This document shows positions 1 to 36,365 of a stretch of 36,365 bases of DNA, one piece after another. This DNA is from Natronorubrum sulfidifaciens JCM 14089 (GTDB taxonomy: Archaea; Halobacteriota; Halobacteria; Halobacteriales; Natrialbaceae): the NCBI RefSeq assembly GCF_000337735.1, contig NZ_AOHX01000002.1, forward strand, positions 118,957-155,321. Reading direction: 5' to 3'. Made by a program: the position numbers and the translations under genes. Within the stretch, counting starts at the first letter, position 1; the number at the start of each line of letters is the position of its first letter. The notes beneath the pieces were generated by a model. The model was not told the origin of the DNA, did not search any database, and worked only from the letters and a program-made list of their open reading frames with translations.

Positions 1-684
1 GACGCCTTCGGCAAGGACAAGATCATCATCGAAACCGTCGGCGCTGGCCAGAACGAGGTCGATATCGTCAAAACCGCCGATACGGTCGCGGTCCTCGTTC
101 CCCCCGGCGCTGGCGACGATATCCAGATGCTCAAAGCCGGCATTCTCGAGATCGCCGACGTCTTCGTCGTCAACAAAGCGGACATGGACGGCGCGGATAT
201 GACGGTCAAAGAGCTCCATGAGATGGTGACGATGAACGATCCAACGCCGATGTCGGGCCACCACGGCCCGGACGCGATGGCCACAAGCGGCGGAATCGAC
301 GACACAACCGACGAACAAGCGGCCGAGACGTGGACGCCGCCGATCGTGGAAACGATCGCGACCAGCGGCGACGGCGTTCCCGAGTTCCTCGACACCGTCG
401 ACGACCACGTGACGTGGCTCGTCGACACTGGCGAGCGAGCAGCCAACCAACGCAGCCGATATGCAGACGAGATTCGGACGCTCCTTCGTGAGGACACGTC
501 CGCACTGCTCGAGGCCGAACTCGAGGCCCGCGGCGGCCTCGAGACCTACGTCGACTCGGTCGTCGACGCCGAGACGGACCCGTACACCGTCGCCGCGGAG
601 TTCCTCGAGCCACTCGAGACGTGCCTTCGCGAGCGCACATCGACCGACGGGCAGACCGAACCGACGGCGAAACGCGTCGAATAG
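1..684 (+). CDS. meaB: MeaB/ArgK-family GTPase, 5' end cut by window edge
   Basis: The reading frame is open from base 1, so the N-terminus, including the Walker A loop, lies outside the window; 227 residues remain. Visible are a switch-II/G3-like segment ETVGAGQ (residues 11-17 of the fragment) and the guanine-specificity motif NKAD (58-61), followed by a helical C-terminal region. This family chaperones adenosylcobalamin-dependent methylmalonyl-CoA mutase, protecting it and gating cofactor loading, in the cytoplasm. A His/Asp/Thr-rich stretch at about residues 78-105 interrupts the domain after NKAD and looks like a haloarchaeal insertion. The neighbouring acyl-CoA dehydrogenase and hydratase fit a propionyl-CoA or branched-chain acyl-CoA context. 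A mutase subunit gene probably lies upstream, outside the window (inference). Confidence 0.9.
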   Translation, partial: DAFGKDKIIIETVGAGQNEVDIVKTADTVAVLVPPGAGDDIQMLKAGILEIADVFVVNKADMDGADMTVKELHEMVTMNDPTPMSGHHGPDAMATSGGIDDTTDEQAAETWTPPIVETIATSGDGVPEFLDTVDDHVTWLVDTGERAANQRSRYADEIRTLLREDTSALLEAELEARGGLETYVDSVVDAETDPYTVAAEFLEPLETCLRERTSTDGQTEPTAKRVE

Positions 685-781
685 CCGGCACGGCGACGAA
701 CGGACGGCTCGAAACGGTCTTTTCTCGAGGAGATGCGGATTGTGCCGGTGGAAAAAAGCGTTCACCGAACTCCGACTGGTC

Positions 782-1924
782 TCAGTTCAACAGGTGCTGG
801 GCGATCGTGTTTCGCAACACTTCGCTGGTCCCCTCGTAGATCTCGTTGAGTTTGGCGTCGCGGTAAAAGCGCTCGGCGGGGAAGTCCTTGGTGTAGCCGT
901 AGCCACCGTGGATCTGGATGCCTTCGTTTGCGACTTCACGCGAGACCTCGGAGGCGTAGAGTTTCGCCTGTGCGGCCTCTTTGATGAAGTTCTCACCACG
1001 GATCTTCTTGTCTGCGGCGTCGTGCATGAGCAGTCGGGCAGCACGCGTCTTCGTATCCATATCGGCGAGTTTGTGCTGGATCGCCTGGAACTCGCTGATC
1101 GGCTGGTCGAACTGCTCGCGGTCCTGGCTGTATTTGGTTGCCTCGTCAAGCGCAGCCTGTGCGATCCCGATCGAACGGGCGGCGATCGTAATGCGGCCGC
1201 CGTTGAGCGTTTTCAGTGCCTGCACGAAGCCGTCTCCCTCGTTGCCAAGGAGGCGATCCTCCGGAATCCAGAGGTCGTCAAAGCGGAGTTCGGCCGTCGG
1301 ACAGCCCTTGTCGCCGAGTTTCTCCTCCGTCCCTTCGACGATGAAGCCGTCGTCTTCCTCGGGACGAACGATAAACGAGGAGATCCCCTTGTTGCCCGCG
1401 TCGGGGTCGGTTTTGGCGAACACGGTCACCGTGTCGGCGACTGAGCCGTTCGAGATCCAGAGCTTGCCACCGTTGATCAGGTAGCCGTCGCCGTCTTCTT
1501 CGGCCGTCGTCTCCATTGCTGGCACGTCGCTGCCAGCGCCAGCCTCCGAGAGGGCGAACGCACCGATGTCGGTTCCTTCTGCGACAGGCGTGAGGTATTC
1601 TTTTTTCTGTTCGTGGTTGCCGAACTCATACAGCATATTCCCCGCAAGCGAGATGTGTGCGGCGACGATCGTACCGAGGCCGCCGGAGCCACGTGAAATC
1701 TCCTCGAGGGCTGCCGGGTACGTGTGGTAGTCGAGTCCAGCACCACCGTACTCCTCGGGGAACGGCATCCCCATCAACCCGAGTTCGGCGAGTTCGGCGA
1801 CGATATCCTCGGGGAACTCGTCTTTTTTATCGATTTCGTCGGCGACCGGAACGATTTCCTCGTCGACGAACTCCGTAACCATCTCCGTGATCTGGCGCTG
1901 CTCGGCCGAGAGACTGAAGTCCAT
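782..1924 (-). CDS. acyl-CoA dehydrogenase
   Basis: A 380-residue FAD-dependent acyl-CoA dehydrogenase, the normal length for the short/medium-chain family. It oxidises an acyl-CoA to the trans-2-enoyl-CoA and passes electrons to electron-transfer flavoprotein in the cytoplasm. Family signatures are FALSEAGAGSD in the middle domain, a C-terminal helical domain with GGYGYTKDFPAER, and IYEGTSEVLR near the end, whose first glutamate (about 364) is the usual catalytic base position. The start MDFSLSAEQ was chosen because it begins the conserved N-terminal helix and because an AT-rich box lies about 28 bp upstream. The frame stays open far beyond this ATG, but the upstream part overlaps the divergent MaoC gene and is not protein-like. 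Substrate chain length cannot be read from the sequence. Confidence 0.95.
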   Translation of the reverse strand: MDFSLSAEQRQITEMVTEFVDEEIVPVADEIDKKDEFPEDIVAELAELGLMGMPFPEEYGGAGLDYHTYPAALEEISRGSGGLGTIVAAHISLAGNMLYEFGNHEQKKEYLTPVAEGTDIGAFALSEAGAGSDVPAMETTAEEDGDGYLINGGKLWISNGSVADTVTVFAKTDPDAGNKGISSFIVRPEEDDGFIVEGTEEKLGDKGCPTAELRFDDLWIPEDRLLGNEGDGFVQALKTLNGGRITIAARSIGIAQAALDEATKYSQDREQFDQPISEFQAIQHKLADMDTKTRAARLLMHDAADKKIRGENFIKEAAQAKLYASEVSREVANEGIQIHGGYGYTKDFPAERFYRDAKLNEIYEGTSEVLRNTIAQHLLN

Positions 1925-1947
1925 ACACCATACTTCACACGTCTTTC

Positions 1948-1957
1948 GTATAGATTT
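1948..1957 (-). promoter_or_regulatory. TATA-like box of the acyl-CoA dehydrogenase gene
   Basis: On the minus strand this reads AATCTATACG, centred about 28 bp before the ATG at 1924. That spacing fits an archaeal promoter giving a leaderless or nearly leaderless mRNA. The call rests on position and AT-richness only. Confidence 0.5.
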
Positions 1958-2028
1958 TCCTCTTTGGGAAGCCGTCGCAGTGACAGTTCGATCCGTCCGC
2001 TGACGAGTGACGCCGGTCTCCGCGAAAG

Positions 2029-2036
2029 AATATGTA
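2029..2036 (+). promoter_or_regulatory. TATA-like box of the MaoC gene
   Basis: AATATGTA is centred about 27 bp before the ATG at 2060, the spacing expected for leaderless transcription. With the box at 1948-1957 it forms a short divergent promoter region. Confidence 0.45.
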
Positions 2037-2059
2037 CGATGGCCTAGAACAGATCCGGT

Positions 2060-2524
2060 ATGGCATACAGTTACGAGCCACACCGCTTCGAGGAGTTCGA
2101 AGAAGGACAGACGTTCCAGAGTCCCGGTCGAACGATCACCGAGACGGATGTCGTCATGCACTCCGCGATGACCAGCGACTGGAACGAACTGCACACGAAC
2201 GCCGAACACGCCAAAGAGCGCGATTTCGGCGAGCGGATCGTCCACGGCCCGATGACGTTCGTCCAGGCGATCGGTATGGTCATGCGAATCGGCATCCTCG
2301 AGCGAACCGCCTACGCGTTCCTCGGGATGAACTACATGGATCTGCCGAACCCAGTCCACATCGGCGACACCGTCTCGCTCGAGATCGAAGTCGCCGAGAC
2401 AAAGACACTCGAAAGTCGTGACGACGTCGGGCTGGTCGTCCTCGAGACGGAGATGACCACACAGGAGGACACAATCGTCTTCCAGGGCGATCTGAAGTTT
2501 TTCGTCCTCACGGCCGACGACTAA
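2060..2524 (+). CDS. MaoC-family (R)-enoyl-CoA hydratase
   Basis: A 154-residue single hot-dog-fold protein of the MaoC dehydratase family, a typical length for the one-domain form. The hydratase signature is present: Asp40 and His45 in the segment SDWNELHTN form the expected D-x4-H catalytic pair, followed by ERIVHGPM. Family members reversibly hydrate trans-2-enoyl-CoA to (R)-3-hydroxyacyl-CoA. It is divergent from the acyl-CoA dehydrogenase gene, with only 135 bp between the two starts, so the pair could act in succession on one acyl-CoA. The true substrate (PHA precursor, branched enoyl-CoA or other) cannot be decided here. Confidence 0.9.
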   Translation: MAYSYEPHRFEEFEEGQTFQSPGRTITETDVVMHSAMTSDWNELHTNAEHAKERDFGERIVHGPMTFVQAIGMVMRIGILERTAYAFLGMNYMDLPNPVHIGDTVSLEIEVAETKTLESRDDVGLVVLETEMTTQEDTIVFQGDLKFFVLTADD

Positions 2525-2980
2525 CCCGGCTTTCACCCCGGCTGCCAACAGATTTATCAGCCTTTATAGTATTAGAGTGGCTCGATAATTCTCGAGTGCT
2601 ATCGAAATGATAGGCTATCGACCGCGACGAGGACTGCCCTCAACACAACGTTCGAACAGGGTTTCGAGAGCGTCCAGCACGGTGTACGCTCGAGAGGGAC
2701 GAGTCAACACGGTTCGACACGACTGTCAGTGATTCCATCGTGCGAAATCCAACCGGACTGATCGACCCGATTCACGCGATTATCGGGCACACAGCCTCGA
2801 AAAGTGAGGTCGTGCTACGAGACATTCTTCTGGAACGGGCGCGATCCGAATATCGGATACGGCATTCAGAAAATATCTATCAAAGAGGATAGGTTTGCGA
2901 ATGTACCTCTTTTTAGATAGTTCTGAAAGGACTGGATACCGAGCGCACTGCCACCCGCACAGCAGCGGCGCTTCGGGTCG
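2525..2980. other. convergent intergenic region with inverted repeats
   Basis: 456 bp between the convergent MaoC and CDC48 genes. No protein-like frame is visible. Two dyads stand out: a perfect 6-3-6 palindrome at 2844-2858 (ATCCGA, spacer AAT, then the complement), and a long imperfect inverted repeat at 2865-2927. It may serve as a two-way terminator region, but it could also hold a decayed short mobile element. Confidence 0.5.
2865..2927. repeat. imperfect inverted repeat (possible bidirectional terminator)
   Basis: The left arm is 2865-2888 (beginning TTCAGAA, ending AAAGAGG) and the right arm 2906-2927 (beginning CCTCTTT, ending TTCTGAA), around a 17-base spacer. The outer 7 bp and inner 7 bp pair perfectly and the middle pairs with small bulges. 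The right arm carries a run of five T on the plus strand and the left arm supplies AAA on the other. It sits between two convergent genes. Confidence 0.5.
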
Positions 2981-5209
2981 CTACATCCCGCTTGGCTCAC
3001 CGTCGCGTCGTGCGGCCTCGAGATGGCGGCGCTCGATAACGACCTCGTCAGCCCTGTCGTTTGCCTCGTCGGGTCCGTAGGCGTCGGCGACCTCCCGAAT
3101 CGCTTTCATCGAGGCGGTTCGAACCAGTGCCTCGAGGTCCGCGCCGGTGTAGCCCTCGAGTTCAGCTGCGAGTGCCGAAACATCGATCTCGGCGTCGAGT
3201 GGCTTGCCGCGGGTGTGGACCTCGAGAATCTTCTCGCGGGCGTCCTGATCCGGTTTCGGAACGAGGACGTGCGTATCGAGTCGGCCGGGTCGAAGCAAGG
3301 CAGGGTCGATGTGATCTTTGCGGTTGGTGGCAGCCAAGACGACGAGGTTCGGGTTCTCGCGCATCCCGTCGAGTTCCGTCAGGAGTTGTGAAACGACACG
3401 TTCGGTCGCCTCGTGGCTCCCCTCGCCGCGGGTGGCGGTAATCGCGTCGATCTCGTCGAAAAAGACGATCGACGGCGCGGATTGGCGCGCCCGTTCGAAC
3501 ACCTCACGGATCGCCTTCTCGCTCTCGCCGACGTAGCGGTCGATGATCTCCGGCCCGTCGACGCGAACGAAGTTGACGTCTGTTTCGCCCGCGAGCGCAC
3601 GAGCGAGCAGCGTCTTCCCCGTCCCGGGCGGTCCGTAGAGCAAGACACCCGAGGGCGGTGTCGTGTTCGTCTCCTCGAACAGTCGCTCGTAGGTCAACGG
3701 CCACTCGACGGACTCGCGAAGGGTCTGTTTGGCGTCCTCGAGGCCGCCGACGTCCGAAAAGTCCGTCGTCGGCGATTCGGCGACGTACTCGCGCATCGCG
3801 GACGGTTCGACGGACGCGAGGGCTGCATCGAAGTGGGCTTTCGTGACCGCGGGGCTGCGATTCCACGCCGCGCGATCGTCAGCTTCGGTCGGCCGACGAC
3901 GGATCGCAGCCATTGCTGCCTCGCTTGCGACCGCATCGAGGTCCGCACCGACGAACCCGTGCGTTCGTCGGGCAATCGCGTCGATACTGACGTCGTCTGC
4001 GAGTGGCATCCCGCGCGTGTGGACCTCGAGGATCTCTTTTCGACCCGCAACATCCGGGACACCAATCTGGATCTCACGATCGAACCGACCACCACGCCGG
4101 AGGGCGGGGTCGATCGTATCGACACGGTTTGTCGCCCCGATAACGATGACCTCGCCACGGGCGTCGAGGCCGTCCATCAGCGTCAGTAGCTGCCCGACGA
4201 TCCGGTTTTCGGCGTCGCCCTCGTCGTCGCGGGTGCCGGCGATCGAGTCGATTTCGTCGAAAAAGACGATCGTCGGCGCGTTTTCTTGGGCCGTCTCGAA
4301 CACTTCACGGAGTCGCTCTTCGGACTCTCCTTTGTATTTCGACATGATCTCCGGGCCGGAGATCGTCTCGAAGTGCGCATCGACCTCGTTGGCGACGGCA
4401 CGGGCGATGAGCGTCTTCCCCGTCCCGGGCGGCCCGTAGAGCAAGACGCCCGACGGCGGCTCGACGCCGAGTCGCTGGAACAGCTCCGGTTCCGAGAGGG
4501 GGAGTTCGATCATCTCGCGGACGAGCTCGAGTTCCTCGTCCAAGCCGCCGATATCTTCGTAGGTGACACCCGACGCAGGGGCTGTGTCGGCCTCCGTGGA
4601 CGACGACTCCGTCGACTCGGTCGTGTCGCCGCTTTGGACCCGCGAACGGTCCGCAGCCCCCTCGGCACTCGGGGCCTCGTCGCGTGCTGTATCCGTCCCA
4701 CTGCCAGCGATTCGAACCGTTGTCGTGCTCGTAATTCGAACGTCGCCGGTGGGATCGGTATCAGTGACCCGGAACGGGTTCTGGTCGAGCCCCTCGATTC
4801 GGACCTGTTCGCCGGTTCGAACCGGACGGTTGCGAAGTGCTTTGGCCGTTTCGCGTTCGGCAGTTTCCCGTTGCCCGCTAAACGACGCCGGCGGCACGAG
4901 CGTCACCCGCGTCGCGTCGGCGATTGCCGACGTCGCTTTCGTCCCGACAGTAACGGTCTCGCCGACGTGTACCCCGGCGTTTGCGCGGGTGTCGCCGTCG
5001 ATCTGAATGACGTTCTCCGGGACCGACGGGTCCGCCGGCCACATCTTCGCGACAGTCGTCCGTTCCCCCTCGATCACCACCGTGTCGCCGCTCAGGACGC
5101 CGAGTTGGCGGCGTGCCAACTCTGGAATCCGTGCGACACCACGCCCCGCATCCCGCTTTTCGGCGGCGTGAACTGTCAATGACACGCCATCCGAATCCGA
5201 CTCGCTCAT
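2981..5209 (-). CDS. CDC48/VAT-family two-domain AAA+ ATPase
   Basis: A 742-residue member of the archaeal CDC48/p97/VAT unfoldase family. Order: N-terminal substrate-binding region (about 8-170), a Ser/Thr/Asp/Glu-rich linker (about 172-215), D1 AAA domain with Walker A GPPGTGKT (259-266) and Walker B FFDEID (about 316-321), and D2 AAA domain with Walker A at 526-533 and Walker B at 583-588. Both ATPase sites look intact, including the NR sensor segments. These hexamers unfold proteins, often for the proteasome, in the cytoplasm. The C-terminus ends PSGM and lacks the hydrophobic-Tyr-X tail that docks to the 20S proteasome in some homologues. Haloarchaea carry several CDC48 paralogues and this one's specific role cannot be assigned. 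The start follows the conserved N-domain. Confidence 0.95.
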   Translation of the reverse strand: MSESDSDGVSLTVHAAEKRDAGRGVARIPELARRQLGVLSGDTVVIEGERTTVAKMWPADPSVPENVIQIDGDTRANAGVHVGETVTVGTKATSAIADATRVTLVPPASFSGQRETAERETAKALRNRPVRTGEQVRIEGLDQNPFRVTDTDPTGDVRITSTTTVRIAGSGTDTARDEAPSAEGAADRSRVQSGDTTESTESSSTEADTAPASGVTYEDIGGLDEELELVREMIELPLSEPELFQRLGVEPPSGVLLYGPPGTGKTLIARAVANEVDAHFETISGPEIMSKYKGESEERLREVFETAQENAPTIVFFDEIDSIAGTRDDEGDAENRIVGQLLTLMDGLDARGEVIVIGATNRVDTIDPALRRGGRFDREIQIGVPDVAGRKEILEVHTRGMPLADDVSIDAIARRTHGFVGADLDAVASEAAMAAIRRRPTEADDRAAWNRSPAVTKAHFDAALASVEPSAMREYVAESPTTDFSDVGGLEDAKQTLRESVEWPLTYERLFEETNTTPPSGVLLYGPPGTGKTLLARALAGETDVNFVRVDGPEIIDRYVGESEKAIREVFERARQSAPSIVFFDEIDAITATRGEGSHEATERVVSQLLTELDGMRENPNLVVLAATNRKDHIDPALLRPGRLDTHVLVPKPDQDAREKILEVHTRGKPLDAEIDVSALAAELEGYTGADLEALVRTASMKAIREVADAYGPDEANDRADEVVIERRHLEAARRDGEPSGM

Positions 5210-5348
5210 ACACTGTTCCTTTCGGGCGGGTCATCTTGAGAATTGTCCCGTCATCGAACACCGCACCGGTCGCTTGAGCGTGTGCTGCACAGCGATGGCC
5301 TCGAGTGAGATTACAGACGTGGTAACGTGGCTCGTTTCGAAAGATCCG

Positions 5349-5594
5349 TCACTCGAGTCGCTCGCGATGGTCGGCAGCGAGCTCACCAGCCTGCTCGAGC
5401 GTGTGGGTTTCCGTCCAGCGAACGCGGTCGCCGTCGCCGTAGGCGAGCGCCGTTTTGAGTTCGTCACGGAGCACCCCGTGGTCAACGGCGAGCACCGTTC
5501 CTGACCCATCGCCGAGTTCGTACACGCCCGGCCGATCAGGGGCGCTGGCAACGACGCTTCGATCGAGGTCACGCCATGGTTTCTGCAGCGGCAT
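5349..5594 (-). CDS. small haloarchaeal protein resembling a degenerate GIY-YIG domain
   Basis: An 81-residue acidic protein. Residues about 16-45 (DRPGVYELGD, then a short turn and LRDEL) recall the first hairpin and helix of GIY-YIG domains such as the UvrC N-terminus, where PGVY is followed by a second strand. The catalytic Arg and Glu of that fold are not clearly recognisable, so nuclease activity is not claimed. It starts 6 bp after the stop of the DUF5796 gene on the same strand, so the two are probably co-transcribed, and the CDC48 gene follows 139 bp further on. Confidence 0.7.
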   Translation of the reverse strand: MPLQKPWRDLDRSVVASAPDRPGVYELGDGSGTVLAVDHGVLRDELKTALAYGDGDRVRWTETHTLEQAGELAADHRERLE

Positions 5595-5600
5595 CGTGAG

Positions 5601-6062
5601 TCAGTCCTCTCCGCCGTCGTCAGCGCTGGCGCTGTCCTCGCTCGCAACGAGTTCGTACGCGTGTTCGCTCATCTCGTCTTCGGCGAAGACGAACACCCGA
5701 CCGTCGACCAGCGAAAGGTCGGCCTCGACGCGGATCGAGTATCCCTCCGTCGTGACAGTCACACCGGGGAACAGCACTTCCTCGTCGTCGCCCTCGAGCA
5801 TCACGCGGCCGACACCGGTCGACTCGAGGATGTCGTCGTGGGTGTTACGGTCGTTGACGTAGGTCATAACGCCCTCGACGCCGTCGGGATCGGTGACGAG
5901 AACGTGGACTTCCTTCCCGGGTGGGGTCTTGATCGCGCCGTCGACGGGCTGTGGCGGGCCGTGGTAGAACACGTCCCGACCGTCGAGATATTCGACGACG
6001 ACGCCACCCTCGACGAAATCGACACCGATCGTACTCGGTGCGACGTTGTTTCGTGCGCTCAT
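5601..6062 (-). CDS. DUF5796-like haloarchaeal protein
   Basis: A 153-residue acidic, predominantly beta-strand protein of unknown function, apparently the haloarchaeal DUF5796 type (recognised from memory). It has no signal peptide or membrane segment; the C-terminus is an acidic Ser/Asp/Glu tail. Codon use is normal for the window. It is divergent from shikimate kinase (108 bp between the starts) and leads a likely operon with the 81-residue protein downstream. The start MSARNNVAP is the first Met of the frame and sits just inside the divergent intergenic region. Confidence 0.75.
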   Translation of the reverse strand: MSARNNVAPSTIGVDFVEGGVVVEYLDGRDVFYHGPPQPVDGAIKTPPGKEVHVLVTDPDGVEGVMTYVNDRNTHDDILESTGVGRVMLEGDDEEVLFPGVTVTTEGYSIRVEADLSLVDGRVFVFAEDEMSEHAYELVASEDSASADDGGED

Positions 6063-6142
6063 TGCCAGTCGATTCGGACGGGATGGGGAAAAGCGATCGG
6101 TTCCAGCACCGTCTCCGCGTGCGACATCGAGACCGTCAGCCG

Positions 6143-6148
6143 TAAATA
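6143..6148 (+). promoter_or_regulatory. TATA-like box of the shikimate/chorismate operon
   Basis: TAAATA is centred about 26 bp upstream of the ATG at 6171, as expected for a leaderless haloarchaeal transcript covering the two overlapping genes downstream. Confidence 0.5.
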
Positions 6149-6170
6149 CACGCTCTGAGACGATTGCGGT

Positions 6171-7043
6171 ATGGACGGTCGCGCCGTTGCCCCAGCAGCC
6201 GGAACGGTTCTCAACGCGCTTGCAACCGGAACCGGCTCGGCGTTTGCGATCGATCTCGAGACGACAGCCACAGTCGAACTCACTGACGATGGCGACGTCG
6301 ACGCCGAGATCGCCGGCCAGCCCGACGCCGATACGACGCTCGTCGAGCGCTGTGCCGAGTTCACGATCGCCGACTACGCCGACGCTGCAGGACTCGACGA
6401 GGCAGCAGTGGGCGCTCGAGTGGAGACGAACAGCGACGTCCCGATGGCTTCGGGATTGAAGAGTTCAAGCGCTGCGGCGAACGCAACCGTGATGGCGACG
6501 CTCGACGCGCTCGAGATCAGCGACGCGGTCGATCGAATCGACGCCTGCCGACTCGGTGTGCAAGCGGCCCGTGACGCCGGCGTCACCGTCACCGGCGCGT
6601 TCGACGATGCCAGCGCGAGCATGCTCGGCGGCGTGACGGTCACCGACAACACGGCCGACGAACTGCTCGCCCGCGAAGCGGTCGACTGGCACGCGCTGGT
6701 CTATACGCCACCCGAACAATCGTTTAGCGCCGACGCCGACGTCTCCGCCTGCGAGCGAATCGCACCGATGGCCGACCTCGTCGCCGAACTCGCCTTGGAT
6801 GGGCGCTACGGCGAGGCCATGACGGTCAACGGCTTCGCGTTCTGCGGTGCGCTCGACTTTTCGACCGGACCGATGATCGACGCGTTGCCCGACGTCGCCG
6901 GCGTCTCGCTGTCCGGCACCGGGCCGAGCTACGTCGCCGTCGGCGATCGACGGACGCTCGAGACAGTGCAGGACCGATGGACCGAACGCGACGGAACGAC
7001 ACGATTACTGCAGACGCGAACCGACGGGACACAGATCCAATGA
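6171..7043 (+). CDS. aroK: shikimate kinase, archaeal GHMP type
   Basis: 290 residues. It phosphorylates shikimate at the 3-hydroxyl with ATP in the chorismate pathway. Archaea use a GHMP-superfamily kinase unrelated to bacterial AroK. The ATP-binding motif PMASGLKSSSAAA is at about residues 91-103, the N-terminal APAAGTVLNAL segment is the substrate/ATP strand-helix, and GVSLSGTGPSY near the C-terminus is the third GHMP motif. The start ATG follows a TATA-like box by 26 bp. Its stop codon overlaps the chorismate mutase start in ATGA, so the two pathway enzymes are translationally coupled. Confidence 0.95.
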   Translation: MDGRAVAPAAGTVLNALATGTGSAFAIDLETTATVELTDDGDVDAEIAGQPDADTTLVERCAEFTIADYADAAGLDEAAVGARVETNSDVPMASGLKSSSAAANATVMATLDALEISDAVDRIDACRLGVQAARDAGVTVTGAFDDASASMLGGVTVTDNTADELLAREAVDWHALVYTPPEQSFSADADVSACERIAPMADLVAELALDGRYGEAMTVNGFAFCGALDFSTGPMIDALPDVAGVSLSGTGPSYVAVGDRRTLETVQDRWTERDGTTRLLQTRTDGTQIQ

Positions 7044-7360
7044 CTCGAGAGACAGCCACGAACGAAGAGACGGAGAACCGAACGCCGGACGAAATGAGCC
7101 TCGACGAACTGCGCGAGGAGATTCAAACGATCGACCGTGAGATCGTCGAGCTCATCGCCCAGCGAACGTACGTCGCGGACACGATTGCCCAGGTCAAAGA
7201 CGAACAAGGGCTGCCGACGACCGACGAAAAGCAAGAGCAGCAAGTGATGGATCGGGCGGGATCAAACGCAGAACAGTTCGACGTCGACGCCAACCTGGTG
7301 AAAGCGATCTTCCGACTGTTGATCGAGTTGAACAAGGTCGAGCAGCGTGAGAATCGGTAG
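7040..7360 (+). CDS. aroQ: chorismate mutase, AroQ type
   Basis: A 106-residue all-helical chorismate mutase that converts chorismate to prephenate for phenylalanine and tyrosine synthesis. The long first helix carries LREEIQTIDREIVELIAQR and is followed by VKDEQGLPTTDEKQEQQV, the usual arrangement of active-site Arg, Lys and Glu/Gln residues in AroQ. A Thr/Glu-rich N-terminal leader of about 18 residues precedes it. The start is taken at 7040, where ATGA overlaps the shikimate kinase stop; an earlier in-frame start would overlap far more. The 3' end of this gene is partly duplicated 830 bp downstream (8162-8200). Confidence 0.93.
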   Translation: MTRETATNEETENRTPDEMSLDELREEIQTIDREIVELIAQRTYVADTIAQVKDEQGLPTTDEKQEQQVMDRAGSNAEQFDVDANLVKAIFRLLIELNKVEQRENR

Positions 7361-7373
7361 CAAATAGCACTAA
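7328..7373 (+). repeat. direct repeat, copy 1 (aroQ 3' end)
   Basis: The last codons and stop of the chorismate mutase gene plus 13 bp. The first 17 bases (7328-7344) and the last 10 (7364-7373, ATAGCACTAA) recur exactly at 8162-8178 and 8191-8200. The middle part has diverged and differs in length by 7 bases. Confidence 0.8.
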
Positions 7374-7408
7374 TTTCACGTATCTACTACTGTTTCTCCT
7401 CGCCATTG

Positions 7409-7492
7409 TAGTAACAACTGCAACTAGTTACACACTGATCGCCGAGCTGTTTGGCGATCAGGTGTGCATTGACTTGCAGTGGCTACTATAGC
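7409..7492. repeat. 84-bp palindromic element, copy A
   Basis: Runs from TAGTAACAACTG to GGCTACTATAGC and folds almost end to end into an imperfect hairpin with about 35-bp arms and the apex GATCGCC...GGCGATC. A second copy at 16409-16492 is about 88 percent identical. Differences at 7421/7476, 7443/7453 and 7444/7452 keep or alter base pairs together, so the stem appears to be conserved. No coding potential. It lies between the two direct-repeat copies and upstream of the RHH/RelE pair. Confidence 0.85.
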
Positions 7493-7545
7493 GTCTGCGT
7501 TTGGACGCCGAAACACCTACAGTAACACACGAGTAATACAAGCGT

Positions 7546-7830
7546 ATGTCCAAAGCATCCACAAGCAACGGCGACGACGAGATCGTCACGGTAAACTTCA
7601 AAGTCACACGGTCGTTTCTCAACGAGATTGAAGACACATGGCAAGGACGCGGATTCAACAGCCGGAGCGAATTTATTCGGTATACCTTACGCGATGCTGT
7701 CGAACATCCCACGTTCGACCGCGATGAACTCGTCGCACTCCTCCAAGCTGAAGAGGACGTCCGTGAAGAACAGACGATGAGTGCCGAAGAAGCGCGCGAA
7801 CGATTCGGTACTGGCGATACGAATGAGTGA
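7546..7830 (+). CDS. ribbon-helix-helix antitoxin
   Basis: 94 residues. The N-terminal ribbon (about residues 12-20, IVTVNFKVT) and two helices with FNSRSEFIRYTLRDAV form a ribbon-helix-helix DNA-binding domain of the CopG/ParD kind. The rest is an acidic helical tail, typical of the toxin-wrapping part of such antitoxins. It presumably binds its own promoter as a dimer and neutralises the toxin encoded next, whose start lies inside the last 8 bp of this gene. The start is the first Met of the frame. The pair sits between two copies of a duplicated aroQ 3' end, which suggests arrival as a mobile or recombined module. Confidence 0.85.
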   Translation: MSKASTSNGDDEIVTVNFKVTRSFLNEIEDTWQGRGFNSRSEFIRYTLRDAVEHPTFDRDELVALLQAEEDVREEQTMSAEEARERFGTGDTNE

Positions 7831-8107
7831 CGGCGGGTGGGCGTGGGAACTCGCATCGAACGCACAGGACGACCTCGATGCGCTGAATCCGAACGAGCAA
7901 CAGCGTATCATCGACAAACTCGACGAAATCGTCGATTCTCCGTGGCGCGACCCACCAGACTATGGTGAACCGCTCCAGAACAGTCCACGCCGTAAGGTAC
8001 GTGTTGGTGAGTTTCGTCTTGCGGTTACTTTTCACAAAGATGACCATCGAATGGTCGTTGCTCGAATCAAACGTCGTGGTGGCGCGTATACCGCTGACGA
8101 CGACTGA
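7823..8107 (+). CDS. RelE/ParE-family toxin
   Basis: 94 residues, the normal length of the RelE/ParE superfamily. The segment WELASNAQDDLDALNPNEQQRI is the helical hairpin; LQNSPRRKVRVGEFRLAVTF and MVVARIKRRGGAY form the basic beta-sheet that in RelE members cleaves ribosome-bound mRNA (in ParE it blocks gyrase). Basic residues in these strands favour an mRNA interferase, but this is inference. The start ATG at 7823 overlaps the antitoxin gene by 8 bp, indicating translational coupling. An in-frame upstream start would extend it by 14 residues with no family support. Confidence 0.85.
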   Translation: MSDGGWAWELASNAQDDLDALNPNEQQRIIDKLDEIVDSPWRDPPDYGEPLQNSPRRKVRVGEFRLAVTFHKDDHRMVVARIKRRGGAYTADDD

Positions 8108-8446
8108 GTAGACATCCCAGAACCGGCAAAATAGACGAACTCTGTAACATCAGTCTGAGACTTGAACAAGGTCGAGCAACGGGATAGTAGATAGCACTAA
8201 GCGAGTTTTTGAGGGCGTGTATCGCGCGATTCGAGCTCAGAAATCTTCCGGTTGTTGTTCAGTTGGTTCGTATCGAAGGGTACGAGCTGTGGACCGATCA
8301 CCGGAGCCAGCGGACACTATACGTGCTTATTGAATGCTGGACGGCCTACCAGGACTGAGAGATTCGGAACAGCGTGCCGAATACAGGGCGCGAATCTTGT
8401 AATCCAGATCGTGCTGAAATCGTCAGTAACGCAAACCGCTTCGTTT
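8108..8446. other. gene-free stretch after the RHH/RelE pair
   Basis: 339 bp containing the second copy of the aroQ-end direct repeat (8162-8200) and, just after it, a short T-run (8206-8210) that could end transcription of the toxin gene. Base composition from about 8210 onward is less GC-rich than the surrounding core. Open frames here are not protein-like, and no transposase or integrase remnant is recognised. Confidence 0.5.
8162..8200 (+). repeat. direct repeat, copy 2
   Basis: A degenerate copy of the chorismate mutase 3' end: 8162-8178 equals 7328-7344 and 8191-8200 equals 7364-7373, with a diverged and shorter middle. It brackets the palindromic element and the RHH/RelE module. Confidence 0.8.
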
Positions 8447-8617
8447 TCAGTCACCCTTCAGTTCATCCATACACTCGGCACAAACTTTCAGATCATCCTC
8501 CCCGGCAAGATCTTCTTCGCCGTGATCGATTGAGTCTATTAGTTCGTTCGAGATAACATCTGGCGTGATGTTTTGAACGTCGTCCACATCACGGCCGCAT
8601 CGAGCACATTTGACCAT
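8447..8617 (-). CDS. small zinc-finger microprotein
   Basis: 56 residues with two cysteine pairs, CARC (residues 4-7) and CAEC (46-49), able to bind one zinc ion. The middle is acidic (Asp/Glu-rich). Small two-CxxC zinc-finger proteins are abundant in haloarchaea and often have regulatory roles, but no specific function can be given. The start MVKCARC places the first CxxC at the extreme N-terminus, as is usual for these; an in-frame ATG 7 codons upstream (at 8638) is an alternative. It lies alone between two toxin-antitoxin pairs, on the minus strand like the MazEF-like pair. Confidence 0.75.
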   Translation of the reverse strand: MVKCARCGRDVDDVQNITPDVISNELIDSIDHGEEDLAGEDDLKVCAECMDELKGD

Positions 8618-8704
8618 AGAATGAAGTAACAAGGTCACAGGGTATTATTATTGGCCAGAACCCTACGGTTAACGCTGTACCCTATACTGATTACAGCAGA
8701 TACG

Positions 8705-9058
8705 TCAGTCCAGTCCGAGACTCAGTTTCAACGCTTCGTCCACCGCCTCCATCGTTTCCGTATTGAGGCTTCCAAGTACCGAGTGAATCCGTTTTTCGAT
8801 GGAGACGACACGAATCTGGTCGAGGCGAATCGAGGAATCTTTCTCGAACGGCGATTCCGCTGCTTCAACGAGAACCTCGAACGGATAGCCCCGATATGTC
8901 CCCGTCGCAGGTGCAACGATAGTCGTGCTAGCATTGTTATTCCCAACGTCGTTCTGGACGACTACCGCAGGGCGAGTTTTCTTCATCTCGTGCCCTTCCG
9001 CAGGATCGAGCCGAACGATAACAACGTCGCCGCGACGAATTTCCACGTCCTCGCTCAT
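8705..9058 (-). CDS. MazF/PemK-family endoribonuclease toxin
   Basis: 117 residues, the usual MazF length. The N-terminus RRGDVVIVRLDP and the following KKTRPAVVVQND carry the Arg and adjacent residues of the active-site groove in MazF/PemK. The Thr-rich strand ASTTIVAPATG is the second half of the groove. Family members cut single-stranded mRNA at short specific sites. The gene starts inside the last 4 bases of the antitoxin gene (9055-9058), so the pair is translationally coupled. Signature residues look intact, so the toxin is probably active unless neutralised. Confidence 0.9.
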   Translation of the reverse strand: MSEDVEIRRGDVVIVRLDPAEGHEMKKTRPAVVVQNDVGNNNASTTIVAPATGTYRGYPFEVLVEAAESPFEKDSSIRLDQIRVVSIEKRIHSVLGSLNTETMEAVDEALKLSLGLD

Positions 9059-9294
9059 TTATCCAGCCCACTCCACGCCTCGTCCGACGCGTCGTCCCAC
9101 TCTTCTGCAAGCTCTCCTGCACTCTCAGAAGCCTCGCGATATGCGGCAGCCAGTTCGTCCTCGTCGGGGTGATCGGATTCTACTTCGACGACAGCGACGG
9201 TCACACGCTTGTTCGCGTACTCCGTTCCGAGATAGATTCGACCTCGGTCGTCAGTTTCGTTGGTCTGAAGGTCTCGCGCATCTACTTTCGTCAT
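9055..9294 (-). CDS. probable cognate antitoxin of the MazF-like toxin
   Basis: 79 residues. The first half contains DDRGRIYLGTEYANKRVTV, which resembles the swapped-hairpin AbrB/MazE DNA-binding fold (a Gly-Arg turn followed by a strand). The second half is a very acidic helix, ending in DASDEAWSGLDK, suited to covering a basic toxin. It is upstream of and overlaps the toxin gene by 4 bp. A TATA-like box lies about 29 bp before its ATG, next to a tandem heptamer likely to be its operator. The assignment rests on fold resemblance and gene order. Confidence 0.75.
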   Translation of the reverse strand: MTKVDARDLQTNETDDRGRIYLGTEYANKRVTVAVVEVESDHPDEDELAAAYREASESAGELAEEWDDASDEAWSGLDK

Positions 9295-9318
9295 GCTCTC
9301 AACTAGGTTCTGCTGCGG

Positions 9319-9346
9319 AATAAGTATTGCCCACTATTACCCACTA
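9319..9346 (-). promoter_or_regulatory. promoter and tandem-heptamer operator of the MazEF-like pair
   Basis: On the minus strand, ATACTTATT (9319-9328) is a TATA-like box about 29 bp before the antitoxin ATG. Immediately upstream are two exact copies of TAGTGGG (9330-9336 and 9340-9346) separated by TAA, a 10-bp period that puts both on one face of the helix. This is where an autoregulating antitoxin would bind. Confidence 0.5.
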
Positions 9347-9368
9347 CAATACTTTCAGTGGATCATCC

Positions 9369-9385
9369 CGTGGATTTCATCCACG
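9369..9385. repeat. perfect 7-3-7 hairpin
   Basis: CGTGGAT, loop TTC, ATCCACG: a perfect 17-bp dyad in the gap between the ABC permease gene (its 3' end at 9461) and the antitoxin promoter. It may be a terminator stem or a protein-binding site. No T-run follows directly on either strand. Confidence 0.5.
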
Positions 9386-9460
9386 TGAACGAGCTGAAAC
9401 AGCGAGAAATTAGGGAGCCGAACGTCGGAAATCGGATACGGTCATGTTTCGCTGTGGGAC

Positions 9461-10918
9461 TCAGTCCCGATTCCGATACCGCCCATCCCACCGCGGTCCG
9501 GCACGACTCGAGAGCACGTACCCGACCCCTCCGAACCCGAGCCCGGAAAGGGCGAGCACGAGTGCAACCGTCGCCGACGGCGGCACGACGACGAACCCGG
9601 CGACCAGCGTCGGCACGAGCGCGACGGCGACGCCGACGGTAAAGAGCGTAAACCGGACGGCATCGAAGAGAAACTCGTTCGGATCAAAGCCAGCGATATA
9701 GACGGTCAGCCCGTAGTAGTACAGCGCATAGCCCGCCAGCAGGATCGTGCCGACAACGGCGTCGAGCAGCGTGGCTTCGAACCAGTAAACTGCGCCAAGG
9801 TACGGCACGGCGACAGTCGGTGCACCGACGAGGACGAACGCGATCCGTTTCGCCCGAAACACGTCCGCAATCGAGACCGGGTAGATGAGATAGGCCTCGA
9901 GCGAGTCGAACTGGGTCAGCCAGTTATACGTGGTAAAGGCAGTGAGGCCGAGGACGCCACCGAAGAAAATCCCCGGCGCGGGTGCGATTCCGGTGATCGT
10001 CTCGACAAGGCCGACGAGCGCAGCCACGAGCGCGAGCAGGATGGCGGCCGAGACGAACGGCTTCCAGACACCGCCGGACGAGCGCGCCAGATCGAGCAGC
10101 GTTTTCGAGACGAGGGCACTCGTCGAAGACTCGAGTGACAGTCCGTTGCTGAGCTGGGCGAACCGATCGCCAGCCGTGCGTGCTGGACGTCCGTAGGTGG
10201 GGTCGTACAGCGTCAGCGCTGCTGCGCCGACGAGAACGGTTCCGAAGGCCAACCCAGCCGCGCTGGCCACCGAGCCAGTGATCGGGACGAAGACGGTCCA
10301 GGCCGCTCGAGTCCCACCCATCGCCCACAGACTGCCAGCACTGAAAACGATCGTCCCGACAAGTGCCCACGCCGGCACGCCGCGAGTCCGCAGCGCGATC
10401 AGGGCGACGGTCAGGACCATGCCGGCGACGAACGACAGCGACAGCGACAGCCAAAGCGCACCCACGGCAACCGGCGTCCGTGCTGAGAGTCCGACCAGCA
10501 CCGCATTACTGGCTGCCATCGGTAACACGAACGCAACCGCATAGAACAGGGCGTCTTTGAGCAAGAACAGCCCCAGCAGCCGACGCCGGGACAGCGGCAG
10601 CGTCGCCGGCGTCGAGAGGACGAGCGACAGTTTCCCAAAGACGTTCTCGAGCATATCCGAACCCGCGAAGCCGGCGGTCCCGCTGTAGAGGCCAAAACCG
10701 AGTGCGAGAACGTGCAGTCCGGTGATGATCGTCCCGTCTGCAGTACCAGTCTCACGGAGTGCAATCGTCGCGCCGACAGCGAGGGTGGCGATCACGGCCG
10801 GAAAGAGTGCGAATCGCCACCCGCCGAACAGACGCGTGTGGAGCCGCCACTCCTCACGAAAGAGGACGGCAAACAGCCGCCACATCGTCGGCCCCTGACG
10901 AGCGGGCGCGCCACTCAT
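9461..10918 (-). CDS. ABC transporter permease
   Basis: A 485-residue polytopic membrane protein with about a dozen hydrophobic segments, starting near residue 30 (after FREEWRLHTR, a cytoplasmic leader) and continuing to the C-terminus, which ends in a short Arg/Asp-rich tail. The long cytoplasmic segment around residues 245-280 (YGRPARTAGDRF onward) divides the protein into two halves, as in ABC-2-like export permeases. It overlaps the ATPase gene by 4 bp, so the two form one exporter in the cytoplasmic membrane. The substrate cannot be inferred; drug, lipid or peptide export are all possible. The start MSGAPARQG is set by the overlap; MWRLF 11 residues later is an alternative. Confidence 0.85.
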   Translation of the reverse strand: MSGAPARQGPTMWRLFAVLFREEWRLHTRLFGGWRFALFPAVIATLAVGATIALRETGTADGTIITGLHVLALGFGLYSGTAGFAGSDMLENVFGKLSLVLSTPATLPLSRRRLLGLFLLKDALFYAVAFVLPMAASNAVLVGLSARTPVAVGALWLSLSLSFVAGMVLTVALIALRTRGVPAWALVGTIVFSAGSLWAMGGTRAAWTVFVPITGSVASAAGLAFGTVLVGAAALTLYDPTYGRPARTAGDRFAQLSNGLSLESSTSALVSKTLLDLARSSGGVWKPFVSAAILLALVAALVGLVETITGIAPAPGIFFGGVLGLTAFTTYNWLTQFDSLEAYLIYPVSIADVFRAKRIAFVLVGAPTVAVPYLGAVYWFEATLLDAVVGTILLAGYALYYYGLTVYIAGFDPNEFLFDAVRFTLFTVGVAVALVPTLVAGFVVVPPSATVALVLALSGLGFGGVGYVLSSRAGPRWDGRYRNRD

Positions 10919-11718
10919 CGGTCCGACCCAAGCTGTTCGAGCGACGGCGCATCGCGGACGTCCGTCTCGTTGACCTGCTCGAGGAATACCTCGAGCAACG
11001 AATCGTCGCCGGAATCTGCAGCCGAGGTCTGGCTGGTCGTCGAACGTGGCGCAGTGTGCCCCTCAAGCGAGCGCTCGGTCACAAGCTCGCCGTTGGCGAC
11101 GATGCCGACCCGCGTACAGATCTCTTCGGCGACGTCAATATTGTGTGTGGAGACGAAGACGGCGTTATCGCCGGCCGCATAGGAGACGAGAAACCGCTTG
11201 ACCTGCTCCTGGACGAGCGGGTCGAGGTTCGCCAGCGGCTCGTCGATCACGACGACGTCGGGTTCGTGCAGGAACGCCTGTGTGAGCATCACCTTCTGCT
11301 GTTGGCCCCGCGAGAGATCGGTGTGAAGCGTCTCGAGTTTGCGTTCGAACCCGAGCCGAGTCGCCCAGCGGTCGGTTCGCTCGGCGACAGTGTCGGGGTC
11401 GAGATCACGAACGCTGCCGACGAACTCGAGATACTCCCGCGGCGTCAGAAAGCTCGGCGGCGATCCCTGCTCGGGGACGATACCGACACGGCGTCGTGTC
11501 TCGAGTGGATCAGCGACGGGATCAGTACCAAGGATACGGACCGTTCCCGAGTCCGGCCGGATCTGACCAGTCAAAACACGAATCGTCGTCGTCTTGCCGG
11601 CCCCGTTCGGGCCGAGAAAGCCGTACAGTTCGCCCCGTTCGACGCCGAAACTCAACCCATCAACCGCCTGAACGTCGCCATAGGACTTCGCCAGCCCGTC
11701 GACCTGAATCACACCCAT
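10915..11718 (-). CDS. ABC transporter ATP-binding protein
   Basis: A 267-residue ABC ATPase. Walker A GPNGAGKT is at 36-43, the Q-loop region near VPEQG at about 81-85, the signature LSRGQQQ at 135-141, Walker B VVVIDEP at 155-161 and the switch His in STHN further on. The pattern is that of the CcmA/DrrA/NatA-type export group. A C-terminal extension of about 55 residues (polar, ending in EQLGSDR) follows the ATPase core. It is first in a two-gene operon with the permease, with a TATA-like box about 32 bp upstream of its ATG. Confidence 0.93.
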   Translation of the reverse strand: MGVIQVDGLAKSYGDVQAVDGLSFGVERGELYGFLGPNGAGKTTTIRVLTGQIRPDSGTVRILGTDPVADPLETRRRVGIVPEQGSPPSFLTPREYLEFVGSVRDLDPDTVAERTDRWATRLGFERKLETLHTDLSRGQQQKVMLTQAFLHEPDVVVIDEPLANLDPLVQEQVKRFLVSYAAGDNAVFVSTHNIDVAEEICTRVGIVANGELVTERSLEGHTAPRSTTSQTSAADSGDDSLLEVFLEQVNETDVRDAPSLEQLGSDR

Positions 11719-11745
11719 AGACTGCCCGATGGTTCACAGGAGCTG

Positions 11746-11754
11746 ATAATTATA
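11746..11754 (-). promoter_or_regulatory. TATA-like box of the ABC transporter operon
   Basis: TATAATTAT on the minus strand, centred about 32 bp before the ATG at 11718, implying a leader of about 5 bases. Confidence 0.45.
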
Positions 11755-11840
11755 CTGTCGGCTGTTACTGGCTGTGGACAATACAGCAGTCATTGCACCA
11801 AAACCTCACAGCGTGCGAGCCATACGTTCGACAGGCCGGC

Positions 11841-12530
11841 TCAGAACTCCGTGCCGCGTCGTGCGCGCTGGCCGTCGTCGATCGGGTGTTTCATTTTCCG
11901 AACGTTCGTGATCAGGTCTGCCCGTTCCTCGAGATACGACGGCTCGACGTGGCTTCCCGAGAGGACGAGTTCGAGTCCGTCAGGCTTGGCATCGATCAGG
12001 CCGTGGACGTCATCCTCACTGATCAGTCCGCGGTCGGCAGCGTAGAGCACCTCGTCGAGGATGAGCATGTGCATCCCGTCTTCCGGTGGTGCGTCGAGAT
12101 CGAGTGGCGCGTCGAGGTCGGCGTCTGTGGCTGCCTCGAGCAACTCGTGGGCGCGGTCGAGGCCCGCCTCTGCTTCCGCCTCGTGGTCGGCCTCGTCGCT
12201 GCCATCGGCCATGCCGTGCCAGCCGTAGTGGCCGAGGTTCTCGTAGCTGATCCCCGGCAGCGCCTCGATCGCGTTATATTCGCCGCGAACCGCCTCGACG
12301 CTCGAGGCACCCCCTTTCATAAACTGGAGCATGTGCACGCGGTAGCCGTGGCCCGCAGCACGCACGCCCATGCCGAGCGTGGCCGTCGTCTTCCCCTTGC
12401 CGTCGCCCCACCAGACCTGCACGAGGCCGAACTCCTCGGGTGCAGACGGCTCGATTCGCTGGGCTTCCGGCGTCCGCCCCTGTCCGGGTGTGTTTTCGAT
12501 CGCCGATTCGGCTGGCTGATTGTCACTCAT
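11841..12530 (-). CDS. cobO: cob(I)alamin adenosyltransferase, CobA/CobO type
   Basis: 229 residues. It transfers the adenosyl group of ATP to cob(I)alamin or cobyrinate to make adenosylcobalamin. The P-loop GDGKGKTT is at residues 42-49, followed by MGVRAAGHGYRVHMLQFMKG and, later, MLILDEVLYA, the Walker B-like strand of this family. The start at 12530 (MSDNQPAES) was chosen; the frame continues 26 residues upstream but that part is poor in family character. The product supplies the cofactor used by methylmalonyl-CoA mutase, linking this gene functionally with MeaB at the window start. A TxT-loop and Asp/Glu-rich insertion (about 140-165) are typical haloarchaeal features. Confidence 0.92.
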   Translation of the reverse strand: MSDNQPAESAIENTPGQGRTPEAQRIEPSAPEEFGLVQVWWGDGKGKTTATLGMGVRAAGHGYRVHMLQFMKGGASSVEAVRGEYNAIEALPGISYENLGHYGWHGMADGSDEADHEAEAEAGLDRAHELLEAATDADLDAPLDLDAPPEDGMHMLILDEVLYAADRGLISEDDVHGLIDAKPDGLELVLSGSHVEPSYLEERADLITNVRKMKHPIDDGQRARRGTEF

Positions 12531-12648
12531 ACGCAATCCGTGGGGCCACCCATACATGTAGTTAGTCACATTCGTCGGTCCAGCGGCCGGGTGGATGGCC
12601 CGGACCAAATATGTCTTTAGGCTTCACTTCTAAGCTGTTCGCATCCAT

Positions 12649-13014
12649 ATGCCACTCGAGTTCTCATCGTCCGGCGAGACGCCCGATCTCGAGCGCGTCG
12701 TTAGCGTGCTGGACGATGCCGACTGCCGAGCGATCATTTCGGTGCTCGAGGAGCCAAAGACGGTCCCCGATATCGCAGATGAGACCGAACTGCCGCTCTC
12801 GACGACCTACCGGAAACTCGATCGGCTGACCGAGGCCGACCTGGTCGATGAAGCCGTCGGCGTTCGACAGGGCAGACACCACAAATCGCGTTACGTCGCG
12901 AATTTCGACCGGATTTCGATCAGCTTCGACGACGATCGAAAGCTATGTGTCGACGTTGCCCGCTCGAACAACCCCGCACTCGGGATCTGGTCGACCGCCA
13001 CACGAAAACTCTGA
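12649..13014 (+). CDS. winged-helix transcriptional regulator
   Basis: A 121-residue protein with one winged helix-turn-helix of the ArsR-like kind: LERVVSVLDDADCRAIISVL, then KTVPDIADETELPLSTTYRKLDRLTEADLV, where LPLSTTYRKLDRL is the recognition helix. The C-terminal part (about 70-121) has a short Arg/His-rich basic turn (GRHHKSRY) and a beta strand. No metal-binding Cys pattern is seen, apart from single cysteines at about 26 and 103. It is divergent from the adenosyltransferase gene with 118 bp between starts, so it might regulate it; this is only positional inference. Confidence 0.82.
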   Translation: MPLEFSSSGETPDLERVVSVLDDADCRAIISVLEEPKTVPDIADETELPLSTTYRKLDRLTEADLVDEAVGVRQGRHHKSRYVANFDRISISFDDDRKLCVDVARSNNPALGIWSTATRKL

Positions 13015-13021
13015 CGCCCTC

Positions 13022-14155
13022 TCACTGCGTGTTCGACTTCGACTGCGTCTCGGACTCGGCTCCGGGTTCGGTGTCCGGCGACGGCGATCCCATGCCGAGA
13101 TCCTGTCCTTCCTTGATCGCTTGGGCTTCCTGTTCCATCGCTTCGATATCCATCTCGGTTTGTTCGATCTCGCCGATGATCTCGGCGATATCGTCCAAGC
13201 CGATCAGTTCGCGCGTCTCCGCGTCGAACTCGAGGCTCTCGAGTTGCTGGCCATCCGCTTTGATGTCGCTCCCGGAGAGATGCTTGCCGTAGCGGCCGAT
13301 CATCGAGGAGAGTTCCTGTGGGAGAATAAACGTCGACGACTCACTCTGGCCGATCTCAGCGAGGGTATCCATCCCCCGATCGATGATGGCACGCTCACCC
13401 ATCGATTCAGCCGAGCGAGCCCGCAGGACCGTCGAAATCGAATCACCCTGTGCCTCGAGGATCTGGCTCTGTTTCTCACCCTGTGCGCGGATGATGGCGC
13501 TCTGTTTGTCACCCTCTGCTTTCTCGACAGCACTCCGGCGTTCTCCCTGTGCCTCGAGGATCATCGCCCGCCGTCGCCGTTCGGCGGACGTCTGCTGTTC
13601 CATCGCCCCCTTGACGCCCTGTGACGGCGTCACCTCGCGGACTTCGACGCTCTCGACACGAATCCCCCACTCGTCGGTTGGCTCGTCGAGTTCGGTTCGA
13701 ATGCGCTCGTTGATCATCTCGCGCCGGCTAAGCGTGTCGTCGAGTTCCATGTCGCCGATGACGGCGCGCAGCGTCGTCTGCGCGAGATTCGAGACCGCAC
13801 GTTCGTAGTCTTCGACCTCGAGAAACGCCCGTTTGGCGTCCATGACACGGATGTAGACGACGGCGTCGGCTGTCACCGGCGAGTTGTCGCGCGTGATCGC
13901 CTCCTGACGTGGTACGTCGATCGTCTGAGTCCGCATGTCGAACGTGTAGACCCGCGAGACGAACGGTGGGACGATGTTCAGCCCCGGTTGGAGCAGTTTT
14001 CGATACTCCCCGAAGACGGTTAGTGCGCCCCTGTTGTACGCGTCGACGATCTCGACCAGCTGCCAGACGGTAATGGCGACGACCACGAGGACGATTGCGC
14101 CGACTGCCAGCAACGGATCATCCACTTGGAGAGGCCCGAGTACTGAGATGTTCAT
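13022..14155 (-). CDS. SPFH/band 7 (stomatin-like) membrane protein
   Basis: 377 residues. A single N-terminal membrane segment (about residues 14-35) precedes an SPFH/band 7 domain (about 38-215: RGALTVFGEYRKLLQPG, then TIDVPRQEAITRDN and RAVIGDMELDDTLSRREMIN). A long coiled-coil segment rich in Ala, Glu and Gln follows (about 215-265) with repeated EAQGE-like units. The C-terminus is acidic and Ser/Gln-rich. These proteins form membrane-attached oligomeric scaffolds, often with an NfeD partner or protease. The start MNISVLGP was chosen because it precedes the membrane segment closely; the frame also stays open upstream, without membrane-protein character. No NfeD gene is adjacent. Confidence 0.93.
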   Translation of the reverse strand: MNISVLGPLQVDDPLLAVGAIVLVVVAITVWQLVEIVDAYNRGALTVFGEYRKLLQPGLNIVPPFVSRVYTFDMRTQTIDVPRQEAITRDNSPVTADAVVYIRVMDAKRAFLEVEDYERAVSNLAQTTLRAVIGDMELDDTLSRREMINERIRTELDEPTDEWGIRVESVEVREVTPSQGVKGAMEQQTSAERRRRAMILEAQGERRSAVEKAEGDKQSAIIRAQGEKQSQILEAQGDSISTVLRARSAESMGERAIIDRGMDTLAEIGQSESSTFILPQELSSMIGRYGKHLSGSDIKADGQQLESLEFDAETRELIGLDDIAEIIGEIEQTEMDIEAMEQEAQAIKEGQDLGMGSPSPDTEPGAESETQSKSNTQ

Positions 14156-14806
14156 CACGTATGCTAGGGAGGCTAGCCGAATAACGCTTGGCCCCTGTGA
14201 ACAGCACCCATCCAGAGTGAGCGCCGACACGGTCGGTTCCCATCAGGGAGCGAATCAGCGATAGAACTGGGTACGAACACCGGTAACAGGCGTCGAGGTA
14301 ATCGAGGCGTTTCGAGGAGCCGTGGCTCAATCGTTCAAGGAGCAAACGACGCGCGCACGTTCCGGACCGAATCGTCAAGAAACGAGTCGCGATACAAAAG
14401 CTGAGGATCGCATGATGATCTGGGTTGGCATGCCCGTCGTGTTCCCGGTTGAGGGACCCACATACGGGACAGTCTCACAGGTTGGAATGGTTACCGTCTA
14501 AGTGTGGTCGGTGTCTGTATCCTGTGTATTTTCACCACCTCGATAGTAGTTACCATACGACCATCAATAAAGCTTTTTGATTAGGTAGTATCCACCAATT
14601 GAGAGAGTAGTACCCCACAATTTCAAAAAATAGCCACATAAATTGCGAGATGGAGTATTATTTCACAACCAATGGCTATTTTCCACTCGCTCGTTTGATT
14701 GACCGCCCTGTCGTCGTCTCGGCACTGTTCATCCGACGTCGCGGCCGCACCTTCGGAGACGGCCGCAGTAGTGTGGCCGATCTTCGAATCGTGCTGTCCG
14801 ACAGTA
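14156..14806. other. gene-poor region between SPFH and msrA genes
   Basis: 651 bp. The left part is GC-rich; from about 14510 to 14660 the DNA becomes markedly AT-rich compared with its surroundings. Features seen are a near-palindrome at 14563-14581 around AAAGCTTT, and a 29-codon reading frame at 14412-14501 described separately. No recognisable gene, tRNA or transposon end. The region probably contains the SPFH promoter (an AT-rich box near 14180-14186 about 28 bp before its ATG). Confidence 0.45.
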
Positions 14807-15349
14807 TCAGTTGTTACTATCGCGAGATACGGATGTCTCCACGAACTTCTCGCGAACTTTCTCGACTTTCGGCGCTGCGTGCATCGAACAGTAGGCGTCG
14901 TTCGGGTTCTTTTCGAAGTAGTTCTGGTGATACTCCTCCGCCTCGTAGAACGTCTCGAGTGGCTCGATTTCGGTGACGATCCCTTCGTACAGCCCGTCTG
15001 CCTCGAGTTGCTCGACAAACGCCTCAGCAATCTCGAGTTGGTTGTCGCTGTGGGCGTAGATCACCGACCGGTACTGGGAGCCGATATCGGGGCCCTCACG
15101 GTCTTTCGTGGTCGGATCGTGGATCGTAAAGAAGACCTCGAGGAGATCCTCGTACGCGATCGTCTCGGGATCGTACTCGAGTTGGACGACCTCTGCGTGG
15201 CCAGTCCGACCCGAACAGACCGCCTTGTAGCTTGGATCGTCGGTATGGCCACCCGCGTAGCCGGAGGTGACGGATTGGACGCCGTCGAGTTCTTCGAACG
15301 CCGCTTCGACACACCAGAAACAGCCGCCGCCGAACGTCACACGTTCCAT
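14807..15349 (-). CDS. msrA: peptide methionine-(S)-sulfoxide reductase MsrA
   Basis: 180 residues, the standard MsrA length. It reduces methionine-S-sulfoxide in proteins, repairing oxidative damage, in the cytoplasm. The active-site motif GCFWC is at residues 9-13, with Cys10 the catalytic nucleophile. The downstream TGHAEVVQLEYDP and the RSVIY/ QNYFEKNP segments are the conserved methionine-sulfoxide pocket. A further Cys near the C-terminus (CSMHAAPK) could act as resolving cysteine. The start MERVTFGGGCFWC is the only one that places the motif normally; the frame extends upstream into sequence with no family support. Confidence 0.95.
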   Translation of the reverse strand: MERVTFGGGCFWCVEAAFEELDGVQSVTSGYAGGHTDDPSYKAVCSGRTGHAEVVQLEYDPETIAYEDLLEVFFTIHDPTTKDREGPDIGSQYRSVIYAHSDNQLEIAEAFVEQLEADGLYEGIVTEIEPLETFYEAEEYHQNYFEKNPNDAYCSMHAAPKVEKVREKFVETSVSRDSNN

Positions 15350-15450
15350 ATCCGCTTTCAGGGGCGCTCGAGGAAAGATGTGACGGCTACCCAACTGCCG
15401 GTTCTGCCTCGGTGGCAAGGAATTTCACGGTGGCCGAGAAACCCGGACGT

Positions 15451-16224
15451 ATGTCATGGGAAACCGTACAACTCGACTGGGATGGAGCCGTTGCAACGCT
15501 GACCGTCGACCGACCGGACGCGCTTAACGCGTTGAACGTCCCGACGCTCGAAGCGATGGGCGAAGCGCTCACCGAGGCCGCCGACGACGGCGCTCGCGCG
15601 CTCGTGTTGACCGGAGCTGGCGACGACGCGTTCATCGCCGGGGCGGACATCGCGTATATGCAGGACCTCGAGACACCGAAAGCACAGGAGTGGGGCGAAC
15701 TCGGTCACGACGTTGCGGACGCCCTCGAGGCGTTCCCCGCGCCGACGATCGCGGCCGTCAACGGCTACGCCTTCGGTGGCGGCTGTGAGATGGCGATGGC
15801 CTGTGACCTGCGCGTGGCGAGTGAGTCAGCGCTGATCGGCAACACGGAGATCGACCTCGGCATCATTCCCGGCTGGGGCGGCACCCAGCGCCTGCCGGAA
15901 CTCGTCGGCGACGAGACCGCACGGCGGATGATCTTCCTCGGCGAGCGACTCGACGCCGAATCGGCCGCCGAAGCCGGCTTGTTCGGTGAGGTCGTCGCTG
16001 ATGAAGACCTCGAGGACACCGTCACCGACCTCGCCGAACAGCTCGCCGCGAAGCCAGCCGTCGCGATGCGCGCGGCCAAGCAGGCGATCAACCAGCGCCA
16101 CGAGGGCCCACAGGCGGCGGGACTCACGTACGAACAGCGCGCCTTTGCCAGTCTGTTCGGCACGCCGGACCAGCGCGAAGGGATGACGGCGTTCGTCGAG
16201 AACCGAGATCCGGAGTTCGAGTAA
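15451..16224 (+). CDS. enoyl-CoA hydratase/isomerase (crotonase family)
   Basis: 257 residues, the usual length. It hydrates trans-2-enoyl-CoA to (S)-3-hydroxyacyl-CoA in the cytoplasm, or carries out a related crotonase reaction. The oxyanion-hole segments AFIAGADIAYM and VNGYAFGGGCEMA, and the active-site Glu pair in GGCEMAMACD and NTEIDLGIIPGWGGTQRL, are all present, which favours true hydratase activity. The start ATG at 15451 (MSWETVQLDW) was chosen over an in-frame GTG 39 bp upstream because it begins the conserved first strand. Together with the acyl-CoA dehydrogenase and MaoC genes it points to active acyl-CoA oxidation; stereochemistry differs from MaoC hydratases. Confidence 0.93.
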   Translation: MSWETVQLDWDGAVATLTVDRPDALNALNVPTLEAMGEALTEAADDGARALVLTGAGDDAFIAGADIAYMQDLETPKAQEWGELGHDVADALEAFPAPTIAAVNGYAFGGGCEMAMACDLRVASESALIGNTEIDLGIIPGWGGTQRLPELVGDETARRMIFLGERLDAESAAEAGLFGEVVADEDLEDTVTDLAEQLAAKPAVAMRAAKQAINQRHEGPQAAGLTYEQRAFASLFGTPDQREGMTAFVENRDPEFE

Positions 16225-16297
16225 CGACAACAAGTCGCTGACGTTACTGCACGCCTATCACATAGACGAATTCACTCGAAGGACGGGGGCACAAACC

Positions 16298-16387
16298 ATG
16301 GGGGACGTATATAAAAGAGTGGCTACAGTTGAATCACTTGAACAGGTGGTCGAAATCCGACCTGATGAAACAGTTATATCCAGTTGA
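16298..16387 (+). other. orphan TATA box and 29-codon reading frame
   Basis: A very good TATA-like box, TATATAAAAG (16308-16317), lies in the convergent gap after the enoyl-CoA hydratase gene, with no gene starting downstream on the plus strand. A short frame (ATG at 16298, stop 16385-16387) overlaps it, with a codon-27 end reading ETVISS. A transcript started about 26 bp after the box would run into palindromic copy B and be antisense to the 3' end of the riboflavin-pathway gene. It may be a small RNA promoter; this is inference. Confidence 0.35.
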
Positions 16388-16408
16388 CCTCTGCTGTCCA
16401 GAAATTCA

Positions 16409-16492
16409 TAGTAACAACTGAAACGATTTACACACTGATCGCACAGCCGTCGTGCGATCAGGTGTGCATTGACTTTCAGTGGCTACTATAGC
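16409..16492. repeat. 84-bp palindromic element, copy B
   Basis: Second copy of the element at 7409-7492 (about 88 percent identical, 10 substitutions, no gaps). Its apex is GATCGCAC...GTGCGATC. It lies in the gap between the convergent enoyl-CoA hydratase and riboflavin-pathway genes and overlaps the last codons of the latter: the right end, read on the minus strand, gives the final residues SYSSH and the TGA stop. Confidence 0.85.
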
Positions 16493-17150
16493 TATCGACC
16501 GTCCAGCACAACAACACGCCGTCGTCGAGTCGTTCGACCCGCTCGAGGCCCAACAGCGGAAACTCGTCGATGAACCCGCCGCCGTCGGCCAGCGTGGGCG
16601 CATCACGGCCGCCGATCAGTTTCGGCCCGACGAAGACACGGAGTTCGTCGACCAGACCGACCTCGAACAGCGAGAAGATGAGTTCGCCGCCGCCTTCGAC
16701 CATGAGCTGCTCGAGGCCCTGTTCCTGAAGCGCCGCGAACGCCCGCAGGAGAGCAACCCGATCGTCGCCGGCAGTCACGAGTTCCGCGCGATTGGCGAGC
16801 TCCATGCGTCGGTCGATCGGTGCCGTCTCACTGAGACAGACGTACGTCGTCGCCGCGTCGTCGAGGATCGCAGCATCGTCCGGTGTCCGCCCCTTCGAGT
16901 CGATGACGACTCGAGCCGGCTGTTCAGGCTCGCCGCGCTCGAGTCGTTGGTGACACAACTGCTCGTCTTTGACGGTGAGGTGTGGATCGTCCGCGAGAAC
17001 GGTGCCGACGCCGACGACGACGGCGTCGCTGTCGGCGCGGAGTCGATCGACGCGAGCGAAATCCGCCTCGCCACTGATTGCGATCTGATCGCGCTGGCGC
17101 GAGGAGAGTTTGCCGTCCGCACTCATGGCGGCGTTAACGACGACGTGCAT
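16476..17150 (-). CDS. arfC: 2,5-diamino-6-ribosylamino-pyrimidinone 5'-phosphate reductase (RibD C-terminal family)
   Basis: 224 residues. This single-domain RibD-reductase-like enzyme reduces the ribosyl side chain of the pyrimidine intermediate in archaeal riboflavin and F420 precursor synthesis, using NAD(P)H. Family features: N-terminal VVVNAAMSADGKLSS, DAVVVGVGTVLADDP, and the nucleotide-binding GLEQLMVEGGGELIF. The start MHVVVNAAMS is the family-normal one. The last five codons and TGA stop come from palindromic element copy B, so the C-terminus was probably remodelled when the element inserted; the sequence up to LLCWTV looks like a normal family end. Expression from the minus strand is independent of the neighbours. 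Confidence 0.9.
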   Translation of the reverse strand: MHVVVNAAMSADGKLSSRQRDQIAISGEADFARVDRLRADSDAVVVGVGTVLADDPHLTVKDEQLCHQRLERGEPEQPARVVIDSKGRTPDDAAILDDAATTYVCLSETAPIDRRMELANRAELVTAGDDRVALLRAFAALQEQGLEQLMVEGGGELIFSLFEVGLVDELRVFVGPKLIGGRDAPTLADGGGFIDEFPLLGLERVERLDDGVLLCWTVDSYSSH

Positions 17151-17280
17151 ACACGTGGCTGCGTGGTGGACCCTAAAGAAGACACCGCGTACTGGTCGAC
17201 CCGCTCCTCGCGAAGGGATCCGTGTCGTTTGGGCCGGCCGCTGACCAGCGGCGCTGTTGCCGATGCGACCAGTAGCGTTG

Positions 17281-17835
17281 TTACCGACGCGCGACGATCG
17301 CAAGCGTCTCGGGGCGATCTCGAACGGATTCGACGGTAAATCCAGCGTCCTCGAGGTGGCTCGTCACGTCCTCACAGCCGAAGCGTTCGTCCATCGACGG
17401 GCCGTCCTCGCCGGTGCCGTCGGCCGACCAGTCAACCGTCACCAGTCGCCCACCCGAGCGAATAACACGGGCGAGTTCCGCCATCGTCTCCTCGGTCGCG
17501 TACTCGTGGTGGGTCATGACCGAGAACGCGGCGTCGAGTTGGCCATCATCAAAGGGCAGCGACGAGACGTTGGCCGTCACGGGTTCGACGTTCGGTTCCA
17601 TGCCGTTCTCTCGATGGATGTCGTGCATCTCCGACTGAACATCGACGGCGTGTACTGTCCCAGCGAACGGCGCAACATCAGACGTATAAAAGCCAGTCCC
17701 GGAGCCCAGATCGGCGACGACGGCGTCGTCGTCGAGGTCGAGCATCTCGAGCAACTCTTCTCGGGAACAGAAGCGGTAACGAGACGGGTCCTCGAGGGCG
17801 TCGGCCCGGTCGATCGGGAACGTGTGAAATCCCAT
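17281..17835 (-). CDS. class I SAM-dependent methyltransferase
   Basis: 184 residues. The Rossmann-fold motif I VADLGSGTGFYTSDV (about 40-54) binds S-adenosylmethionine; the acidic motif II is in HAVDVQ, and the motif IV region is LDAAFSVMTHHEY. Short for the family, so the protein is a minimal single-domain enzyme of the UbiE/arsenite-methyltransferase-like group. The substrate is not recognisable: quinone, arsenic, small molecule or other. The start is the first Met (MGFHTFPIDR). It is in the same direction as the riboflavin gene, 130 bp upstream of it, so co-transcription is possible but not shown. Confidence 0.85.
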   Translation of the reverse strand: MGFHTFPIDRADALEDPSRYRFCSREELLEMLDLDDDAVVADLGSGTGFYTSDVAPFAGTVHAVDVQSEMHDIHRENGMEPNVEPVTANVSSLPFDDGQLDAAFSVMTHHEYATEETMAELARVIRSGGRLVTVDWSADGTGEDGPSMDERFGCEDVTSHLEDAGFTVESVRDRPETLAIVARR

Positions 17836-17922
17836 GTGTACGGTTAGGACAACAGCGTGAAATAGCTGTATATTCGGCGATCACGGCTGGCCTATCCGGT
17901 ACGAACACGTTCACAGTCCGGT

Positions 17923-18756
17923 TCAGACGGCCAGTCCGACGTCGACGATCACCATCACGACGAACCCGGCGACGAACGTCAGCGTCGCGATATCGGCGTA
18001 GCCGTGGCCGTGGCTGGCAGGAATCATCTCACGGAAGACGACGGCGATCATCGTCCCGGCGGCGAACCCGGCAGCGAGGGGAAAGAGGCCGGTAACGACG
18101 GCAACGAGAGTGAAGCCGAACGCGGCTGCAATCGGCTCAGGGACCGCCCCGGAAAGCGTCGTGTAGAGGACGGTTTTCGCCTTCGACAACCCCGTTCGGC
18201 TTGCTGGAATTGCCATCGCGAACCCATCGGGGACGTTCTGAATCGCAATGGCGATCGCGAGTGCGGTACCGACACCCTCGAACCCACCCGCGAACGCGAT
18301 ACCGATCGCCAACCCTTCCGGGACGTTGTGGATGGTGACCGCGCTGCCGACAAGTAGTGCCCGCCGACCGTCTTCCTCGAGATCGGCAGTCGTTGGTTCG
18401 GTGTCGGATTCCGGGCGGGTTTCGACAACGCCTTCGGATCGGGCCGTTGGCGGATACGTCTCCTCTCCTTCGCCAGCGACGACGAGATGGACGTGTGGAA
18501 TCGCCCAGTTGCCAATGAGCAAGAAGACAGCACCGAGGAGCAAGCCACCGACGACCTCCCACAACGAGCCGAGTTCGAGCCCCGGGACCACGAGCGCAAA
18601 GACGGCCGCGCCGAACATGATGCCAGCAGCGAGACCCACTGCAGCGTCATAGAACCGATGGCTGATGCGATCCGTCACGAACACTGGCAGCGCACCGAGC
18701 CCGGTCGCTGCACCCGCAAGAAATGCGATCCAGACGACGTCAACGAGAGCGGTCAC
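17923..18756 (-). CDS. ZIP-family metal transporter
   Basis: A 277-residue membrane protein with eight hydrophobic segments. The family's metal-binding motif HNVPEG is at 143-148 and the second helix carries QNVPDG at 173-178; these two conserved helices build the metal path in ZIP proteins, which import Zn, Fe or Mn into the cytoplasm. A Glu/Thr/Pro-rich cytoplasmic loop (about 95-130) lies between segments 3 and 4, containing the HVH pair near residues 88-90, the usual variable metal-sensing loop. Near the end EMIPASHGHG adds a His-rich turn. The metal is not determined by sequence. It stands alone on the minus strand. Confidence 0.9.
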   Translation of the reverse strand: MTALVDVVWIAFLAGAATGLGALPVFVTDRISHRFYDAAVGLAAGIMFGAAVFALVVPGLELGSLWEVVGGLLLGAVFLLIGNWAIPHVHLVVAGEGEETYPPTARSEGVVETRPESDTEPTTADLEEDGRRALLVGSAVTIHNVPEGLAIGIAFAGGFEGVGTALAIAIAIQNVPDGFAMAIPASRTGLSKAKTVLYTTLSGAVPEPIAAAFGFTLVAVVTGLFPLAAGFAAGTMIAVVFREMIPASHGHGYADIATLTFVAGFVVMVIVDVGLAV

Positions 18757-18809
18757 AGATACTCAGTGTTCGTTGCATGGCAGAACAGATCAGTCTAATG
18801 GCCATTTTC

Positions 18810-19019
18810 TCACCCAATCCGACGAGGATCGTCGCTCGAGCCGAGCAAAATCCGATAGACGAGATAGCCGACGAGCAACGCGAACGCGAACGTTGCGACG
18901 GTTTCGGCGAACCAGATCGCGGCATACAGGGCTCGCGTGAGGATTCTGATGAACACGATGCCACCGAAAATCGCAGCGACAAACGCAAGTCCGCCGAGTG
19001 CTGCGCCGACACGTTCCAT
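18810..19019 (-). CDS. small two-helix membrane protein
   Basis: 69 residues with two hydrophobic segments (about 6-25 and 39-58) and a polar C-terminal tail (GSSDDPRRIG). Unknown function. The frame has normal codon bias and an ordinary Met start 120 bp before the rpa1 gene, which is divergent. It could be a small membrane peptide regulating or stabilising a transporter; this is not supported by any specific motif. Confidence 0.55.
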   Translation of the reverse strand: MERVGAALGGLAFVAAIFGGIVFIRILTRALYAAIWFAETVATFAFALLVGYLVYRILLGSSDDPRRIG

Positions 19020-19112
19020 ACACTCACTTTCGTTGGCAAGGAAATGAACCTACTGCCGGCTGCCCAGTACGGCTACACAGATCAGTTCACTTTCACTCCG
19101 CTGCGGGAACGC

Positions 19113-19119
19113 TTTTTAA
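19113..19119 (+). promoter_or_regulatory. TATA-like box of the rpa1 operon
   Basis: TTTTTAA is centred about 27 bp before the ATG at 19143, giving a leaderless or nearly leaderless transcript for rpa1-rpap1-rpe. Confidence 0.5.
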
Positions 19120-19142
19120 GCCCCCGAACGAAAAACCGAGTG

Positions 19143-20417
19143 ATGGAACTCGATAACCATGCTGAGGATCTCGCCTCCGACCTCGGTATTGACAAAGAGG
19201 AGGTCAAAGCCGACTTGCAGAATCTGGTGGAGTACAGCGTCCCGATCGACGAAGCCAAACAGAGCCTGCGCCGGAAGTACGGCGATGGAAGCAGCGGCGG
19301 GAGCAACACGCCCTCGAGCAAGGAGATCGCTGAGATCACGACTGACGACAGCAACGTCACCGTGACGGGCGTCGTGCTGACGACGGGGAAGCGATCGATC
19401 CGATATCAAGGCGACGACCACGTCATCGTTGAGGGACGACTCGCCGACGAGACCGGCACGATCGACTACACCGCGTGGGAGGACTTCGGCCTCTCGGCAG
19501 GCGATACGATCACCGCGGGCAACGCAAGCGTCCGCGAGTGGGATGGCGAACCCGAACTCAATCTCGGTGAAAGCACCTCGCTGTCGTTCGACACGGACTC
19601 GCTTACGGTACCCTACGAGACCGGTGGCGACGCCCAACTCGCCGATCTCCAGACGGGCGATCGTGCAGTGAACGTCGAAGTCGCGGTCGTCGACTGTGAA
19701 CGGCGAACGATCGACGGCCGAGACGGTGAAACCGAGATTTTGAGTGGCGTCTTCGGCGACGAAAGTGGACGTCTTCCCTTTACGAACTGGGACCCAGCGC
19801 CCGAGATCGAGGAGGGCAGTACGGTTCGCATCGAGAACGCCTACGTCCAGGAGTTCCGTGGCGTTCCCGAAGTCAACGTCTCGGAGTTTTCGACCGTTAC
19901 CACCCTCGAGCGTGCGGTCGACGTCGGCGTCGAGACGACGACGATGGATGTCGGCGCGGCCGTCGCCACTGGCGGCATCTATGACGTCGAAGTCGTTGGC
20001 AACGTACTCGCCGTCCGGGAAGGGTCCGGGCTGATCCAGCGCTGTCCGGAGTGTTATCGTGTCATCCAGAAAGGCCAGTGTCGAACCCACGGCGACGTCG
20101 ATGGGATCGACGACCTGCGTGTGAAAGCGATCCTCGACGACGGCACAGGAGCCGTCACCGTCGTTCTCGACGACGAACTCACGGAACAGGTCTACGGCGG
20201 CACGCTCGAGGATGCCCTCGAGCAGGCCCGCGAGGCCATGGATCAGGAGGTCGTCGCGGATACGATCCGTGAGCACATCGTCGGCCTCGAGTACCGCGTG
20301 CGTGGACACCTCTCGGTCGACGAGTACGGAGCCAACCTCGACGCCGAGTCCTTCGAGGAGAGTGAGGATGAGCCGACCGTCCGTGCGAGTGCCTTCCTCG
20401 AGGAGGTGCACTCATGA
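19143..20417 (+). CDS. rpa1: single-stranded-DNA-binding protein Rpa1
   Basis: 424 residues. It binds ssDNA in replication and repair. After a helical N-terminus (about 1-45) and a Ser/Gly linker, at least three OB-fold regions can be traced (about 60-150, 165-250 and 270-390). The third contains a zinc finger: Cys301, Cys304, Cys313 and His316 in CPECYRVIQKGQCRTH. The start ATG at 19143 follows a good TATA-like box; the frame is open much further upstream but lacks protein character there. Gene order rpa1-rpap1-rpe matches the known Haloferax volcanii operon, in which Rpa1 pairs specifically with its associated protein Rpap1 (established). The next gene overlaps by 4 bp. Confidence 0.93.
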   Translation: MELDNHAEDLASDLGIDKEEVKADLQNLVEYSVPIDEAKQSLRRKYGDGSSGGSNTPSSKEIAEITTDDSNVTVTGVVLTTGKRSIRYQGDDHVIVEGRLADETGTIDYTAWEDFGLSAGDTITAGNASVREWDGEPELNLGESTSLSFDTDSLTVPYETGGDAQLADLQTGDRAVNVEVAVVDCERRTIDGRDGETEILSGVFGDESGRLPFTNWDPAPEIEEGSTVRIENAYVQEFRGVPEVNVSEFSTVTTLERAVDVGVETTTMDVGAAVATGGIYDVEVVGNVLAVREGSGLIQRCPECYRVIQKGQCRTHGDVDGIDDLRVKAILDDGTGAVTVVLDDELTEQVYGGTLEDALEQAREAMDQEVVADTIREHIVGLEYRVRGHLSVDEYGANLDAESFEESEDEPTVRASAFLEEVHS

Positions 20418-22111
20418 GCGCATCCGACACCGGCGAGGAGGAGATCCCCGGGCGCGAAATCGCCTACCGGCTTTTCGCCGCCGAGTACGACGACGCATCG
20501 CTGTCGTACGCCGAAAGCGACGAGGAACGCGCGCCGAACTACGTCATCTCACCGACCGGAGCACGACTCAACCGACTGTTCGTCGTCGGCACGCTCACCG
20601 AAGTCACCGCGGTCAACGACGAAATGGTCCGTGCCCGCGTCGTCGACCCGACTGGCGCGTTCGTCGTCTACGCCGGCCAGTACCAGCCCGACGAACTGGC
20701 GGCCTTAGAACAGCTCGAGCCCCCTGCGTTCGTCGCGGTAACGGGCAAGGCACGAACCTTCCAGCCCGACGACTCGGATCAGGTGTACACCTCGATCCGT
20801 CCCGAGAGCATCGCGACGGTCGACGCCGACACCCGCGACCGCTGGGTCGTCAGCGCTGCCGAGCAGACTCTCGAGCGAATCGGTACCTATGCCGGCGCTG
20901 CCGCCCTCGAGGGCGGTCGCGACGAACTGACGGACACACTCCGTGAGGCTGGCGTCGAAGCCGGGCTCGCTGCTGGCATCCCGCTGGCACAGGGACACTA
21001 CGGAACGACAGCATCGTACCTCGACGCCCTCCGCGACTGTGCCGTTGAGGCAGTCGAAGTCGTCGCTGGCGACCGCGAGCAGGTCAGCGGACTCTCGCTG
21101 ACACCCGATACCTCGAGTCCAGCATCCGAGTCCGTGACGTTCGACTCACTCACAACGGTTACAGAGAGCGAAATCGAGGCGTTCGCAACCGGCGACGAGG
21201 CCGACACACAGCCCACAGAAGCCGGTGGGGCCGCCGAATCGTCCGATACGGCGGGTAACGACGAAAGCGAGTCAGTCGGCACTGCCGCCGTCGCTGGAAC
21301 GGCAACGAGTATGGAGCGCGAAGACACGACTGACGAGACAGTTGAGGCCACACCCGATGCAGCTCACGACGTCGGCTCGAGTGAAGAAGCGAAAACGGCG
21401 TCGACAAACGAACGAGGTATCGAATCGGACAGCATCGACTCCGAGCCCGAGGCTGCTGACGAGACGGCCGATACGTCGACGGCGCTCGACGAGTCGACCG
21501 ATGACGCCCTCGAAACTGCTGACGTCGACACCAGCACGCCCGATGACGGCGAACTCGGTGACTTCGATGCCGGCGATGGGGGGATGTACGAGATGGACGA
21601 CGAAGAGCGACAAGAACTCGAGGCCGAGTTCGGCGCGGAGTTTACGACCGGGACCGAAGTCGACGAACCCGGCGAGGCCGATATCGACGTGCAAGAGCCC
21701 GACGACGAATCGGCGGCCGACGAGTCCAGCCACGAACACGACGCGAGCACGGGTTCCGAGCCGATAGAGTCGGACGAGGACACCGCGAGTGACGACGAGG
21801 TTGGTGCCCCACCGGAGTCAGGACTCGAGGACGAATCGGAACCACTCGAGACGGCCGATGAAGCCGAGGCGGCTGACGATGCTGACACCGCGTCGGCCGA
21901 CGAACCCGCAGACGACATCGACGTACAGTCGTACGTCATCGAAACCATGGCGGAACTCGACGACGGCGACGGTGCTGATCGGACGACGCTCGTCGAGACG
22001 GTTGCCGACGACACCGGTGTTGCCGAAGCCGACATCGAAGACGCCATTCAGGACGCACTGATGGGCGGTGAGTGTTACGAACCGGACGACGACCGACTGA
22101 AAGCAATCTAA
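20414..22111 (+). CDS. rpap1: RPA-associated protein Rpap1 (COG3390)
   Basis: 565 residues. The N-terminal half (about 12-220) holds an OB-like domain (GREIAYRLFAAEYDD, then RLFVVGTLTEV) that partners Rpa1 in haloarchaeal ssDNA-binding complexes (known from Haloferax). A very long acidic Asp/Glu/Ser/Thr-rich segment (about 235-495) has almost no hydrophobic clusters and should be disordered. The last 65 residues (DIDVQSYVIETMAELDDG onward) look like a small winged-helix domain. The acidic linker makes the protein much longer than the OB part alone and could act as a DNA mimic or flexible tether (inference). It overlaps rpa1 by 4 bp and rpe follows after 9 bp. Confidence 0.9.
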   Translation: MSASDTGEEEIPGREIAYRLFAAEYDDASLSYAESDEERAPNYVISPTGARLNRLFVVGTLTEVTAVNDEMVRARVVDPTGAFVVYAGQYQPDELAALEQLEPPAFVAVTGKARTFQPDDSDQVYTSIRPESIATVDADTRDRWVVSAAEQTLERIGTYAGAAALEGGRDELTDTLREAGVEAGLAAGIPLAQGHYGTTASYLDALRDCAVEAVEVVAGDREQVSGLSLTPDTSSPASESVTFDSLTTVTESEIEAFATGDEADTQPTEAGGAAESSDTAGNDESESVGTAAVAGTATSMEREDTTDETVEATPDAAHDVGSSEEAKTASTNERGIESDSIDSEPEAADETADTSTALDESTDDALETADVDTSTPDDGELGDFDAGDGGMYEMDDEERQELEAEFGAEFTTGTEVDEPGEADIDVQEPDDESAADESSHEHDASTGSEPIESDEDTASDDEVGAPPESGLEDESEPLETADEAEAADDADTASADEPADDIDVQSYVIETMAELDDGDGADRTTLVETVADDTGVAEADIEDAIQDALMGGECYEPDDDRLKAI

Positions 22112-22120
22112 CGTTGCTCG

Positions 22121-22957
22121 ATGGTTGACCGGTCCCGTCCCAGTGTCACACGCGTCGAGCCGATTCCCAACGAGCCAGCCGCAATCGCGGTCGCCGGGAC
22201 CGAACGCGCGTTGCTCATCGCGGACTACCACGCCGGCTACGAAGCCGGCCTGCGATACGAACACGGCGTCGATGTCCCCAGTCACGCCTCCGAACGCCGG
22301 GAGCGACTGTGCTCGCTACTCGAGCGAACCGATCCCGACCGACTCGTCGTGCTCGGTGATCTCATGCACTCGATCGGCGAACCGGGCGGGGCCGAACGTG
22401 GCGAACTCGAGGTCCTGTTCGAATCGTTCCCGTCGGCGCTGGACGTAACGGTCGTCAAGGGAAATCACGACGGACGGATCGAGACATGGCTCACTGCAGG
22501 ACAGGCACCCATGAGCGAACACCCCGGCTCGGTGACAGTCGTCTCCGGCGACGGCATCGCACTCGGAGCGAACGACATCGGCGTCTGTCACGGCCATACG
22601 TGGCCCGCGCCGGACGTCCTCGAGTGTGCGGTCGTCTGTCTCGGCCACGAACATCCCTGTGTTCGGCTCGTGGACGAACTCGGCGGCCGTCGCGTCGAGC
22701 GGGCGTGGCTTCGCGGTCGCCTCGATCCGACACCGTTTCGCGACCGGCCCGAGTACGACGGCGTGTCGTGGCTCGAGCGAGGAGACGACTCGCCACCGCA
22801 GGTCGTCGTCATGCCGGCGTTCAACGACCTCGCTGGCGGGACGTGGGTGAATCGCTCGGGACAATCGTTTCTCGCACCGTTTCTGCCGGCCGGATTCGCA
22901 TCCGCCGAGGCCTACCTGTTAGACGGGACGCGACTCGGTCCCTACGAGTCGGTGTGA
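22121..22957 (+). CDS. rpe: calcineurin-like phosphoesterase Rpe
   Basis: 278 residues. The metallophosphoesterase motifs are in order: LIADYHAG (Asp35, His37), VVLGDLMHS (79-83), VKGNHD (114-117), CHGHTWP and LGHEHP, which together hold two metal ions. The third gene of the rpa1 operon is a known calcineurin-like phosphoesterase in Haloferax volcanii, with an unproven role in DNA metabolism. The start MVDRSRPSV lies 9 bp after the rpap1 stop. All catalytic positions are present, so it is likely active on phosphodiesters or a nucleotide. Confidence 0.92.
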   Translation: MVDRSRPSVTRVEPIPNEPAAIAVAGTERALLIADYHAGYEAGLRYEHGVDVPSHASERRERLCSLLERTDPDRLVVLGDLMHSIGEPGGAERGELEVLFESFPSALDVTVVKGNHDGRIETWLTAGQAPMSEHPGSVTVVSGDGIALGANDIGVCHGHTWPAPDVLECAVVCLGHEHPCVRLVDELGGRRVERAWLRGRLDPTPFRDRPEYDGVSWLERGDDSPPQVVVMPAFNDLAGGTWVNRSGQSFLAPFLPAGFASAEAYLLDGTRLGPYESV

Positions 22958-22997
22958 GTCGGTGGGTTGGAATCGCGGCGAGATGAACCGAACGCGA

Positions 22998-23342
22998 CTA
23001 TTCAGAATCCGATGAGGTCCGTCCACTGGTACTTCTGATCCGGTTTTCCAGTGGGCTCCGGTCGAGACCCAGTCGACGGTGGAGCAGGTGTTGGACCAGC
23101 GATGGGAGCGCAGCGGCCACGACCAAGACAGCGCTCAGTGTCCAGACCGAACGACCGCTTGCGATCCACAGGAGTCCGGTCACGCCGACGAGGACCAGCA
23201 GGACGCCGGAGCCGAGATACGCCCGCGAGAGCCGCGGCGCTCGAGCGCGTTGGGCCTCGGTGTACGATCGGGCATCGTAGACGACGATGCCACCACCGAG
23301 GACGAGCACGAGCGACAAGAGCCCGTACATGACGGTGAGCAT
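22998..23342 (-). CDS. small three-helix membrane protein
   Basis: 114 residues with three hydrophobic segments (about 4-21, 43-61 and 66-85), a basic loop RARAPRLSRAY between the first two, and a polar Arg/Ser-rich tail. Unknown function. The start at 23342 (MLTVMYGLL) was chosen because it precedes the first membrane segment directly; MYGLL is an alternative. An imperfectly placed dyad GTGTT-GCT-AACAC lies 30-42 bp upstream (23372-23384). Confidence 0.6.
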   Translation of the reverse strand: MLTVMYGLLSLVLVLGGGIVVYDARSYTEAQRARAPRLSRAYLGSGVLLVLVGVTGLLWIASGRSVWTLSAVLVVAAALPSLVQHLLHRRLGLDRSPLENRIRSTSGRTSSDSE

Positions 23343-23421
23343 ACGCGAGCATTTTTCCGACACCAAGGTAAGTGTTGCTAACACAACACATCTGAACGGG
23401 TGCAGTCAGTCGCGCTCAGCG

Positions 23422-23766
23422 CTATCGTTGCACCGTTTTCGATTCGATTCGGTCGCCGTCGCGCCACTGGTAGTAGTGATAGGTCGTCCCGGCGATTTCC
23501 TTGACCGTGACGCTCGCTCGCTCCGGGACATCCGCCGGATACTCGACGTCGCCATCGGCGTCGTCCGCTTCGTCCACACTGGCGTCTGCGGTTGCGTCCG
23601 AACCCTGCTCGTCGTCGCGTGTCGACTCCGCCCACGCCGCGAGCGTCTCGAGATAACTGGCCGCAGCTCGAAGCTGTTCGGCGTCGCTGTCCTCGAGTGC
23701 CGACAGCGAGTCGGTGATATCGCGGTTGAGTGCCGACGGAGGAGTGGGTCGATCCTGACTAGTCAT
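23422..23766 (-). CDS. acidic hypothetical protein
   Basis: 114 residues. An N-terminal helical half with a predicted coiled-coil-like helix (ITDSLSALEDSDAEQLRAAASYLETLA), an Asp/Ala-rich linker (about 53-75), and a C-terminal strand-rich part ending TYHYYQWRDGDRIESKT. The latter resembles short C-terminal modules seen in haloarchaeal hypothetical proteins; no function is recognised. It is divergent from the HTH gene with 186 bp between starts. Confidence 0.6.
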   Translation of the reverse strand: MTSQDRPTPPSALNRDITDSLSALEDSDAEQLRAAASYLETLAAWAESTRDDEQGSDATADASVDEADDADGDVEYPADVPERASVTVKEIAGTTYHYYQWRDGDRIESKTVQR

Positions 23767-23924
23767 CGCTCGTACTCGACGTTCGTGTGGGAAGCCTCAA
23801 ACACTCGGCGGTCTGGATCGCCGTCGTCGAGACGGGTGACGAAACAGCGCCGTCATCCATGTGTGACGATAACAGAACTCGTTCTAGATCCCGCCATGAG
23901 ATATATACACAATGTACGTGTGCG

Positions 23925-23934
23925 TTTATATATA
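23925..23934 (+). promoter_or_regulatory. TATA box of the small HTH gene
   Basis: TTTATATATA is a consensus-like haloarchaeal TATA box. Its centre is 26 bp before ATG 23956 and 23 bp before ATG 23953, so it decides the start: transcription should begin at or next to those ATGs and not upstream of the ATG at 23947. Confidence 0.65.
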
Positions 23935-23952
23935 GGAACGAGGTCCATGCTG

Positions 23953-24195
23953 ATGATGACACTGAAAACACAGAAACAGCGACCCGCGTCACAGCTCGAC
24001 CCCGTTCCAGACACCCTCGACTCAGCCCACGCGAAACTCGTGTACATCTATCTCGAGGCGACCGATGGCGCGACGGTCGAAGAGTTAGGGGCAACGCTGA
24101 CCATGCAGAAACTCTCGATTCTGAGCGTCCTGAACACGCTCTCGAGTGCCGGGATCGTCGAACAGGACGGCGACGAGTACGTCGTTTCGAACTGA
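23953..24195 (+). CDS. small winged-helix DNA-binding protein
   Basis: 80 residues (79 from ATG 23956). It consists almost entirely of one winged helix: LVYIYLEATDGATVEELGATL, then MQKLSILSVLNTLSSAGIVEQDGDEYVVSN, resembling TrmB/MarR-type HTH modules without a sensor domain. Of three near-tandem start codons (23947, 23953, 23956), the TATA box at 23925-23934 favours the last two. Target genes are unknown; the divergent acidic protein gene is a candidate neighbour. Confidence 0.75.
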   Translation: MMTLKTQKQRPASQLDPVPDTLDSAHAKLVYIYLEATDGATVEELGATLTMQKLSILSVLNTLSSAGIVEQDGDEYVVSN

Positions 24196-24392
24196 TCGGA
24201 TACCGTTGGGTGGTGGCGTACCAACACACCGGAGAGATGTCTCCACGTGTGGATCAGTGACACTACTTGCCAGTCGTGAGAGACTGGATTGAGTTCGGGG
24301 CACGGCTTTGCATCGCTTTCGACAGTAGTTCGATCCAAGCTCACACAGCGCGAAAAGGGGGTGGGACAGTGCTGTGGCGGTCGCTACGGGCC

Positions 24393-25748
24393 TTAGAACG
24401 TCTCGAGGTAGCGGTCGAGTTCCCACTCGGAGACGTCGATGAGGTACTCCTCGAACTCCTGACGTTTGGCCTCGACGAACTTCGGTGCGATGTGGTCGCC
24501 GAGTGCGCTGTAGACCGCCTCGTCTGCCTCGAGGGCGTCGACGGCTTCGCCGAGGTTCGATGGCAGCGTCTCGATCCCGTACTCCTCGCGTTTGGCTTCG
24601 TCGAACTCGTAGATGTTGTCCCGGACTGGGTCGGGAGCCTCGAGGCCCTGTTCGATGCCGTCGAGTCCAGCGTGGATCATGACGGCGAAGGCGAGGTAGG
24701 GGTTACACGAGGGGTCGGGCGAGCGCAGTTCGATACGCGAGGCCGCAGGGACGCGAGCAGCCGGTTTGCGGATCAGCGCCGAGCGGTTGCGGTCGGACCA
24801 GGCCACGTAGACGGGTGCTTCGTAGCCCGGCACGAGACGCTTGTAGCTGTTGACTGTCGGGTTCGCGACGGCCGTGATCGCTGGGGCGTGTTCTAACACA
24901 CCGGCGAGGAACGAGTGGGCCGTCTCGGAGAGGTCGAACTCGTCGTCCTCATCGTGGAAGGCGTTCTCGCCGCTTTCGTCCATCAGCGACATGTGGGTGT
25001 GCATCCCCGAACCGTTGATTTTCGGAATCGGCTTGGGCATGAACGTCGCGTGGTAGCCGTGCTGGGCCGCAATGGCGCGAACGACGGTTCGGAAGGTCCC
25101 GACGTTGTCAGCCGTCGTCAGTGCGTCATCGTACTCGAAGTTGATCTCGTACTGGCCGCGAGCGACCTCGTGGTGGCTGGCTTCGATCTCGAAGCCCATG
25201 TCCTCGAGCCCGTAGATGATGTCCCGGCGGACGTCAGAGGCGAGGTCTTTGGGTGCGAGATCGAAGTAGCCGCCGTAGTCGGCCGTTTCGGTCGTTGCGC
25301 GACCATCCTCGTCCTCCTCGAACATGAAGAACTCCGGCTCGGGGGCGAAGTTCACGTCGTAGCCCATCTCGTCGGCGCGCTCGAGTGCCTGCTTGAGGAT
25401 GTAGCGTGGGTCGCCCTCGAACGGCTCGCCGGTGGAGGTGTTGTAGACGTCACAGATCATCCGGGCCGAGGCACCCTCCTCGCTTTGTCTCCACGGGAGT
25501 ACAGCGAACGTATTCGGATCGGGGACGAGTCGCATATCAGACTCCTGAATGCGCACGAAGCCCTCGATCGACGAGCCGTCGAAGTAAATACCGTCGGCAA
25601 ACGCCTTTTCAGCCTGTCGAGCCGGCACAGAGACGTTCTTGACAGTTCCCAGAATGTCCGTAAACTGCAGTCGGAGGAAGTCAATGTCTTTGTCCTCGAT
25701 TTCGTCCAGTACCGTTTCTTCCGCGGAGGTCAGGTTTCCGCTTGTCAT
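24393..25748 (-). CDS. glnA: glutamine synthetase, type I
   Basis: 451 residues. It makes glutamine from glutamate, ammonia and ATP, the main ammonia-assimilation step. The family's features are in order: FDGSSIEGF near the N-terminus, [60 protein letters not shown] and SALIRKPA. The length and lack of an obvious adenylylation Tyr segment fit the archaeal/GSI-alpha form, regulated otherwise. The start [11 protein letters not shown] precedes the conserved [20 protein letters not shown]-like TTTAATA on the minus strand (about 25780-25788) lies about 36 bp upstream. It is alone on the minus strand, with no adjacent glnK or amtB gene in the window. Confidence 0.97.
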
Positions 25749-26202
25749 CTTTTACTCGAATAGTCCATTGGTTTCTACTATTAAAGCTCTACTGTTGTGG
25801 GCGAATATACTCAAATAGAACAGAATCTGGACGTTCGTAGTTTAATAAAGGATCTGTGTAGTAGTTCGGATGAGAATAGCGACAAAATGACGTGCCAAAG
25901 TGGATGATTGTGAACCGATAGCAGCCACCGAACGTTACTACACACCGCATCACACGACAACTCTGCGACGTGTGTCGATCAGTTCAATGATGACGATAAT
26001 AGCTCGAGTTCGGTAAGAAAAGCCTCGGTAGTGCGCTCGAAAACGGCAGTTCATCGAACCGGCACGGATCACGGGCGGTGCACGGCGGTCAGCAACGACG
26101 GGAGTCCTCTGATAGGGATTAGTGTCGCCACTCAGCGTGTATCTGCCCCGCCATGCAATCGTCGCTGTCGGTTTCGCCCGGCACAAACTCTGTAGTCGGA
26201 CG
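25749..26202. other. gene-free region upstream of glnA
   Basis: 454 bp. Contains the likely glnA promoter near 25780-25788 and an inverted repeat with arms at 25856-25869 and 25928-25943. The DNA from 25749 to about 25990 is AT-rich relative to the rest of the window. No protein-like reading frame is recognised. Confidence 0.5.
25856..25943. repeat. 88-bp stretch with terminal inverted repeats
   Basis: Left arm GTGTAGTAGTTCGG (25856-25869) and right arm 25928-25943, whose complement is GTGTAGTAACGTTCGG, match except for two extra bases. The 58-base interior shows no internal pairing. Size and ends recall a small non-autonomous insertion, but there is no second copy in the window. Confidence 0.4.
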
Positions 26203-26520
26203 CTACTTCCTATGAGTCGTCATCGAAACCGTCGACAGTCCGATATCGATGCTTGCACGCCAGATGTCCATCGTTGTCCGAACCGTTCGTTGCCACGTCA
26301 TCAGCGGTGTCGATCCCATCGGTTTGGAAGCAGGGGCCGGCAACGGCCGTTTCGAGATCGTCGTCGCACAGACGGGACAGACGTACTCGACGTGTCGGTC
26401 GACCGTCCGACGGTCCCAGTCACCGTCGAGAGGACTCTGGTGGTCACAGCCCCAGCAGAATAGCGTCGATTTTTGGGGGACTGGCGTGTGCCCGTCGTCG
26501 GCGACAGCGTGGTGAGTCAT
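26203..26520 (-). CDS. small zinc-ribbon-like haloarchaeal protein
   Basis: 105 residues. Two cysteine pairs, CWGC (residues 22-25) and CPVC (48-51), form a zinc-ribbon near the N-terminus, with SPLDGDW and HVEYVCPVCATTI around them, as in single-ribbon haloarchaeal proteins of unknown function. The C-terminal half contains TWQRTVRTTMDIWRASI, a helical stretch. A regulatory or DNA/RNA-binding role is plausible but not shown. Confidence 0.75.
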   Translation of the reverse strand: MTHHAVADDGHTPVPQKSTLFCWGCDHQSPLDGDWDRRTVDRHVEYVCPVCATTISKRPLPAPASKPMGSTPLMTWQRTVRTTMDIWRASIDIGLSTVSMTTHRK

Positions 26521-26917
26521 TGCCAGCGCTCAAGGGATAGCCCCTAAAACCACTGTCTATCCTTGTGGTCTCTCAATCCGAATATGCGCCGTCTTCCGGC
26601 TCGAACAACAGCCGTCACCGACGAGCGCTGTCCGCTCCAGCGATGTAGCACGGACGTACACCGGTTGTCGATCCAGCGATCTCGTCGACACGGTTCGAGT
26701 GAGTTCACGCGAGTAAATCGGAACCCAGTCCGTTCATTGCGACTGATTACTATCAGAAAATCCACACCATATCGGTTTCGACGGCGGTCAAAAGCGGGTC
26801 GGATGGAGACATCGAGACCGGCTTATCTCGCGGACGGTGCCATACTCGACGTTCGTCGACGATCGAGACGGTGCGCTCGTCGGACTCGAAAATAGACCTG
26901 ACACTGACGTTCAGTTG
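26521..26917. other. gene-free region
   Basis: 397 bp between two minus-strand genes. Open frames here have Arg/Ser-rich composition typical of reverse-frame shadows. No promoter element, repeat or RNA gene is recognised with confidence. Confidence 0.45.
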
Positions 26918-27226
26918 TTACAATTCGTCGGCCTCGAGTTCGCGTGGATCGACATCGCCCGCGAGATACTGCTCGCCGAGGTCGGAAATGTCGTACATGC
27001 CCACGGCGAGTTTGTTCAACAGTCCGTACTTGGCGAGTTCTCGACAGCGATAGGCCGCATCAGGGGCGCGACAGATGTCTTCATCGCTGATATGATCGGG
27101 CGTGAAAACGTCGTCCGACCGCATCAACTCGAGAATGTCGCCGTCGACAGGAGCCATCCATTCGGCATCGAGATCCAGTTCGTCGCGATCGTCAGCGTCT
27201 GGTTTCGTGTCGTCCATAGCAGTCAT
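26918..27226 (-). CDS. winged-helix regulator, PhiH1-repressor-like
   Basis: 102 residues. After an acidic N-terminus the segment WMAPVDGDILELMRSDDVFTPDHISDEDI forms a winged helix; RCRELAKYGLLNKLAVGMYDISDLGEQYLAGD is the second helix and wing. This resembles haloarchaeal small repressors related to the phage PhiH1 repressor (family recognised from memory). The start at 27226 is used; an in-frame Met three codons later is equivalent. It may be an orphan or phage-derived regulator; no phage genes are nearby. Confidence 0.75.
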   Translation of the reverse strand: MTAMDDTKPDADDRDELDLDAEWMAPVDGDILELMRSDDVFTPDHISDEDICRAPDAAYRCRELAKYGLLNKLAVGMYDISDLGEQYLAGDVDPRELEADEL

Positions 27227-27575
27227 CCTCGTGAAAGCGGTAGATTCGTGCGGTTGAAAGGCGGCACAGTACATGAGACTGTTGGTCGTGACGGTTCAGT
27301 GCCGGTTGGAACGGGCACTCCGCGCTCGCACAACGGGGGCGATCCTGCGAGCACTGACGTTCAACAGCCGGGAACAGTCGAGAGGCCGAGTGTCTCGAGT
27401 CCGTAGTGGACCGCGTCGTCTCCGGTCGGTTCTCGTGGGCTGGTAATCGACGCACCGAACTGGGACGGTGTGACGGCCGCAAACGTCAACTGGCTGGAAA
27501 CAGGTCTCAGTAACACAGAATGGTCGCTTACGAAATACTTATGGTTCAGTTGAAGGTACGGAAACTAACGAGCTT
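27227..27575. other. intergenic region between two regulatory-type genes
   Basis: 349 bp between the PhiH1-repressor-like gene (minus) and the zinc-ribbon gene (plus). It includes the uncertain 51-residue frame above. An AT-rich box (CGAAATACTTATGG, 27531-27544) may drive transcription in both directions. Nothing else is recognised. Confidence 0.4.
27361..27516 (-). CDS. possible 51-residue protein (uncertain)
   Basis: A GTG-start frame of 51 residues. Third-codon positions are GC-rich, as in the window's real genes, and a TATA-like AAGTATTT box lies about 25 bp upstream on the minus strand. It ends VPGC. No similarity to a named family is recognised, and it could instead be a remnant of a longer gene, since the frame is open for 16 more codons upstream without a start codon. 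Confidence 0.3.
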   Translation of the reverse strand: MLLRPVSSQLTFAAVTPSQFGASITSPREPTGDDAVHYGLETLGLSTVPGC

Positions 27576-27779
27576 ATGAGCCTCTCTCGATTACTTTCTA
27601 GTCTTCTCGACGGGTCAGAATCCGACACTGAATCACCGTCGACACCAGACGGTCGGTCAGAGACGCCGGAATCGACGGTTCTCTTCGAGTGTCGAGACTG
27701 TGGGACCAACGTGTCGGCCGACACGGTCCGCTGTCCGGCGTGTAACGGAGACGACATCGTCCGCTATTCGATCGACTGA
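27576..27779 (+). CDS. small zinc-ribbon protein
   Basis: 67 residues. A C-terminal ribbon with CRDC and CPAC (residues 39-42 and 53-56) follows a Ser/Glu-rich leader of about 35 residues. Such single-ribbon proteins are frequent in haloarchaea; function unknown. Its end overlaps the 3' end of the convergent glycosyltransferase gene by 16 bp. Confidence 0.7.
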   Translation: MSLSRLLSSLLDGSESDTESPSTPDGRSETPESTVLFECRDCGTNVSADTVRCPACNGDDIVRYSID

Positions 27780-28825
27780 GTTGGCGGACGTTCGGTGTCG
27801 GCCTCCGCATGGGTGTCTTGGTCGCAGGTTATTTCGAGTGCGGCGTTTTCCTCCGCATCGAGCCAGATGCCAAGTCCAAGCGCGAGCAGACCGAGCAGCG
27901 TCGCGACGAACGACCCGATTACGCCGACAGCTCCGTCCTTGCCACGGAGGAGTCGGACGAGCGAGCCGCCGAGTCCAGCGCTGCCACCCACGAGACCTGC
28001 GACACCGGTGCCGTAGAAGACGACAGTCGGATGAAACTCCCGAACGACGTATCTGGTCTTCAGTCGCCAGACGAAACTCCGGAGTAACAACAGCGACACG
28101 AACTGGATGAACGGGACGTAGCGGATGCTGCTCTCTTCGTCGCCGTAGATGGCCGTCATCGGTACGTCCGCGACACGGCGCTCGCGAACGTTGAGATGTG
28201 TGAGGAGATGGTTGAGAAAACCGTACCGGTCGGTGATCGCCTCGAGGTCGAGTTCCTCGATCGCCTCACGTGAGATGGCGGTGTATCCGTTCTGTGGGTC
28301 GCCGATCGTCCAGTACCCCGACGCGAACTTCGAGAGGCCGGTGAGCATCGCGTTGCCGAAAAACCGAAACGCCGACATCCCGCCACGGTCCTCGGGGTTG
28401 AGCAGTCGATTGCCTTTGGCGTAGTCGGCTTCCCCTTCGACGACCGGGTCGATGATTCGGTCCAGAATGTCGGGGTCCATCTGACCATCGCCGTTCAACA
28501 CGGCGACGACATCCATCTCGTCTGCAGCAGCGTGTTTGTATCCCGTCTTGACAGCAGCGCCGTAGCCGCGGTTTTCCTCGTGGCGAATCGGGACCACGCG
28601 TCGTCCCTCACCGCCGTCGGTAACCGTGAGTTCCGGCGCAGACTCGGCGCTGTCGTTCATCCGGGCGGCAACCCGTTGAATCACGTCCCAGCTGTTGTCG
28701 GGTGAGGCGTCGTCGACCGCATAGATTCGGTCGACGAAGTCCGGAACGGTCTCGATAACGCCCCCGATAAACGCCTCCTCGTTGTAGGCGGTCACGACGA
28801 CGCCGATTCGGTTGCCGTTATACAT
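27764..28825 (-). CDS. membrane-anchored family 2 glycosyltransferase
   Basis: 353 residues. The N-terminal GT-A domain carries VTAYNEEAF (13-19), AVDDASPD (36-43) and the nucleotide-sugar-binding NGDGQMD (111-117), as in DPM1-like GT2 enzymes that move a sugar from UDP or GDP to dolichyl phosphate. The C-terminal half has a helical stretch with two or more membrane segments (about 228-250 and 265-335). It is the last gene of the sugar operon and overlaps the upstream dehydrogenase gene by 8 bp, so it may transfer the operon's uronic acid sugar (inference). An acidic C-terminal tail follows. Confidence 0.9.
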   Translation of the reverse strand: MYNGNRIGVVVTAYNEEAFIGGVIETVPDFVDRIYAVDDASPDNSWDVIQRVAARMNDSAESAPELTVTDGGEGRRVVPIRHEENRGYGAAVKTGYKHAAADEMDVVAVLNGDGQMDPDILDRIIDPVVEGEADYAKGNRLLNPEDRGGMSAFRFFGNAMLTGLSKFASGYWTIGDPQNGYTAISREAIEELDLEAITDRYGFLNHLLTHLNVRERRVADVPMTAIYGDEESSIRYVPFIQFVSLLLLRSFVWRLKTRYVVREFHPTVVFYGTGVAGLVGGSAGLGGSLVRLLRGKDGAVGVIGSFVATLLGLLALGLGIWLDAEENAALEITCDQDTHAEADTERPPTQSIE

Positions 28826-30275
28826 GGTTGCCTCCGTCAGCAGACACCGACCGATCATCTGCCGGCACGGGCCCGTCACTGCCGTTATCCGTCGGTGCTC
28901 GACCGCGTGCCGTGCCACCGAGCGTATACACCCGGTGTGGCGTCTCCGAGAGATCAACTGCATCCCGCCCGTCGACGACGACCATCGGCTCGAGGTCAGC
29001 CCACGGGATTCGATCGAACGCCTGGTGTGGCGTGACGATCACGGCCGCATCGAACGACTCGGCTGCGAGGTCGTCGATCTCGACGGCTCGAGCCCCGTAT
29101 TCGGCTGGATCGACGAGCGGATCGACGCCGGCAACCGCCGCGTCACGGGCAGTCAGTTCGTCGATCACGCCGAGTGCTGGCGAGGCTCGCGTCTCCTCGA
29201 CACCCGGTCGGTAGGTCACGCCGAGGACGACGACCGACGCGTCGGCGAGGTCGATGCCAGTCGCCGCGAGTTCCTGCTCGAGGCGGTCGACGACGACCGT
29301 CGGCATCTCGTCGTTGACCTGTCGAGCGGTCCGTGTCAGTTCCATCGGCTCGTCCATTCGGGAGAGCAGGAAGTGCGGGTAGTAGGGGATGCAGTGGCCG
29401 CCAACGCCCGGTCCGGGGTCGTGAAGCTGGCACATCGGCAGATCGTTCGCCGTTGCGATCGCTTCGCGGACCGAAATCTCGAGTTCGTCGGCGAGCCGGC
29501 CGAGTTCGTTCGCCAGCGCGATGTTGACGTCACGGTAGACGCCTTCGAACACTTTGACGGCCTCCGCCGTCGTCGCATCCGAAACCGGATGCACCTCGTT
29601 GTCCGAGAGTTCGTCGTAGACCACCGCCGCGGCCCGTGTGCTCTCGGCATCGACGCCGCCGACGACTTTCGGATACTGGCCACGGATATCCCGTAGCGCC
29701 GTTCCCGAGGACGTCCGTTCCGGACAGAACGCGATGCCGAACTCGTCGGCGGCGAGCCCGCTTTCGTCGACCAGATGCGGCTCGAGAACGTCACGACAGG
29801 TTCCCGGCGGCAGCGTCGACTCGGCAATAACCAGATCACCAGGCGAGAGTCCGGCCGCGATATCGTCGATCACCGACTCGACCGTCGTGAGATTGGGGGT
29901 GTCATCGTCGTCGAGCAGCGTCGGCACGATGATCACGTGCACGCGTGCGTCGGCCGCTGCAGCGGGACCGTCCGTCGTGGCCTCGAGTCGCCCGCGTTCG
30001 ACCTGCTCAGCGATGAGGTCCTCGAGTCCCGGCTCGCCGACGACGTGGCTCGTCCCGCCGTTTATGCTCTCGACGACGGCGGGATCGATGTCGACGCCGG
30101 TGACGGTTCCCGTCGTTTCGGCGTAGACGCCTGCAAGGGGGAGGCCCATCTTCCCGAGCCCGTAGACGGCGACCGGAATCGCCCCCGTGGTGAGCAGTTC
30201 GCGCTGGCGATCCGACGACACCGTCGACCCGTAGAGAGCCGGCACTGCCTCGTCTTCGGACGGATCGAGGCTCAT
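28818..30275 (-). CDS. nucleotide-sugar 6-dehydrogenase (WbpA-like)
   Basis: 485 residues. It oxidises the C6 hydroxyl of a UDP-sugar twice to the uronic acid using NAD. NAD-binding GLGKMGLP is at 39-46; the catalytic Cys295 sits in GPGVGGHCIP, the form seen in UDP-GlcNAc/UDP-ManNAc dehydrogenases. A C-terminal NAD-dependent UDP-binding domain (VVVLGVTYRPGVEETRAS) follows. It is longer than the bacterial 436-residue WbpA, partly because of a polar N-terminal extension and a Gly/Asp tail. It overlaps the oxidoreductase gene by 4 bp and the GT2 gene by 8 bp. With its neighbours it fits the first step of UDP-diacetamido-uronic acid synthesis. Confidence 0.92.
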   Translation of the reverse strand: MSLDPSEDEAVPALYGSTVSSDRQRELLTTGAIPVAVYGLGKMGLPLAGVYAETTGTVTGVDIDPAVVESINGGTSHVVGEPGLEDLIAEQVERGRLEATTDGPAAAADARVHVIIVPTLLDDDDTPNLTTVESVIDDIAAGLSPGDLVIAESTLPPGTCRDVLEPHLVDESGLAADEFGIAFCPERTSSGTALRDIRGQYPKVVGGVDAESTRAAAVVYDELSDNEVHPVSDATTAEAVKVFEGVYRDVNIALANELGRLADELEISVREAIATANDLPMCQLHDPGPGVGGHCIPYYPHFLLSRMDEPMELTRTARQVNDEMPTVVVDRLEQELAATGIDLADASVVVLGVTYRPGVEETRASPALGVIDELTARDAAVAGVDPLVDPAEYGARAVEIDDLAAESFDAAVIVTPHQAFDRIPWADLEPMVVVDGRDAVDLSETPHRVYTLGGTARGRAPTDNGSDGPVPADDRSVSADGGNHV

Positions 30276-31261
30276 CGCGCTCTCACCTCGGGCGTTCGCG
30301 TCTCCTCGCCGATGAGCGAATCGATCAACTGGACCGTTTCGAGGGCTTCGATGCCGTCTTCGGCGGTCACGACCGGCTCCGAGCCGGTCCGGACGGCCTC
30401 GACGAACGACTCGAGTTCGTGGCGCAGCGGTTCGCCGTTGTCGACCCGTGGTCGTTCGACGACGCTCTCGTGGCGGTAACGACGCGTGCCGTCGTCGATG
30501 AGATACTCCGGATACGAGTCCCGATGGATCAGGACCGACTGTTGGAGGTAGTCGACCTCGACGAGACAGTCTCGAGCAGTGACGGTGAGCGTCCGGACTT
30601 TCTTTTGGGTGACGCGACTCGCGGTCAGCGAGGCGACGACGTCGCCGTACTCCATCGTCGCCGTGGCGTACTGGCCGCCGTCGGTTCCCATCGCACTCAC
30701 CGAGTTCGGTCGATCGTCGAGCAGTGAGTCGACGATGTCGACATCGTGGACCATCAGATCGAAGATGACGTTGCCCGGTGCCGTCCGATCGATCGGCGGC
30801 CCGAGCCGTTCGGCCTCGAGACTGATGACCTCGAGGTCGTCGATCAGGTCTGCAACCGTCTGCACAGCCGGATTGAATCGCTCGATATGACCGACCTGCA
30901 AGAGACAGCCGCGGTCTCGAGCCAGCGCAGCCAGTTTGCGACCCTGCTCGACCGTTTCGGCGATCGGCTTCTCGACGAGGACGTGGACGTCGGCCTCGAG
31001 ACAGGTCGAGACGACATCGTAGTGTGCCCGTGTCGGCACAGCGACGGTGACGACGTCACAGCGTTCGAGCACGGTGTCGAACGGGACGGCCTCAGTATCG
31101 TACTCATCCGCGATCCGGTGTGCGACGGCGTCGTCGTGATCGGTGACACACGAGAGTTCGACAGCTGGTAACTCACTGTACACGCGCGCGTGATTCGCGC
31201 CCATCGATCCGACGCCGATGACGCCGGCCCGAATCGGGCGTGAGGAGGGTGTTCGGCTCAT
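30272..31261 (-). CDS. Gfo/Idh/MocA-family oxidoreductase (WbpB-like)
   Basis: 329 residues. The N-terminal Rossmann fold has GVIGVGSMG (13-21); the family's catalytic Lys is in VLVEKPIAE (EKP at 97-99). In the WbpA-B-E-D pathway this enzyme oxidises the C3 hydroxyl of UDP-GlcNAcA to the 3-keto sugar for transamination; the assignment here rests on gene order. The HIERFNPAV segment matches the substrate part of the WbpB-like subfamily. Both ends overlap neighbours by 4 bp, so expression is coupled. Confidence 0.9.
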   Translation of the reverse strand: MSRTPSSRPIRAGVIGVGSMGANHARVYSELPAVELSCVTDHDDAVAHRIADEYDTEAVPFDTVLERCDVVTVAVPTRAHYDVVSTCLEADVHVLVEKPIAETVEQGRKLAALARDRGCLLQVGHIERFNPAVQTVADLIDDLEVISLEAERLGPPIDRTAPGNVIFDLMVHDVDIVDSLLDDRPNSVSAMGTDGGQYATATMEYGDVVASLTASRVTQKKVRTLTVTARDCLVEVDYLQQSVLIHRDSYPEYLIDDGTRRYRHESVVERPRVDNGEPLRHELESFVEAVRTGSEPVVTAEDGIEALETVQLIDSLIGEETRTPEVRAR

Positions 31262-32487
31262 TGGGAATGAAAGTGGTCTCGCACTGCTTCGACGACGATT
31301 CGCCGGTCGCGTTCCGAGAGGTCCGGATGGACCGGCAGGGAAAGGACGGTCTCGCTGGCCCGTTCTGCGTTCGGGAGCGTTGCCGCTGCCGTACTGACGG
31401 TTTCATACGCCGGCTGCTGGTGGATCGGCGTCCCGTAGTAGACGCCGGTATCGACGCCGTGGTCCTCGAGCGTCGCCGCGAGCGCGTCTCGGTCGTCGGT
31501 TCGGACGGTGTACTGGTGATACACGTGTCGGTAGCCGTCCGGTTCCGTCGGCGTCTCGAGCGGGAGCGACTCCAGCTCCTCGTTGTAGTACATCGCGTTC
31601 GCCCGGCGTGCCCGGTTGAACTCCGGGAGGCGCTCGAGTTGGGCGCGGCCGATTGCGGCCGCGAGACTCGTCAACCGGTAGTTGTGACCGAGGTCGACGT
31701 GGTCGTAGCTGCCGCCGTCGCCGACGTCCCGGCCGTGGTTGACGAAACTCGCGGCACGGTCAGCGACGTCGTCGCGGTCGGTGGTGATGATCCCGCCTTC
31801 GCCGGTGGTCATGTTCTTCGTCGGGTAAAACGAGAAGCACGCGGCATCACCGAGCGAGCCAACACGGTCGCCATCGATCGCAGCCCCGTGGGCCTGACAC
31901 GCATCTTCAACGATGAACAGGTCGTGATCGTCAGCGATCGACCGGAGCGCATCCATGTCGGCTGCCAGCCCGTAGAGATGGACTGGAACCAGCCCGGCGA
32001 TGTCGTCACGGTCGGCGAGAATCCGTTCGACGGCGGCTCGATCGATCGTGTACGTCTCTGGATCGATATCCGCAAAGACCGGCGTCCCACCGGCGAGTCT
32101 GATCGCGTTCGCGCTCGCGACGAACGAAAACGGCGACGTAATGACCGCATCGCCGTCCTCGAGGCCGACGGCCTCGAGTGCAGCGTGTAACGCGGTCGTC
32201 CCGTTCGATGTCGCCACACCGCGCTCGGCGCCGCAGTAGGCAGCGAACGACGATTCGAAGGCCCTCACTTCCGGCCCATCGGCGAGCATCCCACTCTCAA
32301 GGACGGACTGGACTCGCTGTTTCGCCTCCGCGCCGATGTCCGGCGCTGCGATCGAGATCGGCTCGTCAGTCGACGGCTCGTCCAGCTCCGTCGTCTCGCG
32401 TTCGGGTTCGGTCCCTGCACCACCATCGGTACTGGTCTCCGTGCCACCGTCAGTGCCGAGTTCGGCATCGGTGTCGTGTTCAGTCAT
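31258..32487 (-). CDS. DegT/DnrJ/EryC1 sugar aminotransferase (WbpE-like)
   Basis: 409 residues. A PLP-dependent enzyme that transaminates a keto-sugar nucleotide with glutamate. PLP-binding Lys224 is in SFYPTKNMTTGEGG, and VEDACQAHGA with Asp195 holds the pyridine nitrogen. In the WbpA-B-E-D pathway it would aminate the 3-keto sugar. An unusual low-complexity acidic Thr/Gly/Glu N-terminal extension of about 43 residues precedes the family start (ISIAAPDIG); a real start might lie further in, but the first ATG gives a 4-bp overlap with the acetyltransferase gene. Confidence 0.93.
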   Translation of the reverse strand: MTEHDTDAELGTDGGTETSTDGGAGTEPERETTELDEPSTDEPISIAAPDIGAEAKQRVQSVLESGMLADGPEVRAFESSFAAYCGAERGVATSNGTTALHAALEAVGLEDGDAVITSPFSFVASANAIRLAGGTPVFADIDPETYTIDRAAVERILADRDDIAGLVPVHLYGLAADMDALRSIADDHDLFIVEDACQAHGAAIDGDRVGSLGDAACFSFYPTKNMTTGEGGIITTDRDDVADRAASFVNHGRDVGDGGSYDHVDLGHNYRLTSLAAAIGRAQLERLPEFNRARRANAMYYNEELESLPLETPTEPDGYRHVYHQYTVRTDDRDALAATLEDHGVDTGVYYGTPIHQQPAYETVSTAAATLPNAERASETVLSLPVHPDLSERDRRIVVEAVRDHFHSQ

Positions 32488-33062
32488 GCGATCTGGTTCG
32501 CACCCTCGAGTGGTTTTGGCAGTGTCTGAACCGTCGCTGGCGTACCGACGGCGAGCGTATCGGGCGGAACGTCCTCGGTGACGACCGAGCCAGCGGCGAC
32601 GAACGCGTTTTCACCGATCGTCACGCCGGGCAGCAACGTCGCGTTCGCACCGATCGAAGCACCGTCCTCGATCGTCGGCCCCTCGAGACCGTTGTCCGTC
32701 CTGACCGGATACTCATCGTTCGTCATGACTGCCCCGGGCCCGACGAAAACGTTGCTCCCGATCGTCGTTTCAGTCGGGACGTACACGTTCGTCTGCAGAC
32801 TGACGTTGTCGCCGACCGTCGTTTGGCCGTCAATAACCGTCTTCGTCCCGACGAGAACATCGTCACCGATCGTCGTTCCCTCTCGAATCAGGATATCGTG
32901 GCCCGTCGTGAACGCATCGCCGATCGTCACGTCGCCATAGACGATCGAACCCGCCCTGATCGTTGCGTTGTCCCCGATTCGTGTCGGTTCGTCGAACTCG
33001 CCGTATCCGACTGTGGCCTCCTCATCGATGAGACAGCCGTCGCCGTGGACGAACTGAGTCAT
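32484..33062 (-). CDS. hexapeptide-repeat acyltransferase (WbpD-like)
   Basis: 192 residues, almost exactly the length of bacterial WbpD. It has left-handed beta-helix repeats (IGDNATIRAGSIV, IGDAFTTGHDIL, IGDDVLVGT, VGDNVSLQT, IGSNVFVGPG, IGANATLLPG), typical of acetyl-CoA-dependent acetyltransferases; the His in TGHDILIREG is the usual general base. It would N-acetylate the 3-amino group made by the aminotransferase. It is the first gene of the operon, preceded by a GAGGTGG ribosome-binding site. Confidence 0.92.
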   Translation of the reverse strand: MTQFVHGDGCLIDEEATVGYGEFDEPTRIGDNATIRAGSIVYGDVTIGDAFTTGHDILIREGTTIGDDVLVGTKTVIDGQTTVGDNVSLQTNVYVPTETTIGSNVFVGPGAVMTNDEYPVRTDNGLEGPTIEDGASIGANATLLPGVTIGENAFVAAGSVVTEDVPPDTLAVGTPATVQTLPKPLEGANQIA

Positions 33063-33480
33063 CGGCAGCCACCTCTATCGGGGCTCGTTACGTCCGTGTC
33101 AGAGAGTCGAAATCGTATGTGTCGTTGATACATCATTGGTGCGCGATACCCGTGTGGGCAATCATCCAGACACAACTGGTAACGCGGCTTTGTTATCCCT
33201 CACCTGATGACTCTGTAGTCACAAACTACACCGACCTCGAGCCGACTGCTCCGAAACGGCCGTGAAGCAACGGTTCATCCACTGTTCGGCCACTCCAAGC
33301 AGTTATTCACGAAGAAATAGTTGCTTAGGCGTCAGTCATGAACGCTAACTGGTACAATCCCATTTCGGTTAGGTAGCCGAGTGATAGTAAAGTGTCACAG
33401 GCTGGCATTCGGTGTCGTGAGGTATCCGAACACACCCGGACGCCGGGAACGGGAGCCGATTTGGGAACGCGAGGACGCTT
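33063..33480. other. divergent intergenic region upstream of the sugar operon
   Basis: 418 bp between the divergent sugar operon and the HTH-membrane gene. Includes the Shine-Dalgarno site above and a short dyad TGTAGT-CACAA-ACTACA (33214-33230). No protein-like frame is recognised. It likely holds two divergent promoters. Confidence 0.5.
33069..33075 (-). promoter_or_regulatory. Shine-Dalgarno site of the sugar operon
   Basis: GAGGTGG on the minus strand, six bases from the ATG at 33062, complementary to the CACCTC of the 16S rRNA 3' end. It shows that this operon has a leader mRNA, unlike the leaderless genes elsewhere in the window. Confidence 0.6.
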
Positions 33481-34017
33481 ATGTCTGAACACGAACTGAC
33501 ACAAGCCGAACTGTTCGACGTATTCAGCAACGCTCGAAGACGACGGACGGTCCAGTATCTCAAACGACAGGGCGGGGACTGTGATCTGGCCCCGCTCGTG
33601 GAGCAGGTCGCCGCCTGGGAGAACGAGATCAGTCCGGACGAGGTCACACGCACACAACGCCGGCGTGTGTACATCTCGCTGTATCAAACCCATCTCCCGA
33701 TGCTCGAGGAACACGGCATCGTCGACTGGGACCCTGATGACCACGCCATCGAACTGCTGCCGGGCGACGACGTTTTCGAACCGTACCTCGACCAGCGACT
33801 CGAGGACGATCGCCCGTGGCACCGACTCTACATGTCGGTCACGTCACTCGGCGTCGTCGCGCTCACGTTGTCGTGGCTCTCGGTCGGTCCCCTGACGGCG
33901 ACCGCCGCACCGACGATCGCGCTGGCACTGTGCCTGCTCGTGTTAGCCGTCGCGGTCGCACAGCACGTCTCGAGACGACCCCGAATCGACCTCCCACTGT
34001 TCTTTGCGAGCCGATAG
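33481..34017 (+). CDS. HTH-membrane protein, DUF7344-like
   Basis: 178 residues. The N-terminal half is a winged helix (LTQAELFDVFSNARRRRTVQYL onward, then QTHLPMLEEHGIVDWDPDD), like the haloarchaeal DUF7344 domain (from memory). Two membrane segments follow (about 116-136 and 140-161) and an Arg-rich tail. Such one-component membrane-tethered regulators are common in haloarchaea next to envelope genes. It is divergent from the sugar operon, so it may regulate it (inference). Confidence 0.8.
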   Translation: MSEHELTQAELFDVFSNARRRRTVQYLKRQGGDCDLAPLVEQVAAWENEISPDEVTRTQRRRVYISLYQTHLPMLEEHGIVDWDPDDHAIELLPGDDVFEPYLDQRLEDDRPWHRLYMSVTSLGVVALTLSWLSVGPLTATAAPTIALALCLLVLAVAVAQHVSRRPRIDLPLFFASR

Positions 34018-34224
34018 CGTCCGGCTCGAGGGGTCGCTATCGGCGTGGCTCGCCGTTCAGTAACAGTCTGCTGTTCTGATACCAATTCACCAGCGCTTGA
34101 TCGCGTTGGACGGCTCGTCGCCGGCGGTGATGTCTGTTCCAGTGCCTGCAAAGACTGTGCTCGGCTCGTTGTGCGCTCTCGAAAACAGAGGTTTCTCGGC
34201 GACTGTACTCAACTCGGACGGGAC

Positions 34225-35223
34225 TTACTCGTCGTCCGATTCTTCGGCTGTCACCCAGGTGTACGTGTCTTCTGCGGCGTTTTCGTTTGTCGGCTCTGCC
34301 GGTGGTTCACCGTGGAACAACAACACACTGATACGGACGTCCTCGCCGTCAGCTGCCGTCGGCGTGACGCTCAGCTCACTGGTTTCGGTCGTGTTGTCGG
34401 CGAGCGTTGTCTCGAATACGTCCAGTTGGGTCCGTTCGACGACGGTCCCGTCCTCAAGGCGTTGCTCCTGCACGACGAGTGTGTACGTGGTTTCCTCGCC
34501 TTCTTGATTATCGACTGAAACGGTCATCGGGACTGCGTCGCCCGGTTCGATTTCCGACTCGATCCCGCCGGCGACCAGTTCACCGTCGTCGGATTCGCCA
34601 TACAGCGCCAGTTCGGTGAACCCGCCCGTCGACATCGGGACGAGAAAGCCGATGATGAGCGCCCCTGCAGCCAGCCCGATCGCGAGCACGAGGACGACCG
34701 ACGACGCGGTAATCGCAGCGTTTTCATCACCACGAAGCCGCGCGAGCGACGCGATTGGAGAGACGATAAACCGATCCTCTGTCGGTGTTCTGAGACGGCG
34801 AACGACGCCGGTTTGGGCCAGCACGACAGTGAGCAGGGCGAGTGTCGCAGCCGTGGAAGCAGTAGTGAATCCCCACTGCGTAAACGGCAACACGATAGCG
34901 ACGATCGGAATAATTGTCAGCGAGAGTGCAAACGACAATCCGAGTCGCTCGACAAGGTCGATCCCTCGAGGTCGTGTTTCGATCGCCCTCGAGGTCGCTT
35001 GCCGCGCCGTTCGATCAGTCGCCGGGAACAGCACGGAAATCAGTGCGTACCCGGGCAAAAAGAGCGCGAGTGGGAAGGTGGCCAGCAGGCGGAGAGTGCT
35101 CCCAGCCTGAAACGACGTGACGATCACGTAGGCGAGGATCGCACCGATCGACACGACTGCGAGGTCGACCGGATACTCCCGGACCGCCCCAAACCGTGTC
35201 AAGGTACTCGTTCCGTGACTCAT
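34225..35223 (-). CDS. DUF1616 membrane protein
   Basis: 332 residues. Four or five hydrophobic segments (about 20-38, 46-66, 93-114, 121-140 and 171-195) followed by an acidic extracytoplasmic domain (about 200-332, rich in Glu, Asp, Thr and Val, with PMTVSVDNQEGEETTYTLVVQEQ). It matches the archaeal DUF1616 family, whose members are often near N-glycosylation and S-layer genes in haloarchaea (established as a genome-context pattern, not a function). It is in the same direction as the sugar operon, separated from it by the HTH gene. Confidence 0.85.
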   Translation of the reverse strand: MSHGTSTLTRFGAVREYPVDLAVVSIGAILAYVIVTSFQAGSTLRLLATFPLALFLPGYALISVLFPATDRTARQATSRAIETRPRGIDLVERLGLSFALSLTIIPIVAIVLPFTQWGFTTASTAATLALLTVVLAQTGVVRRLRTPTEDRFIVSPIASLARLRGDENAAITASSVVLVLAIGLAAGALIIGFLVPMSTGGFTELALYGESDDGELVAGGIESEIEPGDAVPMTVSVDNQEGEETTYTLVVQEQRLEDGTVVERTQLDVFETTLADNTTETSELSVTPTAADGEDVRISVLLFHGEPPAEPTNENAAEDTYTWVTAEESDDE

Positions 35224-35464
35224 CGATTGGACACCAGACGTTGCTGGTCAGTCGTCAGTCTGACTAATAGCGACACGAATGTCATTATCGAATCATTAGC
35301 TCAATGCACTCTCTATTGCTTTGTTATGCCCGTATTACTGCAATTTCGAGCCGAAATCCCAGATGCTGATACACGTATCTGACACTGTAAGTACGTATCA
35401 GGTATTCTACAGTGCCGCGGCTACCGATACTCCTCGTTCTCGTCCCGATCGGATCAGCTCGCGC

Positions 35465-35740
35465 CTAGAAATCGACGTACTGTTCTTCCCACTCGCGACG
35501 TTCGTCGATCCGCTCCCGACCGGCATCCGTAATCGCATAGTAGTTCGTCCGTCTATCGAGCTGTCCCTTCTCGACCAGTTCCTTATTGACGAGTGTATCG
35601 AGATTCGGATAGAGCCGACCGTGGTTGATCTCCGAACTGTAGTACTTTTCGACCTCGTCTTTGACGGTCTGTCCTGACGGTTGATCTGCCCCTGCGATCA
35701 CGTACAGGAGGTCGCGTTGGAAGCCGGTCAGATCGTGCAT
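35465..35740 (-). CDS. PadR-family transcriptional regulator
   Basis: 91 residues, the short PadR type without the C-terminal coiled coil. The winged helix runs FQRDLLYVIAGADQPSGQTVKDEVEKYY, INHGRLYPNLDTLVNKELVEKG, then the wing TNYYAITDAGRERI. These bind palindromic operators near their own or adjacent genes, often in response to small molecules. A direct repeat CAGTGA-6-CAGTGA lies between its TATA-like region and the ATG. It is downstream, on the same strand, of the HTH pseudogene. Confidence 0.9.
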   Translation of the reverse strand: MHDLTGFQRDLLYVIAGADQPSGQTVKDEVEKYYSSEINHGRLYPNLDTLVNKELVEKGQLDRRTNYYAITDAGRERIDERREWEEQYVDF

Positions 35741-36044
35741 TTCTCAATCACAGTGACCATTCCAGTGAGTAGATATTTGTTATCCGTACCATACAGCAGC
35801 GTTAGATCTCCTTTCAAAATATGTTCCAGGAACTAAACTGATCGTTCCCACGACCGTCTCTAGGCTCGGCACGTCAACAATGCTACTCGTCTCGGTGTTG
35901 AAATTCACCACGTCCACACCGCATCACACCCGTAACCGAACCAGCCTGGGCCACGTCCGTCGCTGATACGATGCGGTCCCGATCTCTCGCCGATCCCTCA
36001 CAGCAGGGTCGGTACTCAGCAGGACGGGCCGCCAGCAGTCCGTC
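35741..36044. other. intergenic region with a direct repeat
   Basis: 304 bp between the PadR gene and the HTH remnant. Contains CAGTGA at 35751-35756 and 35763-35768 (12-bp period) and an AT-rich box about 36 bp before the PadR ATG. No other gene-like signal was seen. Confidence 0.5.
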
Positions 36045-36284
36045 TCACTCGTCGGCCGTCGATACCGAGACGTCGATTCCCTCGGCACCGATCTGAATCT
36101 GCAGTGTCTCGACGGTCGCTTCGTACGCCGTCGTATGTGACCCATCATCGTCGAATCGAACACACTCCGCCAGCAGTTCGCTCTCGAGGAGGTTGTTGAT
36201 TCGTCGATACACCGTTGCTGAGGAACTATCCGTTCGTTTCGTCAGTTCCTTCGCCGTCTTTGGCCCATCACCATCCGTTCTAGT
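36045..36284 (-). pseudogene. truncated HTH regulator remnant
   Basis: An open frame of 80 codons without a start codon ahead of its HTH, stopped upstream by a TAA at 36285-36287. It reads DGPKTAKELTKRTDSSATVY, then RRINNLLESELLAECVRF, the recognition helix and wing of a haloarchaeal ArsR-like regulator; a normal C-terminus follows (QIQIGAEGIDVSVSTADE). The N-terminal helices that normally precede DGPKTAKEL are missing. Because 78 bases remain before the window edge, the truncation is not an edge effect. Either a frameshift or a deletion/insertion broke the gene; the bases upstream show no matching helix in another frame. Confidence 0.6.
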
Positions 36285-36365
36285 TTAGCAGATCGGGGTA
36301 TCCAGAGACGTCGAGCTAGAATAGTCAGTTACTAGGAATGTGAGAATCCGGTGGAGAGTGTGTAC

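Follow-up and report, generated by a model that had tools for sequence, protein, structure and literature searches.

A 36,365-nucleotide stretch of the genome of the haloarchaeon Natronorubrum sulfidifaciens JCM 14089 (contig NZ_AOHX01000002.1, positions 118,957 to 155,321; hereafter the window) carries two copies of a short, gene-less palindrome, raising the questions of what kind of element this is, what moves it, and why its two arms have remained complementary while its sequence changed. The initial annotation described an 84-bp element at 7409 and at 16409. Copies are present at both places, and the last four of the 84 bases lie outside the element: comparison of filled with empty sites gives an element proper of 80 bp (TAGTAAC…GGCTACTA) with a duplicated TA on each side. 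Copy 1 occupies 7409–7488 on the plus strand (TAGTAACAACTG...CAGTGGCTACTA), with borders drawn from at least 11 relatives in which the site is empty, and from a 42-copy alignment. The filled/empty alignment places its target-site duplication at 7407–7408 on the left, where TA has since changed to TG (empty sites mostly have AATA where copy 1 has ATTG), and at 7489–7490 (TA) on the right, followed by host bases at 7491–7492 (GC). Terminal inverted repeats (TAGTARCMACTG at both ends of the MITE) form an outer stem, with a 5′ arm at 7409–7423 (plus strand, alignment columns 3–17) and a 3′ arm at 7474–7488 (minus strand, columns 68–82, reading TAGTAGCCACTGCAA inward); the sixth and eighth bases of the left arm (7414 and 7416) mismatch the right end in most copies. 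The upper stem, also on the plus strand, comprises a 5′ arm at 7431–7444 (columns 25–38, with six pairs changed on both sides) and a 3′ arm at 7452–7466 (columns 46–60, with a bulged G at 7462), and encloses an apical loop at 7445–7451 (plus strand), where longer relatives carry about 100–290 bp of extra sequence. Copy 2 (16409–16488, plus strand) is likewise 80 bp and near the family consensus; its left duplication, placed at 16407–16408 from the family, is now CA, and its right TA (16489–16490) coincides with the edge at which right-flank homology to relatives starts.

The joined flanks of twelve copies were compared with ten genomes of the genus, and for seven copies a clear uninterrupted site with a single TA was found in same-genus genomes. 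In one example, empty ...CTCCTCTAGCAG... corresponds to filled ...CTCCTCTA[TAGTAAC...CTACTA]TAGCAG..., TA being present once in the former; at one of the seven sites, two further relatives have TC. The copy at C25:45425 has a less clear empty counterpart, and the joint flank search for copy 2 returned no empty site. At least 11 relatives have no element at the position of copy 1, and their site typically reads ...CTCGCCAATAGCTTCAGCG..., and in most ...CCAATAGC...; empty sites were found for eight copies in total, copy 1 among them. The left TA is altered in several copies, including both in the window. For 59 copies, TA is present at both edges; the target is CTAG in 30 of them and a different NTAG in 18 more, while CTAG accounts for 1.8% of the TA sites in the window. 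IS630 elements are known to move by cut-and-paste into TA with TA duplication (PMC2170065), and IS630 itself has been reported to prefer CTAG (Tenzen and Ohtsubo 1991, cited in PMC2170065).

Copy 1 is flanked by a chorismate mutase gene (6977–7360, PF01817) and by a gene starting at 7546 for a small ribbon-helix-helix-like protein, which may resemble the haloarchaeal cell-division regulator CdrS. With its right end 58 bp upstream of the start codon at 7546, and in an intergenic region whose sequence is well conserved among relatives without a copy there, the insertion may alter the promoter of this gene. At copy 2, a RibD_C-domain gene (16476–17303, minus strand) appears to end inside the element, the right end of which supplies its last codons (TAT AGT AGC CAC TGA).

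The element is dispersed far beyond the window. The 3.46-Mb draft source genome contains 44 matches, about 42 of them of the full 84-bp type, on both strands and on many contigs, and an end-motif search adds diverged copies as well as longer ones of 184–372 bp. The longer relatives (L076–L081, L087 and L093; e.g. G000:C2:65661-65980 and C29:194703-195074) have unchanged ends and stem and a GC-rich, internally repeated insert in the apical loop, and the occurrence of common inserts suggests that the long versions spread in that form. The copies at C30:58599 and C40:16849 are unlinked yet identical, a sign of recent movement. The source genome also holds two copies of different subtypes directly abutting head-to-tail with 82-bp spacing (C47:19336-19501), and two identical head-to-tail copies 117 bp apart (C40:16849-17049). 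Similar sequences had been suspected in other haloarchaeal genomes, and matches were indeed found in 86 of 293 genomes of the order (29 of 87 genera) and in 44 plasmid records, haloarchaeal throughout among the matches listed; the phage records searched contained none. The earlier reading as a small non-autonomous mobile element with related inverted-repeat ends is thus well founded: the element is short and without coding capacity, has many dispersed copies, leaves empty sites with TA duplication, prefers CTAG, and resembles an IS630 element at its ends. It is very probably a MITE of the IS630 (Tc1/mariner) type.

As for the pairing, the two window copies differ at exactly 10 positions (7421, 7425, 7427, 7443, 7444, 7448, 7451, 7452, 7453 and 7476), as annotated, and pairing is kept at all six of the differing positions that are paired, in three stem pairs. 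Two of these are true compensatory changes (7421/7476 and 7443/7453, C:G versus A:T), and the third (7444/7452, G-T versus C:G) is a wobble, paired in RNA and a mismatch in DNA; the remaining four differences are in loops, internal or apical. Each copy folds into a hairpin far more stable than shuffled sequence gives (z from -4.2 to -7.5 over the two strands, equalled by none of 200 shuffles), and two copies on their own are weak evidence for compensation. The excess covariation predicted for a larger set was found in 69 distinct copies from the source genome and other genomes, in which 94.0% of cells are paired, 78 cells carry a change in both partners (17.4 ± 3.7 in shuffles), and the covariation score is 0.137 against 0.054 (matched by 0 of 500 shuffles); the shuffle control ignores the relatedness of the copies, a worry that is lessened, not removed, by slid controls (2–10 double changes) and by close copy pairs taken disjointly, which give 41 double changes (33 from Watson-Crick to Watson-Crick) against 16.6 expected and 5–10 in slid controls. 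At one column pair, 30/54 (7436/7460), all four Watson-Crick pairs are seen (T-A, C-G, A-T and G-C); a TG/CA doublet has changed to GC/GC in both arms together (columns 30–31 and 53–54); several copies of family f4 in alignment A1 have AATTG with CAATG where most copies have AACTG with CAGTG; and both ends of the element change in concert between lineages. Nearly all copies keep two mismatched column pairs, 8/77 and 10/75, and the bulge at column 56. One lineage (G007, several contigs) has symmetric ends (TATAGTAGCAACTG), the usual 8/77 and 10/75 mismatches having become pairs.

Compensatory change had been taken by the initial annotation to indicate selection on the folded form. The covariation is real, and the step from it to selection is not established, since templated correction or end-tracking can produce covariation too. 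The retained pairing accompanies an inverted symmetry of the element that is almost complete. In the leading view, it would be maintained by hairpin-templated (quasipalindrome) correction during replication together with the requirement that a single transposase accept both ends, a DNA-level constraint on the fold being a possible addition; templated correction, ends adapting to one transposase and DNA-level cruciform selection fit the present data equally well. Only a little short of an even chance is given to the view, which can stand alongside the MITE reading, that the covariation is purely mutational in origin, template switching within the palindrome during replication copying changes from arm to arm and selection on the fold playing no part. 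Such an origin is suggested by the doublet exchange, which looks like a single event, and by mispairs without strand preference, whereas the persistence of the two end mismatches and of the bulge argues against it; yet the 8/77 mismatch mirrors the asymmetry of the IS ends.

A mover for the MITE was sought among the IS630-family (DDE_3) genes, which are common in the host family and fall into several subgroups. One group, labelled ‘ISNma7’ and ‘ISNpe3’ in the annotation of named plasmids, measures about 1,059 bp with the duplicated TA of each side counted, and has its transposase in two overlapping frames. With the TA included, its ends are TATAGTAAC.../TATAGTAG... (left TA-TAGTAAC..., right, read inward, TA-TAGTAG...), and its outermost bases, A-left/G-right asymmetry and TA duplication are those of the MITE, the outer bases of the right arm of copy 1 (7474–7488) being those of the right end of the IS. 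The CTAG preference is shared as well, this being the target in 23 of 34 insertions of the group. By contrast, the IS is about 1.06 kb long, encodes a transposase and has inner ends only partly like those of the MITE: the MITE and the IS consensus agree fully only over the outer 6–7 bp just inside the TA, and further inside the right ends are alike at 12 of 21 positions (p = 1.5e-4 against shuffles, 4e-5 against random genomic sequence), the likeness of the left ends being weaker (p about 0.006–0.017). Within the MITE reading, a transposase of the ISNma7/ISNpe3 group probably moves the element: supplied in trans, it would recognise both near-identical ends, excise the element by cut-and-paste, and insert it at TA, preferably within CTAG, with duplication of the TA. 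In a genome that is probably Natrialba magadii (G071, C3, about 209–211 kb; L096), an IS630 of this group is inserted at an internal CTAG of a MITE copy.

The initial annotation proposed looking for a transposase with matching terminal repeats, and the outcome is divided, the outer ends of this group matching those of the MITE and the gene being missing from the source genome, in which no ISNma7-like transposase was found. Copy-rich relatives also lack it, and over 293 genomes there is no co-occurrence of the MITE with an ISNma7-group transposase (odds ratio 0.91, p = 0.80). Loss of a transposase need not remove its MITEs. Archaeal MITE-like repeats without a partner have been reported (PMC3852290). 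The missing partner, the only partial likeness of the inner ends and the presence of several further IS630 subgroups in the host family lend some weight to the alternative that a MITE of the same class is moved by another IS630 subgroup with TAGTARCMACTG ends of its own, the ISNma7 group being only a cousin. This is a reasonable second choice, held back by the asymmetry and target common to the MITE and the ISNma7 group, and by the other IS630 loci examined, none of which had such ends. The other IS630 subgroups were rejected as parents, with ends that differ wherever these could be located. Among the ends listed for the source genome, G071 and G007, no autonomous element with TAGTARCMACTG at both ends 0.9–2.5 kb apart was found.

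It is rather unlikely that a transposase or host protein reads the folded (cruciform or hairpin) form, such that only well-paired copies keep moving; if true, structure-dependent mobility would explain the recurrent compensatory change deep inside the element, beyond the transposase-binding ends. Considerably more doubtful is a role of the inserted copies as structured RNA (a terminator, an RNA-stability element or a small RNA) with selection on the transcript fold. The strong covariation, the intergenic location of 42 of 42 copies according to a rough gene caller, and the orientation of copies in tandem gene pairs, 15 of 21 lying on the strand of the genes, all favor such a role; against it, the 15:6 split is not significant, and the tested sites are empty in relatives, so that positions are not conserved between species. 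Since G-U is not commoner than A-C (24 versus 34 cells, and 19 versus 18 column types), there is no support for a structured RNA on either strand. Membership of a structured RNA family is not supported either, the window having no Rfam match and the tolerance of G-U showing no strand specificity.

Least credible, and scarcely to be entertained, is a REP- or PATE-like element moved on single-stranded hairpins by a Y1 (IS200/IS605, RAYT-type) transposase, for although the imperfect palindrome with conserved mismatches and bulge, the high copy number, the intergenic location and the richness of haloarchaea in such elements (PMC3119063) would suit it, the paired terminal inverted repeats, TA duplication and CTAG target do not, IS605-type elements and PATEs having neither terminal inverted repeats nor TA duplication (PMC3119063). 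The sole Y1 (IS200-type) transposase gene found in the source genome (G000:C26:317396-317757; L031 and L032) has an in-frame stop and is split into two matches, and was rejected as the mover on this account. REP/RAYT systems (20–40 bp palindromes with Y1) were likewise set aside, the element here being 80 bp with TA duplication and the Y1 gene interrupted.

Short transposase-free repeats, namely MITEs, PATEs and SMRs, are also found in the haloarchaeon Haloquadratum walsbyi, in which the SMRs are about 80–110 bp with inverted ends (PMC3119063). The PATEs there lack inverted repeats and duplications, and the SMRs lack duplications and any relation to known transposons (PMC3119063). PATEs are ruled out here by the inverted repeats and TA duplication, and SMRs by the duplication and the ends related to IS630; by the definitions of that study, the element counts as a MITE. 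An archaeal relative in kind is the ISMma9-associated MITE of Methanosarcina mazei, which is likewise linked to IS630 and has short inverted repeats, with a length of 89 bp (PMC3852290, Table 4). It is present in 5 copies in one methanogen, with no direct repeats listed (PMC3852290), whereas the present family was found in 29 of the 87 sampled haloarchaeal genera and numbers dozens of copies in some genomes. Among bacteria, RUP of Streptococcus pneumoniae, which was attributed to IS630-Spn1 from its ends and TA targets (PMC2229807), Correia/NEMIS of Neisseria and ERIC of enterobacteria are likewise gene-less palindromes of about 100 bp with TA termini, target duplication and high copy number, mostly intergenic (PMC2229807). 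By analogy, the element would work like RUP, and resembles Correia and ERIC. It differs from these in hosts and sequence, in its length of 80 bp, in its clear CTAG target within a GC-rich host, in its strong arm-to-arm covariation, and in having longer versions with an apical-loop insert. A literature search, with ISfinder and most subscription journals outside its scope, found no earlier description of the MITE family.

The element is thus ordinary in kind and unusually widespread, and stands out mainly by its well-kept hairpin pairing. Exact borders and a likely mover can now be given for a repeat present in roughly a third of the sampled haloarchaeal genomes. Through its CTAG sites, and the empty sites in sister species, the MITE is a marker of recent insertions, and it provides a test case for why palindromic MITEs retain their pairing. 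The case also shows that, where the sequences compared are copies of a palindromic transposon, covariation is by itself no evidence of a functional RNA.
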